Shown piece after piece: positions 1-64,000 of a DNA stretch of 64,000 nt. The position numbers were made by a program, and so were the translations under genes. Every line of letters starts with the position of its first letter. Within the stretch, counting starts at the first letter, position 1. The stretch covers positions 1-64,000 of the forward strand of contig ONEW01000001.1 of NCBI GenBank assembly GCA_900316935.1, given 5' to 3'. The notes beneath the pieces were generated by a model. It did no database searches. It was not told where the DNA came from and was given only the letters and a program-made list of their open reading frames with translations. This stretch comes from an uncultured Selenomonadales bacterium (GTDB lineage: Bacteria; Bacillota; Negativicutes; Acidaminococcales; Acidaminococcaceae).

Positions 1-30
1 CAATATAGGCTTTCCTTGCAGGCAGCATAA
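1..30 (+). CDS. Transposase OrfB, C-terminal end only
   Basis: Nine codons and a TAA stop in frame 1 give QYRLSLQAA. This matches the end of IS150-group DDE transposases, which commonly finish with a PVQYRL-like motif. Only the tail is inside the window, so nothing can be said about whether the transposase is intact. The inverted-repeat-like end 40-60 bases downstream supports the reading. Confidence 0.6.
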   Translation, partial: QYRLSLQAA

Positions 31-33
31 AAA

Positions 34-65
34 AGTAACGAGACAGTAAAAACCATCTCGTTACT
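34..65 (+). terminator. Hairpin after the transposase gene
   Basis: A perfect 10-bp stem (34-43 with 56-65) and 12-base loop directly follow the transposase stop. It has no long T-run, so it may act as a weak terminator, or protect the element from outside transcription. Confidence 0.4.
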
Positions 66-157
66 AAGGTCTAACTTTTTGGGGTCACATCACTGCCCAT
101 TCCTGCAAAGGCCTGACGGAATGGTGCTGCGTACCCGGCAATAAACCCTATATGGTT

Positions 158-520
158 TCAGTGTTCGTTCGAAACGGTCTGTTCCGCTTCCTCCTTCTGG
201 TGTTTGGCGAGGATCTCCGCAGCCGTGGTACCGCGGGCCTTCAACAGCTCGTCCACCTTGGCGGCCAGCACGGCTTTGTCTTCTTCCAGGCGGGACAGCC
301 TGTCATTCATCCTGTGGTTCCTCCACATACCTTCGGCTTTCAGCTTCAGGCCCCAGATGAAGGAGATCAGGAAGCCGCAGATAGCGGAAATGAAGACGAC
401 GAGGACGAGGTTCATCTCGAAGCTCCACATCAAAAAGTTTATGTTCACCATCATGGAGTTCTGCAGGGCCAGGATGGCGACGAAGATGGCGATGATGGCG
501 GTCACGATCATGTAAGGCAT
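158..520 (-). CDS. LapA-domain inner membrane protein
   Basis: A 120-residue protein with two hydrophobic segments (about residues 3-20 and 37-58), followed by a charged helical tail rich in K, E and A. This is the layout of the LapA/DUF1049 family (LPS assembly protein A). In Enterobacteria LapA/LapB tune LpxC turnover; Firmicutes homologues have no firm role. The start is supported by AGGAGG seven bases upstream. The gene lies just after the terminator of the upstream aminotransferase gene and may depend on read-through, since no clear promoter is visible. No LapB partner is adjacent. Family call fairly secure, function inferred. Confidence 0.75.
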   Translation of the reverse strand: MPYMIVTAIIAIFVAILALQNSMMVNINFLMWSFEMNLVLVVFISAICGFLISFIWGLKLKAEGMWRNHRMNDRLSRLEEDKAVLAAKVDELLKARGTTAAEILAKHQKEEAEQTVSNEH

Positions 521-580
521 AAGGAATCCTCCTCTGTGCAGATGGCCATTTTCGTCCCTGATGCTCCGTGGTCCCGGGCA

Positions 581-615
581 AAAACAGGGGGCCTTACAGA
601 AATTGTAAGGCCCCC
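581..615 (-). terminator. Intrinsic terminator after the aminotransferase gene
   Basis: A stem of 11-12 bp (587-598 with 604-615) with a small loop is followed on the minus strand by TGTTTTTG. It sits about 20 bases after the aminotransferase stop. Confidence 0.85.
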
Positions 616-635
616 GCTTTAAATTGTCAATCGGA

Positions 636-1835
636 TTACTTGCTTTCCGCCATAACGGCCTTGATGGCTTTGGCCATGCGCTTTATGCCTTCGATGATAC
701 GGTCTTCCGGCATATTGGAATAGTTGACGCGCAGGCTGCGGTCCGTCTTCTCATTCGGATAGAAGGCATCGCCGATGACGGCGGCAACCTTCATTTCGAT
801 GCACTTGTTGAAGACCTTCAGCGAGCTGACCCCCTTCGGCATGGTGACCCACAGGAACAGGCCGCCTTCCGGACGGGTAAAGGTGACGCCCTCCGGGAAT
901 TCTTCTTCCATGGTCTTCAGGATCAGTTGCAGGCGTTTGCCGTACAGTTCCTTGATCTCTTCCACATGGGCGTCCAGGTCGCAGCTGTCGATGTAGGCAT
1001 CGACGATGCCCTGGTCGAAGTTGGATGTATGCAGGTCGGCACTCTGCTTGATCGTGACGAATTTTTCGACGATGTCATGCGGGCCGGCGATCCAGCCTAA
1101 GCGCATGCCGGGGCAGAAAATCTTGGAGAACGTGCCCAGGAAGGAAACCAGACCCTTTGTATCCATGGACTTCAGGGTCGGGTTCATTTTGCCGGTGTAG
1201 CGCAGCTCCCCGTAAGGATCGTCTTCGAAGACGGGCAGGTCGTACTTGTTGACGACTTCCATGAATTTCCTGCGCCGTTCCACCGTCCAGGACACGCCGG
1301 TCGGATTCTGGAATTCCGGAATGACATAAATGAACTTGACGCGCGGCGTCGTAGCCAGGATCTTATCCAGTTCTTCGGGGATGATGCCTTCTTCATCCGT
1401 CGGCACTTCCTTGAAGACCGGTTCATAGGCATTGAAGGCGTTCAGGGCGCCCAGATAGGACGGGCTTTCGCACAGGACCACATCGCCCGGGTCCAGGAAC
1501 AGTTTGCCGCAGAAATCCAGGCACTGCTGGGAACCGGTGGTGATCAGGATGTCGTCCGGATCGATGCCGGGCGTACCATATTTTTCCGCCATGCGTTTGG
1601 CGATCTTCTGGCGCAGCGTCAGGCGGCCTTCGGTTGTAGCGTACTGCAGCAGCTGACGGCCTTCCTTGAGGACCAGGTCATGGGCGACTTTGGCAATATC
1701 TTCCACCGGGAACAGTTCGGGAGCGGGCAGGCCGCCGGCGAAGGAAATGATTTCCGGTTTCGTGGTCAATTTCAGCAGTTCACGGATTTCGGACGCTTTC
1801 ATGCGGTCCATTCTTTTGGCATAGTTTCTTTGCAT
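636..1835 (-). CDS. PLP-dependent class I/II aminotransferase (2-aminoadipate/LysN-like)
   Basis: A 399-residue fold-type I aminotransferase. Visible motifs include FAGGLPAPELFP near the N-terminus, EFQNPTGVSW, the aspartate in FEDDPYGELRY, and the cofactor-lysine region GTFSKIFCPGMRLGW. It resembles the LysN / 2-aminoadipate group, which moves amino groups between branched, aromatic or aminoadipate-type donors and 2-oxoglutarate; the real substrate cannot be told. I chose the ATG at 1835 because AAAGGGG lies upstream and a strong promoter sits in the region that the longer reading (from 1931) would translate. It neighbours glutamate dehydrogenase, which would recycle the glutamate/2-oxoglutarate pair. 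Confidence 0.88.
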   Translation of the reverse strand: MQRNYAKRMDRMKASEIRELLKLTTKPEIISFAGGLPAPELFPVEDIAKVAHDLVLKEGRQLLQYATTEGRLTLRQKIAKRMAEKYGTPGIDPDDILITTGSQQCLDFCGKLFLDPGDVVLCESPSYLGALNAFNAYEPVFKEVPTDEEGIIPEELDKILATTPRVKFIYVIPEFQNPTGVSWTVERRRKFMEVVNKYDLPVFEDDPYGELRYTGKMNPTLKSMDTKGLVSFLGTFSKIFCPGMRLGWIAGPHDIVEKFVTIKQSADLHTSNFDQGIVDAYIDSCDLDAHVEEIKELYGKRLQLILKTMEEEFPEGVTFTRPEGGLFLWVTMPKGVSSLKVFNKCIEMKVAAVIGDAFYPNEKTDRSLRVNYSNMPEDRIIEGIKRMAKAIKAVMAESK

Positions 1836-1921
1836 CAAAATTACCCCTTTTCCTATATCTTTATCTGATAAATATGATGTGCCGTCAGGGCGCATACAGA
1901 CGTTACCAGCCTGTAAAGGAA

Positions 1922-1950
1922 ATTTTATCACGCACCTATTTAAGTGTCAA
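1922..1950 (-). promoter_or_regulatory. Sigma-A promoter of the aminotransferase gene
   Basis: TTGACA (1945-1950), a 17-base spacer and TAAAAT (1922-1927) on the minus strand. It gives a leader of roughly 80 bases before the ATG at 1835 and rules out the longer ORF start. Confidence 0.85.
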
Positions 1951-2036
1951 TCAAGCGCGGACATTTTGTGATATTTTCATACATTCGTCCACATTTATTG
2001 GACCGTCCTGCGATTCATGTAATCTTTGTAACAATT

Positions 2037-2087
2037 AGGACAGGCTGCCGGCCGACCGCCGAAGCGGCCGGCCGGACAGCCTGTCCT
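2037..2087 (-). terminator. Large GC-rich hairpin after glutamate dehydrogenase
   Basis: A 10-bp outer stem (2037-2046 with 2078-2087) is topped by an 8-bp GGCCGG-type stem (2047-2054 with 2065-2072). On the minus strand a modest T-rich stretch (TAATTGTTA) follows, so it probably ends the gdh transcript although the T-run is imperfect. Confidence 0.6.
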
Positions 2088-2141
2088 GCTTTGCACCTCA
2101 GCCGGCATGGTCCCTGTCAGGACAGGGCTTATACCGCCGGT

Positions 2142-3383
2142 TCAATACATTCCGCGGAACTTCATGGCCACGGCGATGCGCTTCAGGGCCGAAATGTAGG
2201 CTGCGACACGCATGGTGACCTTGTATTCCTGCGACAGTTCGTAGACTTCCTTGAAGGCTTTGACCATCATGTCCGTCTGTTTTTCGATGACTTCTTCTTC
2301 CGTCCAGAAATAGCGGTACAGGTTCTGTACCCATTCGAAGTAGGATACGGTGACGCCACCGCCGTTGGCCAGGATATCGGGAACGACGAGGACGTCGTGT
2401 TCCTTCAGGATTTCATCGGCATCGGGCGTGGTCGGCCCGTTGGCGCCTTCGCAGATGATGGAGGCTTTCACACCGGCCGCATTGGCCTTGGTGATCTGCC
2501 CTTCCATGGCGCACGGGAAGAGGACGTCGGCCTGAATGGCGAGCAGGTCGGCATTCGTAATCTCCTTGGTCCCCTTAAAGCCCTTCACGGAGTGTTGCGG
2601 ACTCGTGGCGACATATTCGGACAGTTTGTAGGGGTTGATGCCCTTTTCGCTGTAAATGGCGCCGAAGACATCGGAAATGGCGATGACCTTGAGGCCGGCG
2701 TCATGCGCCAGTTTGGCGGTCCAGCTGCCGACATTGCCGAAGCCCTGTACCACGCAGGTGGCGCCTTTGGCCTTGATCTTCCTGACTTTCAGTGCCTCGA
2801 TGGCAGCCGTCACAACGCCGCGGCCCGTAGCGGCCGTGCGTCCCAGGGACCCGCCCATGGACAGGTCTTTGCCCGTAATGAAGCCCGGCTCGAACCGGCC
2901 TTTGATCTTGCTGAACTCATCCATCATCCAGCCCATGATCTTGGCGTTCGTGTTCATGTCCGGTGCCGGAATATCCAGCTTTTCCCCGATGAAGGGGGCG
3001 ATCTTGTCGATATAGCCGCGGGTCAGTGCTTCCAGTTCCCGCTCGGACAGTTTCGTCACATCGACGATGACGCCGCCTTTGCCGCCGCCATAAGGCAGAC
3101 CGGCCACTGCGCACTTGCAGGTCATCCAGAAAGCCAGCGTCTTGACTTCGTCCATATTCACGTTCTGATGATACCGCACACCGCCCTTGGCAGGGCCCAT
3201 GACCGTGCTGTGCTGGCAGCGGTAGCCCGTGAAGACCTGCGTCGTGCCATCGTCCATCCGGACGGGGATGTGCACTTCGAGGGTGCGTTCGGGCTGCTCG
3301 ATGATGGCGGCAGCATTCGGATCCAGCTTCATGGCCTTGATGGCCGCATTCAGAGGAATCTGCGATTGTTCAAAAAGTCCCAT
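2142..3383 (-). CDS. gdhA: Glutamate dehydrogenase
   Basis: A 413-residue Glu/Leu/Phe/Val dehydrogenase, normal length for a hexameric GDH. It interconverts glutamate and 2-oxoglutarate plus ammonia. The substrate site shows GPAKGGVRYH and PYGGGKGGV with the catalytic lysine. The dinucleotide fold shows GFGNVGSWTA, and the acidic ISD after the second strand suggests NAD rather than NADP. In glutamate-fermenting Negativicutes this enzyme starts the hydroxyglutarate pathway, which fits the large activase protein at 16976-21253. The start at 3383 is set by GGAGG upstream. The gene has its own promoter and terminator. Confidence 0.95.
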   Translation of the reverse strand: MGLFEQSQIPLNAAIKAMKLDPNAAAIIEQPERTLEVHIPVRMDDGTTQVFTGYRCQHSTVMGPAKGGVRYHQNVNMDEVKTLAFWMTCKCAVAGLPYGGGKGGVIVDVTKLSERELEALTRGYIDKIAPFIGEKLDIPAPDMNTNAKIMGWMMDEFSKIKGRFEPGFITGKDLSMGGSLGRTAATGRGVVTAAIEALKVRKIKAKGATCVVQGFGNVGSWTAKLAHDAGLKVIAISDVFGAIYSEKGINPYKLSEYVATSPQHSVKGFKGTKEITNADLLAIQADVLFPCAMEGQITKANAAGVKASIICEGANGPTTPDADEILKEHDVLVVPDILANGGGVTVSYFEWVQNLYRYFWTEEEVIEKQTDMMVKAFKEVYELSQEYKVTMRVAAYISALKRIAVAMKFRGMY

Positions 3384-3461
3384 GGTACAAGCCTCCTTCA
3401 AATCAAAACTGAACGGTTGAGAACAGCGGTGCTTCCCCTTTCTCATGCCTTTGACAAATAC

Positions 3462-3490
3462 ATTATATCGCAAATTATTTGAAAAGTCTA
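3462..3490 (-). promoter_or_regulatory. Promoter of glutamate dehydrogenase
   Basis: Minus-strand TAGACT (3485-3490), 17-base spacer, perfect TATAAT (3462-3467). It leaves a leader of about 75 bases before the ATG at 3383. Confidence 0.75.
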
Positions 3491-3521
3491 TTAATTATAC
3501 AGTGTACAGACCAGAGGCCCC

Positions 3522-4748
3522 TCATTCCTCGAACCATCTGTCACGGGGCTTGAACTGGTCGTAAATGCTGCCGAAATCGACGCCGCCGATGACGCGCCCC
3601 GTGTACTTCGCCTTCAGGTCGCGGATGGCGCTCGTCAGGTGTTTCGAAGAAATGCCGTGCTCCAGGGACAGGAACGCCTCGACGAAGGCCGCCAGGTGGT
3701 CGCAGCCCTTGAGGATCTCGCCGTCAATGACCTTGTGCACTTCGCCCCGGTGCGCCTCAATGGCGGTATTCAGCGCCTCTTCCGAAGCAAAGGTGGATAT
3801 TTCGCTGCCGATCATGTACTTGTCGGCGAACTCGTTCTGCGTGTAATACTCGATGTCGTCGGCCCAGGAATCCGGCAGGAGCGGCAGGATCTTCTCATCG
3901 ACCTGCTTGCGCTCGATATCCTTGATAAGCTTGTCCAGGCCCGACACGGACGACTTGACCGGCGATATGATGTCCCGTGTCAGGACTTCCGGCAAATCGT
4001 GGAAGAGCCCGCAGAGGAAGTTGTTCACCAGGCGGTCGTCGTCCGCACCGATACGGACGCTGCAGAAGTAGGCCAGGACGGCCACGATGAGCACGTGTCC
4101 CATGACGGAGGTCTCGGGGACGCGCGGCGACTGGGACCAGCGCTTCTGGAAGCGCAGCTGGCCCACCAGGTCGACGAATTTGCTCGTCTTGCCGCGCAGC
4201 CTCAGCTTCTGCACGCCAGCCAGGTCGTAATGATTCTCAATCTCGTTGTTGATTTCCTCTTTCGTCTTCTCGATGCCGTAGATGCCTTTATTGAACGGAT
4301 AAATGATATTGAACTCCCACTGGCTGGCCATGTAGTGGGCAGCACGCAGGAGCCGCTTTTCCTTCGTCTTGTACGTGTGGTTGTCCAGGTAGCGCTGCAT
4401 GGCGGGCAGGAATGCCTGGTCAAAGCCGGGGATACGCTCCGACAGCTGTTCATACACCCACTGGTTCAGCTCGCGGCCGTGATATTTCATGAGCTGGTGA
4501 AACACGGGCGGCTTGATGTCCGTCAGGACGATGCGGTGCAGGAATTCCGCAATGCCGCCCTCGATGAGGGCGCGCCAGTCGAGGGTCACGCCGTGGTCTT
4601 CTTCCTCATACCGGGCCAGGATGTAAAGGATGATCATCTTGTGGGCCTGCTTATCCAGCTCCGTAAAGCCGTGCGGCCGGATATGGTCGTTCCAGCGCTG
4701 GATATGGGCCGCTTCGTACAAAAATTCAATCAATTCTTTGTTCAACAT
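3522..4748 (-). CDS. HD-domain phosphohydrolase
   Basis: A 408-residue soluble protein. The HD signature is seen as GLFHDLPEVLTRD near residue 270, preceded by a histidine in MGHVLIV and followed by a conserved-looking aspartate region; these are metal ligands in the YfbR/HD hydrolase group. The N-terminal 200 residues are helical and have no motif I recognise. Some relatives act on nucleotides, but the substrate here is unknown. The ATG at 4748 has AAAGGAG about eight bases upstream, which excludes the longer reading from 4850. It is a single gene, convergent with nothing and divergent from the phosphatase gene at 4975. Confidence 0.8.
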   Translation of the reverse strand: MLNKELIEFLYEAAHIQRWNDHIRPHGFTELDKQAHKMIILYILARYEEEDHGVTLDWRALIEGGIAEFLHRIVLTDIKPPVFHQLMKYHGRELNQWVYEQLSERIPGFDQAFLPAMQRYLDNHTYKTKEKRLLRAAHYMASQWEFNIIYPFNKGIYGIEKTKEEINNEIENHYDLAGVQKLRLRGKTSKFVDLVGQLRFQKRWSQSPRVPETSVMGHVLIVAVLAYFCSVRIGADDDRLVNNFLCGLFHDLPEVLTRDIISPVKSSVSGLDKLIKDIERKQVDEKILPLLPDSWADDIEYYTQNEFADKYMIGSEISTFASEEALNTAIEAHRGEVHKVIDGEILKGCDHLAAFVEAFLSLEHGISSKHLTSAIRDLKAKYTGRVIGGVDFGSIYDQFKPRDRWFEE

Positions 4749-4919
4749 GGCTTTCAGGCTCCTTTCCGGTATCACGGGTGCAATACATCCGCCACCGCGG
4801 ACAACGGGTCCCTTTATTTTTATTGTAACACACGGCACGGACGGACGCAAAAGCCAGGCCGGCCGTTCCCCCTTACGGAAATTTTACATGCCGGCCCCGT
4901 TACGCGGCACGGAGTATGT

Positions 4920-4925
4920 TACAAT
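4920..4925 (+). promoter_or_regulatory. Extended -10 promoter of the HAD phosphatase gene
   Basis: TGTTACAAT (TG one base before TACAAT) lies 50 bases before the start codon. No good -35 box is visible. Confidence 0.4.
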
Positions 4926-4974
4926 AGATAAGGGAAGGAAATATGCAAAAGGAGTGAAGACAGGAGGAATGGAA

Positions 4975-5784
4975 ATGTCTGATAAGGAAACAGGGACGCC
5001 GGATCTGTCGGCCATCCGCAGTAAAAAAGGATTCATCATCGATATGGACGGCGTCATTTACCATACGAACGTGCTGCTGCCGGGAACCAGGGAATTCCTG
5101 GAGTGGCTGAAGCAGGAACACAAGCAGTTCCTGTTCCTGACGAATTCCAGTGAGAAATCGCCCCTTGAACTGCGCCACAAACTGCTGCGCATGGGCATCG
5201 ACGTGGAAGAAGGCCATTTCTACACGAGCGCGCTGGCGACGGCGGCCTTCCTCTCCCAGCAGTCGCCGGGCTGCAGTGCCTATGCCATCGGGGCGCCGGG
5301 TCTGGTGAATGCCCTCCACGACGCGGGCATCACGTTCAACGACATCAACCCGGATTACGTTGTGGTCGGCGAAACCACGGCCTATAATTACGAAATGATC
5401 GTCAAGGCGACGCAGCTGGTCAACAAGGGAGCGCGCCTCATCGCGACCAATTCCGATGTCACCGGCCCCAGTGAAAACGGCATCATCCCGGCCTGCCGCG
5501 CCCTGGTGGCGCCCATCGAGATGGCGACGGGTGTGGAAGCCTACTACATCGGCAAACCGAATCCCCTCATGATGCGCACGGGCCTGAAGATCCTGGGGGT
5601 CCACTCCGGCGAAACCGCCATGATTGGCGACCGCATGGACACGGACATCGTCGCCGGGGTCGAGACCGGCCTGGAAACGGTTCTGGTCCTGACCGGCGTG
5701 TCGACGCGGGAAACGGTACGGCACTTCGCCTACCGGCCCCGGTTCATCCTGGAAGGCATCGGGGACATCGTCCCGGAAACGTGA
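4975..5784 (+). CDS. HAD-IIA family phosphatase (NagD-like)
   Basis: A 269-residue haloacid-dehalogenase hydrolase. Motif I is DMDGVIYHTN with the nucleophile and acid-base aspartates, motif II is FLTNSS, the lysine of motif III lies in YIGKPNPLM, and motif IV is MIGDRMDTDI. The cap between motifs II and III identifies the NagD / 4-nitrophenylphosphatase-like subfamily, which acts on sugar or nucleotide phosphates. AGGAGG ends seven bases before the ATG at 4975, so that ATG is preferred over the one at 4969. It stands alone between a promoter and a hairpin terminator. Confidence 0.88.
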   Translation: MSDKETGTPDLSAIRSKKGFIIDMDGVIYHTNVLLPGTREFLEWLKQEHKQFLFLTNSSEKSPLELRHKLLRMGIDVEEGHFYTSALATAAFLSQQSPGCSAYAIGAPGLVNALHDAGITFNDINPDYVVVGETTAYNYEMIVKATQLVNKGARLIATNSDVTGPSENGIIPACRALVAPIEMATGVEAYYIGKPNPLMMRTGLKILGVHSGETAMIGDRMDTDIVAGVETGLETVLVLTGVSTRETVRHFAYRPRFILEGIGDIVPET

Positions 5785-5800
5785 AGGATGCGGCTCGGGA

Positions 5801-5844
5801 AACCCCTTGCCAACCCTATTGGGAATGCGGGGTGGCAGGGGGTT
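5801..5844 (+). terminator. Terminator-like hairpin after the HAD phosphatase
   Basis: Arms 5801-5816 and 5829-5844 pair over 16 positions with one mismatch and one wobble. The following GAAATTT is only weakly T-rich. Confidence 0.6.
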
Positions 5845-5864
5845 GAAATTTATCAAAAAACAGG

Positions 5865-5893
5865 TTGCCATGGGGGGCAAAGTACATTATAAT
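5865..5893 (+). promoter_or_regulatory. Promoter of the pot operon
   Basis: TTGCCA (5865-5870), 17-base spacer, TATAAT (5888-5893). It leaves a leader of about 175 bases before potA. Confidence 0.85.
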
Positions 5894-5899
5894 GACAGT

Positions 5900-6075
5900 G
5901 CAGTGAAAACTTTGACATATATTAGTAAAGAAACGACGGGCCCCGCAGCCCTTGCATCATGTTCGTCCCCCATCGGGAAAATACGGCAGGAACCGCGCGG
6001 GAACGCCTTTTCGCTTTTTATCGCTAGTATTTGCCGCACAAGCCCCTGCGGGCCTGCGGAAAGAAAGGTCGTGAC
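5900..6075 (+). other. Untranslated leader of the pot operon
   Basis: About 175 transcribed bases without an ORF. A nested hairpin (CCGCA...TGCGG around GCCC...GGGC, about 6035-6060) ends just before the potA ribosome binding site. That position could allow translational control, but I do not recognise a known riboswitch class. Confidence 0.4.
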
Positions 6076-7086
6076 ATGAGAGAGATGGAAGATTTAATCC
6101 GTTTGGAAGGGATCACCAAGAAATTTGGGGATCATGTCATCATTCCCTCTTTGGATTTGACGATAAAGGATGGTGAGTTCCTGACCCTGCTGGGTCCCTC
6201 CGGCTGCGGCAAAACGACGCTGCTGCGCATGATTGCCGGCTTGGAGACGCCCACGACGGGCAAGGTCGTCCTCGACGGCAGGGACATCACAAAACTGCCC
6301 CCCTACAAACGGGATGTCAACATGGTTTTCCAGAACTATGCCCTGTTCCCCCATATGACGGTGACCGAAAACATCCGCTTCGGCCTGAAGATGAAGAACG
6401 TGCCTGACGAAGAGGCGGAAGAACGCATCCGGCAGGTCCTGTACCTGATCCAGCTGGAAGATCTGCGCGACCGGTATCCGTCGCAGATGTCCGGCGGCCA
6501 GCAGCAGCGCGTGGCTATCGCCCGCGCCCTGGTCAACAACCCGAAGGTGCTCCTGTTGGACGAACCCCTCGGCGCCCTGGACTACCAGCTGCGCAAAAAA
6601 CTGCAGATTGAGTTGAAGAACCTGCAGCGCGGCCTGGGCCTGACCTTCATCTTCGTCACCCATGACCAGGAAGAAGCCCTGACCATGAGCGACCGCATCG
6701 TCATCATGAACGGCGGCGTCATCCAGCAGGATGGCGACCCGAACGGGATCTACCATCATCCGGTCAACACCTTCGTGGCCCGTTTCATCGGCGAAAGCAA
6801 TTTCTTCGACATCGGGACCGATACCTATGCCCTGCGCCCGGAAAAACTGAACCTCTGTGAAGAAGAGGAAGAAGGCGCCGCGCATCCGGCACCCCAGTTC
6901 TTCGGTACCGTCGTGGACATCGTGTTCTACGGCACCATCGACAAAGTCTTCGTCCGCCTCGACAACACGAACCAGACCGTTATCGCCTACCAGTATTTCG
7001 ACGACGCGAAACGCTGGAAGACCGATGACCGTGTGGGCATCTGGTGGTACGACCGCGACGCGGTCAAGGTGGATAAGGATCACTGA
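6076..7086 (+). CDS. potA: Spermidine/putrescine ABC transporter ATPase
   Basis: A 336-residue ABC ATPase that powers polyamine uptake at the inner membrane. The Walker A motif GPSGCGKTT is near residue 42, the Q-loop is [12 protein letters not shown], the signature is [14 protein letters not shown], Walker B is [12 protein letters not shown], and the switch histidine is in [10 protein letters not shown]. The last 100 residues form the TOBE-type regulatory domain usual for PotA. The start at 6076 has GAAAGG upstream. First gene of potABCD-D, 13 bases before potB. Confidence 0.93.
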
Positions 7087-7099
7087 GAGGGTACGCCTT

Positions 7100-7960
7100 A
7101 TGAATAAGAACGGAAAATTCCTGATAGCGCCGACGCTGCTATGGCTGACCGTGTTCTTCGTGGTCCCCATGCTCATCGTCGTCGCCGTATCTTTCGCCAG
7201 CCGTACGCCCTACGGCCAGGTCGTGTTCAACTGGACCCTGCATAACTATGGCCGGTTCCTGGAGCCGCTGTATCTGTCCATTTTCGGCCAGACCCTGGTG
7301 GTGGCCTTCGTCACGACGGTCGTCACGGTCCTCATGGGCTATCCCCTGGCCTACTACATCGCCCAGCTGCCGAAACGCTGGCAGCAGCCCGGCCTGATCC
7401 TGTGCATGATCCCTTTCTGGATCAACTTCCTGATCCGCTCCTATGCCTGGGTCATCATCCTGCGCGCCCAGGGCGTACTCAACACGCTGCTGATCAAGGC
7501 AGGCCTCATCGGGCAGCCCCTGCAGCTGCTCTACAATGAAGGCGCCGTCATGCTCGGCATGGTCTATGCCCTGCTGCCCTTCATGATCCTGCCCATCTAC
7601 GTATCCATAGAACAGCTGGACCACCGTCTGCTCGAAGCCGCTTCGGACCTGGGAGCCAAACCGCTGACGGCCTTCCGCAAAATCACCCTGCCCCTGACGA
7701 TGCCCGGCGTGGCGGCCGGCACGATCCTCGTGTTCATTTCGTCCCTGGGCATGTTCGTCGTCCCCGACGTCATGGGCGGCGCCAAATCGGCCCTGGTCGG
7801 CAACCTGATCCAGAACCAGTTCCTGTCGGCCCGCGACTGGCCGTTCGGCTCGGCCCTGTCCATCATGCTGGCCGTCCTGTCCCTGGTACTGATCATCCTG
7901 TACTACCGGACCCTGCAGATTCAGAAGGGAGGCGCCGACAATGCAAAAGACGTGGCGTAG
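7100..7960 (+). CDS. potB: Spermidine/putrescine ABC permease PotB
   Basis: A 286-residue polytopic permease with about six transmembrane segments. The EAA loop, which docks onto the ATPase, is visible as EAASDLGAKPLTAFRKITLPL near residue 180-200. With PotC it forms the membrane channel for polyamines. The start at 7100 follows GAGAGG by about eight bases. A longer ORF from 6857 is out of frame with potA and is not real. The gene's end overlaps potC by 20 bases, indicating coupled translation. Confidence 0.92.
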   Translation: MNKNGKFLIAPTLLWLTVFFVVPMLIVVAVSFASRTPYGQVVFNWTLHNYGRFLEPLYLSIFGQTLVVAFVTTVVTVLMGYPLAYYIAQLPKRWQQPGLILCMIPFWINFLIRSYAWVIILRAQGVLNTLLIKAGLIGQPLQLLYNEGAVMLGMVYALLPFMILPIYVSIEQLDHRLLEAASDLGAKPLTAFRKITLPLTMPGVAAGTILVFISSLGMFVVPDVMGGAKSALVGNLIQNQFLSARDWPFGSALSIMLAVLSLVLIILYYRTLQIQKGGADNAKDVA

Positions 7961-8738
7961 CCACCTGCTGCTGGCCTACTCGCTGGCGGTTCTGGCCTTC
8001 CTCTATCTGCCCCTGGTCATCCTGGCCATGTATTCCTTCAACGACTCCCGCATCAACGCCGTATGGACGGGGTTCACCTTCAAGTGGTACGAACACCTGC
8101 TCCATAACCGCCGCGTGCTGGAAGCCCTCATCAACACCCTCATCGTGGGCAGCATTTCCACCGTGGTCTCCACCTCGCTGGGCACCATTGCCGCCATCGC
8201 CCTGCACCGTTACAAATTCAAGATGCAGAGCACCATCAACGGCCTTCTCTATCTGCCCATCCTGATTCCGGAAATCGTCATGGGCCTGTCGCTCCTGGTC
8301 CTGTTTTCCCAGACCCGCCTGCCGCTTGGCAAAGCGACGCTGATCCTGGCCCACATCACCTTCTGCCTCAGCTTCGTCGTCATCACCGTCGGCGCCCGCC
8401 TGGACGGCATGAAGGCCGATTACGAGCAGGCCGCCAGTGACCTGTATGCGACTCCCTGGCAGTGTTTCCGCTATGTGACCCTGCCCCTCATCATGCCGGG
8501 CATCGTCGCCGGCGCGCTCATCGCCTTCACCCTGTCCATCGACGACTTCGTCATCAGCTTCTTCGTGGCCGGCCCGAACTCCACCACGCTGCCGCTGTAC
8601 ATCTACGCCATGGTGAAGCGCGGCATCTCTCCGGAAATCAACGCCCTGTCCACGGTCATGATGTGCGTCGAAATCGCCCTGGTGCTGCTTGCCGAAGCGC
8701 TGCAGCCCTCGCACAAAGCAAAGGAGCAGGCCGAATGA
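7941..8738 (+). CDS. potC: Spermidine/putrescine ABC permease PotC
   Basis: A 265-residue permease with six predicted membrane segments. It has its own EAA-type loop (QAASDLYATPWQCFRYVTLP) near residue 155-175 and the SIDDFVISFF segment typical of PotC. It pairs with PotB. GGAGG lies inside the end of potB, and the 20-base overlap suggests one translational unit. Confidence 0.92.
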   Translation: MQKTWRSHLLLAYSLAVLAFLYLPLVILAMYSFNDSRINAVWTGFTFKWYEHLLHNRRVLEALINTLIVGSISTVVSTSLGTIAAIALHRYKFKMQSTINGLLYLPILIPEIVMGLSLLVLFSQTRLPLGKATLILAHITFCLSFVVITVGARLDGMKADYEQAASDLYATPWQCFRYVTLPLIMPGIVAGALIAFTLSIDDFVISFFVAGPNSTTLPLYIYAMVKRGISPEINALSTVMMCVEIALVLLAEALQPSHKAKEQAE

Positions 8739-8764
8739 GGCCTGCCTCTCCCCTTGCCGGGTAC

Positions 8765-8795
8765 GATGTATTGCCCGCTTTTGTGCCAATACATC
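8765..8795 (+). other. Intercistronic hairpin between potC and potD
   Basis: A perfect 9-bp inverted repeat (GATGTATTG, 8765-8773, with CAATACATC, 8787-8795) in the 120-base gap between permease and binding-protein genes. No T-run follows. It may be an mRNA stability element that lets the binding proteins be made in excess, or an operator. Confidence 0.5.
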
Positions 8796-8858
8796 TTCCC
8801 ATAAAAATCTGGCTTATTGCCGGACAGTTGCCGACAATTTGAAACTAGGAGGCTTAAC

Positions 8859-9923
8859 ATGAAAAAACTCATCACACTCTTACTCTGCACCTTCGTCCTC
8901 CTGCTGGGCGGGTGCGGCGGCAGCGACAAGCCGCAGAAGACGGCGGCCGACGGGCAGGAGCAGGTACTGAACCTGTTCAGCTGGGCGGACAACTTCTCGC
9001 CGAAGGTTCTCGAAGACTTCGAAAAGAAGTACCACTGCAAAATCAACTACGATGTGTTCGCCAACAATGAGGAGCTGCTGGCCAAGATCCAGGCCGGCGG
9101 TTCGCGGTACGATGTGATCCAGCCTTCGGACTACATGGTGGCGACCATGACGAAGCTCAACCTGCTGGAGGAGCTCGACCACAGCGCGCTGGACAATACG
9201 AAGAACATCCTGCCGGCGCTGCAGCATCCCGCCTATGACCCGCAGGGCAGATATTCCGTCGTGTACACCTGGGGTGTGACGGGCATCGTGTATAATAAAA
9301 AGTACGTAAAGACTCTCCCGGCTTCCTGGAATGATTTGTGGAATCCGGCCTACAAGGGCCGCGTCATCCTGCTGAACGACTCCCGCGAAGTCCTCGGCAT
9401 GGCCCTCAAGAAGAACGGCTATTCCGTCAACAGCAAAGACAAGGCGGAACTGGAAAAGGCCGTCCAGGACCTGCGCAAACTGTCACCCAGCGTGCTCGCT
9501 TACGATACGGACACCATCAAGCAGAAGTTTATCGCCGAAGAAGCGTGGATCGGCACCATGTGGTCCGGCGACGCCTCTTTCGCACACAAGGACAACAAGG
9601 ACCTGGCCTTCGTGATTCCGAAGGAGGGCGCCGTCATCTGGGCCGACACCTTCGCCATTCCGAAGGGAGCCAGACACAAAGACCTGGCGCAGAAATTCAT
9701 CAACTACCTGTATGACCCGAAAGTCAGCGCCGCCAATTACGAATACATCGGCTACAACGATCCCAACGCCAAAGCCGAAAGCTACCACAGCGAAGCCTTC
9801 AACAACGATCCGATGCTGAAAGCCGCCAAGGACTACATTTCCAAGGGCGAATGGATCGAGGATATCGGAGAAGCCCTGACCATGTACGACCGGTACTGGA
9901 CGGAGCTGAAGACTGGCAAGTGA
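8859..9923 (+). CDS. potD: Polyamine-binding lipoprotein (first copy)
   Basis: A 354-residue extracytoplasmic binding protein. The lipoprotein signal peptide ends in LLLGGC with the modified cysteine near residue 19. The mature part starts with LNLFSWADNFSP and contains YDVIQPSDYMV, WGVTGIVYN and MWSGDA, all typical of PotD/PotF proteins that bind spermidine or putrescine. AGGAGG precedes the ATG at 8859. It is followed after 25 bases by a close paralogue. Confidence 0.93.
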   Translation: MKKLITLLLCTFVLLLGGCGGSDKPQKTAADGQEQVLNLFSWADNFSPKVLEDFEKKYHCKINYDVFANNEELLAKIQAGGSRYDVIQPSDYMVATMTKLNLLEELDHSALDNTKNILPALQHPAYDPQGRYSVVYTWGVTGIVYNKKYVKTLPASWNDLWNPAYKGRVILLNDSREVLGMALKKNGYSVNSKDKAELEKAVQDLRKLSPSVLAYDTDTIKQKFIAEEAWIGTMWSGDASFAHKDNKDLAFVIPKEGAVIWADTFAIPKGARHKDLAQKFINYLYDPKVSAANYEYIGYNDPNAKAESYHSEAFNNDPMLKAAKDYISKGEWIEDIGEALTMYDRYWTELKTGK

Positions 9924-9948
9924 CTCCTGGAAAAGAGGTTGATACCGT

Positions 9949-11001
9949 TTGAAACACTGGCAACGCATCCCCCTGATGCTCGCTGTCATCGCCTGCTTCG
10001 CCTTCCTCACGGCGGGCTGCGGCGACGAGGACAAGAAAGAGGTACTGAACATTTACAGCTGGGCCGACTACTACGACCCCGAGGTCCTGTCTGAATTTGA
10101 AAAGAAGTACAACTGCCGTGTCAACTACGACGTCTATTCGAATAACGAAGAACTGCTGGCCAAACTGCAGGCCGGCGGCGCCCAGTTCGACATCATCCAG
10201 CCGTCGGACTACATGGTGACGACCATGATCAAGCTCAACATGCTGGAAAAACTCGACCCGGCCGCACTGACCAGCAGGCCCCAGCTCGTCAAGGGCCTGC
10301 AGGCGCCGGAATACGATGCGGAGCACGTCTATTCCCTGCCTTATGTGTGGGGCCTGACAGGCATTGCCTATAACAAACGGTATGTAAAGGAGCCGCCCAC
10401 CTCGTGGAGCGACCTTTGGAAGCCGGAATACAAGGGACACGTGATGTTGCTGAACGACTGCCGCGAAGTCTTCAGCCTGGCCCTGAAGCGGAACGGCCGC
10501 TCCAACAACACGGACAACCAGGCCGAAGTGGAGCAGGCTTTCCACGATTTGAAGCAGCTCAATCAGAATGTCCTGGCCTACGATACGGAAAACAACAAGC
10601 AGAAGATGATTTCCGAAGAAGTCTGGATCGCCCAGATGTGGTCCGGCGACGCTTCGTACTCCAATACGGAAAACCCGAACATCCAGTTCGTCATTCCCAA
10701 GGAAGGGACCGTCATCTGGGCCGACAACATGTGCATCCCCAAGGGGGCGAAACACAAAGACCTGGCCATGAAGTTCATCAACTTCATGTACGATCCCGAC
10801 GTTTCAGCCCGCAACTTCAACTACATGCGCCTGCCGAACGCCAATGCGGCGGCCCTGCCGAAGATGGACCAGGCCATCGCCGGCAACCCCATCCTGAAAT
10901 ACGCGGACACGCAAGGCAACAAGGGGGAATGGCTCCGCGACATCGGCGACGCCATCACCATGTATGACCAGTACTGGACGGAATTGAAGACGGGAAAATG
11001 A
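9949..11001 (+). CDS. potD: Polyamine-binding lipoprotein (second, tandem copy)
   Basis: A 350-residue paralogue of the preceding gene, colinear over its full length and with the same ending (YWTELKTGK). Its lipobox cysteine is near residue 21 (LTAGC). The start is a TTG at 9949 with AAGAGG about ten bases upstream; no ATG fits the signal peptide. Differences are concentrated in surface stretches and at the ligand-proximal ends, so it may bind a different polyamine or with different affinity. It is the last gene of the operon and ends 17 bases before a strong terminator. Confidence 0.92.
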   Translation: MKHWQRIPLMLAVIACFAFLTAGCGDEDKKEVLNIYSWADYYDPEVLSEFEKKYNCRVNYDVYSNNEELLAKLQAGGAQFDIIQPSDYMVTTMIKLNMLEKLDPAALTSRPQLVKGLQAPEYDAEHVYSLPYVWGLTGIAYNKRYVKEPPTSWSDLWKPEYKGHVMLLNDCREVFSLALKRNGRSNNTDNQAEVEQAFHDLKQLNQNVLAYDTENNKQKMISEEVWIAQMWSGDASYSNTENPNIQFVIPKEGTVIWADNMCIPKGAKHKDLAMKFINFMYDPDVSARNFNYMRLPNANAAALPKMDQAIAGNPILKYADTQGNKGEWLRDIGDAITMYDQYWTELKTGK

Positions 11002-11018
11002 CCGCACAAGAAAACGAC

Positions 11019-11064
11019 AGCCTCATGGCAGACCTGTCTGGAACAGGTGCCGTGAGGCTTTTTC
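11019..11064 (+). terminator. Terminator of the pot operon (probably bidirectional)
   Basis: A long hairpin (arms about 11019-11036 and 11042-11059) is followed by TTTTTCTTT. On the minus strand TCGTTTTC follows, so it may also stop the mntP transcript. Confidence 0.85.
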
Positions 11065-11111
11065 TTTGGCTGCGGAAAGGGCTGCAGGGGCACTGCGGGC
11101 GGAGGTCCCCC

Positions 11112-11669
11112 TCACAGGTACCCCAGGTGCTCCAGCAGGATCTTGATGCCCAGGAGGCACAACAAGACACCTCCGACGCTTTCGGCACGGCTGCGGAACC
11201 GTTCCCCCAGCCGGAAGCCGATGAGCCCGCCGGCAAAGGAGAAACAGAAGGTGACGATGCCGATGAGCAGGGAACTTTCCAGGACCCGGACGCTCAGGAA
11301 GGCAAAGCTGATGCCGACGGCCAGGGCGTCAATGCTCGTCGCCACGGCCAGGGTGAACATGCGCCGCGCGCTGTAGCTGTCCACGAGTTCGCAGGCTTCC
11401 CGGCTTTCGCGGATCATGTTGAAGCCCAGGTACAGGAGCAGGAAGAAGGCGATCCAGTGGTCGTAATCGCGGATGTAGTCAATCGCCCAGGAGGCACAAT
11501 AAAAACCGACGACGGGCATGAGGAACTGAAAAAAGCCGAACCAGGCACCGAAGCGGACGGCTCCCCGGAGACGGGACGCCGGCGCCAGGGCCAGGCTGCC
11601 GCAGACGGATACGGAAAAAGCATCCATGGACAGGCTTACAGCCAGCAAAAACAAATCAATCAGGTTCAT
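11112..11669 (-). CDS. mntP: Putative manganese efflux pump MntP
   Basis: A 185-residue integral membrane protein with six hydrophobic segments. It has the two family repeats, each with an in-membrane aspartate: SLSMDAFSVSVCGSLAL near residue 15 and ATSIDALAVGISFAFL near residue 110. MntP proteins export Mn(II) in E. coli. The start codon overlaps the stop of the YjjB-like gene upstream (ATGA), so it is translationally coupled to that operon. No yybP-ykoY manganese riboswitch is seen. Confidence 0.9.
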   Translation of the reverse strand: MNLIDLFLLAVSLSMDAFSVSVCGSLALAPASRLRGAVRFGAWFGFFQFLMPVVGFYCASWAIDYIRDYDHWIAFFLLLYLGFNMIRESREACELVDSYSARRMFTLAVATSIDALAVGISFAFLSVRVLESSLLIGIVTFCFSFAGGLIGFRLGERFRSRAESVGGVLLCLLGIKILLEHLGYL

Positions 11670-12280
11670 GCTTCCTCTTCCTTTGTTTTTTGTTCTTCCG
11701 CTTTCTGCAGGGTTTCCCGGGCATGGCGGCGGTTTGCCATCTCTTCCCGTTCCGAGGCGGCGTTGCGCGCCTCTTCCTCCTCCGCCGTCAGTACGTACAA
11801 GGCCGGGCTCCCGGAGGTTCCCAGGCGGTCCTCGGTCTTGTAGCGGGCCAGGTCATGGCTCTTCTTCAGGGCGCGGAAAATGCCGCCGACCATCATGATG
11901 CCCAAAGCAATGGCGCAAGCGTCCATGACGGCGCTCAGGAGGATTTCCGTGCCGTAGCTGCCGGCATTTTCCAAAATATAGTACATGCCCCGGTACATGC
12001 CGAGTCCCGGCACCAGGGGAATGACGGCCGGAATATTGAAGACCGTCACAGGCTGATGGAAGCGGCGCGCCGCCAGTTCGCTCAACAGGGCTACGCAGAC
12101 CGTCGCGGCGAAGTTGGCCGAAAAGGAGCTGACGTCCTGCCCTTTCAGTCCGGTGAAGACCACCCAGCCCACACCGCCAATCAGGCCGCCGGGCCAGAGC
12201 ATCCGTTTCGGACACTGGAAAAGCACGCCGAAGGAAACGGCAGCCACGAAGGCGAAGAAAAACGCTTTCAACCAGATCAT
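11666..12280 (-). CDS. ThrE/YjjB-type exporter subunit (DUF3815)
   Basis: A 204-residue membrane protein with about five hydrophobic segments and a family-typical IPAVIPLVPGLGMYRG stretch near residue 80. The last 50 residues are a charged, helical, Glu/Lys/Arg-rich cytoplasmic tail. It corresponds to the C-terminal half of one-piece ThrE exporters and to E. coli YjjB, whose YjjP/YjjB pair exports succinate. The ATG at 12280 overlaps the stop of the YjjP-like gene, so I reject the longer ORF start at 12769. Confidence 0.85.
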   Translation of the reverse strand: MIWLKAFFFAFVAAVSFGVLFQCPKRMLWPGGLIGGVGWVVFTGLKGQDVSSFSANFAATVCVALLSELAARRFHQPVTVFNIPAVIPLVPGLGMYRGMYYILENAGSYGTEILLSAVMDACAIALGIMMVGGIFRALKKSHDLARYKTEDRLGTSGSPALYVLTAEEEEARNAASEREEMANRRHARETLQKAEEQKTKEEEA

Positions 12281-13074
12281 CGCAGGCCTCCCCAGGTCCA
12301 AACCTTGACAGCGAATGCCAGGCCGACGGCAATCGACAAGGCGAACAGCACCGCTTCGGCAATGCGGGAGTTCCCGCTCAGCAGGTCGCCGCCGATGTAG
12401 TCGCGCACGCCGTTCGTGAAGGGCAGCCCCGGCAAAAAGGGCATGAGGGCCCCGACGATGATGTTCTGCATGGTGCAGTTCCGGTCCGCTTTGCAGCAGG
12501 CCAGGGCGATGAAGCCGATTACAAGGCCGGCGATGAAGTTTTCCCAGAAGGCCGTCGGATGGAGCTTGTTCAACAGTTTGAGTACGCCCATGGCGGCGAA
12601 ACCACAGAGGAAGGCCGCCACGAAATCGTGCCAGTTGCCGCCGAGCAGCATGGCGAAGGCCGCGCTTCCCACACCGGATGCAAGGGAGACGAGCAGGTTG
12701 CCGTAGGGGTGGGAACGGCGGATCCGTTCGCGCATCCATTCCTTGGCTTTGCCATACGTCATGCCCCATGGTTTGAAGTTGTAGGACAGGTTGTTGATGT
12801 CCATGATGAGGCCCAGGTCGATGGCACGCCAGCGCACGCGGAAAACGCGGCTCTTGCCATGGGCGCTTTCGTCCCCGAGGATGATGACCGTCGGCGTGCA
12901 GAAGACATTGAGGTCATAGTAGCCGTGACTGCGGCAGAAGCGCATCATGGTGTCTTCGACGCGGCTCGTTTCAGCGCCGCTCTTCAACAGGATGCGCCCC
13001 ATGTCCATGGCGATGTCCATGACCTGGCTCTTCGTCATGCCGTTCCCACGGGTGTCCAGGATTCCGTCCGCCAT
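12277..13074 (-). CDS. ThrE/YjjP-type exporter subunit (DUF1212)
   Basis: A 265-residue protein with an N-terminal soluble domain of about 120 residues (SGAETSRVEDTMMRFC, then FCTPTVII) and roughly five membrane segments. This is the DUF1212 / ThrE N-terminal module. It probably forms a two-part exporter with the following gene for threonine, serine or a dicarboxylate such as succinate. The substrate cannot be told from sequence. GGAGG lies eight bases before the ATG at 13074, inside the end of the glycosylase gene. Confidence 0.85.
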   Translation of the reverse strand: MADGILDTRGNGMTKSQVMDIAMDMGRILLKSGAETSRVEDTMMRFCRSHGYYDLNVFCTPTVIILGDESAHGKSRVFRVRWRAIDLGLIMDINNLSYNFKPWGMTYGKAKEWMRERIRRSHPYGNLLVSLASGVGSAAFAMLLGGNWHDFVAAFLCGFAAMGVLKLLNKLHPTAFWENFIAGLVIGFIALACCKADRNCTMQNIIVGALMPFLPGLPFTNGVRDYIGGDLLSGNSRIAEAVLFALSIAVGLAFAVKVWTWGGLR

Positions 13075-13079
13075 GGAAA

Positions 13080-13775
13080 TCACCTCCGGAATAATGCGGC
13101 GACAGCCGCCTTGAACCGGTTGGCCCCGCCCATAGAGGGATGGGGCACACAGTCACAGGGGATGCCGTATTTCTGCAGGGTCTGGGCCGATTTCCGCCCG
13201 ATGGCCACGACCTGCGCCTGCGGCAGCAGTTCCATCAATCCGCGGGCGTAGATGATGCCCGCGCCGAGTTCCCTGCCCTCGGGCGTGCGGTTCGTCAACA
13301 GACCCTGTTCCTTATAGGGATGGAAGGGAAAGATGTTCCACAGGACGGCATCGAAAGTCCCCAGGTGTTCACGGTGCAGGCTGCCCCACATGACAGTGGC
13401 CGTCGGCTCGTTGAACCCCAGGGCGCGCTGCGTCCCTTTCAGGAGCGGCGAATCCGGATTGCTCGTGCGGCGGTAGTCCCAGCCCGGTCCCAGCACTTCT
13501 TCGGGCCGGACTTCCGGATGATGACCGAGCAGGATGCGTTCGCTGGTCATGGCCATGCCGGAAAAATGGCCGCCCTGATACCCCAGGCCTTCGGCAATGA
13601 ACAGGTAGTGCGCCTGCCGCCGCAGCTCCAGATAGCGCTGCAGGTTCGCATAGCGGATGCGCGGTGCTTCCGGCCCGATATCCAGACCCGGTCCATAGTC
13701 CCGCCAGGGATTGAAGACCCGCGGTGCCTCATAATCCAGCAGACGGTCCATAAAGGTTTCTATCGTAACGGACAT
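13080..13775 (-). CDS. Uracil-DNA glycosylase superfamily protein
   Basis: A 231-residue protein of the UDG fold. The first motif region reads IAEGLGYQGGHFSGMAMTSE, and the second VPHPSMGGANRF contains the HPS-type loop used to flip bases. The aspartate or asparagine usual in motif I is not obvious, so the lesion handled is uncertain. GGAGG is seven bases before the ATG at 13775; the ORF extension to 13925 crosses the promoter and is rejected. It is first in a four-gene operon with the two-part exporter and mntP, which has no obvious functional link to base excision. Confidence 0.75.
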   Translation of the reverse strand: MSVTIETFMDRLLDYEAPRVFNPWRDYGPGLDIGPEAPRIRYANLQRYLELRRQAHYLFIAEGLGYQGGHFSGMAMTSERILLGHHPEVRPEEVLGPGWDYRRTSNPDSPLLKGTQRALGFNEPTATVMWGSLHREHLGTFDAVLWNIFPFHPYKEQGLLTNRTPEGRELGAGIIYARGLMELLPQAQVVAIGRKSAQTLQKYGIPCDCVPHPSMGGANRFKAAVAALFRR

Positions 13776-13818
13776 GACATCTCCTCCAAAACGCACTGAC
13801 AGGCGTCCATATAGGCAC

Positions 13819-13824
13819 ATTATA
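13819..13824 (-). promoter_or_regulatory. Extended -10 promoter of the UDG-exporter-mntP operon
   Basis: Minus-strand TGTTATAAT about 45 bases before the ATG. No good -35 box. Confidence 0.55.
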
Positions 13825-13923
13825 ACACGGAATGACGTAAAAAGGACAGCGGAACGCCGTCCGATATGGTAACATAGAGGAAGATGGAAAAGTACACTGG
13901 AACCGGAAAACGGGGTGCGGATC

Positions 13924-14835
13924 ATGGCATATTATGTGACAATCGATATCGGAGGGACCGCCGTCAAATACGCCCTGGCGGATGAAACCGGGCGGTTTTG
14001 GGACAAAGGCGAGACGCCGACGGGGCTGCCGGGCGCGGGCATCCCCCACCTGCTGAGCTTGCTGGCAGACATCGTGCACCGCTATCAGGCGCGCTGCAAG
14101 GTGGAAGGTGTGGGCCTCGACACGGCCGGTGTCGTCGATGCCGAAAAGGGCACCATCCTCCTGGAAGCCCGCAATTTTCCCGGGTATACCGGGACCGGCC
14201 TGAAGGCGTGGATAGAGGACCGGTGCCACATTCCCTGCACCGTCGAAAACGACGTGAACGCGGCAGCCCTGGGGGAATACTGGCTGGGCGCCGGGAAAGG
14301 CGCGCGTTCCCTCGTCTGCATCACCGTGGGGACGGGCATCGGCGGGGCACTGCTCCTGGACGGCCGGCTGATCCACGGGGCGTCGGGCAGTGCCGGCGAA
14401 GTCGGCTATATGCACATTGAAGGCGGGGAACGGGACCTGGAGGCTTCGGCCCGCGTGCCCTGGCTGCTGGAAACGGTGGCCCGCGCCAAAGGGATGGATG
14501 TCACGGACCTGGACGGACGCAAAGTCTTCGACCTGGCGGAACAAGGCGACCGGGACGCGGAACAGGCCGTCGCCACCATGCTGCACCGCCTGGCCCTGGG
14601 CATCGGTAATGTATGCTGCGTCTTCAATCCGCAGCGGATCCTCCTGGGCGGCGGCATCATGGCCCGGCAGGCCTACATACGGCCCAGGCTGGACGCGGAG
14701 CTGGAGCAGCTCGTCGCCCCGGCCCTGCGGGTGAACACCCGCATCGGCTTTGCCGCCCTGGGCAATGACGCCGGCATGATCGGCGCCCTGCGGAACCTGC
14801 TGGACAAGGTGGAAAAGAAAGGACGGATTGGATGA
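13924..14835 (+). CDS. ROK-family sugar kinase without the zinc motif
   Basis: A 303-residue ASKHA-fold kinase. The phosphate-1 loop is IDIGGTAVKYALAD and the second phosphate/sugar region is VENDVNAAALGEYW (ROK glucokinases show this motif with the catalytic aspartate). The third is ITVGTGIGGALLLDG. The usual ROK zinc motif (CxCGxxGCxE after GHM) is absent: after the GEVGYMHIEGG segment there are no cysteines. It therefore belongs to the zinc-free branch, and the sugar could be glucose, N-acetylmannosamine or a beta-glucoside. The ATG at 13924 follows GGGGTG by about seven bases; GTG at 13915 is the alternative. Confidence 0.82.
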   Translation: MAYYVTIDIGGTAVKYALADETGRFWDKGETPTGLPGAGIPHLLSLLADIVHRYQARCKVEGVGLDTAGVVDAEKGTILLEARNFPGYTGTGLKAWIEDRCHIPCTVENDVNAAALGEYWLGAGKGARSLVCITVGTGIGGALLLDGRLIHGASGSAGEVGYMHIEGGERDLEASARVPWLLETVARAKGMDVTDLDGRKVFDLAEQGDRDAEQAVATMLHRLALGIGNVCCVFNPQRILLGGGIMARQAYIRPRLDAELEQLVAPALRVNTRIGFAALGNDAGMIGALRNLLDKVEKKGRIG

Positions 14836-14893
14836 AGACCTGTCGTTTCGAACTGTATCGTTCAAAAAGGACGAAGACGCTTCCAAAAAATTC

Positions 14894-14922
14894 TTGACAA
14901 CAAGGGGTTTTTCCCTTATACT
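14894..14922 (+). promoter_or_regulatory. Promoter of the tRNA-Val gene
   Basis: TTGACA (14894-14899), 17-base spacer, TATACT (14917-14922), 11 bases before the mature tRNA. Confidence 0.9.
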
Positions 14923-14933
14923 AGAGGAGCTAC

Positions 14934-15010
14934 GGAACTATAGCTCAGTTGGTTAGAGTACTACCTTGACATGGTAGGGGTCACAAGTTCGAGTCTTGTT
15001 AGTTCCACCA
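14934..15010 (+). tRNA. tRNA-Val (anticodon GAC)
   Basis: A complete cloverleaf of 77 bases with CCA encoded. The acceptor stem GGAACTA (14934-14940) pairs with TAGTTCC. The D-arm is AGCTCAGTTGGTTAGAGT, the anticodon stem CTACC/GGTAG encloses TTGACAT with GAC, and the T-arm carries GTTCGAGTC. Confidence 0.97.
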
Positions 15011-15022
15011 TTTAAATGCACT

Positions 15023-15060
15023 GACCGGGAATGTTCGCAGGAACATTCCCGGTCTTGTTT
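15023..15060 (+). terminator. Terminator of the tRNA-Val gene
   Basis: A perfect 14-bp stem (15023-15036 with 15041-15054) with GCAG loop, followed by TTGTTTTT. Confidence 0.95.
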
Positions 15061-15082
15061 TTCCCTCAACCGCCGAAACGGC

Positions 15083-15120
15083 AAACGGGAGCAGGAAGCA
15101 TAGGCTTCCTGCTCCCGTTT
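15083..15120 (-). terminator. Hairpin terminator after the VWA gene
   Basis: A perfect 17-bp stem (15083-15099 with 15104-15120) starts two bases after the VWA gene's stop. Its T-run on the minus strand is broken (GTTTGCCGTTTC). Confidence 0.75.
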
Positions 15121-15121
15121 C

Positions 15122-15775
15122 TTAATGCCGGCCGCCCCGCTTTTTCCGGTCCTTGCGGATGGGGTCCAGGGAGTCACTGGAAAAGCGGCCCTCCTCGCGG
15201 AACATTTTCAACGCATCGCCCATGACGCGGAAATTCAGCTCCGTCCCTTCCTTATCGGCCACATAGTCCGCCGCACATTCCGGCCCGATCCCGAACTCTT
15301 CGGCCGTCGCGACGGCATCGATGTTGGCCCCCAGGAAGACGAACTCCCAGCCGTATTCCGACTTCTGCCGTTCAATCATTTCCTTGATCTTCCGGCCGGT
15401 GTACTCGCGGCTCGAATTCTCCTCCCCGTCCGTGATGATGACGAACAGCACGTGGGACGCCCGGTATGCGCCGGCCGTATGACGCTGCACCGCCCCGATC
15501 TTATGGATGGTGCGGCCTATGGCGTCGAGCAGCGCCGTGGATCCGCCGGGTTCGTAGTCCTTGTCCGTCAGCGGCTGGACAGCCTGCAGGTCAATGCGGT
15601 CGTGGAGCAGTTCGTAGCGGTTGTCGAACAGCACCGTCGTGACGCGGCACCCGCCGTCCACCTTCTTCTGCTTTTCCAACATGCTGTTGAACCCGCCGAT
15701 GGTGTCCTTTTCCAGGCCCGTCATGGAGCCGCTCTTGTCCAGGATGAAAACCAGTTCCGTCAAATTCTGTTTCAT
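15122..15775 (-). CDS. VWA-domain protein (TerY-like)
   Basis: A 217-residue cytoplasmic von Willebrand factor A domain without signal peptide or membrane segment. The metal-ion-dependent adhesion site is intact: DKSGSM near residue 13, the threonine in GGSTALLDAI near residue 80, and the aspartate in ITDGEE near residue 115. It resembles the stand-alone VWA proteins of TerY-type stress systems. The tail is basic (RKDRKKRGGRH). GGAGGG precedes the ATG at 15775. It lies 93 bases after the macro-domain gene on the same strand, likely one operon. Confidence 0.82.
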   Translation of the reverse strand: MKQNLTELVFILDKSGSMTGLEKDTIGGFNSMLEKQKKVDGGCRVTTVLFDNRYELLHDRIDLQAVQPLTDKDYEPGGSTALLDAIGRTIHKIGAVQRHTAGAYRASHVLFVIITDGEENSSREYTGRKIKEMIERQKSEYGWEFVFLGANIDAVATAEEFGIGPECAADYVADKEGTELNFRVMGDALKMFREEGRFSSDSLDPIRKDRKKRGGRH

Positions 15776-15868
15776 AAGAAATCCCTCCTTCGTTACCTCA
15801 ATGATAACGCAGGAGGGACAATCCGTGGTCGCCTGCAAAGCGACATCCGCCTCTTCCGTTTCCCTGCT

Positions 15869-16870
15869 TCAGTCACGGGATCCCAGTAGCGGCTGGTCGT
15901 AATGGAACAGGACCTCGTTGACGGCATAGATGTCGTAATTTCCCTGCCGGATGAAATATTCAACGATCACATCGGCCTTGATGCTGTGCGACAGGGCGTA
16001 CCCCGCCTTCATCAGCAGGGTCTCCGTTTCCGCCAGGGTCAGTTCGAGGGCGATGGCCAGGGCCAGCACGGTCCGTTTGCCCGGCATGTAGCCCTTGCCC
16101 GTCCGGATCTTCGAAAAGAGCTTGCGGTCGATGTTCGCCTTTTTGTACACCTCCGCGTCGGTCTTGCCCCGGGCATCGATGAGCCGCAGCAGCGTCACAT
16201 TGAAGGGCTCATCCAGGTTACCGATGACATCTTCCAGTTCCGCCGGGGCAGACCCGTACTCCGTCTGAAAGGCCTGCACCTGTTGCAGCGCCTCCATGTC
16301 ATACTGGTTCATCTCCCGCTGCCTGGACAGAGGCAGGATTTCATAATTCTCGTCCAGGTAATTCTCCACTTCGCCCAGCAGCTGCCTGCTGACGACGAAG
16401 GATTCCCGGTCGAAGACGGTCAGGACGATGTCCAGGTCGTGCTGCCGCAAAAAGTCCCGGAAGACTTCCACGGCCACCCGCAAGGCAGCCTCCTTCGGAT
16501 ACCCGTAGATTCCGCTGGAAATCAGTGGAAAGGCAATGCTCGCACAGTCATGCTCCACGGCGAGCCGCAGCGCAGACAGGTAGGCAGAACGCAGCAGCCG
16601 TTCGCACGCTGCCGCCTCCTCCCCGCGGTAGACCGGCCCCACCGCGTGAATCACATATTTGGCCGGCAAGGCGAAGGCCGCCGTAATGGCTGCCTCCCCC
16701 GTACGGACCGGCGCCACCTTGCGGCAGGCCTCCTCCAGCTTTTCCGCGCCGGCGGCCCGGAAAATGGCGCCGCACACACCCCCGCCCCTGGCAAGGCCTG
16801 TATTGGCGGCATTCACGATGGCATCCACAGGAAGTTTCGTAATATCCTGCCGTAAAATCGTAAAGGGCAT
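15869..16870 (-). CDS. Macro-domain protein fused to an XRE-like DNA-binding domain
   Basis: A 333-residue fusion. Residues 1-165 are a macro domain, with NAANTGLARGGGVCGAIF as the ADP-ribose loop and FPLISSGIYGYP as the second loop. Where many MacroD enzymes have Asp-Gly-Ala-Ile-His, this one has Cys-Gly-Ala-Ile-Phe. Residues about 215-300 look like a helix-turn-helix (DAEVYKKANIDRKLFSKI, then KRTVLALAIALELTLAE). It could remove ADP-ribose from a target, or sense an ADP-ribose metabolite. AGGAGG precedes the ATG at 16870. The VWA gene follows. Confidence 0.85.
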   Translation of the reverse strand: MPFTILRQDITKLPVDAIVNAANTGLARGGGVCGAIFRAAGAEKLEEACRKVAPVRTGEAAITAAFALPAKYVIHAVGPVYRGEEAAACERLLRSAYLSALRLAVEHDCASIAFPLISSGIYGYPKEAALRVAVEVFRDFLRQHDLDIVLTVFDRESFVVSRQLLGEVENYLDENYEILPLSRQREMNQYDMEALQQVQAFQTEYGSAPAELEDVIGNLDEPFNVTLLRLIDARGKTDAEVYKKANIDRKLFSKIRTGKGYMPGKRTVLALAIALELTLAETETLLMKAGYALSHSIKADVIVEYFIRQGNYDIYAVNEVLFHYDQPLLGSRD

Positions 16871-16883
16871 CTTATCCTCCTGC

Positions 16884-16904
16884 GGCCCGCAGCTGCTGCG
16901 GGCC
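16884..16904 (-). promoter_or_regulatory. GC-rich inverted repeat upstream of the macro gene
   Basis: A perfect 9-bp inverted repeat (GGCCCGCAG with CTGCGGGCC, 3-base centre) directly before the ribosome binding site of the macro-HTH gene. It could be an operator for the gene's own HTH domain or an mRNA hairpin affecting translation. Confidence 0.45.
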
Positions 16905-16925
16905 GGCTCTGTATTCTGTATTCGG

Positions 16926-16963
16926 AAAAAAAAGGCTGCCGGAGCATGCTTCCTCCGGCAGCC
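16926..16963 (-). terminator. Terminator after the activase/dehydratase-like gene
   Basis: An 11-bp stem (16934-16944 with 16953-16963) followed on the minus strand by eight T residues. Confidence 0.93.
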
Positions 16964-16975
16964 TGTAGCAGACGG

Positions 16976-19900
16976 TCATGCTTCCCTGGCCGCCGTCTCC
17001 TTCAATCTTTCCGTATCAATGCCTTCGCCCAGGACTTTCCCTTCAGGGCATTTCTCCTTCGCGACGGACAACATCAGTTTCAACCGGTTCAGCTGGTTGA
17101 CTTCCGAAGCGCCGGCATCGCAGTCCATGGCAACCAGGTTGGCATCCTCGTAGGTGCGGCGGATCTCGCGGAACACGCCTTTGCCCATGATATGGTTCGG
17201 CAGGCAGGCCCACGGCTGCAGGCAGACGACGTTACGGACGCCTTCCTCCATGAGTTTGGCGATTTCACCGGGCAGCAGCCAGCCTTCGCCGGCGATATTG
17301 CCCAGGGATACATGCTGCGAAGCCAGTTCGGCCACCTTGTAGATGGAACACGGCGCCGTAAAGTGTTTCGATTCCTCCAGGGCCTTGCGCATGGGGCTCA
17401 GGAAGAATTCCGCCACGCGGATGAACATCTTGCCGCCGGCCTTGCGGAGCCAGGAGCCGTCCAGCAGGTCGTGCTTGGAGATGCCGTCGAAGCCCATGTA
17501 CATCATGAAGTTGGACAGTTCCGGCATGACGACTTCGGCGCCTTCGCGGGCAAGGACATGCTCCAGGTGGTTGTTGGCCACCGGGTGGTACTCAACCAGG
17601 ATTTCGCCGACGACGCCGACTTTCGGCTTCCACAGGTTCGGGACCAGGGGAATGGCGTCGAACTCCTTCACCAGTTCGCGGATGGTCTTCTTATACTTGA
17701 AATAGCTGCCGTGATCGAGTTCGTCTTCGCAGCGGGCGATCCACTTGTTGTACAGGCGGTCCGTCGAGCCGGGAATCAGCTCGTAGGGGCGCATGCGGTT
17801 CGTCACATTCTGCAGCAGGTCCCCGTAGACGATGGCCTTGGCCACTTCGATGTAGCCTTCCGGGTTCAGGGTGAATCCATCCTTCTCCAGGCCGTAGCAG
17901 GCGAAGACCGGCACTTTCGGGAAGCCGGCATTCTTCAGGGCGCGGCGCATGAGGCTCATGTAGTTCGTCGCGCGGCATTCGCCGCAGGTCTGGAAGAGCA
18001 CGATGCTCGTGCGGTCCGGGTCGTATTTGCCGCTCTTCAGGGCCGCCAGCATCTGGCCGATGACGACGATGGCCGGATAGCACATGTCGTTGTGGACATA
18101 CTGCAGGCCCGCGTTGATGGCGTCGTTCCTGTCCGTCTCCGGAATGACCAGGTTGTAGCCGTAGCGCGTCAGCACGTGCTTGATGAGCTCGAAATGGATT
18201 GGAGCCATCTGGGGCGCCAGGATTGTATGGGTTTCCTTGCATTCCTGCGTGAAATGGGGGCGCTCCGGCAGAATCAGGGGCTCGAATTTCGGGACCGGGC
18301 GGCGCGACAGCACGGCCAGCAGGGAACGCAGGCGGATCCGGGCGGCCCCGAGGTTCGTTACCTCGTCCAGCTTGATCATGGTGTACAGGCGGTTATGGCC
18401 TTCCATGATTTCCCGCACCTGGTTCGTCGTGATGGCATCAAGGCCGCAGCCGAAAGAGGACAGCTGGATCAGGTTCACTTCGGGATGCGCCGCGGCAAAT
18501 TCCGCCGCATGGTACAGGCGGGCATGGTAGCTCCACTGGTTGACGATGTACAGGTTGTCTTCCTGCACCGGCATATGGTAGACGGCATCTTCGGAAACGA
18601 TGGCCAGGTTGTAGGACTGGATCATTTCCGGAATGCCGTGGTTGATTTCCGGATCGATATGGTACGGCCGGCCGACCAGCAGGATGACCTGCATGTTGTG
18701 TTCCTTGGCGTAGGCGAGGATTTCGGCGCCCTTCTTCCGCACGTCTTCACGATACTGTTCCAGTTCGTCGTAAGCGGCGTTCATGGCGTCGGTCAGTTCC
18801 CTGTCCGGAATGTTTTCCGAAGCGAACGCCTCCACCAGGCGCTGGCGCATGCGTTTCCTGTTCGCAATCGGCAGGAACGGCTCCATGAACTTGATGTCCT
18901 TTTCCCGCAGGATATCCATGTTGTTGCGGATGTTTTCTGCGTAGGAAGCCACGACCGGGCAGTTGTAATGGTTTCCCGTGCGGTTGACGTCGTCTTCCAT
19001 GTTATACGGCAGGCAGGGATAGAAAATCTTCTTCAGGCCCTTCTCCACCAGGTCCATGATATGGCCGTGCACCAGCTTGGCCGGATAGCACAGGGAATCG
19101 GACGGAATGGTGGACATGCCCTTGTAGTAGATCTGCGCCGATGATTTGTCGGAAATCACCACTTCGTAGCCCAGCTTCGTGAAGAAGGTGGCCCAGAAGG
19201 GGAAATCCTCGTACATGTTCAGGACGCGGGGGATGCCGATCCGGCCCCGCGGCGCGTTCTGCAGCGGTTTATAATGGTTGAACAGGCGCTCGTTCTTGTA
19301 TTCGTAGATGTTCGGCGCCTTGTGCAGGTTCTTCGGCTTGCCTTCGCCGCGTTCGCAGCGGTTGCCCGTAAAGAAGCGGCCGCCATCGGGGAAGGTCTGC
19401 ATGGTGACCAGGCAATGATTGCCGCAGCCGTTGCAGCGGTAGGACCGCGACGTGACCTTGAAGGTCTCCAGCTGTTCGTCCGGGAGCAGGGAGGAAATGC
19501 GGGCCGGTTCGTCCGCATGGGCTTCCAGGGTCAGGATGGCCGCGCCGTAGGCGCCCATCAGGCCGGCGATATCCGGGCGGATGACATCCTTGCCGAGCAG
19601 TTTCTCCATGTTGCGCAGGACGGCATTATTGTAGAATGTACCGCCCTGGACGACGATGTGGTCTCCCAGTTCCTTCACGTCCTTGAGCTGCATGACCTTG
19701 AAGAGGGCGTTCTTGATGACGGACAGGCCGATGCCGGCGGAAATGTCCGCCAGGGCCGCTCCTTCCTTCTGCGCCTGCTTGACGCGGGAGTTCATGAAGA
19801 CCGTGCAGCGCGTACCCAGGTCGACAGGCGTCTTGGAATCCATGGCCTTGTCGGCGAATTCCGCCGCCGTCATATGCAGGCCCTGGGCGAAGTTCTGGAT

Positions 19901-21253
19901 GAAGGAACCGCAGCCTGCGGAGCAGGCTTCGTTCAACGTGATCTTTTCAATATTGCCATCGCGGATCTGGAAGCACTTCATGTCCTGGCCGCCGATATCC
20001 AGCACGCAGGTCACTTCGGGGCAGAATTCCCGGGCCGCGCGGTAATGGGCGAAGGTTTCGACTTCGCCGTCGTCGGCATGCAGGGCCGCCTTGACGATGT
20101 TTTCGCCGTAGCCCGTCGTCAGGGCGCCGGCAATCCAGGTCCCTTCAGGCATGGCCTTGTAGAGGCCGCGCACCTCGCGGATGACGACATCCAGCGGTTC
20201 GCCCTGGTTGCTGCCGTAATCCGTGTAGAGAATCTGTTTATCTTTGCCGATGGCCACGATCTTCGTCGTCGTGGAACCAGCGTCGATGCCCAGATACAGA
20301 GGGCCGCGGTAGGCGGCGAGGTCGCCCCGTTTCACCCTGTCCTTGTCGTGACGGGTCACAAAGGCGTCATATTCCGCTTTGCTGCGGAACAGGGCCAGCC
20401 GTTCGTCGCGGACGATGCCGTAGCTGCCCTGGGCCTTGTCAAGGTTCTTCACCAGGTCTTCGTAGCCCATCCCGCACGTCTCATTGGACAACGCGCAGCC
20501 GATGGCCACGAAATAGGCGCCGTCCTCCACGTCCACCACGTTTTCCGGTGCCAGTTTCAGGGTCTCGATAAAGCGTTTCTTCAATTCCGGCAAAAAGGTC
20601 AGGGGCCCGCCGAGGAAGGCCACGTTGCCCTTGATTTCGCGTCCCTGGGCCAGGTTGCCGATGGTCTGGTTCACGACGGCCTGGAAGACGGACTTGGCGA
20701 TATCCTCCCGCGAAGCGCCGTCGTTCATGAGGGCCTGGATATCCGTTTTGGCGAATACGCCGCAGCGGCTGGCGATGGTATAGATGCGCTGGGCCTTGGC
20801 CGCCAGGTCGTTCAGTCCCTTGGCGTCCGTATTCAGCAGGGACGCCATCTGGTCGATGAAGGCCCCCGTGCCGCCGGCGCAGACGCCGTTCATGCGTTCT
20901 TCCGGCGCAGACCCGAAGTACATGATCTTGGCGTCTTCCCCGCCCAGTTCCACCATGGTATCTGTCTGGGGAATCAATTCCCTGACAGCCGTCGCCGCCG
21001 CAATGACTTCCTGCACAAAGGGCAGTTCCAGGCGCTGGGCGATGCCCATGCCGGCCGACCCGGTCAGGGCGAAGCGGAAACGCTCCCTTCCCACGACGTC
21101 CTTCAGTGCCTGCAGACTGGACGTCAACGCATGGGGAATGTCGGAGAAATGCCGCCCGTACGTCTTGTAGAGGATACGGCCGGCTTCATCCAGCACCACC
21201 GTCTTAATCGTCGTCGAACCGATATCGATTCCGACTTTCAAATCATTGGTCAT
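16976..21253 (-). CDS. Giant 2-hydroxyacyl-CoA dehydratase activase-type protein (two BadF/BadG ATPase domains + DUF2229)
   Basis: A 1425-residue multidomain protein. Two ASKHA ATPase modules occur in tandem: GIDIGSTTIK (residue 8) and GIDAGSTTTK (residue 322). Each has the cysteines that bridge a [4Fe-4S] cluster in activase dimers (about C125 and C164, then C444/C448 and C483). A cysteine cluster CNGCGNHC follows near residue 620. The rest matches DUF2229 and HgdB-like dehydratase sequence, with many more cysteines. Classical activases use ATP to inject an electron into hydroxyglutaryl-CoA dehydratase; this long form has all parts in one chain and its substrate is unknown. GAGGTG precedes the ATG. 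Confidence 0.88.
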   Translation of the reverse strand: MTNDLKVGIDIGSTTIKTVVLDEAGRILYKTYGRHFSDIPHALTSSLQALKDVVGRERFRFALTGSAGMGIAQRLELPFVQEVIAAATAVRELIPQTDTMVELGGEDAKIMYFGSAPEERMNGVCAGGTGAFIDQMASLLNTDAKGLNDLAAKAQRIYTIASRCGVFAKTDIQALMNDGASREDIAKSVFQAVVNQTIGNLAQGREIKGNVAFLGGPLTFLPELKKRFIETLKLAPENVVDVEDGAYFVAIGCALSNETCGMGYEDLVKNLDKAQGSYGIVRDERLALFRSKAEYDAFVTRHDKDRVKRGDLAAYRGPLYLGIDAGSTTTKIVAIGKDKQILYTDYGSNQGEPLDVVIREVRGLYKAMPEGTWIAGALTTGYGENIVKAALHADDGEVETFAHYRAAREFCPEVTCVLDIGGQDMKCFQIRDGNIEKITLNEACSAGCGSFIQNFAQGLHMTAAEFADKAMDSKTPVDLGTRCTVFMNSRVKQAQKEGAALADISAGIGLSVIKNALFKVMQLKDVKELGDHIVVQGGTFYNNAVLRNMEKLLGKDVIRPDIAGLMGAYGAAILTLEAHADEPARISSLLPDEQLETFKVTSRSYRCNGCGNHCLVTMQTFPDGGRFFTGNRCERGEGKPKNLHKAPNIYEYKNERLFNHYKPLQNAPRGRIGIPRVLNMYEDFPFWATFFTKLGYEVVISDKSSAQIYYKGMSTIPSDSLCYPAKLVHGHIMDLVEKGLKKIFYPCLPYNMEDDVNRTGNHYNCPVVASYAENIRNNMDILREKDIKFMEPFLPIANRKRMRQRLVEAFASENIPDRELTDAMNAAYDELEQYREDVRKKGAEILAYAKEHNMQVILLVGRPYHIDPEINHGIPEMIQSYNLAIVSEDAVYHMPVQEDNLYIVNQWSYHARLYHAAEFAAAHPEVNLIQLSSFGCGLDAITTNQVREIMEGHNRLYTMIKLDEVTNLGAARIRLRSLLAVLSRRPVPKFEPLILPERPHFTQECKETHTILAPQMAPIHFELIKHVLTRYGYNLVIPETDRNDAINAGLQYVHNDMCYPAIVVIGQMLAALKSGKYDPDRTSIVLFQTCGECRATNYMSLMRRALKNAGFPKVPVFACYGLEKDGFTLNPEGYIEVAKAIVYGDLLQNVTNRMRPYELIPGSTDRLYNKWIARCEDELDHGSYFKYKKTIRELVKEFDAIPLVPNLWKPKVGVVGEILVEYHPVANNHLEHVLAREGAEVVMPELSNFMMYMGFDGISKHDLLDGSWLRKAGGKMFIRVAEFFLSPMRKALEESKHFTAPCSIYKVAELASQHVSLGNIAGEGWLLPGEIAKLMEEGVRNVVCLQPWACLPNHIMGKGVFREIRRTYEDANLVAMDCDAGASEVNQLNRLKLMLSVAKEKCPEGKVLGEGIDTERLKETAAREA

Positions 21254-21560
21254 GTGAACACCTCATCTATATAAAAAATGATACCTGCAGGTTTCCGCCG
21301 CATGAAAGCCTCTCCTGCGCACCTTCCGCTTCATTCCGCCGACCGGATGGAAGCCGTTGGGACAAGCCGGAAGTAGAAAGCCCGGCGCCTGCCGAATGGA
21401 AGCCCTTGCCGGATAGCGGCCGGTCCGAATGGGGACACTCCCGCTATTTAACAATACATTATATACCTATTTTGATAAAATTGCATCAGGTTTTACAGAA
21501 TATCCGTTTCCGCCCGGTTCAGGGCCGTTTTCGCAGTTCCCCAAAAAAATTTATAAAAAA
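21254..21560 (-). other. Leader and promoter region of the activase gene
   Basis: No gene. A minus-strand TATAAT at 21458-21463 with a poor -35 gives a leader of about 195 bases. The leader contains two near-identical 17-base direct repeats (21343-21359 and 21392-21408, 15 of 17 identical, starting CCGGATGGAAGCC / CCGAATGGAAGCC) and many GC-rich pairings. No known riboswitch was recognised. Confidence 0.45.
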
Positions 21561-21587
21561 TTAGCACTCAGCACTTGACAGTGCTAA
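21561..21587 (+). promoter_or_regulatory. CIRCE operator (HrcA binding site)
   Basis: TTAGCACTC, nine bases, then CAGTGCTAA. This differs from the consensus TTAGCACTC-N9-GAGTGCTAA at a single base. It overlaps the -35 box of the hsp20 promoter, so HrcA would block RNA polymerase until heat or misfolded protein titrates GroEL. Confidence 0.92.
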
Positions 21588-21603
21588 CAACATGTGCTAG
21601 GAT
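21575..21603 (+). promoter_or_regulatory. Promoter of hsp20
   Basis: TTGACA (21575-21580) inside the CIRCE element, 17-base spacer, TAGGAT (21598-21603). Confidence 0.82.
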
Positions 21604-21609
21604 ATGCTT

Positions 21610-21779
21610 AGAAACAAAAGAAAGGCTTCCGAAAGAACCGCAAAGGTGCCGGACGGAGGCGCAGGGGAACGGCCGCGAGGCCGATTCTTTTGGAGCCGAA
21701 AGTCAAAAAGTCAACCGCCTTCCTGAGTTTCCAAAATCCACAAACAAGCAGATTCACATAACGATTGGAGGAATGTATT
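21610..21779 (+). other. Long untranslated leader of hsp20
   Basis: About 170 transcribed bases precede the hsp20 start. Short reading frames here lack ribosome binding sites. The leader contains GC-rich self-complementary stretches (GGCCGCGAGGCC) and a TTCCT that could pair with the AGGAA of the ribosome binding site, so a thermometer-like role is possible but unproven. Confidence 0.35.
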
Positions 21780-22241
21780 ATGATGTTTCCGAGCATTTTT
21801 GGTGAAAACGTATTTGATGATTGGAATGATGACGCTTACGGCCTGATGAATCCTTCCGCCTTCTTCGGCAAAGGCAATCCCCTGTATGGCAAACATGCAG
21901 GCAACATCATGAAGACCGATATCCGCGAAACCGACAAGACCTACGAGATGGATGTGGACCTGCCGGGCTTCTCGAAAGAGAACATCCAGGTACAGCTGGA
22001 AAAAGGGTATCTGACCATTGTCGCTTCCAAAGCCCTCGATAAGGACGAAAAGGACAAAGAAGGCAAGTATCTGCGTCAGGAACGGTACAGCGGAACCTGC
22101 AGCCGCAGCTTCTACGTAGGCGAAGCCCTCACCAACGAGGAGATCAAGGCGAAATTCGAAGACGGCGTGCTGAAACTGAGCATCCCCAAGAAGGACGCCA
22201 AGGAAATCGACCAGAACAAGTACATCGCCATTGAAGGCTGA
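21780..22241 (+). CDS. Small heat-shock protein Hsp20
   Basis: A 153-residue alpha-crystallin-family chaperone that holds unfolding proteins. The domain runs from about residue 42 (IRETDKTYEMDVDLPGF) to the GVLKLSIPKK motif near 138, which carries the A-x-x-x-G-V-L-x-L-x-I-P pattern (here FEDGVLKLSIP). The N-terminus is short and aromatic. The ATG at 21780 is eight bases after GGAGG; a second ATG follows directly. CIRCE control is visible upstream and a strong terminator downstream. Confidence 0.95.
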   Translation: MMFPSIFGENVFDDWNDDAYGLMNPSAFFGKGNPLYGKHAGNIMKTDIRETDKTYEMDVDLPGFSKENIQVQLEKGYLTIVASKALDKDEKDKEGKYLRQERYSGTCSRSFYVGEALTNEEIKAKFEDGVLKLSIPKKDAKEIDQNKYIAIEG

Positions 22242-22342
22242 TATACCCCCATCAAATGACGCACCCTTTCACGTTACCCCTTAAAATTCTCAAACAACCC
22301 CTCAAACAACACTTCCCAAATGTTTTTCTCCCCTTTGAAAAA

Positions 22343-22371
22343 GCCGGTCACGCAAGTGACCGGCCTTTTTT
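22343..22371. terminator. Bidirectional terminator between hsp20 and the acyltransferase gene
   Basis: A perfect 9-bp stem (22343-22351 with 22356-22364) and GCAA loop. It is flanked by CTTTTTTT on the plus strand and by TTTTTC on the minus strand, so it serves both convergent genes. Confidence 0.95.
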
Positions 22372-22393
22372 TATGCAGTTACATGTCATGCCG

Positions 22394-23524
22394 TCAATCC
22401 GGCTGCCGCCCGAGGACGAGGACACCGACGGTCCGGCACCGGGCCGCCAGGGCCTGGATCACCATGCCCGCCGCCAGGGATGACACGAGCACCAGGACAT
22501 AGAAAAGCAGTACAGGGACCTGGGCGAAGGCAAATCCCAGATAGCCCAGGGCGCTATACCAGAAATTGATGAACCAGGGATGTATCAGGTAGATGACCAT
22601 GGAATACGCCGAAAGCACCTTGAGGAAGAGCAGCCTGTACCCGGACAGGCGTTCCAGGAGGGCGCAGAAGAAGAGCAGCCAGCAGACCGTGTAGAGCAGC
22701 CCTTCCGGCGTGAGCTGCGTCAGGTGTTCCGGAATGGCGGCCAATTCCATGCCCCCGTCCAGATAACCGAAAAAGCTGTGCAGGTAGACGCCGCAGGACA
22801 CCAGCAGCAGAGCCAGGGTGCTCCACAGGTGCGCCCGCAGCCAGTGGCGCACAGCGTCCTCGTGCACGGCGCAGAGCCCGCCCAGGATGAACACAAACCC
22901 GTAAAACAAAGGGATGTAGTTCATGCGCTCGTTCAGCAGGCGGATGATGACCTTATAATGGGCCGTCCAGGCCGGATAGCTCCAATAGACAGCGTTCCAA
23001 TGGTACAGGACCAGCTGCAGGGCCGCCAGCACCGCCAGGCACAGGCCCGTCCCCGCCTTCGTCCCGCGGTCCGTCATCCGCACCAGCCAGCGCCAGAACG
23101 GCAGGGTGAAATAGAACCCCAGAAGGATCACGAGGAAGTAGATGTGGTAACAGCCCTCCCCCAGCAGCAGTTTGACAAGCAGGACCGACAAGGAAAAGCT
23201 GCCGTCGGGGCGGATCATGTCCTCCCGCTGCCACAGGGCGATGTAGAACAGGGACCAGACCAGGTACGGCACACCGACCGTGCGCAGATGGTGCCGCACG
23301 GAAGCCACATAATGGAAGGGCTTGTGCAGCGCGCCATTGCAGAAAAGGCCGTAGCCCGAAATGAAGAAGAACGCGGGCACGGCAAAACGCGTGAAAATCT
23401 GCAGCAGCAGAAAAATGTCCAGGCGCGGCGTCGAGGAATCGAGCACGAAGGTGCCGATATGGATGCCGACGACGCCGAGCATGGCCAGGCCGCGCAGATG
23501 ATCGATGACGGGATTTCGTTTCAA
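22394..23524 (-). CDS. Membrane acyltransferase, acyltransferase-3 (AT3) family
   Basis: A 376-residue polytopic protein with about ten membrane segments. It starts with IDHLRGLAMLGVVGIHIG, whose arginine and histidine are the hallmark of acyltransferase-3 (OafA/WecH-like) enzymes that acetylate or otherwise acylate surface sugars, followed by FFFISGYGLF. The acceptor is unknown; an LPS, exopolysaccharide or cell-wall sugar is plausible in this organism. The TTG at 23524 is preferred: GGGGTG lies seven bases upstream, and the in-frame ATG at 23554 falls at the likely transcription start. Single gene between two terminators. Confidence 0.83.
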   Translation of the reverse strand: MKRNPVIDHLRGLAMLGVVGIHIGTFVLDSSTPRLDIFLLLQIFTRFAVPAFFFISGYGLFCNGALHKPFHYVASVRHHLRTVGVPYLVWSLFYIALWQREDMIRPDGSFSLSVLLVKLLLGEGCYHIYFLVILLGFYFTLPFWRWLVRMTDRGTKAGTGLCLAVLAALQLVLYHWNAVYWSYPAWTAHYKVIIRLLNERMNYIPLFYGFVFILGGLCAVHEDAVRHWLRAHLWSTLALLLVSCGVYLHSFFGYLDGGMELAAIPEHLTQLTPEGLLYTVCWLLFFCALLERLSGYRLLFLKVLSAYSMVIYLIHPWFINFWYSALGYLGFAFAQVPVLLFYVLVLVSSLAAGMVIQALAARCRTVGVLVLGRQPD

Positions 23525-23564
23525 GACCGGACACCCCCAGAAGGATGAATACAAAGGATAGTTT

Positions 23565-23570
23565 ATTATA
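23565..23570 (-). promoter_or_regulatory. Extended -10 promoter of the AT3 gene
   Basis: Minus-strand TGATATAAT, about 40 bases before the TTG start. No clear -35. Confidence 0.5.
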
Positions 23571-23593
23571 TCACGTTGCCGGCCGCGGGCCTA

Positions 23594-23627
23594 TAAAAAT
23601 ATCCTCCCCGGAAATCCGGGGAGGATA
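23594..23627 (-). terminator. Terminator of the rplU-prp-rpmA operon
   Basis: A 12-13-bp stem (TATCCTCCCCGG with CCGGGGAGGATA) and very short loop, followed on the minus strand by TTTTTATAGG. Confidence 0.95.
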
Positions 23628-23642
23628 CAGGCTGATCTGGAA

Positions 23643-23933
23643 TCACGCTTCCTTTTCAACGGGGTACACGCTGATCTGGCGGCCGTCACGGCCTACGCGT
23701 TCAAATTTGACTTTGCCGTCCACTTTGGCGTAGATGGTATAGTCGCGGCCCATGCCGACGTTTTTGCCGGGATGGAACTTGGTGCCGTGCTGGCGCATGA
23801 GGATGCTGCCGGCAGTCACGACCTTGTCCTCGTGAGCCTTGATGCCCAGGCGCTGTGCATTGGAATCACGGCCGTTGTGGGAAGAACCGGTACCTTTTTT
23901 ATGTGCATGTAACTGCAGGATGATCTTAAACAT
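23643..23933 (-). CDS. rpmA: Ribosomal protein L27
   Basis: A 96-residue large-subunit protein near the peptidyl-transferase centre. The core [20 protein letters not shown] is classical. The N-terminus [14 protein letters not shown] keeps the Firmicutes extension that the Prp protease must remove. The usual LQFFA cleavage box reads LQLHA here, with His in place of the Phe before the cut. GGAGGTG lies upstream of the ATG at 23933. The prp gene directly upstream overlaps it by eight bases. Confidence 0.97.
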
Positions 23934-24267
23934 TCTTACTTTCACCTCCATGTTCGCGGACTCGAACATCTTTGGGACATTCTGCCGCCAGCTGCTGCAA
24001 GATCCGTACCATGGACCCGATCAGCAACTGGCTTGTTTCATCGGGCGCCTTCTTCAGCTGAACTGTCAGAAGACCCGATTTGGGATCCGCCGTATATGCG
24101 ACGGGAAATTTCGCTTCGCCTTCCAAGCCGATAAGGGCCATCTGCGTCACCGCAGAAACCCAGGCGCATACCACACTCTCCCCCGCCGGCGCGTCGTTGG
24201 CGTGCCCTTTGGCGCGGTAGCCCGTGTAGAGGCCCGACTTGTTCTTGCTGACTTCAACCGTGATCAT
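23926..24267 (-). CDS. prp: Ribosomal-processing cysteine protease Prp
   Basis: A 113-residue protease that trims the N-terminus of L27 in Firmicutes. The catalytic histidine is in [10 protein letters not shown] (about residue 22) and the cysteine in [12 protein letters not shown] (about residue 34). It lies in the usual place between rplU and rpmA, 11 bases after rplU and overlapping rpmA. Confidence 0.93.
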
Positions 24268-24278
24268 GGCGTTCCGGA

Positions 24279-24590
24279 TTAAGCCTGGATGCCGCTGATC
24301 TTGACGGTCGTGAACGGCTGACGGTGGCCGGCGCGTTTGCGGTAGTTGGATTTGGCTCTGTATTTGAAGACCAGGATTTTGTCCGCTTTCCCCTGTTCCA
24401 TAACGGTAGCGGTTACCTTGGCACCTTCGACTACCGGTTTGCCGACGGTCACTTCCCCGTCGTTCACGATAGCCAGGACTTCGTCAAATACGACTTCAGC
24501 GTCTTTTTCGGCATCCAGCTTCTCTACATTCAGGACATCGCCTTCCTGTACACGATACTGTTTGCCGCCGGTTTTAATGATTGCGTACAT
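24279..24590 (-). CDS. rplU: Ribosomal protein L21
   Basis: A 103-residue 50S subunit protein that begins [18 protein letters not shown], as is standard, and ends with the basic [14 protein letters not shown] segment that binds 23S rRNA. The ATG at 24590 has GGAGG eight bases upstream; GTG at 24599 is less likely. First gene of rplU-prp-rpmA. Confidence 0.97.
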
Positions 24591-24599
24591 GTGTTGCAC

Positions 24600-24710
24600 C
24601 TCCCTTATCGTATACTCGCCAATTTCGGTACTTTTCCGGGTGAAAAGTTTACGGGACCTCGTTGAGCGGTTGGGGACGGACTACGCCCATAGCGGGAATC
24701 GTCCATACTG
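24600..24710 (-). ncRNA. Leader RNA of the rplU operon (L21-leader-like)
   Basis: About 110 bases between the promoter and rplU, with self-complementary stretches. Firmicutes rplU operons usually carry an autoregulatory L21 leader, and the position fits, but I could not align it to that family by eye. Confidence 0.45.
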
Positions 24711-24714
24711 AAAA

Positions 24715-24743
24715 ATAATAGCATGCGGGACCGCATTTGTCAA
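24715..24743 (-). promoter_or_regulatory. Strong promoter of rplU-prp-rpmA
   Basis: Minus-strand TTGACA (24738-24743), 17-base spacer, TATTAT (24715-24720). The spacer contains the inverted repeat ATGCGG-TC-CCGCAT. Confidence 0.92.
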
Positions 24744-24746
24744 CAA

Positions 24747-25703
24747 TTAAATCGTATAGAACCAGGTTTCGGCCTGTTTCAGGTCCTTGGGCTTGGAGTC
24801 CGGCTTGTTGTCCTCGTTGAAGTGGAGTTCCTGGCTCTTGATGCTGACGTTCGATCCGGGCGGTACGGACATGGTGATGAAGGTGTTGCCGCCGATGACG
24901 GAGTCATGGCCGATGACCGTGTCGCCGCCCAGGATGGAGGCACCGGAATAGATGGTGACGTTGTCCTCGATGGTCGGGTGGCGTTTTTTGCCGTGCAGCT
25001 TCTGGCCGCCGCGGGTCGACAGGGCGCCGATGGTGACCCCCTGGTAGACCTTCACGTTATTGCCGATGACCGTCGTCTCGCCGACGACGATGCCCGTGCC
25101 ATGGTCGATGAAGAAATTGCGGCCGATGGTGGCGCCGGGATGGATATCGATGCCCGTTTTGCCGTGGGCATATTCCGCCATGATCCGCGGCAGCATGGGC
25201 ACATTCAGTTCATAGAACTCGTGAGCCAGGCGGAAGACCATGATGGCGTACATGCCGGGGTAGCAGTAGATGATCTCGTCCTTGCTGAACGCCGCCGGGT
25301 CGCCGTCGAACTCGGCCTGCACCGTGGAATCGACCAGGTCGCGGATTTTCGGGATGCGCGACATGAACTCCAGGGCCAGTTCCTGCCCGCGGGTCTGGCA
25401 GGTCCGGTAATCCTTGTCGGCGTATTCCGGCAGGAAACGGATGAAGCGGGTGATTTGCTTGCTGAGGTTGAACAGGACATCTTCCACCAGAGTCTGCAGG
25501 TTGTTTTCTGCCGTGTAGTAATGGTAGGACTTGATGCGGAAATAGCCCGGGAACAGGATTTTCTGCAGCTTGTCCAGAATATCGATGACCGCGTCCATGT
25601 CCGGTCCGGAAAAGCCCGTGCTCTTATCAATCGTACGGCCTTTTGCGTAATCGGCGAGGATGCTTTCGGAAATCTTCCTGATGCGTTTTTCCATGTTGGC
25701 CAT
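24747..25703 (-). CDS. Serine O-acetyltransferase, EpsC type
   Basis: A 318-residue enzyme making O-acetylserine for cysteine synthesis. The N-terminal 180 residues are helical. The C-terminal left-handed beta-helix has hexapeptide repeats and the active-site stretch GIDIHPGATIGRNFFIDHGTG followed by VVGETTVIGNNV. The length fits the long EpsC-type group rather than CysE (about 270). GGAGG is eight bases before the ATG at 25703. No cysK gene is adjacent; the gene stands alone between the rplU operon and the divergent glyA. Confidence 0.88.
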   Translation of the reverse strand: MANMEKRIRKISESILADYAKGRTIDKSTGFSGPDMDAVIDILDKLQKILFPGYFRIKSYHYYTAENNLQTLVEDVLFNLSKQITRFIRFLPEYADKDYRTCQTRGQELALEFMSRIPKIRDLVDSTVQAEFDGDPAAFSKDEIIYCYPGMYAIMVFRLAHEFYELNVPMLPRIMAEYAHGKTGIDIHPGATIGRNFFIDHGTGIVVGETTVIGNNVKVYQGVTIGALSTRGGQKLHGKKRHPTIEDNVTIYSGASILGGDTVIGHDSVIGGNTFITMSVPPGSNVSIKSQELHFNEDNKPDSKPKDLKQAETWFYTI

Positions 25704-25732
25704 GAGTAGAACCTCCGTACAGTAATATCATC

Positions 25733-25738
25733 ATTATA
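25733..25738 (-). promoter_or_regulatory. Extended -10 promoter of the serine acetyltransferase gene
   Basis: Minus-strand TGGTATAAT, 30 bases before the start codon; -35 not convincing. Confidence 0.5.
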
Positions 25739-25821
25739 CCAGACATCCGGGCAGTTTGGCGCAATGCCTTTACACTTTTTTGTATATTTCCCCGGAAATT
25801 TTGCCTTTTGACGCCGGTTCG

Positions 25822-25849
25822 TTGCAAAGGATGGGAAATTTGGTATAAT
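25822..25849 (+). promoter_or_regulatory. Promoter of glyA
   Basis: TTGCAA (25822-25827), 16-base spacer, TATAAT (25844-25849). Confidence 0.8.
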
Positions 25850-25855
25850 AGGCAT

Positions 25856-25925
25856 ATATATCAGGATGTATCCCTTCACAGGGACCGCAAACCCGTCCCG
25901 GGTCGGCGGAAAGGCACTGAAATAT
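25856..25925 (+). ncRNA. Structured 5' leader of glyA (candidate riboswitch)
   Basis: A basal stem (25856-25864 with 25917-25925, 8 of 9 pairs) encloses a GGGAC...GTCCC stem and overlapping CCG...CGG pairings. The ribosome binding site follows after about 20 bases. It does not match the ZTP, tetrahydrofolate or glycine riboswitch signatures I can recall, so its class is open. Confidence 0.5.
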
Positions 25926-25954
25926 CATGTCAACTATCATCAGGGGGCTGAACA

Positions 25955-27208
25955 ATGCTGGAAAAACCGGAATTGAAGATTGCAGATGAAGAGATTTACA
26001 ATGCCATTGAGCTGGAAAAGGACCGTCAGCAGAACAATCTGGAAATGATCGCGTCTGAAAACCACACGAGCGTTGCCGTCATGGAAGCCATGGGCAGCGT
26101 CATGACGAACAAGTATGCCGAAGGATATCCCGGACACCGTTATTACGGCGGCTGCCAGTTCGTGGATATGGCGGAAACCCTGGCCATCGAGCGGGCCAAA
26201 AAGCTGTTCGGCGCAGAGCATGCGAACGTGCAGCCCCATTCCGGCGCACAGGCCAACCTGGCCGTCTATTTCGCCACGCTGAAACCCGGTGACACCGTCC
26301 TGGGCATGGACCTGTCCAACGGCGGCCACCTGACCCACGGCAGCAAAGTGAATGCCTCGGGCACGCTGTATGATTTCCACGGCTACGGCCTGAATCCGGA
26401 AACGCAGCGCATCGACTACGACGCTGTCGCGAAAATGGCTAAGGAACTGAAACCGAAGATGATCGTCGCCGGTGCCAGCGCCTACCCCCGCACCATCGAC
26501 TTCGCCAAATTTGCCGAAATCGCCCGCGACAACGGCGCCCTGCTCTTCGTCGACATGGCCCACATCGCAGGCCTCGTCGCCGCCGGGTACCATCCGAGCC
26601 CCGTGCCCTACGCGGACATCGTCAGCACCACGACCCACAAGACCCTGCGCGGCCCCCGCGGCGGCCTGATCCTGTGCCGCGAACAGTTCGGCAAGGCCAT
26701 TGACAAGGCTGTGTTCCCGGGCATGCAGGGCGGGCCCCTGATGCACGTCATCGCCGCCAAGGCCGTCGCCCTGAAGGAGGCCCTGCAGCCTTCCTTCAAG
26801 GAATACGCCCACGGCATCGTTGTGAACGCCCAGGCCCTGGCCGACGAGCTGCTCAAGGGCGGCTGCAACCTGGTCACGGGCGGCACGGACAACCATCTGA
26901 TCCTCATCGACGTCCGCAACAAGGGCATCAATGGCAAGCAGGCGGAAAAACTGCTGGACACGGTCCACATCACGGTCAACAAGAACACCGTCCCGAACGA
27001 GACGGAAAGCCCCTTCGTGACGAGCGGCATCCGTCTGGGCACGGCAGCCCTCACGACCCGCGGCATGAAGGAAGACGACATGCACGTCATCGGCAAGGTC
27101 ATGGTCGATATCCTGAACCACCCCGACGACGAAAAAGTCACGGCCGACTGCAACGCCCGCATTGCGGAACTGTGCCAGAAACATCCCCTCTATCCGGACG
27201 TGGAATAA
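25955..27208 (+). CDS. glyA: Serine hydroxymethyltransferase
   Basis: A 417-residue PLP enzyme converting serine and tetrahydrofolate to glycine and methylene-THF. Clear motifs are [24 protein letters not shown], the cofactor lysine in [14 protein letters not shown], and MQGGPLMH. Length and start (GGGGG about eight bases before the ATG) are standard. It links functionally to the cyclohydrolase at 27510 in one-carbon metabolism. Confidence 0.98.
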
Positions 27209-27244
27209 ACGGGACTTCGGCAGGTACAACTTTCAACGGAACGT

Positions 27245-27271
27245 AAAAACCCCGCGCAAGCGGGGTTTTTC
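27245..27271 (+). terminator. Terminator of glyA
   Basis: A 6-bp CCCCGC/GCGGGG stem with GCAA loop, preceded by AAAAA and followed by TTTTTC. Confidence 0.95.
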
Positions 27272-27314
27272 TTTGTCCAACGCCTGCACCTTCCCAGTAT
27301 GCGGATTTGAGCAT

Positions 27315-27346
27315 AAAAATACGGCCGCACCCATGAAGGTACGGCC
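27315..27346 (-). terminator. Terminator after tRNA-Ser
   Basis: On the minus strand a 9-bp stem with one wobble (27323-27332 with 27338-27346) is followed by GTATTTTTATG. Confidence 0.75.
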
Positions 27347-27379
27347 TTTTAGATTGCTGCTGCCATTAACTTTTTGAAT

Positions 27380-27469
27380 TGGCGGAGAGGGTGGGATTCG
27401 AACCCACGGAAGCTTTGACACCTCGCTAGTTTTCAAGACTAGAGCCTTAAACCGCTCGGCCACCTCTCC
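27380..27469 (-). tRNA. tRNA-Ser (anticodon TGA)
   Basis: A 90-base class II tRNA with a long variable arm and encoded CCA (27380-27382). The acceptor stem GGAGAGG pairs with CCTCTCC. The anticodon loop CTTGAAA carries TGA, and the T-arm is GGGTTCGAATCCC. Confidence 0.97.
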
Positions 27470-27479
27470 AGATGTTGAC

Positions 27480-27485
27480 ATTATA
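27480..27485 (-). promoter_or_regulatory. Extended -10 promoter of tRNA-Ser
   Basis: Minus-strand TGGTATAAT about 11 bases before the tRNA; -35 weak. The upstream cyclohydrolase gene has no terminator, so co-transcription is also possible. Confidence 0.55.
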
Positions 27486-27509
27486 CCACATTTGCGGCCT
27501 GAAGGCACC

Positions 27510-28148
27510 TTATTTGCCGAGTTCGCTGTCAACGGCGTCCAAAATGTCCTGCTCCAGGCTTGCGCCCAGGTCGCGGCAGGCATGCAGCCGCACTTCGCAC
27601 TGGTACACGAAATCCTTGTCCCGGACCGGTTTCAGGTTGGCCGTGACATTGTAGGCAGCAATGCGCAGGCAGGCACGGGCCAGGATGGCCGAAGCGGCGC
27701 CGTCGGTCACCAGCAGACGGCTGCCTTTGCCGACCACCTTCTCCGCCAGGCGCAGGATGTCGATGCAGGTTTCGGACAGATGCAGGGACGCCAGGACGGC
27801 GATCTTGCTTGCCCGCTCGATTTCAGCCTGCCGTTTTGCCTGCTCGTGGGGCGTGCTTTTCGGAATCTTGTAGGCGTTCAGGATGAGGCCGAACATGTCG
27901 GCGTCCTCCTGGGCCATGGCCAGCATTTCCCGCTGCAGCGCTTCCGACGACGCGATGACGGATTGCATTTCCTCTTCCACATCGGCGTAACTTTTCTTGC
28001 CGACCGTCAGGTGGGCAGCCATTCCGGCCAGCGCGCCGGCCATGGCCCCCGCAAAGGCGGCAGCACTGCCGCCGCCCGGCGACGGTTTGGACGAATTCAG
28101 GTCATATACGAAGTTGCGGAATTGCTGATCCGCGAATTTCTCGGTCAT
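27510..28148 (-). CDS. fchA: Methenyltetrahydrofolate cyclohydrolase / cyclodeaminase-like protein
   Basis: A 212-residue all-helical protein of the formiminotransferase-cyclodeaminase C-terminal family (FchA). The glycine-rich stretch PSPGGGSAAAFAGAMAGAL near residue 25 binds the folate, and DGAASAILARACLRIA lies near residue 160. Stand-alone members in clostridia hydrolyse methenyl-THF. AGAGG precedes the ATG at 28148. It follows the nucleotidase-like gene by 18 bases, and its folate chemistry complements glyA. Confidence 0.85.
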   Translation of the reverse strand: MTEKFADQQFRNFVYDLNSSKPSPGGGSAAAFAGAMAGALAGMAAHLTVGKKSYADVEEEMQSVIASSEALQREMLAMAQEDADMFGLILNAYKIPKSTPHEQAKRQAEIERASKIAVLASLHLSETCIDILRLAEKVVGKGSRLLVTDGAASAILARACLRIAAYNVTANLKPVRDKDFVYQCEVRLHACRDLGASLEQDILDAVDSELGK

Positions 28149-28166
28149 ACGGATTTCCTCTTGCAA

Positions 28167-29774
28167 TCAGAATTTCAGGCGGCCGTCCCCTTTGTAGTCG
28201 ACGGTCTTGGCATAGCGCAGGAAGAATTTGAAGAAGTCCTGGGCAGGCCCCTTGTTCCCGGCGTTTGCCAGATAGCTCAGGTTGTATCCGTCGGCACCTT
28301 CGACCATGCGGGAGCTTACGGCGACTACGTAGGTAGCGTCATTTTGCAGCTTCTGGCCGTTCTCCAGTTCAATCGAACCGATGCGGGAACCTTCCGGATT
28401 GTTGATACGGGCCGCCACACGGAGACCGGAGAAGCGGATCAGGCCCGTACCTGGATTGAGGCCGTGCTCGATGATGGCACGGATCTGGGAGCCCGTCAGC
28501 TGCCCCGTGACGATGCTGTCCTTGTACGGCATGACGGAGGTGATGGTTCCTTCGTTAATATCGCCGGCCGGGACGCTGTACCGGAAGGAGCTGCCAGGGT
28601 ACAGGACGATGTCGCAGTTATAGGCTTTGCGGACCATGTCCGTAAAGTATTCGCCCAGCGTGGACTGCCCGCCAGGGTAGTTCGTCAGGGCCGTCAGGTT
28701 GTCCGCCAGCTTGGCGCCCTTGGAAGCGGGCTGCGGTGCTTCGTTGACGGATCCGTTGACGTTCTGGTAGATGCTGGTCTTGGACTGCTTGTCCTTCTTC
28801 TGGGCCGGCACATAGGACGGGGGCAGGTTCCCCAGCCGCGTGCCCGTGCCGCTCATGAGGCGGGTATAGGTCTTTTCCAGCTGTTTGTTTTCTTCATACG
28901 GCAGGGCCATCACATCCACCGTCTTGGCCACGCCGACGAGGACCTTCTTGTCCACGCGGTTATACAGGAAATGGATCTGGGCCAGCTGGGTGCCGAAGGG
29001 AGCCGCGGCCACGACAGGGATGTTCTTGTAGGTGCCGCGCACTTCTTTGCCTGTACCGGCCAGGAAGACGGCGTCAACGCCGGTCACCTGGTCGAGGAGT
29101 GCCGTGATTTCACCGGTGATCTTCTTGTCACCGATGCCTTCGCCCTTGAGGCTGGTCAGCAGGACGACGATCTTGGCCCCGTTATTGCGCAGTTCGTTGA
29201 CGCACTGCTGTGCCACTTTGGCTGCCGGGACCACGTTGTAGCCGCGGGCTTTGGCAGGTTCGGCCACATCCTGGCCGACGAGGCCGATGACGCCGATTTC
29301 GGCACCGGCGCGGTTGAACAGCAGATACGGTTTATACGGCGAGGCCGTGTTGCCGTCGGCATCGACAATGTTGGCAGCCAGGTACGCAAAGTACGACGTG
29401 GCAGCCTGGTTCGCGATGTTGTAAGCCTGGTACTGGAAATCCTTTGCACCGGGTACGGTAGCGGAAATATGCATGGCGTTGAGCATCATGATGGTGGGGT
29501 CGCCCATGCGTTTGTCATTTTCGTCGGTACCGGCCATATTGTTGCCACCGCCGAAAAAGGCCGTCCCGTAGGGATTCTGTTTGGTCAGCGTATCCGCCGC
29601 GCCGGCAAGGCGCAGGGCACCCGGTTCCGCCGTACTGCCCGTGATATGGCCTTGGAAATCGTTGACCCCGTACAGGTCGATTTCGCACAAAGGCTTGATG
29701 GGCATGGCATTGCGGGCCAGGGCCGTGCCGCTCAGGACCAGCAGTGCCAGCAGCAGAAAAAGCATCTTCTTCAT
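28167..29774 (-). CDS. Secreted 5'-nucleotidase-family protein with altered active site
   Basis: A 535-residue exported protein: signal peptide to about residue 20, an N-terminal metallophosphatase-like domain (to about 285), and a C-terminal 5'-nucleotidase domain (about 320-530, with ITSVMPYKDSIV and VSSRMVEGADGYN). The metal ligands expected in active UshA-type enzymes are changed: NDFHG reads NDFQG, the GGGD motif reads GGGNN, the GNHE motif reads GAKD, and the GHxH motif reads AGTGKE. The hydrolase centre is probably inactive, so it may be a binding or structural envelope protein. GAGGAG precedes the ATG. It overlaps the YqgF-like gene by four bases. Confidence 0.78.
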   Translation of the reverse strand: MKKMLFLLLALLVLSGTALARNAMPIKPLCEIDLYGVNDFQGHITGSTAEPGALRLAGAADTLTKQNPYGTAFFGGGNNMAGTDENDKRMGDPTIMMLNAMHISATVPGAKDFQYQAYNIANQAATSYFAYLAANIVDADGNTASPYKPYLLFNRAGAEIGVIGLVGQDVAEPAKARGYNVVPAAKVAQQCVNELRNNGAKIVVLLTSLKGEGIGDKKITGEITALLDQVTGVDAVFLAGTGKEVRGTYKNIPVVAAAPFGTQLAQIHFLYNRVDKKVLVGVAKTVDVMALPYEENKQLEKTYTRLMSGTGTRLGNLPPSYVPAQKKDKQSKTSIYQNVNGSVNEAPQPASKGAKLADNLTALTNYPGGQSTLGEYFTDMVRKAYNCDIVLYPGSSFRYSVPAGDINEGTITSVMPYKDSIVTGQLTGSQIRAIIEHGLNPGTGLIRFSGLRVAARINNPEGSRIGSIELENGQKLQNDATYVVAVSSRMVEGADGYNLSYLANAGNKGPAQDFFKFFLRYAKTVDYKGDGRLKF

Positions 29775-30262
29775 GTTCGCATCTCCTCTTTCTTGATTTC
29801 CTCCTGTTCCGCCAGGGCGGCCAGGTAACGGCGTACCTGCACCACGGCGGCGTATCCGTCCAGGGGTACCGGCGGTACCTGCAGTCCCAACGGGAGGAGG
29901 CGGCGCAGGCCCTGGGGCGGGTGGATTTTCCAATACAGGCGGCGTGCCTCCTCCGTGGAATGGGCTTCCCCGATTTCATGGACGGGCACACTGGGAAACA
30001 GTTCTTTGACAAGGTCGCATACGGGTCCGCTGTTCGTGCCGTTCCCAATGATGATTCCGGCCAGGACGCGGTGCAGGCTCCAGACATTGCCAGAAGCCAG
30101 ACGTTCATCCAGGAACCCGCGGATGCTGCTCCGGAGGGAACTCGTCCGCACCACCTGCTGGCTGCGCAGGACGCCGTCCTCCCGGACCAGTGCCAGGCCT
30201 GTCTTGTCGCGGCCTGGATCAATGCCCAGATAGTACCGGGCGTTCGGTTGGCTTGGTTTCAT
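29771..30262 (-). CDS. RNase H-fold nuclease, YqgF/RuvC-like
   Basis: A 163-residue protein that begins with LGIDPGRDKTGLAL, the metal-binding first strand of YqgF/RuvC-type nucleases. IIIGNGTNS matches the third strand. Canonical YqgF trims the 5' end of 16S rRNA; this divergent form, with a helical Glu-rich tail, is often annotated the same way in Negativicutes but its role is not proven. GGAGG lies six bases before the ATG at 30262. It lies between the DUF3084 gene and the nucleotidase-like gene, likely in one transcript. Confidence 0.7.
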   Translation of the reverse strand: MKPSQPNARYYLGIDPGRDKTGLALVREDGVLRSQQVVRTSSLRSSIRGFLDERLASGNVWSLHRVLAGIIIGNGTNSGPVCDLVKELFPSVPVHEIGEAHSTEEARRLYWKIHPPQGLRRLLPLGLQVPPVPLDGYAAVVQVRRYLAALAEQEEIKKEEMRT

Positions 30263-30276
30263 CTTAGGCCTCCGGG

Positions 30277-31497
30277 TTACCAGCGGCGCATGGATTCATC
30301 CGCGGAAGCTACCTTTTCCGCTTCCAGGCGGATCTGTACAGGACCGGCCGTCATGATGTCGCCGTCCGCATAGGCCGTCAACATGACCTGGCCTCCCATG
30401 CGGCGCATCTTCTCCTGCACATCCACCACCGTCATGGCGCTGATGTTGCCTACCTTTCCCGTCATGGGGTCAGGCAGGACACCGGCTTCGACGGACAGGC
30501 GGTTGACTTCCTGCAGGTAGCTCATCATGACTTCTTCGGGCGATACGGACTGGTCTGCCACATTGAGGACCTTCTGGTAAATCAGCTGATTGTTATGGTA
30601 CACGAGTTTATTGGGAATGACTTCGAACTGGCAGACGACAGGCTGTCCCACGACCGTGTTGGCCAAGGAACGGACGCGGACCAGGATCTGGCCGTGTTCC
30701 TTTTGGATCCGCTGTTCGAGGGCTTCGTATTCCGTCTTGGGAACCCATACCACTTCGACCTTTTCCTTCGGGTCGACGCCGATGCGGCTGAGGGCCGTAT
30801 TGTTGGCCGATTCCAGGAGCCACTTCATCTGGTTGGCGCTTTCTTCCGGCGAACGACCGCCCTCGAGGACGCCGTTGAAGACGACTTCCCCGCTGCGGTA
30901 GACAAGCTGGTCTTCGCGCATGTGGAGCAGGCCTTCGTGCAGGAGTTTCGTGCGTTCCTGCAGTTTCGTGATTTCTTCATTCAGACTGTCACGGGCTGCC
31001 TGGAGGCCTTTTACCTCGCTTTGGGCCGCCACCAGTTCGCCCTGCGTCGTTTCATACTGGATACGGGCCGCTTCCAGCCCATTCCGGGCCGCCTGCAGGC
31101 TTTCTTCCGATTTCAGGCGCGCCGCGTCGGCGTCCCTGATCTTCTTGTCGAGGGCAGCGATTTCCTCGTTCTTGCTCCTCAGGGTATCCTGGAGGGATTC
31201 ATATTCCTTCAGGGCCGTTTCCCGGTCCGCCTGCAGCGTACGGATCTCGTTCTGCAGCTTTTCCATGCCGAACAGGGCCGTACGGGCGCTGTTCGAGGAG
31301 ACGGCCAGGATGAGGACGGAGCAAAGGGAAATGAGCACACCCGACAGGACCGTCAGGAGGACCGACGTATCGTGCGGACGGAGGCTGAAGACGGTCAGGC
31401 GCTTCTTCCCGATCTTGCTGCCCAGCTTGTCGGCAATGTAGGCAATGGCGCCACCCATGATGGCCAAAAGGATCATCAGACGGATTCCGAAAAGCAT
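30277..31497 (-). CDS. DUF3084 membrane coiled-coil protein
   Basis: A 406-residue protein with two N-terminal membrane helices (about 3-22 and 45-67) and a Glu/Lys/Ala/Gln-rich coiled coil (about 75-190). A compact C-terminal domain of about 200 residues follows, containing LVYRSGEVVFNGVLEGG. This matches the DUF3084 layout known from cyanobacteria and Negativicutes; no function is established. GGAGG precedes the ATG at 31497. Its position right after the Lpt genes suggests an envelope-related task, for example a periplasm-spanning scaffold. Confidence 0.78.
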   Translation of the reverse strand: MLFGIRLMILLAIMGGAIAYIADKLGSKIGKKRLTVFSLRPHDTSVLLTVLSGVLISLCSVLILAVSSNSARTALFGMEKLQNEIRTLQADRETALKEYESLQDTLRSKNEEIAALDKKIRDADAARLKSEESLQAARNGLEAARIQYETTQGELVAAQSEVKGLQAARDSLNEEITKLQERTKLLHEGLLHMREDQLVYRSGEVVFNGVLEGGRSPEESANQMKWLLESANNTALSRIGVDPKEKVEVVWVPKTEYEALEQRIQKEHGQILVRVRSLANTVVGQPVVCQFEVIPNKLVYHNNQLIYQKVLNVADQSVSPEEVMMSYLQEVNRLSVEAGVLPDPMTGKVGNISAMTVVDVQEKMRRMGGQVMLTAYADGDIMTAGPVQIRLEAEKVASADESMRRW

Positions 31498-31582
31498 GGT
31501 ACAGCCTCCTTTCCCCCCGGATGAACGCCGCGGGAGCCGAATCCCGCTTCCGGGCGTAAGATTTCAGGAATTCGATGACCGG

Positions 31583-32674
31583 TCAGTAATTGGTGCGTTT
31601 CAGGAGCCACAGACCGGCAATAAGGCAGATGATGTTCGACGACATGGCCGCCAGGGGCGCCGGAATGATGCCGCCTTTTCCCAGGCCCGTCGTAAAGGCC
31701 ATGATGCCGTAGTAGACGAAGATGACGATGACGCTCATGCCCAGGCCGATGGACGAGCCGCTGCGCTGACGCTGCGTCCCCAGGGGGGCGCCGAGGAGCG
31801 CGAAGACGAAGCTTGCCAGGGGGATGGCGAAACGCATATAGATTTCCGTCCAGTAATAGGACGTAGGCTGTTTCTGCCGTTCGAGCACGGCGATATAGCC
31901 CTTCAGTTCGCCGAGGGTCATTTCATCGGCATCTTTCTGCTCCCAGCTGACTTCGCGGGGTTTGGTGTTCAACGGAATGACCTGGTTGGTGAAGGTGGCC
32001 TTGCTTGTCACGCCTTCCTTGTCGTCGATGCTGTAGACGATACCTTTGTCCATGACCCACTTGTCGCCTTCCCAGGTGGCTTTGTCGGCCGTCTGGACGC
32101 GGACGAGTTTGTTGTTCTGGAATTCTTCGATGGTCACCTTGTCCATGATGCCCGTCGACTCGTTAAAGGACCGGGCGTAGGTGATCCGCTGCGTGGACCC
32201 CTTCAGGGTCTTGATGACCACGTGTTCCTGGGTGCGCGGTTTCGTGTTGCCGCGGATTTCCTGCTGCAGGATGCGTTTCTGCTCCGCGTTGCAGGGAGGC
32301 ACCACCTTTTCCGCCCAGATGACGGAAAACATGCTGACAACGAAAGCGACCACGAGGACCGGCGCCACAATGCGGTAGTAGCTGACGCCGCCCGATTTCA
32401 TGGCGACGATCTCGCTGCTGCTGGACAGCTTGCCGAACGCCATCAGCGTGGCAAGCAGCATGGACATGGGGAAGGTGTAGTTGATGACCTGCGGCATACT
32501 GTACAAAAACATGCGTCCGACCGCCGACAGAGGCGCGTTGTACGTAGTGATGTACTGGACGATCTTGAACAACATGCTGCTGGCGATGAATATGCTGGAG
32601 AAGGAGGCAATGCCGAAAATGAACGGATAAAGCAGCTCTTTCAGCACGTATTTATCCAATAAACGAATATGCAT
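31583..32674 (-). CDS. LptF/LptG-family LPS export permease
   Basis: A 363-residue permease with six membrane segments (three at each end) and a periplasmic beta-jellyroll-like middle (about residues 100-260), as in LptF and LptG, which extract LPS from the inner membrane. It starts LLDKYVLKELLYPFIFG. Only one such gene is present here; E. coli needs an LptF/LptG pair. AGGAGG lies six bases before the ATG at 32674. It follows lptB by ten bases. Confidence 0.9.
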   Translation of the reverse strand: MHIRLLDKYVLKELLYPFIFGIASFSSIFIASSMLFKIVQYITTYNAPLSAVGRMFLYSMPQVINYTFPMSMLLATLMAFGKLSSSSEIVAMKSGGVSYYRIVAPVLVVAFVVSMFSVIWAEKVVPPCNAEQKRILQQEIRGNTKPRTQEHVVIKTLKGSTQRITYARSFNESTGIMDKVTIEEFQNNKLVRVQTADKATWEGDKWVMDKGIVYSIDDKEGVTSKATFTNQVIPLNTKPREVSWEQKDADEMTLGELKGYIAVLERQKQPTSYYWTEIYMRFAIPLASFVFALLGAPLGTQRQRSGSSIGLGMSVIVIFVYYGIMAFTTGLGKGGIIPAPLAAMSSNIICLIAGLWLLKRTNY

Positions 32675-32684
32675 CGGAATCCTC

Positions 32685-33404
32685 CTACATCTTGAAGTTT
32701 TCGCCAAGGTAATACTTTTTGGCGACGGGGTCGTTGGCGATGGCATCGCTGGTACCGTGAATCAGCACCTTGCCGCTGGCCAGGATATAGGCCTTGTCGA
32801 CAATGCTCAGGGTTTCGCGCACATTGTGGTCCGTAATCAGGATGCCGATGCCGCGTTTCGCCAGATGGGCAACCATGCCCTGGATATCGGCCACGGCCAG
32901 GGGATCGATGCCGGCGAACGGTTCGTCCAGCAGGATGAAGGCCGGATCCGTCGCCAGGGCCCTGGCAATCTCCACGCGGCGCCGTTCGCCTCCGGACAGG
33001 GCGGTACCCTTGCTCTGCCGGATGTGGCCGATATGGAACTCCTCGATGAGGCGGTTCATCTTCGCCACCTGCTCTTCGTGCGTCAGGTTCGTCGTCTCCA
33101 GGATGGCCAGCAGGTTTTCCTCCACAGTCATCTTCCGGAAGATGGACGCTTCCTGCGGCAGATAGCCAATGCCTTTGCGGGCCCGTTCGCTCATGGTGTA
33201 CCGGCTGATGTCCTCGTTGTCCAGCAGCACCTGGCCGCCGTTCGGCTTGGCGATGCCGACGACCATGTAGAACGTCGTCGTCTTGCCGGCGCCGTTCGGC
33301 CCCAGCAGACCGACAATCTGCCCCTGTTCAACCGTAAGACTCACGTCGTCCACGACCCGGCGGCCGCCGTACATCTTGACGAGGTTTTTCGTTTCGATAA
33401 TCAC
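32685..33404 (-). CDS. lptB: LPS export ABC ATPase LptB
   Basis: A 239-residue ABC ATPase. It has Walker [10 protein letters not shown], the Q-loop region [12 protein letters not shown], the signature [15 protein letters not shown], Walker [14 protein letters not shown] and the switch histidine in LITDHNV. These are the LptB-specific variants. It powers LPS extraction with the LptF/G permease. It starts with GTG at 33404 (GGAGGAG eight bases upstream) and overlaps the lptA stop by four bases. Confidence 0.96.
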
Positions 33405-34276
33405 GCTCTAGTCTCCTCCGCCGCTTCCAGCTGTGTCTTGATGTTCGGGCTCGGATTCAGGTCATGGACGTCATGCGCCATTGCGCTGGCTCCGGCGCCG
33501 AAAGCCACATTGTTGACCGGATTGCTGCCCTGGGAATAGTAGACGATCTTCACATTCCCCTGGGCCGTCGTATGGGAATCAGGGCCATTCGTGTTGGTGA
33601 TCTTCAGGCGGTTGCCCGTCACGGTGTTGCCGTTCTGGGTGGCCCGCGCGTTGCCGATCAGTTCCACATAGCCCTGGCCGTCGGAATTGTAGACCGCCGT
33701 GTCGCCGGAACCGGTCATGTTCTGCGGCACGTTCGCCAGGTTCACACCGCCCGTGGCGTTGGCCACCTGGCTGTTCATATCATAGGTGATCTTCCCGGCC
33801 GTCAGCCAGCTGCCGTCGGTGGAATCGAGACGTGCCGAACCGCCGATGGTTTCGGCGAATTTCGAGTCATCATGATAATCCACACGGGGAGCCGTCAGCG
33901 TCTTGTCGCCTTTGGTCAGGCGGGCATCGCCCACGGCGGAAATGTATTTGTCGTTGTAGATGATGAGTTCGGCACTGCGCAGGTGCTGGTCCTCCCGGTT
34001 CGCCACCACGCCGCCGAAGAGATGGCCGCTCTTGTTTTTGCTGTTAAAGGTGGCGCCGCCCTGGGCGACCGCCGTCCCCTGGTCGTCCCGGATGGTCGTG
34101 ACGCCCGTCGTCTTGCCGTCCCCCGACGCCATATCGTATTCGATGACGCTGGCATCGACGCTGTAGGTCCCCTCCGCGGCATACCCCGCGTTATGCAGGC
34201 GGAAAGGCAGTACAACGGCTGCAGCCGCCAGAACCACGGCCAGCGCCGGTTTTACGAAACTATTCTTCTTCCGCAT
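33401..34276 (-). CDS. lptA: LptA-like periplasmic LPS transport protein (OstA domain)
   Basis: A 291-residue exported protein. The signal peptide covers about residues 1-32 (basic start, long Ala/Val core, AGYAAEG). The rest is a repetitive beta-strand pattern ([15 protein letters not shown], then [10 protein letters not shown]), as in the LptA/OstA beta-jellyroll that bridges the periplasm for LPS. It is about 100 residues longer than E. coli LptA. AGGAGG is five bases before the ATG at 34276. It overlaps lptC at one end and lptB at the other. Confidence 0.88.
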
Positions 34277-34832
34277 AATGTCCTCCTCGCTCCACATGGG
34301 CCTTGTCCGACAACTTGAAATGGTTCAGCTTGCTCGTCGTTTCCAGTTTGCCGCCGGTGGCGAGCATGTCATCTTTCACGATACGGATGTCTCCTTCTGC
34401 CGTCAGCACGTCGCCTTTCTGTTTCCAGGCCACCTTCCTGGCCCGCAAAAAGCCGCCGTCCTTCAACCGCGCGACGACCCCCTCTTCCAGGGCGAAATCA
34501 TTGTTCTTGATCTGGATGGTGCCAGCCGGCGCCTTGACGCTCAGCTCATCGCCGTCCTTCAGGTAGACGACGCCGTCCAGGTCCTTAGCCTTGATGAGGC
34601 TGTCGCTGACCTGGGTCGCTTCGGCCACCTTGATGCGCCAGAGGAGTTTGCCGTCCTCCTTGCGTTCCAGGACTGTGTTATGCACGGTGGCGCGGATTCC
34701 CGTATTGCCGTTCGATTTGTCCGTCGGGTTCGGCACCGAAGCGCCCAGGAACAGCCAGGCAAAGAGGCCGGCCAGCACGAGGACGGCGGCCGCAATGGCC
34801 ATTATCAGATGTTTGTGCTCCTTCAGGTTCAT
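34260..34832 (-). CDS. lptC: LPS export protein LptC
   Basis: A 190-residue protein with one N-terminal membrane helix (about 8-30) and a periplasmic beta-rich domain. It contains the pattern typical of LptC (WRIKVAEATQVSD, VYLKDGDELSVKAPAG). It docks on the LptB/F complex and hands LPS to LptA. It overlaps lptA by 17 bases and the upstream acyltransferase gene by four, a tightly coupled unit. Confidence 0.88.
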   Translation of the reverse strand: MNLKEHKHLIMAIAAAVLVLAGLFAWLFLGASVPNPTDKSNGNTGIRATVHNTVLERKEDGKLLWRIKVAEATQVSDSLIKAKDLDGVVYLKDGDELSVKAPAGTIQIKNNDFALEEGVVARLKDGGFLRARKVAWKQKGDVLTAEGDIRIVKDDMLATGGKLETTSKLNHFKLSDKAHVERGGHYAEEE

Positions 34833-35797
34833 GGCTTCTGTTCCTTTCTGCCCTTTCCCCCGTCCTGCCGGCCAGGGGCGTGATGCGCGCCCTTGCCGGA
34901 AGCGGCCTGTTTTTGGCGGCGCTCCATGGCCTCCTCGTAAGGAGTGTTCCAGCGGTGCTGGAACCAGAGCCAGTTTTCGGGATATTTCCGGATGATTTCC
35001 TCAACGGCTTCCGTCATTTTCCGCGTCAGACGCTCGTCATCCTCTGCCGGATGGCCTGTGTCCTCGTAATAGAAAGGTTCCTTGACGAAGACCTGGTGGC
35101 CGTACCCGTCGGGCTTGCGGACGATGAAGATGGGGATGCACGGGGCCTTGAACTTTTTGGCGAAATAGGCCGGCCCCGTGGGGGTCGAAGCCATCTTGCC
35201 GAAGAAGGGGACGAAGATGCCGTCCCAGCCGCCGTCCTGGTCCGCAATGAGGCCCAGCATACGGCCTTTGCGCATAGCCCGGACGCAGCCGAAGATCTCG
35301 CTCGTGCCGCGGGCGAAGATTTCCTGCCCCGCGCCGCGGCGCAGCTCATTCATAAAATCGGAATAGACACGGTTCGGCTGCGGCTTTTCCACGGCGCTCA
35401 GCGGAAACCCGTTCAACGCCAGGGCGGCCCCCAGCCATTCCCAGTTGTCCATATGGCAGGCCAGCATGACCACGCCCTTTTTCTGGTTCAAGGCTTCCCA
35501 GAGGATTTCCGGGTGGTCGAAAGTCACGAGGCCGCGGATGTTGTCTTTATTCAGGGCCGGCATATAGAGCATTTCCAATACCGTGACGCCCAGATTGACG
35601 AAAAGTTTCTTGATGATCTCGTGCGCCCGGGCTTCGTCGCAGCCCAACCGTTCCCGGATGGTCTCTTCGGCACGCACGCGCTGTTTCTTGGCGATATGCC
35701 AGTACAGGTGTCCCAGCCCCCGACCGACATGCACAAGCAGCTTATAGGGGGTGTGGGAACAGAGAAAGCTCAGCGTTTTCAGGACCGTATAAAGCAT
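34829..35797 (-). CDS. Lipid A late acyltransferase, LpxL/HtrB family (copy 1)
   Basis: A 322-residue membrane-bound acyltransferase that adds a secondary acyl chain to Kdo-lipid A. The catalytic HX4(D/E) motif is seen in ACHMDNWEWLG near residue 125. The second block, LIADQDGGWDGIFVPFFGK, and the ending WFQHRWNTPYEE are typical. The C-terminal 25 residues are basic. The ATG at 35797 overlaps the kdsC stop (TAATG). A second family member is at 47889. Confidence 0.9.
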   Translation of the reverse strand: MLYTVLKTLSFLCSHTPYKLLVHVGRGLGHLYWHIAKKQRVRAEETIRERLGCDEARAHEIIKKLFVNLGVTVLEMLYMPALNKDNIRGLVTFDHPEILWEALNQKKGVVMLACHMDNWEWLGAALALNGFPLSAVEKPQPNRVYSDFMNELRRGAGQEIFARGTSEIFGCVRAMRKGRMLGLIADQDGGWDGIFVPFFGKMASTPTGPAYFAKKFKAPCIPIFIVRKPDGYGHQVFVKEPFYYEDTGHPAEDDERLTRKMTEAVEEIIRKYPENWLWFQHRWNTPYEEAMERRQKQAASGKGAHHAPGRQDGGKGRKEQKP

Positions 35798-36366
35798 TAT
35801 TGTCTGTCTCCCCGTCCCATTTCCACATATTCCTGCACAATGGTGTCCCATTGTCCTTTTGCTTTCCAGAGGAATTCCAGGAACTCCCTGGCGGCGCCGT
35901 CCCCGCCCTTATGGGCAGACACGAACTGGCACCGTTCCCGGACTTCCGGCACGGCATCGGCGGGACACGCAGCCAGGCCTGCCCGCGTCAGTGCCGGCAG
36001 GTCGTTGAGGTCATCGCCCAGGAAGGCGGTTTCCCGGAGCTCCAGGTGATGCAGCCGGGCCAGGGCCGCCAGGGCCGCCGCCTTGTCCTGCACACCGGTC
36101 ATCACACCGCTGTCCACCCCGACTTCTTTGGCGCGGATACGGATGATACGGCTTTCCCGCCCGGTGACGATGGCGATCTTCAGTCCATGCCGCACGGAAG
36201 TGCTGATTCCCAGCCCGTCCCGGCAGTTGAACCGTTTGAAGCATTCCCCGTCATTGCCGATCTGGATACCGCCGTCCGTCAGGGTACCGTCCACATCCAT
36301 CGCGACGAGACGGATGCCTGCCGCCAGCTTCTGCAGCTCCTCCGGGGTCCATTCCTTTTTCGTCAT
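35797..36366 (-). CDS. kdsC: 3-deoxy-manno-octulosonate-8-phosphate phosphatase
   Basis: A 189-residue HAD enzyme that releases Kdo from Kdo-8-phosphate. Motif I is MDVDGTLTDGG, motif II is IVTGRES, and motifs III/IV are VQDKAAAL and FLGDDLNDLP. It lacks a cap, as KdsC tetramers do. The ATG at 36366 is chosen over the upstream GTG on spacing from GGAG. It sits between kdsD and lpxL in the Kdo block. Confidence 0.95.
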   Translation of the reverse strand: MTKKEWTPEELQKLAAGIRLVAMDVDGTLTDGGIQIGNDGECFKRFNCRDGLGISTSVRHGLKIAIVTGRESRIIRIRAKEVGVDSGVMTGVQDKAAALAALARLHHLELRETAFLGDDLNDLPALTRAGLAACPADAVPEVRERCQFVSAHKGGDGAAREFLEFLWKAKGQWDTIVQEYVEMGRGDRQ

Positions 36367-36415
36367 TGCGCACACGCTCCAAACCAGAATTCCAAAAAAT
36401 CGGGATTAAAGAATA

Positions 36416-37396
36416 TTATACCACACCTTGGCGTACCAGGTCGGTCATATGCAGCAATCCGATGACATGTTTTTCGGCGTCCAGGACCGGCAGCACCGTG
36501 ATGGGTTTCGGCTTGTGGCTTTCCATGACATGCAGGGCCTCAGCCGCCAGTTTTTCCTTCGTGATGAATTTCGGTTCCTTCGTCATCAGCTCCGTCACCG
36601 GGCGGTTCAGGAACCCGATGCCTTTTGACAGGCCGCGGCGGATGTCGCCGTCCGTCAGGAGGCCGATCATGTGGTCTTCGTCATCCACGACGGACACGGC
36701 GCCCAGGCCCTTGTCCGTAATGACGAAAAGGGCTTCCGTCACCGTGTTCGTGCCTTTGACCACCGGGTTCTCGTCGCCAGTGTGCATGATGTCCCCCACC
36801 GTAAGGAGCAGCCTGCGTCCCAGGCTGCCGCCCGGATGGAAGACCGCAAATTGTTTCGACGTAAAGTGGTGCTTGCCCATGAGGGCCATCGCCAAGGCAT
36901 CGCCGAAGGCGAGGGCCGCCGTCGTGCTCGAAGTCGGGGCCAGCCCCAGAGGGCAGGCTTCCCGTTCCACACCGACGTTGAGGACGACGTCGCTGTTTTT
37001 GGCCAGCGTCGATTCCGGGTTCCCGACCATGGCGATCAGTTTCGCGCCAATCCGGCGCAGGGAGGGCAGGATGTTCAGCACCTCCCCCGTCTCGCCGCTG
37101 TTGGACAGGGCGATGACCACGTCGTTGCCCGTCACCATGCCCAGGTCCCCGTGAATGCCTTCGGCCGGGTGCAGATAGAACGACGGCGTGCCCGTGCTGG
37201 CCAGGGTCGCCGAAATCTTATGGGCGATGATGCCCGATTTGCCCATGCCGGTCATGACGACACGGCCCGGACATTCCATAATCAATTTCACCGCTGCGTC
37301 GAAATGCCCGTCGACGCGGGGAATCAGATTCAGGATCGCGTCCGCCTCCATACGGAGCACTTTCTGCGCATCTGTTTCCATTGCATTCATTGGCAT
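36416..37396 (-). CDS. kdsD: Arabinose-5-phosphate isomerase
   Basis: A 326-residue KpsF/GutQ/KdsD-type isomerase that makes arabinose-5-phosphate, the first Kdo precursor. The N-terminal SIS domain shows VVMTGMGKSGIIAHKISATL and IALSNSGETGE. Two CBS domains fill the C-terminal part (from about residue 205, DIMHTGDENPVV and then ELMTKEPKFI). AGGAGG lies just before the ATG at 37396; the ATG at 37390 is an alternative. Confidence 0.95.
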   Translation of the reverse strand: MPMNAMETDAQKVLRMEADAILNLIPRVDGHFDAAVKLIMECPGRVVMTGMGKSGIIAHKISATLASTGTPSFYLHPAEGIHGDLGMVTGNDVVIALSNSGETGEVLNILPSLRRIGAKLIAMVGNPESTLAKNSDVVLNVGVEREACPLGLAPTSSTTAALAFGDALAMALMGKHHFTSKQFAVFHPGGSLGRRLLLTVGDIMHTGDENPVVKGTNTVTEALFVITDKGLGAVSVVDDEDHMIGLLTDGDIRRGLSKGIGFLNRPVTELMTKEPKFITKEKLAAEALHVMESHKPKPITVLPVLDAEKHVIGLLHMTDLVRQGVV

Positions 37397-37432
37397 GCTT
37401 CCTCCTATTGTCGGAATAATCCGTCCCGTCAT

Positions 37433-38254
37433 TCAGCCACGGACGATTTTGTCGATGGCGAGGACTTGTTCCAGAAGGGCCTCGAGCTGGTCCAGACGGA
37501 CCATGTTGGGGCCGTCGGACAAGGCCTTGGACGGGTCATCGTGCACTTCCAGGAAGAGGGCGTCGATTCCGACAGCCGCCGCAGCCCGTGCCATCTGGGG
37601 CGCGTACTGGCTCTGGCCGCCGCTCGTCTTGCCCTGCCCGCCAGGAATCTGCACGCTGTGCGTGGCGTCCATGACGACGGGATAGCCCAGGCCGCGCATG
37701 ACCGCCAGGCCGCGCATATCCGTGACCAGCGTGTTGTACCCGAAGCTGGAGCCCCGCTCCGTCAGCAGGATGTTGCGGTTTCCCGCCGCTTCGATTTTGG
37801 CGATGACGTTCTTCATATCCCAGGGTGCCAGGAACTGGCCCTTTTTCACATTGACGCAGCGGCCCGTCCTGGCGGCCGCGCAGACCAGGTCTGTCTGGCG
37901 GCACAGGAAGGCCGGAATCTGGATGACGTCCAGCACTTCCGCAGCCTTCTCCACCTGCCAGGTCTCGTGCACATCGCTGACGACGGGCACGCCCAGCTCC
38001 TTTTTGATGGCGGCCAGCTGCTTCAGGCCTTCTTCCAGACCAGGGCCGCGGAAGGAGTCATAGCTGGACCGGTTCGCCTTGTCGAAGCTCGCCTTGAAAA
38101 TATAGGGGATGCCGAGCTTGCCGCAGATGCGTTTCACCTCCCGGCCGATGGCCAGGCTGTGTTCATAACCTTCGAGGACGCACGGTCCTGCCAGGAGCGC
38201 CAGGGGATGTCCCTGGCCGATTTCATAGGAACCTGCTTTTACGGTATGCATCAT
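37433..38254 (-). CDS. kdsA: Kdo-8-phosphate synthase
   Basis: A 273-residue enzyme condensing arabinose-5-phosphate with phosphoenolpyruvate. Typical motifs are [32 protein letters not shown] and [15 protein letters not shown]. The cysteine in AGPC may mark a metal-dependent form. Its start overlaps the kdsB stop (ATGA); the ATG three bases further in is better spaced from GGAGG. Confidence 0.97.
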
Positions 38255-38979
38255 TTGCCTCCCAGTAATTTGTTGACGGCGTCCAGGTCCGCCTGCGTGT
38301 CGACGCCGACGCCCTTGAAGTCACTTTCCAGGACTTTGATCCGGCAGCCGTTTTCCAGGACGCGCAGTTGTTCCAGGCTTTCCACCTGTTCCAGCGGTGT
38401 CGGCGCCATGGCGGCGTATTCCAGGACGAAGTCGCGGGTGTAGGCATAGATGCCCACGTGTTTATAGACTTTGAAGAATCCGTCCTTATGGCGCGGATAC
38501 GGTATCAGGCTGCGCGAAAAATAGAGGGCGTAGCCGTCCTTGTCCGTCACGACCTTGACGGCCGACGGATCATCGTATTCGCTTTCCTCCATGCGTACCT
38601 TCATGGTGGCCATCTTGAGGTCCGGCTCTTTTTCGAAGGCTTCGGCCAGGCGGTCGATGATCTCCGGCGGAATCATGGGTTCGTCGCCCTGGACGTTGAT
38701 GATGACGTCCGCATCGGGATACTTGCCGGCCACTTCGGCCAGGCGGCTCGTGCCGTTCGGATGGTCCTTGCGGGTCATGACAGCCTTGCCGCCGAATCCG
38801 ACGACGGCGTCATACACGCGCCGGTCATCGACGGCGACCAGGACTTCGGCCGGTTTCTTCGCCTTCCCGGCCTGCTCATAGACGTGCTGGATCATGGGTT
38901 TCCCCGCAATCAGCTTCAGCGGCTTGCCCGGCAGACGGGTCGATGCATACCGTGCGGGAATCACACAAAGGACTTTCAT
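38251..38979 (-). CDS. kdsB: CMP-Kdo synthetase
   Basis: A 242-residue cytidylyltransferase that activates Kdo. The nucleotide-binding start [16 protein letters not shown] is classical, and [14 protein letters not shown] binds the metal. It has the usual length. It is preceded by the waaA-lpxK fusion and overlaps kdsA by four bases. Confidence 0.97.
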
Positions 38980-39045
38980 GGGTCATGTCTCCTTCCGAAG
39001 TTTTCCGGAACGGCACAGGGGATTCTGCGCGATCCGGGCAGGCAT

Positions 39046-41592
39046 TCATTTTTTGCGGTGTTTCTTTTTGAGGGAATCCTTCACAGCGTGGCTGATGCCG
39101 TTTTCAAAGACATTTTCGCCTTTCGTGACCTTGATGTCCATGTTCAGGACATACAGGGGGATGTCGCGGTTGAAATAGATGAATTCCGTAGGGATCTTGA
39201 CAGCGTCTTTGCCGGTCGTGATCATGGCGTCGGCATGGAGTTCCTCCGCCCGCTCGCCGATGTACTGCATTTCCAGCATGCCGTAATCGTGGTGGTCGGG
39301 GTAACGCACGGCCTCGAGGATCTCCAGGCCGCTGCCGGAAATGTTCTGTTCGAAAGACGACGGATTGCCGATGGCCGAGAAGATCATGACCTTCTTCCCC
39401 TGCAGCTCCTTCAGGTCGATGGCGTTGACCTGGATGCCCTTGTACCAGTCCGCGATTTCGACGAAGTTCATGGCGTGATGGATGCTTTCCACAATGGGGG
39501 CGCGTTTGTTGAAGCAGCGCACGTTCTCCACCAGCGTCGTGCGGGTCAGCTGCGAACTCTGGTCGCACTTGGTGAACAGGAACATGTCGGCGCGGTCCAG
39601 ATGGCTCAACGGTTCGCGCAGGATACCGCGCGGCAGCAGGCAGCCGTTGCCGAAGAGGTTCAGCGTGTCGACGAGGACGATGTCCAGGTTGCGGGCCAGC
39701 TGCCAGTGCTGGTAGCCGTCGTCCATGATGATGACTTCGGCGTCCAGTTTCTTGACGGCGTAGCTGCCCGTCACGTAACGGCTCTTGCCGATGACGACCG
39801 GGATGCCCGGCATGGTCTTGGCCATCAGGTAGGCTTCGTCGCCTGCCTCGTAGGATGTCATATAGATCTTTTTGCCGTCGGAAACGACGCCCAGCGGCTT
39901 GTCCCAGTGGGACCGGTAACCGCGGTTCAAGATGACGACGCGGTAGCCCATCTTCTGGATCATCTGGGCGACGCGCTGCGTCGTCGGGGTCTTGCCCGTA
40001 CCGCCGACGGTGATGTTGCCGATGGAGATGACGCAGCAGTCCAGCTGTTTCGTCGGCAGGAAGTGGTGCTGGTACATCCACAGGCTGGCCCGGGCGCCGA
40101 AGCCGTAAAGCCAGGAGAGGGCCCGCAGGAAGCCCAGGAGCAGGAAAGCGTACCAGGGGCGTTCCGGCGAATGGGCCATATGGAAAATGTACTGGATGAT
40201 GGCGCCGCCGTGTTTCAGGCCGCCGCCGCCGGCATCGTTGAAGTTGCGCGTATTGATCGGATAGACCTGGGAGAAGGCCTTCGGAACGGAAGCCTCTTCC
40301 AAGAGTTCCGTCAGGTAATGCATGGTCTTGATGGCGGCACCGCGGTTCTCATGGATGACCTGGATGGAGGCCGCCCCCATCTTCTGCCGCAGCACGTCGT
40401 CCCCGGCGATTTCCCGGAATGCGGCCGCCAGGCCCTCCGTATCCTGGACCATGCGGCAGGCCCCTACCTTGCTCAGCAGGGAATAGGAATCCTTGAAGTT
40501 CTCCATGCTCGGACCGACCAGGATCGGCTTGGCGTGAGCCGCCGGCTCCAGCACGTTATGGCCGCCGTGATGCATCAGGCTGCCGCCGATAAAGACGATG
40601 TCGCCCACGGCGTAGATACGTCCCAGTTCCCCGATGGTGTCAATGAGGAGGACCGGACAGGCCGGACGCTCGCCCTGCATATCCTTCATGACGGAGCGGT
40701 ACCCCGTCTCATAGCCGAACTTCGCGTCCAGGCGCCGGATCTCATCCACGCGTGCCGGTTTGCGCGGCGCGATGATGAGGCGGGCCCGGGGATATTTTTT
40801 ACGCAGTTCCGTGAAGGCCGTCAGGACGGCCTCTTCCTCGGAAGGATGGGTGGACCCGGCGACGATGACGGGGAAATCCCCTTCCCGCAGGCCCAGTTCC
40901 TTTTTATAGTTCGCCAGATCCTCCGGCGTCACTTCGGCGTAGGTCTGGTCGAATTTCGTGTTGCCCGTGACGAAGATCTTGCCGGGGTCGGCCCCCAGGT
41001 GCGCGATGTAGTCCGCATCGATGCTCGACTGCATGCAGAAACGGCTCACCGTACGCAACATGTCGCGCCAGATGCTGAACAGGTACCGGTAGTTCTTCAC
41101 GGATTTTTCGGAAATACGGCCGTTCACCATCATCACCGGGATGTTGCGGTTGCGGATGGCCCGCAAAAAGTTCGGCCACAATTCCGTTTCCACCGGCATG
41201 AAGATGCCGGGGTGCACGCGGCGTACCACCGATTCGGCCACCCAGGGCAGATCCAGCGGAAAGTAGATGATGGCATCCGCTTCCGGGATGATCTGCCTGG
41301 CCATATTGTAACCGCCGACCGTGAAGGCCGAAACAAGGACCTTCCGTTCCGGCATGATTTTCTTGATTTCTTTGACGAGGGGGCTTGTCGCGACGATTTC
41401 GCCGACCGACGCACCGTGGATCCAGATACAATGGCGCCCGATGACGTTCTCAAACTCGGAACGGCGGATCAGGCCCATACTCTGGCGGAACCGGGTCCCG
41501 AAGCCTTTTTCCCGTATCAGGCGGTATCCGTAATAGGGCAGGATGAAGAACAGGAACACCAGGATGCCCAGTAAGTTATAAAGTATATACAT
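39046..41592 (-). CDS. waaA-lpxK: Fused Kdo transferase / lipid A 4'-kinase (WaaA-LpxK)
   Basis: An 848-residue fusion of two lipid A enzymes. Residues 1-430 are the Kdo transferase: an N-terminal membrane anchor, the HGASVGEIVATSP motif with the acid/base glutamate, MPVETELWPN and FIGGSLMHHGGHNVLEP. Residues about 470-848 are the 4'-kinase, with a P-loop in SIGNITVGGTGKTP and IIMDDGYQHWQLARN. Both reactions occur on the inner face of the inner membrane, so fusion may channel the intermediate. In E. coli these are separate genes. The start has GGGAG upstream. Confidence 0.95.
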   Translation of the reverse strand: MYILYNLLGILVFLFFILPYYGYRLIREKGFGTRFRQSMGLIRRSEFENVIGRHCIWIHGASVGEIVATSPLVKEIKKIMPERKVLVSAFTVGGYNMARQIIPEADAIIYFPLDLPWVAESVVRRVHPGIFMPVETELWPNFLRAIRNRNIPVMMVNGRISEKSVKNYRYLFSIWRDMLRTVSRFCMQSSIDADYIAHLGADPGKIFVTGNTKFDQTYAEVTPEDLANYKKELGLREGDFPVIVAGSTHPSEEEAVLTAFTELRKKYPRARLIIAPRKPARVDEIRRLDAKFGYETGYRSVMKDMQGERPACPVLLIDTIGELGRIYAVGDIVFIGGSLMHHGGHNVLEPAAHAKPILVGPSMENFKDSYSLLSKVGACRMVQDTEGLAAAFREIAGDDVLRQKMGAASIQVIHENRGAAIKTMHYLTELLEEASVPKAFSQVYPINTRNFNDAGGGGLKHGGAIIQYIFHMAHSPERPWYAFLLLGFLRALSWLYGFGARASLWMYQHHFLPTKQLDCCVISIGNITVGGTGKTPTTQRVAQMIQKMGYRVVILNRGYRSHWDKPLGVVSDGKKIYMTSYEAGDEAYLMAKTMPGIPVVIGKSRYVTGSYAVKKLDAEVIIMDDGYQHWQLARNLDIVLVDTLNLFGNGCLLPRGILREPLSHLDRADMFLFTKCDQSSQLTRTTLVENVRCFNKRAPIVESIHHAMNFVEIADWYKGIQVNAIDLKELQGKKVMIFSAIGNPSSFEQNISGSGLEILEAVRYPDHHDYGMLEMQYIGERAEELHADAMITTGKDAVKIPTEFIYFNRDIPLYVLNMDIKVTKGENVFENGISHAVKDSLKKKHRKK

Positions 41593-41604
41593 GATGCTGC
41601 TCCC

Positions 41605-43338
41605 TCATTCCTCTTTCTTGCTGCTGTACTGGATTTGATACAGATGGGCATAGAGCCCGTTCAACTGCATCAGCTGGCCGTGCGTGCCGTCCTCGATGAG
41701 GCGGCCGTGATCCAGGACGATGATGCGGTCCGCATTCTTGATGGTCGACAGGCGGTGGGCGATGACGAAGGCCGTACGCCCGATCATGAGCCGGTTCAGG
41801 GCGTCCTGCACGATGCGCTCGCTTTCCGTATCGAGGGCCGACGTGGCTTCGTCCAGGATCAGGATGCGGGGGTCCTTCAGGATGGCCCTGGCAATGGCGA
41901 TGCGCTGCCGCTGGCCGCCGGAAATGTTTACACCCCGGTCGCCCAGCTTGGTCTGGTACCCCTGGGGCAGGTTGAGGATGAAGTCATGGGCGTTGGCCGC
42001 CTTGGCCGCCGACACGACTTCCTCTTCCGTCGCATCGAGCCGGCCGTACTTGATGTTATCGTAAACCGACCCATTGAAAAGGAGCGTCTCCTGCGGCACG
42101 ATACCGACCTGTTCGCGCAGGGAATCCAGGGTGACCGTGGCAATGTCGACGCCATCCACGCGGATGACGCCCGAATCCACATTGTAGAAACGGGGCAGCA
42201 GGCTCGCGATGGTCGACTTGCCCGCGCCCGAAGGCCCGACGACGCCGATGATCTGTCCCGGCTGAACGGACAGGCTCAGGTCGTGGATGACCTCTTCGCC
42301 GGGATTGTAGGAAAAGCTGACATGTTCAAACGTGACAGCGCCCTTGACAGGCGGCAGCGGTTTTGCACCGGGCATGTCCGTCACCTCCTCGGGCAGGTCC
42401 AGCACGTTGAAGACGCGCTGCGCTGCCGCCAGGGCACGCTGTATGTTGCCGATGACGCGGGTGATGCGCTTGATGGGGTTCGAAATGTTTACGGCATAGA
42501 CGAGGAACGCGATGAGCGAGCCCGGCGTCGTTTTGCCGTCGATGACGTTGTGTCCGCCATACCACAGGATCAGCGTGACCCCAAGGGCCGCAACCAGTTC
42601 TATCGTCGGCGTCAGGGTCGCCATGTAACGGGAATTGCGCATGTTGGCCTTGAAGTTCGCCATGTTTTCCTGGTCGAACCGCAGGATTTCGTAGGCTTCC
42701 CGCACGAAGGACTTGACGACGCGGGCTGACGAAACGGATTCCTGCAGCACCGACGTGATGTCCGCCGTCGCTTCCTGGATCTGCCCGCCGGAGCGGCGGA
42801 TCTTGCGGCCGAAAAAGTTCATGAACCACAGCACGATGGGGAACGTGCAGAACGTGAAGACCGTCAGGCGCCAGTCCAGGTAGACCATGGCGCAGATGGA
42901 TCCGATGAGGATGAAGCCTTCCGTCACCAGCTCGATCGTGTTCTCGATGAGGGCGCCCTGCAGGGCATTGACGTCATTCGTCACGTAACTCATGATGGTT
43001 CCCGTCTTGTTCTTGTCGTAGAACGACATGGACAGGCGCTGCAGCTTGCGGAACACTTCGCCGCGGATATCGATGATGACATGCTGCCCCACGTAACTCA
43101 TGAGATAGTTCTGGCCGAAATAGAAGATGCCGCGGAAAATGAAGATGACCACGATGCTGACGGCAATCATGTTCAGCATGAAGGCATCTTTTTCGGACAA
43201 CACCTTATCCACCATGTCACGGATGATCCAAGGCAGGTACAGATTGCCCGCCGCCGCGAGGACCGTGCAGATGAGCGCTGCCACCAGCACTTTCGCGTAC
43301 GGCTTGATATAGGCTGTAAGTCTCGTATACAGATTCAT
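41605..43338 (-). CDS. msbA: Lipid A flippase MsbA-type ABC transporter
   Basis: A 577-residue half-transporter with six membrane helices (residues 1-320) fused to an ATPase. The ATPase has Walker A GPSGAGKST, Q-loop VPQETLLF, signature NISGGQRQRIAIARA, Walker B LILDEATSALD and the H-loop IAHRLSTI. Its place between waaA-lpxK and lpxB supports lipid A-core flipping rather than drug export. GGAG precedes the ATG. Confidence 0.92.
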   Translation of the reverse strand: MNLYTRLTAYIKPYAKVLVAALICTVLAAAGNLYLPWIIRDMVDKVLSEKDAFMLNMIAVSIVVIFIFRGIFYFGQNYLMSYVGQHVIIDIRGEVFRKLQRLSMSFYDKNKTGTIMSYVTNDVNALQGALIENTIELVTEGFILIGSICAMVYLDWRLTVFTFCTFPIVLWFMNFFGRKIRRSGGQIQEATADITSVLQESVSSARVVKSFVREAYEILRFDQENMANFKANMRNSRYMATLTPTIELVAALGVTLILWYGGHNVIDGKTTPGSLIAFLVYAVNISNPIKRITRVIGNIQRALAAAQRVFNVLDLPEEVTDMPGAKPLPPVKGAVTFEHVSFSYNPGEEVIHDLSLSVQPGQIIGVVGPSGAGKSTIASLLPRFYNVDSGVIRVDGVDIATVTLDSLREQVGIVPQETLLFNGSVYDNIKYGRLDATEEEVVSAAKAANAHDFILNLPQGYQTKLGDRGVNISGGQRQRIAIARAILKDPRILILDEATSALDTESERIVQDALNRLMIGRTAFVIAHRLSTIKNADRIIVLDHGRLIEDGTHGQLMQLNGLYAHLYQIQYSSKKEE

Positions 43339-43395
43339 GGAGTCTCCTTGATATCCATTCCGCCAGGTCCGTCAAAGGACATTCCCGCCGGAGAT

Positions 43396-44529
43396 TTATT
43401 TCCCGTGCGCCATGCGCAGGACCAGTTCGGCCACGCGGTGCAGGGCGCCGGGTTCGCCCAGCCGCTCCCGGGTTTCCGCCAGGTCGCGTTTCAATTGGGC
43501 GTAGCGTGCCGGTTCCATCAGTTCCAGGCTCACACGCGCCACCGTCTCCGGCGTGCAGGCGTCCTGCAGCAGTTCCGGCTCAATCAGCCGGCCTGCCACG
43601 ATGTTCGGCAGCCCGATATTCGGGATTTCCACGACATGCTTCGCAATCCAGAAGCTGACGGGAGATGCCTTATACAGGATGACGCAGGGCAGATTGCAGA
43701 GGGCCGCCTCCAGCGTCACCGTGCCGCTCGTGGCGATGGCGAAATCGGCCACGGACATGACGTCGTAATTGCACCTGTCCGTAATCCGGATATCCAGGCG
43801 CGTTTCTGCAATGGCCTGATGCAGTTCCGTTTCCGGGATGGTGGAAGCCCTGAGCATGGCGAAATCCAAATCCGGGCGCCGGGCATGGAGGATCTTTGCC
43901 GCTCCCAGCATGACCGGCAGAAGCCGCTGGATTTCCATGGGACGGCTGCCCGGCAGGAGCAGGACGAGCGGATGCCCCGGCCGTTTGCCCGCTAATTTTT
44001 CCGCTTCCCTGCGCGGCAGGGACGGATGTACCGTGTCCACGAGGGGATGTCCCACAAACTCGATGTCCGCGCCATATTTTTTATATAGTCTGTATTCGAA
44101 GGGGAAAATCGACGCAATCTTGTCGACGACCTTCACGACGCCTGCCGCCCGCCCCGGACGCCAGGCCCAGGCAGATGGCGGAATAAAGGACACGACCGGA
44201 ATATGACGTTTTTTTGCCAGTTTTGCCAGGCGCATGTTGAAGCCCGGATAATCGATGGTGAGCAGCACATCGGGGCGGCGGTCCTCCATGAGGCGGAGGA
44301 ACGCCGTGCGCAGCCGCAGGATGTCCGGCAGTTTGCGCAGCACTTCCACGAACCCCATGACGCTGTGGTCTTTGATGTCGAAGACCACCTCGCCACCGGC
44401 CTGCCGCAGATTATCGCCGCCCATGCCGTACACTTCGGCATCCGGTTCGATTTTCAGGATGGCCCGGCAGATGGCGCCGGCATGCAGATCGCCCGACGCT
44501 TCCCCGGCAGAAATCATAATTCTAGTCAT
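43396..44529 (-). CDS. lpxB: Lipid A disaccharide synthase
   Basis: A 377-residue GT19 glycosyltransferase joining UDP-diacylglucosamine and lipid X. The N-terminal block ISAGEASGDLHAG is diagnostic, with IDYPGFNMRLAKLAKK, SAWAWRPGR, and FVGHPLVDT. It is peripheral at the inner membrane. Its promoter follows the lpxI terminator, so lpxB opens a new transcription unit that runs to msbA and beyond. Confidence 0.95.
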   Translation of the reverse strand: MTRIMISAGEASGDLHAGAICRAILKIEPDAEVYGMGGDNLRQAGGEVVFDIKDHSVMGFVEVLRKLPDILRLRTAFLRLMEDRRPDVLLTIDYPGFNMRLAKLAKKRHIPVVSFIPPSAWAWRPGRAAGVVKVVDKIASIFPFEYRLYKKYGADIEFVGHPLVDTVHPSLPRREAEKLAGKRPGHPLVLLLPGSRPMEIQRLLPVMLGAAKILHARRPDLDFAMLRASTIPETELHQAIAETRLDIRITDRCNYDVMSVADFAIATSGTVTLEAALCNLPCVILYKASPVSFWIAKHVVEIPNIGLPNIVAGRLIEPELLQDACTPETVARVSLELMEPARYAQLKRDLAETRERLGEPGALHRVAELVLRMAHGK

Positions 44530-44557
44530 AATCCACCTATTATCATTTCCATTAAAG

Positions 44558-44587
44558 ATAATACCAAATAATTATATCATATTGAAA
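44558..44587 (-). promoter_or_regulatory. Promoter of the lpxB-msbA-kds-lpt unit
   Basis: Minus-strand TTTCAA (44582-44587), 18-base spacer, TATTAT (44558-44563) in an AT-rich stretch directly after a terminator. Confidence 0.6.
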
Positions 44588-44589
44588 CG

Positions 44590-44621
44590 GAAAAAACGAC
44601 TGAAAACGCTCTTTCAGCCGT
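44590..44621 (-). terminator. Terminator after lpxI
   Basis: A 10-bp stem with one wobble (44596-44605 with 44612-44621), then TTTTTTCC on the minus strand. It divides the LPS cluster into two transcription units. Confidence 0.88.
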
Positions 44622-44633
44622 CTTATTCCCCCA

Positions 44634-45440
44634 TTATTTCACCAGAATCGTGATGTTGTGTTCATCTGCCATGGCAATGGTTTTTTCGCGGTCGATGATG
44701 AGGGTGCTTCCAGCCTCGATGACGATGCCTGTCGCCCCCGCATGGATCATGGACTGCATTGTGTCCGGCCCGAAACCGGGCACGTCGAACCGCTTATCCT
44801 GCTGCGGTTTCGCCGTTTTAGCCACGATGACGCCGCCTTTGCCCAGAAAGCCGCCGCGCAGGATGCACGCATCCGTGCCCTCGATGGCCTCGAGGGCCAT
44901 GACGGCCTGGTTTTTCACGACGACGGTCTGGCCGACATCGAGCCGGCCCAGCTCCTTCGCCATCCGGAACCCAAACTCCATATCCTTCCGTTCCGCTTCC
45001 GTCGGCTTGCGTTTCGTCAGCACGCCCGGTGGCGGCAGCAGCGGCTGAATCAGCTTCGTCTGGTCCATGACCTTCATGCCCGCATCCTCAAGCAGTTTGA
45101 CGATGGCGTTCATGATGGTGTCGTCTTTGCGGTCCGGCAGAGAAGCCAGCACGCGGATGGCCGTCAGGTCGGGAAGCACGACGCCCTTGCGGTACAACCC
45201 TTCCTTCGTGACCTTGCCGATCATGGTCACTTCCCGGACACCGTTCTGTTTCAGCGTGGAAATGATTTTTCCCGCCTTGCCGGGGTTGATTTCGTAATAG
45301 GCGTCGGCGCATCCTTCCAGGTCCTCGTCCGGCGTGGCGACGACGCAGATGATGACGATCCGGTAACCCAGGGACCTGGCCGCCCGCGCCACGTCGACGG
45401 GCAGGTGGCCGATACCTGCCAGGATTCCGATGGTCTCCAT
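44634..45440 (-). CDS. lpxI: UDP-2,3-diacylglucosamine pyrophosphatase LpxI
   Basis: A 268-residue LpxI (DUF1009) protein that cleaves UDP-diacylglucosamine to lipid X. The start IGILAGIGHLPVDVARAAR and the C-terminal block RFDVPGFGPDTMQSMI with AGATGIVIEAGST are typical. It replaces LpxH, of which there is no sign here. GGGAGG is about seven bases before the ATG at 45440. The ORF extension to 45575 crosses a hairpin and is rejected. Confidence 0.94.
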   Translation of the reverse strand: METIGILAGIGHLPVDVARAARSLGYRIVIICVVATPDEDLEGCADAYYEINPGKAGKIISTLKQNGVREVTMIGKVTKEGLYRKGVVLPDLTAIRVLASLPDRKDDTIMNAIVKLLEDAGMKVMDQTKLIQPLLPPPGVLTKRKPTEAERKDMEFGFRMAKELGRLDVGQTVVVKNQAVMALEAIEGTDACILRGGFLGKGGVIVAKTAKPQQDKRFDVPGFGPDTMQSMIHAGATGIVIEAGSTLIIDREKTIAMADEHNITILVK

Positions 45441-45499
45441 ATCGATTCCTCCCATTGGGCGGGGTCCCCTCCGACCAGGGCCCTCCCCTGTACAACAAG

Positions 45500-45529
45500 A
45501 AGGGCAGCGGTTTGTCACTCGCTGCCCTT
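45500..45529 (-). terminator. Hairpin between lpxA and lpxI (attenuator-like)
   Basis: A perfect 10-bp stem (45500-45509 with 45520-45529), then CTTGTTGT on the minus strand. A weak T-run suggests partial termination. Confidence 0.5.
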
Positions 45530-45540
45530 CCGTAATTTCC

Positions 45541-46344
45541 TTATTTACGGGTGTGGATGATGCCGCGTTCCACATTGCGCAGGAACCGCATCAGGTGTTC
45601 CACCGGCTCGCTGCTGTCCAGTTCCTGTTCCATGGTTTCCACCGCCTGTTCCAGCGGCAGGCCGCTGCGGTACAGGATACGGAAGGCCTTTTTCAGCTGC
45701 GAACGGATTTCCAGCGGCATACCGGCGCGGGCCAGGCCGACGCTGTTCAACCCCGCCACGAAGGCCGGGTCGCCCGAAACGAGCATGAACGGCGGAACGT
45801 CCTGGGAAATACGGCTCATGCCGCCCACCATGGCGTTACGGCCGATACGGCAGAACTGGTGCACTGCCGCCAGGCCGCCGATGATGGCGCGGTCTTCGAC
45901 GACCACATGTCCGGCCAGCGTCGCCACGTTGGACATGATGACGTTGTTGCCTACGATACAGTTATGGGCCACATGGGTGTAGGCCATCATGAGGATGTCG
46001 TTGCCCAGGCGGGTCTCGTTTCCTTCGCCCGTGGCGCGGCTGACCGTGCAGCACTCACGGAATGTGCAACGGTCCCCGATGACGGTCGAGCTGTGCTCGC
46101 CCGCGAACTTCAGGTCCTGCGGTTCCCCGCCGATGGATGCACCGGGGAAGAAACGGCAGTCCTTGCCGATATACGTGTACGGATGGATGACCACGTGGGG
46201 TCCCACGATGCATCCGTCGCCCAGTTCCACATCATGTTTAATAACGGCGTACGGGCCGATCGTCACATTCTTGCCGATCACCGCGCCATTTTCAATTATG
46301 GCTGTATCATGGATTTTACACAATGGTGTAATTACCGATGCCAT
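45541..46344 (-). CDS. lpxA: UDP-N-acetylglucosamine acyltransferase
   Basis: A 267-residue left-handed beta-helix enzyme, first step of lipid A synthesis. Hexapeptide repeats run through residues 10-185 (ENGAVIGKNVTIGPYAVI). The catalytic histidine region is MAYTHVAHNCIVGNN, and GGLAAVHQFCRIGRNAMVGG follows. The ATG at 46344 is preferred over 46392, with GGGAG upstream. It is separated from fabZ by a long AT-rich gap. Confidence 0.96.
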   Translation of the reverse strand: MASVITPLCKIHDTAIIENGAVIGKNVTIGPYAVIKHDVELGDGCIVGPHVVIHPYTYIGKDCRFFPGASIGGEPQDLKFAGEHSSTVIGDRCTFRECCTVSRATGEGNETRLGNDILMMAYTHVAHNCIVGNNVIMSNVATLAGHVVVEDRAIIGGLAAVHQFCRIGRNAMVGGMSRISQDVPPFMLVSGDPAFVAGLNSVGLARAGMPLEIRSQLKKAFRILYRSGLPLEQAVETMEQELDSSEPVEHLMRFLRNVERGIIHTRK

Positions 46345-46555
46345 TTTGTCACACTCCCTGCCGTTCTCTGTCTCTGATCTTGTGGAAAACACGCATAGTC
46401 CACCTGTGATTATCTATATAGTCGGATTTCCATCCTGGTTTCAGCTCTGTATTTTCCCCGTTTTTCAGGGTTATACGCGTAAAATTCAAATTTACGTTCA
46501 TTTTTCATGGCAATCTGACTGTTTTTCGCAAAATTTCTTTATATTTGGCAGGAAT
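46345..46555 (-). other. AT-rich gap between fabZ and lpxA
   Basis: About 210 bases, strikingly AT-rich against the GC-rich flanks. It holds a possible 32-codon minus-strand ORF (46410-46508) without a ribosome binding site and several TATA-like hexamers (for example GTATAAC). A secondary promoter for lpxA is plausible but not resolved. Confidence 0.4.
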
Positions 46556-46999
46556 TTATTTCGTGGTTTCCTGGATGGCAAAGAAGCAGTCACATTCGCA
46601 GGCCACTTCGCCGTCCACCTTGCCTTCGCAGTGGATGACGCCCATGGTGCCGTGGATCTTGACGACTTCGGCACGGGTCACGAGCTGGTCGCCGGGAATG
46701 ACAGGTTTGCGGAAGCGGACCTTGTCAATCTTACCGAACACGGCGATCTTACCGCGGTTTTCCGGAGGATACAGCATGGCTACGCCGCCGACCTGGGCCA
46801 TGGCCTCAATCAGCAGGACGCCCGGCATGATCGGTTCGTCGGGAAAATGTCCCAGAAACTGCAATTCGTTGAGCGTGATGTTCTTCACGCCCACCGCCCA
46901 CTTCATCGGCTCCAGGTCCAGGATGCGGTCCACAAGGAGCATGGGAAAACGATGCGGCAGAATCTTCTTTATTTCAGTGACTTCCAAACGAATGGCCAT
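46556..46999 (-). CDS. fabZ: 3-hydroxyacyl-ACP dehydratase
   Basis: A 147-residue hot-dog-fold enzyme of fatty acid elongation. The active-site histidine is in LGHFPDEPIMPGVLLIEAMAQ, and the start IKKILPHRFPMLLVDRI is diagnostic. It competes with LpxA for hydroxyacyl-ACP, which explains its place between lpxC and lpxA. It begins one base after the lpxC stop with GGAGGG upstream. Confidence 0.97.
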   Translation of the reverse strand: MAIRLEVTEIKKILPHRFPMLLVDRILDLEPMKWAVGVKNITLNELQFLGHFPDEPIMPGVLLIEAMAQVGGVAMLYPPENRGKIAVFGKIDKVRFRKPVIPGDQLVTRAEVVKIHGTMGVIHCEGKVDGEVACECDCFFAIQETTK

Positions 47000-47830
47000 T
47001 TATTTACCCTCCCTGTATGCAATAATCTGTTTCGCTAATTTCGAATTATAGGCATGTCCCGATTTGACGGCAATGACATGGCCTTCCCAAGGTCCCAGCA
47101 GGAACAGGTCCCCCAGGACATCGAGAATCTTGTGCCGCACCAGCTCGTCCGGAAAGCGGGGTACGGACAGGCATTTCGTGTCGTCGTAGACAAGGGCGTT
47201 TTCCAGATTGCCCCCCAGGCCGAGACCCATCTTCTTCATCTGTTCCACTTCGTTCATGAACCCGATGGTCCGGGCCGGCGCGATTTCCTTAAGGAACGAC
47301 TCCTCCGTCAGTTCCACATCCTTGTACTGCGTCCCCAGGAGCGGATGGGAATTGATGGATGTGAAGGAAACCCGCACGCCGTCATAGGGTATCATGACGA
47401 TGTATTTATCCCCGTCGTAGACGCTGAAAGCACGGTCCACCTTGTAGACTTTGCGTTCCGCGTCCTGCTCCTTGCGGCCGGCCCGGAGGACCAGCTGCGC
47501 GAAGACGAGGCCGCTGCCGTCCGCCACAGGCGGTTCCGGCGAGTTCATCTCGATGCGGCAGTTGTCTACATGCATCATGGCCAGGGAGGCCAGCAGGTGT
47601 TCTACCGTGAAGACCTGGACCCCATTCTCGCTGATCGTCGTGGCCCGCAGGGTCGACGTGACCAGTTCGGCCTTCGCGTGAATCTCCGGTTTATCCGGCA
47701 GGTCCGTCCGGATGAAGACGATGCCCGTATCCGGAGCGGCCGGCTTCATCGTCATCGTGACGGGTTTGCCGGAGTGCAGCCCGTTACCGGAGTAGCTGAT
47801 TGCGGCTGTCAGTGTTGTCTGCTTCTGCAT
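47000..47830 (-). CDS. lpxC: UDP-3-O-acyl-N-acetylglucosamine deacetylase
   Basis: A 276-residue zinc amidase, the committed step of lipid A synthesis. Zinc ligands are visible in VEHLLASL (His) and RHKILDVLGDL (His and Asp), with the start SYSGNGLHSGKPV. The catalytic tail includes GHVIAVKSGH. AAAGGGG precedes the ATG. The C-terminal extension used for FtsH/LapB turnover in E. coli is short here. Confidence 0.97.
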   Translation of the reverse strand: MQKQTTLTAAISYSGNGLHSGKPVTMTMKPAAPDTGIVFIRTDLPDKPEIHAKAELVTSTLRATTISENGVQVFTVEHLLASLAMMHVDNCRIEMNSPEPPVADGSGLVFAQLVLRAGRKEQDAERKVYKVDRAFSVYDGDKYIVMIPYDGVRVSFTSINSHPLLGTQYKDVELTEESFLKEIAPARTIGFMNEVEQMKKMGLGLGGNLENALVYDDTKCLSVPRFPDELVRHKILDVLGDLFLLGPWEGHVIAVKSGHAYNSKLAKQIIAYREGK

Positions 47831-47888
47831 TTGGATTCCCCTTTATCTGTTGATTTCAATCACAATCTGTCCGGCCCGTTCCGCCGTT

Positions 47889-48785
47889 TCAGCCTTGTTT
47901 CTTCTTGCGGAAGCGCTGCCGGCCGTCCTTCCAGCGGTCGTGCACCCAGAACCACATGGGCGGGTTGCTGCGGATTTCCTGCTCCAGGATGCCGATCAGT
48001 TTTGCCGTCGTATCGTACAGGTCCTTCTCTTTATCTTTTGTCTTAGCCGTGTAGATAGGCGGATAAATCTTCGCGCGGCACGATCCGTCCGGGTCGTAGT
48101 GCATGAAGATGGGCAGCACCGGGCACCCGAATGTGCGGGAGAACACAGCCGGCCCGCCGGGCGTCACAACCTTTTTCCCGAACAGGTCCAGCGTCACACC
48201 CGTGTCATTCGTGTCCTGGTCGAACAGGATGCCCAGGAGGTGCTTCTGCTTCAGATAGCGCCCCATGGCGAGGACGCCTTCCTTGCCGCGGTTGTAGGCT
48301 ACTTTCTGGCCTACCATCCCGCGGTATTCGTTGATGAAACGGTCCATGGCACCATTGTTCTGTTTCCTGGCGATGCTCAGAATGGGATAGCCGTGCATGG
48401 CGACTGTCGCCCCCAGCAGCTCCCAGTTCCCGAAATGGCCTGTGCACATGATGACGCCCTTGCCCTGCGCATACGCTTCCTCCAGATACTCCAGCCCGTC
48501 GGTCTTGACGACGGACCCGATTCCCTGCTTCTTCAGCAGAGGGAAGCGCAGCACCTCGATGATCATGCGCCCGAACTTGACGACGCTCTCCACCACCACG
48601 CGGCGCGCCTCTTCCCGGGACAGTCCCAGACATTCCTGCACATTGGCCGTCGCCATCTCCATGCGCCATTCCGGCACGAAGTGCAGAGCGAACCGGCCCA
48701 GCCAGTTCCCGAAGGCCAGCCCCCAGCTTTTCGGCAGGATACAGAATATCCTGCTGATGAGCTTCATCAGATAATAAACAAACAT
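47889..48785 (-). CDS. Lipid A late acyltransferase, LpxL/HtrB family (copy 2)
   Basis: A 298-residue acyltransferase, paralogous to the gene at 34829. The catalytic HX4E motif is in CTGHFGNWELLG near residue 112. The second block GILFDQDTNDTGVTLDLFGK and the ending WFWVHDRWKDGR are typical. The membrane anchor is at residues 1-25. AGGTG is seven bases before the ATG at 48785. Between lpxD and lpxC it probably adds one secondary chain, with copy 1 adding the other. Confidence 0.9.
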   Translation of the reverse strand: MFVYYLMKLISRIFCILPKSWGLAFGNWLGRFALHFVPEWRMEMATANVQECLGLSREEARRVVVESVVKFGRMIIEVLRFPLLKKQGIGSVVKTDGLEYLEEAYAQGKGVIMCTGHFGNWELLGATVAMHGYPILSIARKQNNGAMDRFINEYRGMVGQKVAYNRGKEGVLAMGRYLKQKHLLGILFDQDTNDTGVTLDLFGKKVVTPGGPAVFSRTFGCPVLPIFMHYDPDGSCRAKIYPPIYTAKTKDKEKDLYDTTAKLIGILEQEIRSNPPMWFWVHDRWKDGRQRFRKKKQG

Positions 48786-48824
48786 AGACACACACCTGAC
48801 GAGGTCCCCTGCAGGGAACCCCCG

Positions 48825-49871
48825 TTATTTTCCCTCTTTGGCGGATTCCAGCTGCGCTTCGAGAGCCGCCATCTGTTTCTTCAGTTCCTTCATGTTCTTC
48901 GTGATTTCCGTAATCTTGCGCAGTTTGGACTGCTGGCGCAGCCATTCCAGATGCGGCATGGACGGGAATCCGGCCAGGACCTGGTTGTCCCCCACGTTGT
49001 TGATGACGCCGCAGCGGCCGGCGAAAGTGTTATTGTTGCCGATGGTGATATGGCCTACCGTAGCGGCCTGGCCGCCGAAGGTGTTGTTGTTGCCGATATG
49101 GACGCTGCCAGGGATGCCGACAAGGGCGACGAACAGGTTGTTCTCGCCGACGACATCGTTATGGCCGAGATGGACCAGGTTGTCCATCTTCGTCCCGTTG
49201 CCGACGATGGTGCTGTCCACCGTCGCGCGGTCGATACAGGTGTTGCAGCCGATTTCCACGTCGTCACCGAGCACCACGTTGCCTGTCTGCAGCACCTTGT
49301 TGTGCCTGCCGTTCATGGTGACGAAGCCGAAGCCGTCGCCGCCGATGACGCAGCCGGCCTGCAGGATGTCCCGGTTTCCCACGACGCAATTTTCCCGGAT
49401 GGTGACATTGGGATAAATGATGCAGTCCGAACCCACGCGGACATGGCGGCCCACATAGACATGGGGATAGATGACCGTGTTGTCCCCTACCTCGGCGCCT
49501 TTATCGATGACGGCAAAGGGCATGACGGCCACATTTTTACCGATTCTCGCATCGGCCGCGATACAGGCCAGGGGGCTGATGACGCGTTCCATCTCCTCGC
49601 GGGGACGGAACAGTTCCAGCAGCTCCGCAAAAGCTTCACGGGGATTTTCCACCCGGATGACCGGCCGGTCCTTCAGCTCCCCTTCCCCGTGCGCCAGGAT
49701 CATGGCACCGGCACGGCTTTTCCCGCACACCTCCACATAGGGCTGTACGGCAAAGGAAATCTCCGTCGGTCCCGCTTCCGCCAGGCCGTTGACACCGGTA
49801 ATCTTCAGGTCCGACCCGTTTTCGAGCGTTCCGTGAAGCAATGCTGCCAATTCCTGCAATGTTTTTTCCAT
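48825..49871 (-). CDS. lpxD: UDP-3-O-acylglucosamine N-acyltransferase
   Basis: A 348-residue enzyme adding the N-linked acyl chain. A short uridine-binding N-terminal domain (about 1-100) leads into a left-handed beta-helix with hexapeptide repeats. The catalytic histidine stretch is MDNLVHLGHNDVVGENN, and IGGDGFGF is diagnostic. A C-terminal coiled helix ends the protein. GGAGG lies eight bases before the ATG at 49871. Confidence 0.96.
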   Translation of the reverse strand: MEKTLQELAALLHGTLENGSDLKITGVNGLAEAGPTEISFAVQPYVEVCGKSRAGAMILAHGEGELKDRPVIRVENPREAFAELLELFRPREEMERVISPLACIAADARIGKNVAVMPFAVIDKGAEVGDNTVIYPHVYVGRHVRVGSDCIIYPNVTIRENCVVGNRDILQAGCVIGGDGFGFVTMNGRHNKVLQTGNVVLGDDVEIGCNTCIDRATVDSTIVGNGTKMDNLVHLGHNDVVGENNLFVALVGIPGSVHIGNNNTFGGQAATVGHITIGNNNTFAGRCGVINNVGDNQVLAGFPSMPHLEWLRQQSKLRKITEITKNMKELKKQMAALEAQLESAKEGK

Positions 49872-49888
49872 ATCCCTATCCTCCAAAA

Positions 49889-49921
49889 TAAGCGGACGAT
49901 CCGACCCGGTCCGTCCGCTTA
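49889..49921 (-). terminator. Terminator-like hairpin before lpxD
   Basis: A perfect 10-bp stem (49889-49898 with 49912-49921) followed on the minus strand by TTTTGG, immediately before the lpxD ribosome binding site. Probably partial termination after the Skp genes. Confidence 0.6.
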
Positions 49922-49992
49922 GGCTCGCCTAAAAGGTACGGTGACAAAGGGTTGCCGGAAACTGCCGCAAGACTTGTTCCCTGCCTTCGGGC

Positions 49993-50400
49993 TTATTTCA
50001 TTTTCGCGATGATGTCTTCCGTCACATCGACGCCGCCGGAAGGAACGGCGTCCTTCAGCAGGATGGCGCTCAGCTTCTTCTCTTTGGAAACTTCCTGCAT
50101 GGCCGTATCCAGGCTGGCTTTCAGCTTGTTCTGGGCCTCCGAGGAAGCGACCTGCATCTGGGCGGATTTGTCGCGGGCAATCTTGTCCTGTTCTTCCTGG
50201 CTCTTGCCCTCGCTTTCCTTCTTCATATCTTCCTGGAGCTGCTTGGACTTATCCTGCAGTTCCTTCTTCACGTTCTGCACAGCCGTCGACTGCTGTTCCA
50301 CCTTCCGCATATCCACGACGCCGAAAGCGGCGTTACGGCTGGTGCAGCCAAAGGCCAGCAGGGAGCAGGCGATCATGAGGCAAGCTAATAATTTCTTCAT
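49993..50400 (-). CDS. OmpH/Skp-like lipoprotein (third gene)
   Basis: A 135-residue exported protein with a lipobox (LLAFGC, cysteine near residue 19), then FGVVDMRKVEQQS, the usual OmpH/Skp opening. A Lys/Gln/Glu-rich coiled coil follows, ending GGVDVTEDIIAKMK. Skp trimers hold unfolded outer-membrane proteins; an acylated form would be tethered to a membrane. The ATG at 50400 fits the signal peptide. Last of three related genes before lpxD. Confidence 0.82.
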   Translation of the reverse strand: MKKLLACLMIACSLLAFGCTSRNAAFGVVDMRKVEQQSTAVQNVKKELQDKSKQLQEDMKKESEGKSQEEQDKIARDKSAQMQVASSEAQNKLKASLDTAMQEVSKEKKLSAILLKDAVPSGGVDVTEDIIAKMK

Positions 50401-50443
50401 AGGTATTTCATCCTTCCTGATTTCATTGATTTGCAATCCGGGT

Positions 50444-51427
50444 TCACTTGGCAGCCTGACCCCGGACGGCGGCTTCCGCGTCCGCCTTTTTGTTGAGTCC
50501 GTCGGCCAGCTTCCGGCGCTGCAGCAGTTTCTGCAGGTCCTGGATGACCGGCTGCGTGATGTCGTCGGCAGAAATGTTGGCCTTGTACTTATGGAACACG
50601 ATGGTGTATCCCTTTTCCTTCGCCAGTTTCATGACAATGCTGCCGACATCCTGCTGGATGGACTTTTCCAGGAGTTCGATTTCCTGCTGCCGTTTATCCA
50701 GCTCGCGGTCCACGGAACCCAGCAGTGCCTGCAGGGACTCCGGGGCCTTCCGGAACAGTTCCTTGTCCTTCCGGGCCGCTTCGTCGGAACGATCGTCCAA
50801 TCCGCCCTGCAGCTCCTTCGCATAGGCTGCCATGCGGTCCTGCATGGCCTGGCGGTCCGCCTGCATGCGTTCCGTCACCAGGGCCTGCTTGTGCGATTCT
50901 ACGGCCATGCGGTCCCGGTCCCGTGCCAGCAGCACTTGTTCCAGTTCCGTATTGGTCCGGGCCCGTTCGTCCTTATTCAGCTTCAGGCCCTCCAGCTTCA
51001 GACGCAGGTTGAAGATGGTCAGGGCATATTTGTCCTCCACGGCCTGGCGCTCCGAAACCAGTTCCCGCTCGGCCTGTCCGGCCACCGCGGCCTCTTTCTC
51101 CGCCAGCTGCCGTTCTTCCTCGGCCTGGCGCTCCGAAAGGCGGACCATGTAATCCGCCGTTTTGTAACTGCGGCGGCTCGTTTCCTTGAGCTGGTGCAGC
51201 CGGGCCAGGCTCGCAACCTGTACCTTGCCGCGCGCTTCCTGTTCCTGCCGTTTTTCCAGGAGCAGGTTGTACTCTTCCTTCATCCGCTTGAGGCGGACCT
51301 GGTCCGGATGAGCTTCCAGCACCTTGTTCCAGTCCAGGACGGCAATCTTTTCAGCGCCGCTCTGCCTGAATCCGCAGGACGAACAAGCGAGGGCGACCAG
51401 CAGCAGGATGACCGTCAGCCAGCGCAT
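50444..51427 (-). CDS. Long OmpH/Skp-like coiled-coil lipoprotein (second gene)
   Basis: A 327-residue exported protein, about twice the length of Skp. The signal peptide has cysteines at about residues 15 and 18 (ACSSC), either of which could be lipidated, though the lipobox is imperfect. Then comes KIAVLDWNKVLEAHP, the Skp-like opening, and about 230 residues of charged coiled coil. A Skp-like end (KGYTIVFHKYKANISADDIT) follows. GGAGGAGG precedes the ATG. It may form longer tentacles than Skp. Confidence 0.78.
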   Translation of the reverse strand: MRWLTVILLLVALACSSCGFRQSGAEKIAVLDWNKVLEAHPDQVRLKRMKEEYNLLLEKRQEQEARGKVQVASLARLHQLKETSRRSYKTADYMVRLSERQAEEERQLAEKEAAVAGQAERELVSERQAVEDKYALTIFNLRLKLEGLKLNKDERARTNTELEQVLLARDRDRMAVESHKQALVTERMQADRQAMQDRMAAYAKELQGGLDDRSDEAARKDKELFRKAPESLQALLGSVDRELDKRQQEIELLEKSIQQDVGSIVMKLAKEKGYTIVFHKYKANISADDITQPVIQDLQKLLQRRKLADGLNKKADAEAAVRGQAAK

Positions 51428-51517
51428 ATGTTCCTCCTCCGCGGTGTCGGACCGCTCCGGCCTGTTCCGCCGCCGGGGCAGCAGGGCAGCCCGGACACGG
51501 AACGGAAAATAAGAATG

Positions 51518-51543
51518 GAAAACGAGGCCCCGGCGGGAGCCTC
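51518..51543 (-). terminator. Terminator-like hairpin after the first Skp-like gene
   Basis: An 8-bp stem with one wobble (51524-51531 with 51536-51543) then GTTTTCC on the minus strand. It should reduce transcription past the first Skp gene. Confidence 0.6.
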
Positions 51544-51557
51544 ATTCCGGTACAGCG

Positions 51558-52055
51558 TTATTTCTTTACGCTCTGCAGGGAGCGGGCCACTTCGTCCGTG
51601 ATATCGGCACCGCCGTAAATGACGGAACTCTTGTCGACGACGACCTTCAGGCCTTTCTTTTCAGCCACTTTGCTGATGGCGTCGTTGATCTGCTTCAGCA
51701 GGGGTTCCATCAGCTCGTTCTGCTTGTTGCCCAGGCGCTGCTGCAGTTGCTGGTAGTAGCGGTCCTTTTCCTCGTTGTTCATGTCCTTGCTCTTCTCGTT
51801 GAACTCGTCACGGGTAGCCTGCACTTCCTTCTGCATGGCCGCACGCACTTCGTCCAGCTTCGGGGACTGGGATACGAGTACCTGGTAATTGACGACGCCG
51901 ATGGCGGAGTCACTGCCCGCCGCACTGGCCACGCCGCCCAGGTTGCTGAAACCACCGGCGGTCAGCGCGATGGTGAAGCAGCCGATGACGAAGATGGCGG
52001 CAATGATCAGCGAAATCGTCTTCACGTTCTTGGGGTTACGCAATTTTTCCATCAT
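51558..52055 (-). CDS. OmpH/Skp-like chaperone with membrane anchor (first gene)
   Basis: A 165-residue protein of the OmpH family. A hydrophobic helix (about residues 14-36) lacks an obvious signal peptidase site, so it may be an uncleaved anchor. IGVVNYQVLVSQSP opens the Skp domain, a Gln/Lys/Glu coiled coil follows, and KGLKVVVDKSSVIYGGADIT closes it. It holds outer-membrane proteins for BamA. It is first behind a strong promoter and followed by a terminator-like hairpin, so it should be the most expressed of the three. Confidence 0.85.
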   Translation of the reverse strand: MMEKLRNPKNVKTISLIIAAIFVIGCFTIALTAGGFSNLGGVASAAGSDSAIGVVNYQVLVSQSPKLDEVRAAMQKEVQATRDEFNEKSKDMNNEEKDRYYQQLQQRLGNKQNELMEPLLKQINDAISKVAEKKGLKVVVDKSSVIYGGADITDEVARSLQSVKK

Positions 52056-52149
52056 AGTAACAATTACCTATCCTTTCATTCCACCCGCCTTCCGCGGATG
52101 TACCGGGAATTCCGTCAGGCAATGCGTATTCCTGCGGATTCGCCATAAC

Positions 52150-52178
52150 ATTATACCAATGAATGCACTTTCTTTCAA
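52150..52178 (-). promoter_or_regulatory. Promoter of the skp-lpx unit
   Basis: Minus-strand TTGAAA (52173-52178), 17-base spacer, TATAAT (52150-52155), about 95 bases before the first Skp gene. Confidence 0.85.
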
Positions 52179-52189
52179 CTTGCCAGGGG

Positions 52190-52212
52190 CTTCCGGCCCC
52201 GTTTTTTCACAG
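52190..52212 (+). terminator. Small GC hairpin with T-run, plus-strand orientation
   Basis: GGGGC, five-base loop, GCCCC, then GTTTTTTC on the plus strand. No plus-strand gene is nearby. It may stop antisense transcription, or simply lie between the upstream gene and the promoter on the minus strand. Confidence 0.4.
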
Positions 52213-52243
52213 GTTTTTTTCACCTTTCCCCCTGCCGGCCGGC

Positions 52244-53542
52244 TTACAGGTTGCCGATGATGCGGAAATAGGATTTGTCCGTCGAGTAGACGTACTCGCC
52301 GCTCAGGAATTCATGGATACGGTAACGCACTGCGTATTCGTTGTCGCCCGTGTCGCCGAAATGTTCCACGCGGAACCGCCATTTCGGGGTAAAGTCGTAT
52401 TCGGCCCGGTAGAGGCTCTTGTCATCGGGGAAACGGCGCATATAGGAGAAGGTCGCCTTGTTCCAGTGATAGGCAAAGCCTGGATCGAACATCCAGTCCA
52501 CATTATCCAGATCCACGCTTACTTCGCCGAAAATCTCGTCCCGGGGAGCGATGTACTTGCCCAGATGGGCCTTGCCGGAAAGGTTGTGGTCATCGCGGCC
52601 TATATCGCCGTACCCTTCAAACCAGATACGGTATTCCTTCGATTCCAGGGTGATGTCCACTTTCGCGTCGCCGCCCGGCGACGGAGCAATGGTGATTCCC
52701 GGCGTCAGATGGTGGCGCTGGACCTGCTTTTCCGCCTTCAGTTCCTCCAGGAACAGGTCCTCCAGCTCCGTCCGGTTCTTCTGCACGTACGCCAGGGGCA
52801 GTCCCCGCAGGGCCTTCGCCTGGTCGGCGTACTTGTATTTGACTTTCATGAGCAGGATGTTCGGGATGGATTTGGAGACCATGCTGTATTCTACATCGCG
52901 CACCAAGGCGCCGACGGGATAGATGATGACCTGCACCACGGCATTCCCACCGCGGGTGGTCAGGTCCACGGCCGCCTTGAAGTCCGGCAGGGCCGCTTCC
53001 ACCTGGTTCCGCACCTGGGCACGCACCACACTGCCGGCCCAGTCCGCAGCGTCGAGGGACGCGCCCTCCAGCGTCTGACGGAGCTGTTTTTCCAATCCGG
53101 GCAGCTTGTGCTTCAGCAGGGCCGAAGTCTTGGCGTCTATGCCGGAGAACTGCAGGTCCACATCGGTCTTCTGTACGACCTGGCCCCAGGGGGAAACGGA
53201 AAACCCGGCGATGGCCGTCGTGCCATCCGGCGTCTCGGCAATGCGCAGTTGCACCTCGTTCGTCTGGTAGCCCGTGATGACGCGGTCCGAAATTTCCGCC
53301 AGCAAATGCTCGTACCCCTCGCGGTCTGCCGCGATGGCCGCGGCGTCCCGGCCGTTGAAGAGCTGTTCCGCCACGACCTGCATGCTGCCGGCCATTTTAT
53401 TCAGCAGGGCCCGGCTCGTCGTACCACGGCTGTCCGTAATGTCCACCCGTACCTGCGTGACCGGCGCCGCCAGCCCCGTGCCGCCGAAGAAGGCCGCCTG
53501 GCAGAGGGCCAGGCAGAGCAGGCTTAATATCGTCTGTTTCAT
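52244..53542 (-). CDS. Uncharacterised envelope protein between bamA and skp
   Basis: I do not recognise a named family. It is a 432-residue exported protein with a signal peptide (about 1-25, ending GLAAPV). Residues 30-270 mix helices and strands and contain two hydrophobic patches (VVQVIIYPVGALVRD). The last 160 residues are rich in alternating aromatic and charged residues with turns (KEYRIWFEGYGDIG, MFDPGFAYHWNKATFSYMRR), which suggests antiparallel beta-strands, possibly a small barrel. It lies between bamA and the Skp genes, so a role in outer-membrane assembly is a fair guess. No ribosome binding site is obvious. Confidence 0.7.
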   Translation of the reverse strand: MKQTILSLLCLALCQAAFFGGTGLAAPVTQVRVDITDSRGTTSRALLNKMAGSMQVVAEQLFNGRDAAAIAADREGYEHLLAEISDRVITGYQTNEVQLRIAETPDGTTAIAGFSVSPWGQVVQKTDVDLQFSGIDAKTSALLKHKLPGLEKQLRQTLEGASLDAADWAGSVVRAQVRNQVEAALPDFKAAVDLTTRGGNAVVQVIIYPVGALVRDVEYSMVSKSIPNILLMKVKYKYADQAKALRGLPLAYVQKNRTELEDLFLEELKAEKQVQRHHLTPGITIAPSPGGDAKVDITLESKEYRIWFEGYGDIGRDDHNLSGKAHLGKYIAPRDEIFGEVSVDLDNVDWMFDPGFAYHWNKATFSYMRRFPDDKSLYRAEYDFTPKWRFRVEHFGDTGDNEYAVRYRIHEFLSGEYVYSTDKSYFRIIGNL

Positions 53543-53556
53543 ATAGTTTGAAAGAA

Positions 53557-53585
53557 ACCGGAAGGAGACAGAGCCGCCTTCCGGT
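53557..53585 (-). terminator. Terminator-like hairpin between bamA and the unknown gene
   Basis: A perfect 9-bp stem (53557-53565 with 53577-53585) then TTTCTTTC on the minus strand. Partial termination after bamA is likely. Confidence 0.6.
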
Positions 53586-53617
53586 ATGGATTGATTGCCT
53601 TGGTTGAAAAAGTTACA

Positions 53618-55639
53618 TCAGAACTGGCCGCCGAAGCTGAAGTGGAACTTCTTCTTGTCTTCGCCGATACCATAGTCCAGCTTGATCGGGCCCAACGGCG
53701 AGTTGATGCGGATGCCGAGGCCGTAGCCTACCTTGATGAGGCCCATGTCGAACATGGTCTCGTCCCGTTTATCCCAGGCATAGCCGGAATCCACAAACAG
53801 GACGCCCTGCACCTTCTTGACGATGGGCATGCGGTATTCCATGGTGCCGCGCAGGAAGCTGTTGCCGCGGAACTGGTCGTCCTCGTAACCGCGGAGCGTG
53901 TCGGCACCGCCCATGGAGAAGCGTTGCGACAGCGGCATGTCGCCCCAGGCGTAGCCGGCGCCGAAATCGAAGGCCAGCACGTTCTGGCCGCCAGCCTTCA
54001 AGTAGTAGCGGTAATCGACGCTGACCTTTTCGAAGCGGAAGTCGCCGCCAAGGCCGGCCCATTCGAACGTGTAGGAATTGCGTTTGCCCGCATGGGGATC
54101 ATACACGTTGTCGCGGGAATCGTAGATGCGGGAGTAGGCTACGCTGCGCGTATCGCCGAAGTTTTCCTTGCGGCGTTCCGCAGCGGTCTTCCCGTAAGTT
54201 TCTCCCGTGTAACCCTCTTCGTAGTACTGCGTGCTGTAGCCGTCTTCCGGCCCTTCGTATTTATCGGAGCGGTTCTTCAGGGTCAGGACATTGCTGACAT
54301 ATTCGCCGGCGCGGCGGCTGAAGGACAGTTCCTGGCCGACACGTTTCTTGTCGTACCGCGCGATTTCATCGGCGTTACGGTTGTAGTCGGCGTATTCGTT
54401 CGTAAAGTTGTAGAGGGACAGCGTGGCCGCCGTCTCCTTTTTATCAATCCAGGGTTTCGTATAAGTGAAATCGTAGTTGGCATTGTCTTCGCCGCCGAAT
54501 TCCCAACGGATCATGACGCTGTCGCCGGTCCCCCGGAAGTTCTTGTCGCCCAGGCTGACCATACCCACGAAACCGTCGGCATCACTATAGCCGGCGCCGA
54601 TGCCGAAGGTACCGGTGCTCTGCTCGACGACGCTGATCTCCATTTCCACGGAGTTCGGTTCGCTGCCCGGGTTCAGGCGTACATTGACGTCCTCGAAGAA
54701 GCCCAGGTTGTAGATGCGCTGCATGGAACGCCGTGCCAGGTTCGTGTTGAACGGTTCGCCCTTCTTGAGGCGGATTTCCCGCAAAACGACGTAATCCTTG
54801 GTCTTGACGTTGCCTTTGACCTTGAAGTCCTCGACCTTGCCTTCGTTGACCAGTACGTACAACGTGCCGTCCGGCAGGACGCGCAGGTCCGTCACACGGG
54901 CCAGGATATAGCCCTCTTTCTTGTATTCCGCTTCCACTTGCTGGATGCGTTCCGTCACGGCGCGGATATTGATCATCTCACCAGGCTGGAGGCCGATCAT
55001 CTTTTCAATGTCCCCGGTCTTGATCTTGGTGTTTCCTTCAATCCGGTAACCCGTAAACTGCGGATTCTCCATAACGTGGTATGTCACTTCGACCCCTTCG
55101 GGCACAGCCTTGAAGGTAGGGCGCAGGTCGTAGAACCAGCCCAGGGAATAGATGGACTGCAGATCCCGCGCCAGGGCGTCCTCGGTCAGTTTGATGCCCG
55201 GTTTGCTGATGACGGCGGTCTGGATGTCTTCCGTCTTGATTTCCTTGTTGCCCTCGATGACGATCTTCGTAATCGGTTTGTCGAGGAACGGTTTCAGTTC
55301 CGGGTCTACCTCTTCCACCGGGGCGGTCTCCGTAAGGGCTTCCTCTTCCCGTGCGCCCTCCGCAGGCGCCGCGCTCTGCTGGGGCGGCACCGGTGCGGAT
55401 GCATTGCCGCGGGGGCCCTGGGCCACGGCTTCCGCCGCCCGTTTGGCCGCCGCTTCCTGCTCCGCCTCCAGGGACGGGGACTCCGTCACGGCACCGTCAT
55501 TTTCTGTCGTGTTGACCGGTTTGCCTTTCAAGTCAACCGGCTGCGATGTACTGGCCGTCGTTTCGGCAAATACAGGCGAGGCCGTCAGCAGTGCGGTGGC
55601 AAGCACCATCGCAAGACGTGCCTTAAACGTATGATTCAT
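53618..55639 (-). CDS. bamA: Outer membrane assembly factor BamA (three POTRA domains)
   Basis: A 673-residue Omp85 protein inserting beta-barrels into the outer membrane. The signal peptide is at 1-25, then comes a low-complexity Ala/Pro/Glu/Thr linker (about 27-118). Three POTRA domains follow (about 122-192, 195-266, 268-339; ITKIVIEGN, FTGYRIEGN and VEDFKVKGN open them), then a 16-strand-type barrel from about 343. The LRGYEDDQFRGN loop has the conserved RGY, and the C-terminus ends in Phe (FSFGGQF). Proteobacterial BamA has five POTRA domains and about 800 residues. GGAGGG precedes the ATG. Confidence 0.95.
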   Translation of the reverse strand: MNHTFKARLAMVLATALLTASPVFAETTASTSQPVDLKGKPVNTTENDGAVTESPSLEAEQEAAAKRAAEAVAQGPRGNASAPVPPQQSAAPAEGAREEEALTETAPVEEVDPELKPFLDKPITKIVIEGNKEIKTEDIQTAVISKPGIKLTEDALARDLQSIYSLGWFYDLRPTFKAVPEGVEVTYHVMENPQFTGYRIEGNTKIKTGDIEKMIGLQPGEMINIRAVTERIQQVEAEYKKEGYILARVTDLRVLPDGTLYVLVNEGKVEDFKVKGNVKTKDYVVLREIRLKKGEPFNTNLARRSMQRIYNLGFFEDVNVRLNPGSEPNSVEMEISVVEQSTGTFGIGAGYSDADGFVGMVSLGDKNFRGTGDSVMIRWEFGGEDNANYDFTYTKPWIDKKETAATLSLYNFTNEYADYNRNADEIARYDKKRVGQELSFSRRAGEYVSNVLTLKNRSDKYEGPEDGYSTQYYEEGYTGETYGKTAAERRKENFGDTRSVAYSRIYDSRDNVYDPHAGKRNSYTFEWAGLGGDFRFEKVSVDYRYYLKAGGQNVLAFDFGAGYAWGDMPLSQRFSMGGADTLRGYEDDQFRGNSFLRGTMEYRMPIVKKVQGVLFVDSGYAWDKRDETMFDMGLIKVGYGLGIRINSPLGPIKLDYGIGEDKKKFHFSFGGQF

Positions 55640-55723
55640 AATGATATACCCTCCGGATCGATATGTCCTGCCCCCCCGGACCGGACAAGGATTTACGCTG
55701 GAACCACAAAATAAATAATATCA

Positions 55724-55729
55724 ATTATA
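55724..55729 (-). promoter_or_regulatory. Extended -10 promoter of bamA
   Basis: Minus-strand TGGTATAAT, 85 bases before the bamA start, with no good -35. Confidence 0.55.
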
Positions 55730-55806
55730 CCACAAGGAGTGTCTGCTTACCAGTATCTGCTTCCCATGGAGGTTTGGCGGGAATTGTGCCGCCTCCCGGT
55801 GCGGGG

Positions 55807-56301
55807 TCAGCGGCCGTTTCCCAATTCCTGTTTTCCGGACCGGATCAGCTGCCGCATTTCCGAAGAAGAAAGCCGCACGCGGTTCCCGCTCTGGGGAACA
55901 GGGTCCGGTTTGACCGTCCTGGCACCTTCCGCAGGCTGTCCGGCCTGCCTGGGTACGGCCTGTTCCGGTGCCTTCTGCTCCGCTGCGGGCGCCGCCGTCG
56001 TCACGGCCTGTGTCGCCTGCACGCCTGCCACCCCGTTCTGCCTGATGCTGCGGGCCGAGGACCACCACCAGCCGATACCGCCGGCGGCTACGATCACAAG
56101 GGCGCTCAGGGCCGCAAAGCTGCGCCGCGTCCAGGCAACCCATGCCGGACGTTTCTGCCGCAGATTCTGCAGTTCCGCCTCCGCCAGCATCAGGTCCAGT
56201 TCCCCGCGGACCTCCTGGTTGTCATGGAAGCTCTTTTCCGCATTGTCCAGGCTGGCTTTGGCGTTCCGTATGCGGCTGTATACCGCATTGCGCTGCGTCA
56301 T
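55807..56301 (-). CDS. Single-pass membrane protein of unknown function
   Basis: I do not recognise this 164-residue protein. Residues 1-55 are a charged helical region. One membrane helix lies at about 62-82 (ALSALVIVAAGGIGWWW). Residues 85-140 are Ala/Pro/Gln-rich and disordered, and the end is basic with LSSSEMRQLIRSGKQELG. The shape suits a cytoplasm-to-periplasm adaptor. GAGGTG precedes the ATG at 56301. It sits upstream of bamA, behind its own -10 box. Confidence 0.65.
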   Translation of the reverse strand: MTQRNAVYSRIRNAKASLDNAEKSFHDNQEVRGELDLMLAEAELQNLRQKRPAWVAWTRRSFAALSALVIVAAGGIGWWWSSARSIRQNGVAGVQATQAVTTAAPAAEQKAPEQAVPRQAGQPAEGARTVKPDPVPQSGNRVRLSSSEMRQLIRSGKQELGNGR

Positions 56302-56438
56302 GACCGTTCACCTCGCTTCCCTCATTCTTCCTCCGCCGTTCCGCCTGACGGCGGTTCCGGCCTCTGTTCGGAAAGGGCATACTTCCCCCTTGCCCTGTTT
56401 TAAATTATAATCGGAATTCCTTTTTGCTTTTCACACGG

Positions 56439-56454
56439 TATAGGACATCCTATA
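56439..56454 (-). promoter_or_regulatory. Palindromic operator candidate TATAGGACATCCTATA
   Basis: Two perfect 7-bp arms separated by CA. It lies about 30 bases upstream of a TATAAT, where an activator or repressor could act. Confidence 0.5.
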
Positions 56455-56540
56455 TCTTGAAAAATCAGGATTAGCTTCGTTTTTCGTTCTTTTTTCTATA
56501 CAAAAGCACTGATTATCTTTCATTTTCGCAATAACACAAT

Positions 56541-56573
56541 AAAAAGGAAGAAGGAACAGGGCCGGAACCCTGT
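56541..56573 (-). terminator. Terminator after the sigma-factor gene
   Basis: A 6-bp stem ACAGGG/CCCTGT (56556-56573), then TCCTTCTTCCTTTTT on the minus strand. Confidence 0.6.
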
Positions 56574-56608
56574 GCCTTGCCTATGGTTTATCCTGACTCA
56601 TTTGCGAC

Positions 56609-57241
56609 TTATTTGCGGAAATCGGACATGAAGCGTGACAACATGCCGCGGACCCGCTGGACGCCCTTCTTTTCCAGGCGGTATATGTGGTTCGTGCTCA
56701 CGTGGATGGAGTCGGCCAGATCCGCCGGCGTCCGGTTGTCAAGGAACAGGCCCCGCAGGACCTCCCGTTCCTTGCCGGGCAGGCGCTCCACAGCGCCGCA
56801 CACCCGGGCCGACACGGCATGCCGCTCGGCAATCTCTTCCGGTACGGGCTGCTGGCTGGGCAGGAAATCCGCCAGCGTGCTGCCGTTTTCGCTCTCCCAG
56901 TCCAGGGAAAGGAATTCGTTTGCATGTTCCCGGGTGAGGAAATCGCACATGCGCCCGCGGATGCGGTGCATGGCGAAGAGGCTGAACGCCACGCCGCGCG
57001 TGTGGTCGTAGCTTTCAGCGGCCTCCAGGAGACCCACCATGCCTTCCTGAATCAGCTCCATGGTCACTTCTTCCTGCAAACGGAACGAGACGGCGATTTT
57101 GAAGACCAGCGGCTGGTACGAGGCCATCAGTTTCTGGTGCGCCTCCCCGTCGCCCGCCTTTTCCGCCTCCCAGAGCGCGCGTTCTTCCTCGGGAGCGAGA
57201 AGCTTTATTTTTTTCAGTTCGGCCAGATAGGCTGGCAACAT
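56609..57241 (-). CDS. Sigma-70 family RNA polymerase sigma factor
   Basis: A 210-residue sigma factor. Region 2 is clear (LIQEGMVGLLEAAESYDHTRG, then FSLFAMHRIRGRMCDFL), close to the FliA/SigF/SigB branch. Region 4 near the C-terminus (LPGKEREVLRGLFLDN, then ADLADSIHVSTNHIYRLEKKG) would bind the -35 box. Region 3 is reduced or absent. No anti-sigma gene is adjacent. It lies 19 bases after tamB on the same strand and GGAGGG precedes its ATG, so it is probably co-transcribed with tamB; it may drive envelope genes. Confidence 0.9.
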   Translation of the reverse strand: MLPAYLAELKKIKLLAPEEERALWEAEKAGDGEAHQKLMASYQPLVFKIAVSFRLQEEVTMELIQEGMVGLLEAAESYDHTRGVAFSLFAMHRIRGRMCDFLTREHANEFLSLDWESENGSTLADFLPSQQPVPEEIAERHAVSARVCGAVERLPGKEREVLRGLFLDNRTPADLADSIHVSTNHIYRLEKKGVQRVRGMLSRFMSDFRK

Positions 57242-57260
57242 GGTCTTCTCCCTCCTTTCC

Positions 57261-60200
57261 TCAGAAGCCTACGCGGTATTCCACGCTGTACCGTTTGTTC
57301 GAATCCTTATCTTTGGAGATGGTCATGAACAGCCGGTCCGTCAATTCGTACTGCGTGTAGACGTTGTTATCGTCGCCGTTGAAGCTGCTCGTGTACCCGA
57401 TGCTCCACCGGTCCGTCAGATTCTTTGCCACGAGCCAATTGTACTGCTTTTGCTCGTCCCGCGTCAAATCCTTTTCGTTGCTTGTCGTAAAATCGACGCC
57501 ATTTTCCACGCGTCCCAGGTAGACGCGGAACTGGTCGATATGCAGGGTGCGTCTGATGATCTGCTCCACGTCGCCCAGCATGCCGGTCTCCAGGCCGGCC
57601 ACAAGCAGGTTCTGCATATCCTGGCCGGTGACGGAGTTGCCGCCGACGGAGAAACGCTGCAGCATCAGCATGCGGGACAGGGTACTCTGCGGCAGGGACG
57701 GCTCGGACGTCAGTTTCATGTCCAGTTTGCCCTGGGACAGCGGACCCGACACATTGCACAGGACGCGGTAGCGGCCGAACTGGGTATGGGCCGTCAGATT
57801 GACGTTTGGCAGGAACGTGCCCGGCTCCATCCAGAGCAGGCGGCCTTCGTCAACCTTGAAGTCCGTGCGCAGGTACGTGATGTCGCCCTTGACGGTCTCG
57901 ATGCTGCCGTCCACGACGGGGAACAGGGTGCTGCCCCGGGCGTGGACACTGCCTTGCAGCCACATGTCATACAGATACTTGTTATACAGGTGCACTTTCG
58001 ACCCCAGGGTCACTTTCACATCGAGGCCGATGTTGCTGGTGCTGTCCCCCAGTTCGGGGATGGTCGGCATGTTGACCAGCACATCGTCCAGGCGCATGTC
58101 CATGGTGATCTTCGGCCGGTATCCCTCCCGCGGGAACCCCTGTGTATCCCCCATGCGGAGGAAATAATGCTCCGGCCGCACAATCAGGTTGCCGTCCAGG
58201 CGTGCCTGCACGAACTGGGAAGTAATCTGGGCATTCTGCAGGGCCATCTGGAAGTTGTAGCTTTCCTCGCCGGACGCACTCAGGTCGTACGTGCCGCCGC
58301 CGGCCACGAAGCCTTGCCCCAGGCGGGCCGACAGGTTGCGCACATGGACCACGCTGCCGTCGAAGGCCACATCCATGTTGATGTTGTCGATGATGTTGTT
58401 CAGGTAACGGATTTTGAGGGAGCCGTTTTCCACGCTCAGGTTGCCGAAGAGCTGTGGATTATCCAGCGTGCCCGTTATGTTCAGCTTGCCCTTCGTGCCG
58501 CCCGTGCCCCACTCCACGAAGTTGAAGGCGCCCAGGGCGGCCAGGCTGGCCTCATTGAAGTCCACATTGATGTCCATCTGGGCATTGGGGTCCTTGCGCT
58601 GCCCTTTGGCCCGGAACAGGTCCAACGGGATGTCGCCGCTGGCCGTCAGTTTGTAGATGTCCCGTTCCGCCAGCATCTGGTCCAGGTGGAGGAAGCCGTC
58701 CTTCATGGTCAGCATCGCCAGGGCCCGGTCGAACCCGGCGCCCGCCACGGTCCCCTGGGTGATTTCCAGGGACCCGTTGCCCGTCGGATTGTCGAAGGTG
58801 CCGCCCAGCTGCACCGTGGCGTTCATCAGTCCCGAGAACTGCACCGGCCGCGACATGAGGGCCGTAATGATGCCCGGGTTGGCGTCCACGGCGCCGGCCT
58901 CAATCTGCAGGGTGCGTTTCGGAAAGTCCACTTTGCCCTGGACGGCCAGGATGCCGTCTTCGGGGAATATGCGGTCTTCCTGCAGTTTCAGGGTATGGAT
59001 GTCCAACACGCCATGCAGGAAGGAAGCCCGCAGGGTCATGCTGTCGTAATGCTGCGTGTTGACGGAAATGTCGTGGACGGCGGCATCAATCAGGGTCGGC
59101 GTGTCCGGACCGTTGAACGTGATCATGCCCGTGGCAATGCCCTGGACAGGCAGGTCGGCCTTCGCCATGGCGAGCAGTTTATGCACATCGGCATAACTCA
59201 TGCCGATGCGGCCCCGCAGGTCGCGGTGCGGAATGTCGAGGGTGAGGTCCGCCCGGTACTCGGCATACAGGTTATCCGCACCGGGCTGCTGAAAGCCCGC
59301 CTTCAATTCGTTCAGGTCCTTGCCGTTGCTGCGCAGCGTCCCGGAAAGGGCCTTCACTTCCACCCCGTTGATGGTGAAGGAATCGCTCTTCACGTTGCCT
59401 TCGAACAGAGGCGACTGCAGCGTCCCGCCCAGATGCCCGGACACCGACACGAAGCCCGTCAGGGCCGCCCTTTCGTCCTGGATCGGCAGCTGGGCCAGGT
59501 CGACATCCGTCGCCGCTGCTTCAAAATCAAGGTTCTGTGCCTTGTCCATGGTGCCGTGGATTTTCACGGTCGTGGACATGGAGCGCACCAGGCCGTCTTC
59601 CAGGCTGAGGGCGCCGTCCCGGCAGGCATAGCGTCCGGACACCTTTTCCACCAGGTACCCCATGACACTGCCGTCCGTCATATCGATTTCGCCCGTCACA
59701 TCGGGATGGGCCAGGGTGCCGTGGATGGACAGGCTGTTCGTCAGGTTGCCCGTCGCCTGCACCTTCCGGTTCAGGCCTGACACCTGCAGCAGCGGTTCCA
59801 CCCGGACGTTCTCCGTGGAAACGGTCAGGTCCAGGGCCGGATCGCTTTGGTTGAAATCCGCCGTGCCGTCGATGACATGACGGCCCTGGTCCATCTGCAC
59901 CACATAGTGCTGCAAGGTGACGCGGCAGGCGTCGATATCCGCCCGGCCGGCGGCATCCTTCACGTGGATGCCCCGCACGCGCAGGTCCGCAATGCGGCTG
60001 CCGGTCTGCGCCTTGAAGCTGGTCCCTTTTCCCTGCACGGCATAATGGGCCGACAGATATCCGCTGCCATCTTCCCCCGCCACGGCCAGGAAAGGCGCCA
60101 CCGGAATATCCGCCAGTCTGCCCTGCAAGGCATAGGTGCCATCAAAGCCGACCTTGCCTGTCGCCGTCAGGGCGCCCGGTCCCATGAAAGCCGACAAGGT

Positions 60201-61523
60201 GTGGATGTCGGCCCCCTGTTCCGTCACGTCTGTGTCGAAATCGGCCACTTTCAGCGTCATGCCGCGCCAGGTCAGATTAAAGGTATGCGCCGCCAGGGAG
60301 GCCTTCAGTCTGGCGTTCTCCCGGTCAAACGTCCCCTGCAGGGCCAATTCGGCATGGATGCCGATGGTTTCGGCCTGCCGGGCCGGCACGGTCACATGGT
60401 CTATCTGTGTCTGGGCCGTCAGGGCCCCCGACTTCAAATCGTAATCGCCGCTGGCCTTCACGCTGCCGCCGCCATATTCAAACGAGGCACTGCGCAGGAA
60501 GGCCACGCTGTCCACCAAGGCGCCGTCCACGCGCACGTTGCGTACCGTCAGGTCCCCGTAGGACAGGGACGGCGCATCGGCATGCAGGGTGCCGCGCAAA
60601 TGATCCAAGTCGCTGTAATCCACATCGCCGTCGAGGTGGATCACCTGCCCGTTGAGGGTGAGGGTCAGGTCCTTCGTACTCATGGCGTGGTCCGTGCCCG
60701 TCACCGTGCCGCCGACACTGAACTTCCAGTCCCGGCCGCCGTACGCACGGACACCACGCACACCGCGCAGCGTGACCGTACCCTGCAGGAGTGTGTCCTG
60801 TCCGTCATTATGCCAGAATCCATTGAGTCCGACCACTTCGCCGCCGGCTTCCCGGACCTGGCCGTAATGCGCCGCCAGGGCGGCAAAAGGCTCCAGACTG
60901 ACGCGGTCCGTCACGAAATGGACTTTGCCCACCCCTTTCGTCGTCAGGCCGCCCGTCAGGTGCACCGGGGCCATGGCAGGGTTCGTGACGGTGAAATCCA
61001 GGTCGAAGACCGGGTTATGGCTGCCGTCCACCTTGCCGTTCACGCCGAATTCCCAACGGCCCTGCGGCAGGGACACGACGACCGTACCGTCCTGGACGGA
61101 CGCAGTGCCATAGAACGGCGTCGTGTCCGACTGGGAAGGCTTCATCAAGTTCCGGATATTCCATTTTTCCTGTGTATCCTGCGTCACATAAAGGACCGGC
61201 TCCCGGATGGCGACGGTTGAAATGGCCTTGTCCGTGCTGCGGAGGGCCATAAAGGGATTGACGGTCACGCGCGTTTCCGGCAGTTTTGCCACCGGCCGGC
61301 GCTGTACATCGTCCACCTCCACGTCGCGGAAGATGACCGTGAAGCCGCCGTTCCATTCGATTTTACCGATTGTAACGCTTCCGTTTATGTAATTGGCTGC
61401 CAGATTCCGGGCATAAGGCAGGGCCTGCGTCAGCACCCGCGGCATGACGGCCTGCGTCAGCACCGCGTAGATGGCACACAGCACCGCTATGATTCCCAAA
61501 ATCCATTGATGGGTGCGAGTCAT
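57261..61523 (-). CDS. tamB: Translocation and assembly module protein TamB
   Basis: A 1420-residue protein with an N-terminal inner-membrane helix (about 7-25) and over 1000 residues of repetitive beta-strands that form a long hydrophobic groove across the periplasm. The TamB (DUF490) domain fills the last 350 residues, ending YSVEYRVGF. It is implicated in phospholipid transport and outer-membrane protein assembly. The ATG at 61523 is preferred because the upstream in-frame extension has no signal-like features; GAGGAAAG lies a little far upstream (about 13 bases). It is neighboured by tolC and mlaD, as known in Veillonella. Confidence 0.93.
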   Translation of the reverse strand: MTRTHQWILGIIAVLCAIYAVLTQAVMPRVLTQALPYARNLAANYINGSVTIGKIEWNGGFTVIFRDVEVDDVQRRPVAKLPETRVTVNPFMALRSTDKAISTVAIREPVLYVTQDTQEKWNIRNLMKPSQSDTTPFYGTASVQDGTVVVSLPQGRWEFGVNGKVDGSHNPVFDLDFTVTNPAMAPVHLTGGLTTKGVGKVHFVTDRVSLEPFAALAAHYGQVREAGGEVVGLNGFWHNDGQDTLLQGTVTLRGVRGVRAYGGRDWKFSVGGTVTGTDHAMSTKDLTLTLNGQVIHLDGDVDYSDLDHLRGTLHADAPSLSYGDLTVRNVRVDGALVDSVAFLRSASFEYGGGSVKASGDYDLKSGALTAQTQIDHVTVPARQAETIGIHAELALQGTFDRENARLKASLAAHTFNLTWRGMTLKVADFDTDVTEQGADIHTLSAFMGPGALTATGKVGFDGTYALQGRLADIPVAPFLAVAGEDGSGYLSAHYAVQGKGTSFKAQTGSRIADLRVRGIHVKDAAGRADIDACRVTLQHYVVQMDQGRHVIDGTADFNQSDPALDLTVSTENVRVEPLLQVSGLNRKVQATGNLTNSLSIHGTLAHPDVTGEIDMTDGSVMGYLVEKVSGRYACRDGALSLEDGLVRSMSTTVKIHGTMDKAQNLDFEAAATDVDLAQLPIQDERAALTGFVSVSGHLGGTLQSPLFEGNVKSDSFTINGVEVKALSGTLRSNGKDLNELKAGFQQPGADNLYAEYRADLTLDIPHRDLRGRIGMSYADVHKLLAMAKADLPVQGIATGMITFNGPDTPTLIDAAVHDISVNTQHYDSMTLRASFLHGVLDIHTLKLQEDRIFPEDGILAVQGKVDFPKRTLQIEAGAVDANPGIITALMSRPVQFSGLMNATVQLGGTFDNPTGNGSLEITQGTVAGAGFDRALAMLTMKDGFLHLDQMLAERDIYKLTASGDIPLDLFRAKGQRKDPNAQMDINVDFNEASLAALGAFNFVEWGTGGTKGKLNITGTLDNPQLFGNLSVENGSLKIRYLNNIIDNINMDVAFDGSVVHVRNLSARLGQGFVAGGGTYDLSASGEESYNFQMALQNAQITSQFVQARLDGNLIVRPEHYFLRMGDTQGFPREGYRPKITMDMRLDDVLVNMPTIPELGDSTSNIGLDVKVTLGSKVHLYNKYLYDMWLQGSVHARGSTLFPVVDGSIETVKGDITYLRTDFKVDEGRLLWMEPGTFLPNVNLTAHTQFGRYRVLCNVSGPLSQGKLDMKLTSEPSLPQSTLSRMLMLQRFSVGGNSVTGQDMQNLLVAGLETGMLGDVEQIIRRTLHIDQFRVYLGRVENGVDFTTSNEKDLTRDEQKQYNWLVAKNLTDRWSIGYTSSFNGDDNNVYTQYELTDRLFMTISKDKDSNKRYSVEYRVGF

Positions 61524-61547
61524 GGGTTCCGTACACTTTCCTCGGCA

Positions 61548-61559
61548 TATTGGCCAATA
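61548..61559. promoter_or_regulatory. Palindrome TATTGGCCAATA in the tamB leader
   Basis: A perfect 12-base palindrome about 25 bases before the tamB start, downstream of two -10-like boxes. Possible repressor site. Confidence 0.35.
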
Positions 61560-61587
61560 AGATGTCCTGCAAACCAGGGAGCCGCAA

Positions 61588-61621
61588 ATTATACAGACTC
61601 CCATATTACAGTTTCATTATA
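61588..61621 (-). promoter_or_regulatory. Two -10-like boxes upstream of tamB
   Basis: Perfect TATAAT hexamers on the minus strand at 61588-61593 and 61616-61621, both with weak -35 regions. They allow tamB transcription independent of tolC, which ends at its own terminator. Confidence 0.45.
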
Positions 61622-61727
61622 GCATAAATCCGCAGGGACTCCGATTTTTTTGGCAGTATACCGGAAATCTGTGTCAAAATCATAACGTTTCCCTAAATTT
61701 TCATGCATCCGAAAGGGGTGTCCGTAC

Positions 61728-61761
61728 AGAAAAAGGCTGCAGCATGGGAATGCTGCAGCCT
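61728..61761 (-). terminator. Terminator of tolC
   Basis: A perfect 12-bp stem (61734-61745 with 61750-61761), then TTTTTC on the minus strand. Confidence 0.93.
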
Positions 61762-61793
61762 TCCGGTTCCTTTTTCAGTTGTACGTGCCTGCC

Positions 61794-63338
61794 TCAGGCT
61801 TTGTCCGCCGCTTTCTGTTCCGCTTTGGCTTCCGCCTTGTCGGCGGCTTTGGCAGCCTTGGCGGCCGTTACATCGGAGTCGGTCTTGCGGCGTGCGTCAC
61901 GGGCTTTTTCGTATGCTTTGACGCGGTCGTTGATGGCCTTGGCCTGCGTATCTTCGAAGGTCGTATTGTATTTCTGCTTCGTGTAACGCAGCCGCACGTG
62001 CTTTTCACCCGTGTCATACCCGGCCGGGCGTGCTTCCACGCCCATGGAGGTCAGGAGGGCGTTATGGGACGTATTATAGTCGTACATGGCCGTGTTGTAA
62101 TTGTTGCGGGCCGTCGTCAGTGCCACTTCGGCGTCCATGACATCCGTGTTGGTGCCTACGCCGTTGGCGTAACGGACCTGGGCGATGCGGTAATCTTCTT
62201 CCGCTTCCGCCACGGCCAGTTTCGTCGTGTTGATCCGTTTTTCCGCTTCACGCAGGTTGTTGTAGCAGTTACGCACGTCGAGGCGGACCGTGTCGGCGTC
62301 CTGCCGGTACGATTCTTCGGCCTGCATGAGGCTGGCCTTGGCCGCATCCACTTTGGAGCCGGTCACACCGCTGTCAAAGACATTCATGCTCAGGTTCAGG
62401 CCGATCGCCCAGTTTTCATTGTCATCGCCGGGCCAGTTTCCCTGGGTCCAGTTGTTGGACGCTACGCCGTTCACATAAGGGCGCCAGCCGGATTTCGCGG
62501 CATTCAGGGCGCCTTTCGCGTAGTCAACCTGGAGCTTGCTCTGCTGCAGGTCGAGGCGGTGCGTCAGACCATAGGCGATGCAGTCCTCCATGGTGCCGTC
62601 GTACAGGTTGTACTGCAGCACTTCCGTCGGCTGCAGCTTCGTGCCGTGGGGCAGGCCCATGTAGTTGTTGAGGGCTGCTTCCGCATTGTCGTAGGTGTTC
62701 TGTGCCTGAATCAGCTGCTGCTGTGCATTCGTCAGTTCCACCTGGCTGCGCAGCAGGTCTACCTTGGCCACGACGCCCACGTCGTACTGGGCCTGGACGT
62801 TCTTCAGATGATCCTGCAGGTCGGCCACGGACTGCCTGCACACCTTTTCGCTGTCGATGGCGGAGAGCAGCGTATAGTATGCGTCCGTCACGTTCTTCTT
62901 CAGATTGATGTAGGCCAATTCTTCGCCCAACACGGAACTCCGGTAGTTGGCCTTCGCTTCGTCCCTGGCTCCTTCCAGCTGTCCCCCCGTGTAGATGGGC
63001 ACGGTCATGCTGACGGTGTTGCTGTACGTGTTATCGATCCCTTTGGAATAGAGCGTATGCGCCGTGTTCCACCGTTCATCCCAGTACCCGCCGCGGCCCG
63101 TGCTGTGGGTCAGGGTTACGGTCGGCCCGAAGCTTTCACGGGCGGCGTTATAGTTTGCCCGGGCTTCGTCCAGCTGGTATTCCGCCTTGCGGATATCCGC
63201 GTGGGTCGCATAAGAACGGCTGATGGCCGTCGCCAGATCTATAGGCATGGTTTCCGCCGCAAACGCAGCGGGAACGAGCAGGAAAGTAAGCAGCGAGCCT
63301 AACAGTGCAGCCCGTTTTCCATGTTTTTTCCGAATCAT
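61794..63338 (-). CDS. tolC: TolC-family outer membrane efflux channel
   Basis: A 514-residue outer-membrane efflux protein with a signal peptide (about 1-28, ending AAFAAE). Two homologous halves each carry helical hairpin repeats (ARANYNAARESFGPTV and then AKSGWRPYV are the paired strand-turn markers). An unusual Ala/Lys/Asp tail of about 40 residues ends the protein. The ATG at 63338 is seven bases after GGAGG; the ATG at 63344 is too close. It pairs with an inner-membrane pump or with the Mla proteins encoded next door. Strong promoter, operator-like dyad and terminator make it monocistronic. Confidence 0.94.
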   Translation of the reverse strand: MIRKKHGKRAALLGSLLTFLLVPAAFAAETMPIDLATAISRSYATHADIRKAEYQLDEARANYNAARESFGPTVTLTHSTGRGGYWDERWNTAHTLYSKGIDNTYSNTVSMTVPIYTGGQLEGARDEAKANYRSSVLGEELAYINLKKNVTDAYYTLLSAIDSEKVCRQSVADLQDHLKNVQAQYDVGVVAKVDLLRSQVELTNAQQQLIQAQNTYDNAEAALNNYMGLPHGTKLQPTEVLQYNLYDGTMEDCIAYGLTHRLDLQQSKLQVDYAKGALNAAKSGWRPYVNGVASNNWTQGNWPGDDNENWAIGLNLSMNVFDSGVTGSKVDAAKASLMQAEESYRQDADTVRLDVRNCYNNLREAEKRINTTKLAVAEAEEDYRIAQVRYANGVGTNTDVMDAEVALTTARNNYNTAMYDYNTSHNALLTSMGVEARPAGYDTGEKHVRLRYTKQKYNTTFEDTQAKAINDRVKAYEKARDARRKTDSDVTAAKAAKAADKAEAKAEQKAADKA

Positions 63339-63362
63339 CTTCATACCTCCACTTATTTTCTG

Positions 63363-63376
63363 ACTGACAAGTCAGT
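63363..63376 (-). promoter_or_regulatory. Operator-like dyad at the tolC transcription start
   Basis: ACTGAC-AA-GTCAGT, a perfect 6+2+6 dyad that overlaps the predicted start site. It resembles TetR/AcrR-family operators; the repressor is not in the window. Confidence 0.6.
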
Positions 63377-63381
63377 AATTA

Positions 63382-63411
63382 ATTATATAAACATTTTTCT
63401 TTGAATGTCAA
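63382..63411 (-). promoter_or_regulatory. Promoter of tolC
   Basis: Minus-strand TTGACA (63406-63411), 18-base spacer, TATAAT (63382-63387). Confidence 0.9.
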
Positions 63412-63449
63412 GTAAACTTACTGTGTCAGATTTATATCTCAGAAATGTG

Positions 63450-64000
63450 TCAAAAGTAAGTCCGGACGCCCAGGTACAGGTCGCCTTTATCCCCGTTGCG
63501 CACATCCAGGCTTTCCAGGGTAAGGTAGAGATCCGGTTTGACCTGATACTCGCCGCCGAGGCGGATCTTCAGGTCGTCCCAGTCATAGAACTGGGAATAG
63601 ATATGGAAATCGCGGTTCACATCGAACCCGAGTCCTACGCCTTCATGCCCCATCATGGAGCCGGCGCTTACATCAAAGCGGCGGAACTTTTTGCCGCCAT
63701 ACAGGTCGAGTTTCGCATCGTCCCCCAGGCCGGCCGCGCCGGCATACACATACGTGCCCTTGCCGGCCTTCTCAAAGCGCAGGCCCACATTGCCGCGCCA
63801 CTGGTCTTCATCCATGCTGTGCAGGATATCGGCCCGGCCGTGGAATTCCACTTTATCCATGAAGGCCAGGGCCTTGTTGGCACGGGCCGTGACGCTGCGG
63901 GTATTATGCAGCGTTTCCTGGATGTCCTTCTTCGTCTGCGGATCCTTCGCCACTTCGGCCAGCATATTCGTCACTTCTTCGACGTGCTGGCTCGTGGCGG
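63450..64000 (-). CDS. mlaD: MlaD-type MCE protein with C-terminal beta-barrel (partial, 5' end outside the window)
   Basis: The reading frame stays open to the window edge, so only the last 183 codons are seen. About 50 residues are helical (KDPQTKKDIQETLHNTRS). The last 130 residues alternate in a beta pattern (GLRFEKAGKGTYVYAGAAG, then YSQFYDWDDLKIRLGG) and end in Phe (YLGVRTYF), like an outer-membrane barrel strand. In Veillonella, MlaD is fused to such a barrel and lies upstream of tolC and tamB, which is exactly this order. The MCE domain is beyond the edge, so the call rests on context and the barrel-like tail. Confidence 0.7.
   Translation of the reverse strand, partial: ATSQHVEEVTNMLAEVAKDPQTKKDIQETLHNTRSVTARANKALAFMDKVEFHGRADILHSMDEDQWRGNVGLRFEKAGKGTYVYAGAAGLGDDAKLDLYGGKKFRRFDVSAGSMMGHEGVGLGFDVNRDFHIYSQFYDWDDLKIRLGGEYQVKPDLYLTLESLDVRNGDKGDLYLGVRTYF

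Follow-up and report, generated by a model that had tools for sequence, protein, structure and literature searches.

The window, a stretch of 64,000 nucleotides from the 1.95 Mb genome of an uncultured member of the Acidaminococcaceae, carries on its reverse strand a run of genes in the order tamB, sigX, hyp164, bamA, X and skp (Table 1). A relative, ONAN01000002.1, is 95% identical, and Succiniclasticum ruminis stands at about 65%. X had been picked out from the sequence alone as a 432-residue exported protein that belonged to no known family and lay between bamA and skp, and each of these points is borne out. Its reading frame of 432 codons is intact, opens with ATG and begins with a signal peptide of about 26 residues (1-26), and searches of Pfam, NCBIfam and the PDB, made both with X and with its profile A1, gave no match to any sequence family. 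Weak matches to Ribosomal_S28e, to a molybdate-binding family and to CARD were judged to be due to chance, and no Pfam family was common to the 100 X family members scanned. The homologues (n=100) range from 95 to 23% identity, share eight invariant columns and end in a conserved C-terminus (...GNL). Judged from this alignment, the X gene is under strong conservation.

Table 1. Features of the X locus, numbered from the first nucleotide of the window.
Feature	Position	Strand	Evidence
skp/OmpH chaperone gene, downstream of X	51558..52055	(-)	OmpH E 2e-19
X, exported protein of 432 aa	52244..53542	(-)	AF2 mean pLDDT 95.2; best Foldseek matches TamA/BamA; HHalign of C-terminal part against MlaD barrel
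Hairpin in the bamA-X gap, ACCGGAAGG...CCTTCCGGT, then a U-rich stretch	53557..53585	(-)	-18.5 kcal/mol, z -2.9
bamA, between hyp164 and X	53618..55639	(-)	Pfam Omp85 E 1e-52, POTRA E 3e-31
hyp164, putative anti-sigma protein	55807..56301	(-)	Alignment A2, AF2; in every X locus with enough flank
sigX-hyp164 gap, 307 bp, promoter-like region	56302..56608	(-)	GATTATA at about 56406-56412
sigX, sigma-70-family factor of 210 aa, regions 2 and 4	56609..57241	(-)	Sigma70_r2 E 1e-14, r4 E 1e-7; co-occurs with X
tamB, upstream of sigX; last ~50 residues like the X C-terminus	57261..61604	(-)	TamB E 1e-29

The observation that X lacks an obvious ribosome binding site also held, as no Shine-Dalgarno-like 4-mer is found within 20 nt of its start, and this is a trait of the family, since 85 of 119 members are likewise without a Shine-Dalgarno sequence. 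Across the family the gap between bamA and X is short (median 28 nt) and often negative, the two genes overlapping, and the translation of X is therefore probably coupled to that of bamA. In the source species the gap is 75 nt and contains a stable hairpin, with the same stem in two close relatives; together with the U-rich stretch this is a possible attenuator or processing site.

X was found directly downstream of bamA in all of the approximately 120 loci read. As to whether X always stands between bamA and skp, the order does not vary freely on the bamA side, and skp usually follows X, with some exceptions; in genus g49 (L097, L103, L108) about 3 kb are inserted between the two. The strongest association of X had been missed, and is with the sigma factor and the membrane protein encoded 5' of bamA. 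Both SigX and hyp164 are found at every X locus with enough flank, the exceptions being contig ends and the Dialister-like genomes (L177, L178, L098), in which tamB-sigX is split from hyp164-bamA-X, the latter three seen together in G132. In the Dialister-like genomes G132 and G178 tamB-SigX has moved away from the bamA locus, yet none of the genes has gone and SigX is still kept along with X. Outside the Negativicutes the order tamB-SigX-hyp164-bamA-X-skp was seen in seven of seven X loci with enough flank. At one out-of-class locus (G526, L223:11543-13188) further ORFs are inserted between sigX and hyp164.

We modelled X with AlphaFold2 using 100 homologues, and the overall confidence was high (Table 1). 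It can be seen from the model that the signal peptide is followed by three POTRA-like modules with the order beta-alpha-alpha-beta-beta (residues 27-118, 125-209 and 216-301) and then by ten beta strands (residues 304-431, pLDDT about 95), which agrees with the barrel-like C-terminal pattern noticed before. When the model was compared with the PDB using Foldseek, the first 50 matches were TamA, BamA and their relatives, with E-values down to 1.6e-12 (TamA), but the global TM-scores were only about 0.2, as flexible multi-domain chains would give. At the profile level the C-terminal part of X aligned over nearly its full length with the MlaD barrel (HHalign E 2.4e-4 to 6e-4), and BamA, TolC, LpxD, SigX, Skp and reversed profiles all scored at about 3% probability or less. 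A BamA paralogue is ruled out at this level (HHalign probability against BamA 1.3%). Searching a viral structure library with the C-terminal part returned generic small barrels, the best matches including small outer-membrane barrels. In Veillonella the MlaD barrel has been modelled as ten-stranded and is recovered with the outer membrane on fractionation (PMC10665443). From the structural and profile comparisons together we describe X, by prediction, as a protein of the outer membrane, with three POTRA-like modules in the periplasm and a small barrel, probably of ten strands, at its C-terminus. The last ~50 residues of TamB also resemble the C-terminal strands of X (HHalign E 2.6e-5), with a weaker likeness to the MlaD barrel, and this may be relevant to the reported presence of TamB in outer-membrane fractions.

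The hyp164 product is a single-pass membrane protein of 164 aa. The alignment and the AlphaFold2 model place two helices (2-27 and 31-49) in its cytosolic N-terminus, followed by a membrane helix (53-94), a disordered Pro-rich linker and a conserved C-terminal helix (146-161, LSxxEMQxLVRxAGxxLRG). Its sequence matched no known anti-sigma family and no solved anti-sigma structure, and the hits obtained in the PDB were linker or membrane-helix noise only. By analogy of layout, we regard hyp164 as a putative anti-sigma factor of the CnrY-like type that would reach into the periplasm.

The 100-sequence profile of X was used to search 380 Negativicutes genomes, and X was present in 277 of them. Cross-tabulation of the genome-wide lists for X and SigX gave both in 270 genomes, X alone in seven, SigX alone in two and neither in 101; hyp164 was scored at the bamA locus. 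In genomes at least 90% complete and at most 5% contaminated, X was present in 189 of 234 and SigX in 188 of 234, and in the one X-alone genome found in this set (G150) the contig breaks off immediately upstream of bamA. The X-bearing genomes tested have a SigX orthologue at E 1e-43 or better, and the X-less genomes tested have unrelated sigma factors only (best E about 1e-11). X is absent from about a quarter of the Negativicutes, Veillonella-like genera included, and BamA is kept; HMM searches detected none of X, SigX and hyp164 at the bamA loci of these genomes, where bamA has tamB and skp as its neighbours as far as the flank extends. Incomplete assembly is ruled out as a cause of the absence, many X-less genomes being 98-100% complete. 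Beyond the class, where the comparison sample was 66 non-Negativicutes genomes with an Omp85 protein, X was found in nine genomes of the same GTDB phylum, from six family groups. It is absent from most other diderm Bacillota examined, which keep BamA, as well as TamB and Skp wherever the flank was read, and none of X, SigX and hyp164 was found at the X-less loci retrieved from outside the class. We conclude that X and SigX are co-inherited genome-wide, and hyp164 with them at the locus.

The presence of X was mapped onto a FastTree phylogeny of BamA from 113 loci. Ten changes of state were needed, all of them forced by starred branches; examples are G062 against G117 within one genus, and G015 inside the source genome's own family. 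SigX agreed with X in ten of ten independent pairs (sign test p 0.002); the locus and genome searches supplied the SigX state of each row, and L042, which a contig end truncates, was excluded. As FastTree was used, single nodes are less certain than the total of changes. We conclude that about ten phylogenetically independent losses took X, SigX and hyp164, while tamB, bamA and skp stayed. As bamA separates hyp164-sigX from X, this pattern cannot be put down to a single deletion, and every joint loss requires two or more. In the tree the BamA rows of the X-less lineages group with their own families, which rules out that bamA was replaced there by horizontal transfer. The module may be ancestral with losses, or some lineages outside the class may have acquired it as a whole. 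In one X-less genome (G187; L166 and L167) the BamA match falls into two pieces; the open frame is continuous, which indicates a divergent stretch and not a broken gene.

These losses bear on the proposal that X is an unrecognised part of outer-membrane assembly. An exported protein of outer-membrane type, tied to bamA, fits that proposal, but because X has been lost from lineages that keep BamA it is not a universal part of assembly, and its tie to SigX and hyp164 favours a regulatory or sensing role over that of a core component.

Of the intergenic gaps in the operon, that between sigX and hyp164 is the longest (median 161 bp). The motif GAYTATA was found 5' of hyp164 in 48 of 78 loci, compared with 3.7 in shuffles, at a median of 36 nt from the start; in its strict form it is missing from the other 30, and at the source locus GATTATA lies 111 nt from the hyp164 start, an exception to the usual spacing. 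Upstream of bamA the motif was seen in one of 81 X-bearing loci, and within 150 nt of bamA in four of 32 X-less loci, in each case about 130 nt or more away. None was found in the out-of-class loci, where start codons are only roughly set. Many families have a longer conserved block around the motif, and this extended element occurs about once per genome: of ten genomes, seven had one copy, one had two and two had none, and a broad SigX regulon was not seen at this stringency. The block, TGACCAGAATCTGGCCTCTTCCCATGAYTATA (sigX-hyp164 gap of L044-L072 and similar loci), includes a near-palindrome, CCAGAATCTGG, which may be an operator for a further regulator. A conserved promoter-like element is thus present in the sigX-hyp164 gap and missing from X-less loci. 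We infer that it is used by SigX, although it might belong to another factor.

The best explanation for the joint inheritance of these genes, to which we would give an even chance, places X at the outer-membrane end of a sigma/anti-sigma module that crosses the envelope, surrounds the bamA operon and acts upon it. The outer-membrane location of X is a prediction, and it is by analogy with cell-surface signalling (PMC9249621) that we infer the binding of hyp164 to SigX and to X, the use of the promoter by SigX and the signal sensed. In such a circuit hyp164 would sit in the inner membrane with its two cytosolic helices holding SigX, its disordered linker would span the periplasm and its conserved C-terminal helix would contact X. 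X would be a barrel needing insertion by BamA and, for that reason, its assembly state could report BAM capacity, as could the binding of unfolded outer-membrane proteins to its periplasmic modules. A change in X would then alter hyp164 and free SigX, which would act at the element between sigX and hyp164 to drive the hyp164-bamA-X-skp operon. The fuller proposition is of a dedicated BAM feedback circuit in diderm Bacillota, running from a BamA-made outer-membrane protein through a trans-periplasmic anti-sigma factor to a sigma factor that mainly targets the bamA operon, and we hold it tentatively, the balance tipping somewhat against it. Set against the signalling reading are the low TM-scores of X and its want of profile similarity to BamA, the failure of hyp164 to match an anti-sigma family or solved anti-sigma structure, the position of the source GATTATA, and the want of the strict motif in 30 of 78 loci and in the out-of-class loci.

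The main alternative is that X serves BAM as an accessory factor, its POTRA-like modules docking on BamA or Skp and aiding barrel insertion in place of the missing BamB-E, with SigX and hyp164 merely controlling the operon and not reading X. The position of X directly downstream of bamA, its combination of POTRA-like modules with a small barrel, and the fact that diderm Firmicutes are without BamB-E (PMC5007114; PMC10665443) would all be in keeping with this. However, about ten lineages have lost X and keep bamA, tamB and skp, and a loss shared every time with a sigma factor and a membrane protein encoded across bamA would be unexpected for an accessory, so we consider it unlikely. Less likely again is that X is a mere output of SigX, useful only under the condition to which SigX responds and sensing nothing, such that loss of the circuit would make X useless and lead to its decay. 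The same co-loss data, and the promoter-like element 5' of the operon that holds X, would fit this, but bamA and skp would share that promoter and yet persist after the loss, and a partner in the periplasm is suggested by the invariant periplasmic residues of X and by the conserved helix at the C-terminus of hyp164. That X is a small TamA analogue, working with TamB from the outer membrane to transport lipids or proteins, is very improbable, for although TamA is its best Foldseek match and has three POTRA domains where X has three POTRA-like modules, and although X and TamB resemble each other in their C-terminal strands, X-less genomes keep TamB and X has ten C-terminal strands, not sixteen.

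How diderm Firmicutes build and monitor an outer membrane without the BamB-E and LptE lipoproteins is an open question (PMC10665443). The X module brings to this question three named genes and a probable promoter, and its roughly ten independent losses amount to a natural experiment. If the signalling reading is true, it would put an outer-membrane protein with POTRA-like modules into a signalling system, and several diderm Bacillota lineages would share a solution, reached independently, to a problem solved by RpoE/RseA in Proteobacteria. The joint retention or loss of X, SigX and hyp164 suggests an undescribed circuit that would inform the cell of how well its outer membrane is being built. 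The papers found on the bamA locus do not discuss the sigma factor and its partners, and we found no description of such a system in the literature on sigma and anti-sigma factors in Negativicutes and the outer membrane.

Among known systems, FecA-FecR-FecI has an outer-membrane barrel with a periplasmic domain that is encoded together with a sigma factor and a regulator crossing the inner membrane once (PMC9249621), and the X module is similar in that a sigma factor, a single-pass regulator and a predicted outer-membrane protein are encoded and inherited together. However, X has neither the plug of a TonB receptor nor a matched signalling domain, the folded periplasmic domain of FecR is replaced in hyp164 by a disordered linker and one helix, and the module is built around bamA and not around an uptake gene; in Pfam and NCBIfam, hyp164 did not match FecR-family regulators, nor X TonB-dependent receptors with a signalling domain. 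In the Omp85 proteins BamA and TamA, the top structural matches of X, an N-terminal run of POTRA modules is followed by C-terminal barrel strands; the order of secondary structure predicted for X fits this, at global TM-scores of about 0.2, but X has ten strands in ~128 residues, not sixteen, and neither the source protein nor the 100 members gave a Pfam match to Omp85 or POTRA, or to BamB, BamC, BamD or BamE. The likeness to Veillonella MlaD lies in the ten strands and the near-full-length profile alignment, for which reversed-profile controls stayed near background; MlaD differs in having an MCE domain and an inner-membrane anchor where X has POTRA-like modules and a signal peptide. CnrX is a periplasmic metal sensor, whereas X is predicted to be of outer-membrane type. 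In CnrY two cytosolic helices wrap the sigma factor (PMC7406223), and hyp164 resembles this and other class II anti-sigma factors in layout only, with two N-terminal helices and then one membrane helix; no sequence match to them was found, and it differs in its long linker and conserved C-terminal helix. The genes of the X module show no RseA- or RseB-like match, and the proposed sensor is an outer-membrane protein. RpoE-RseA matches outer-membrane assembly capacity to need, and the proposed X circuit would serve the same purpose.
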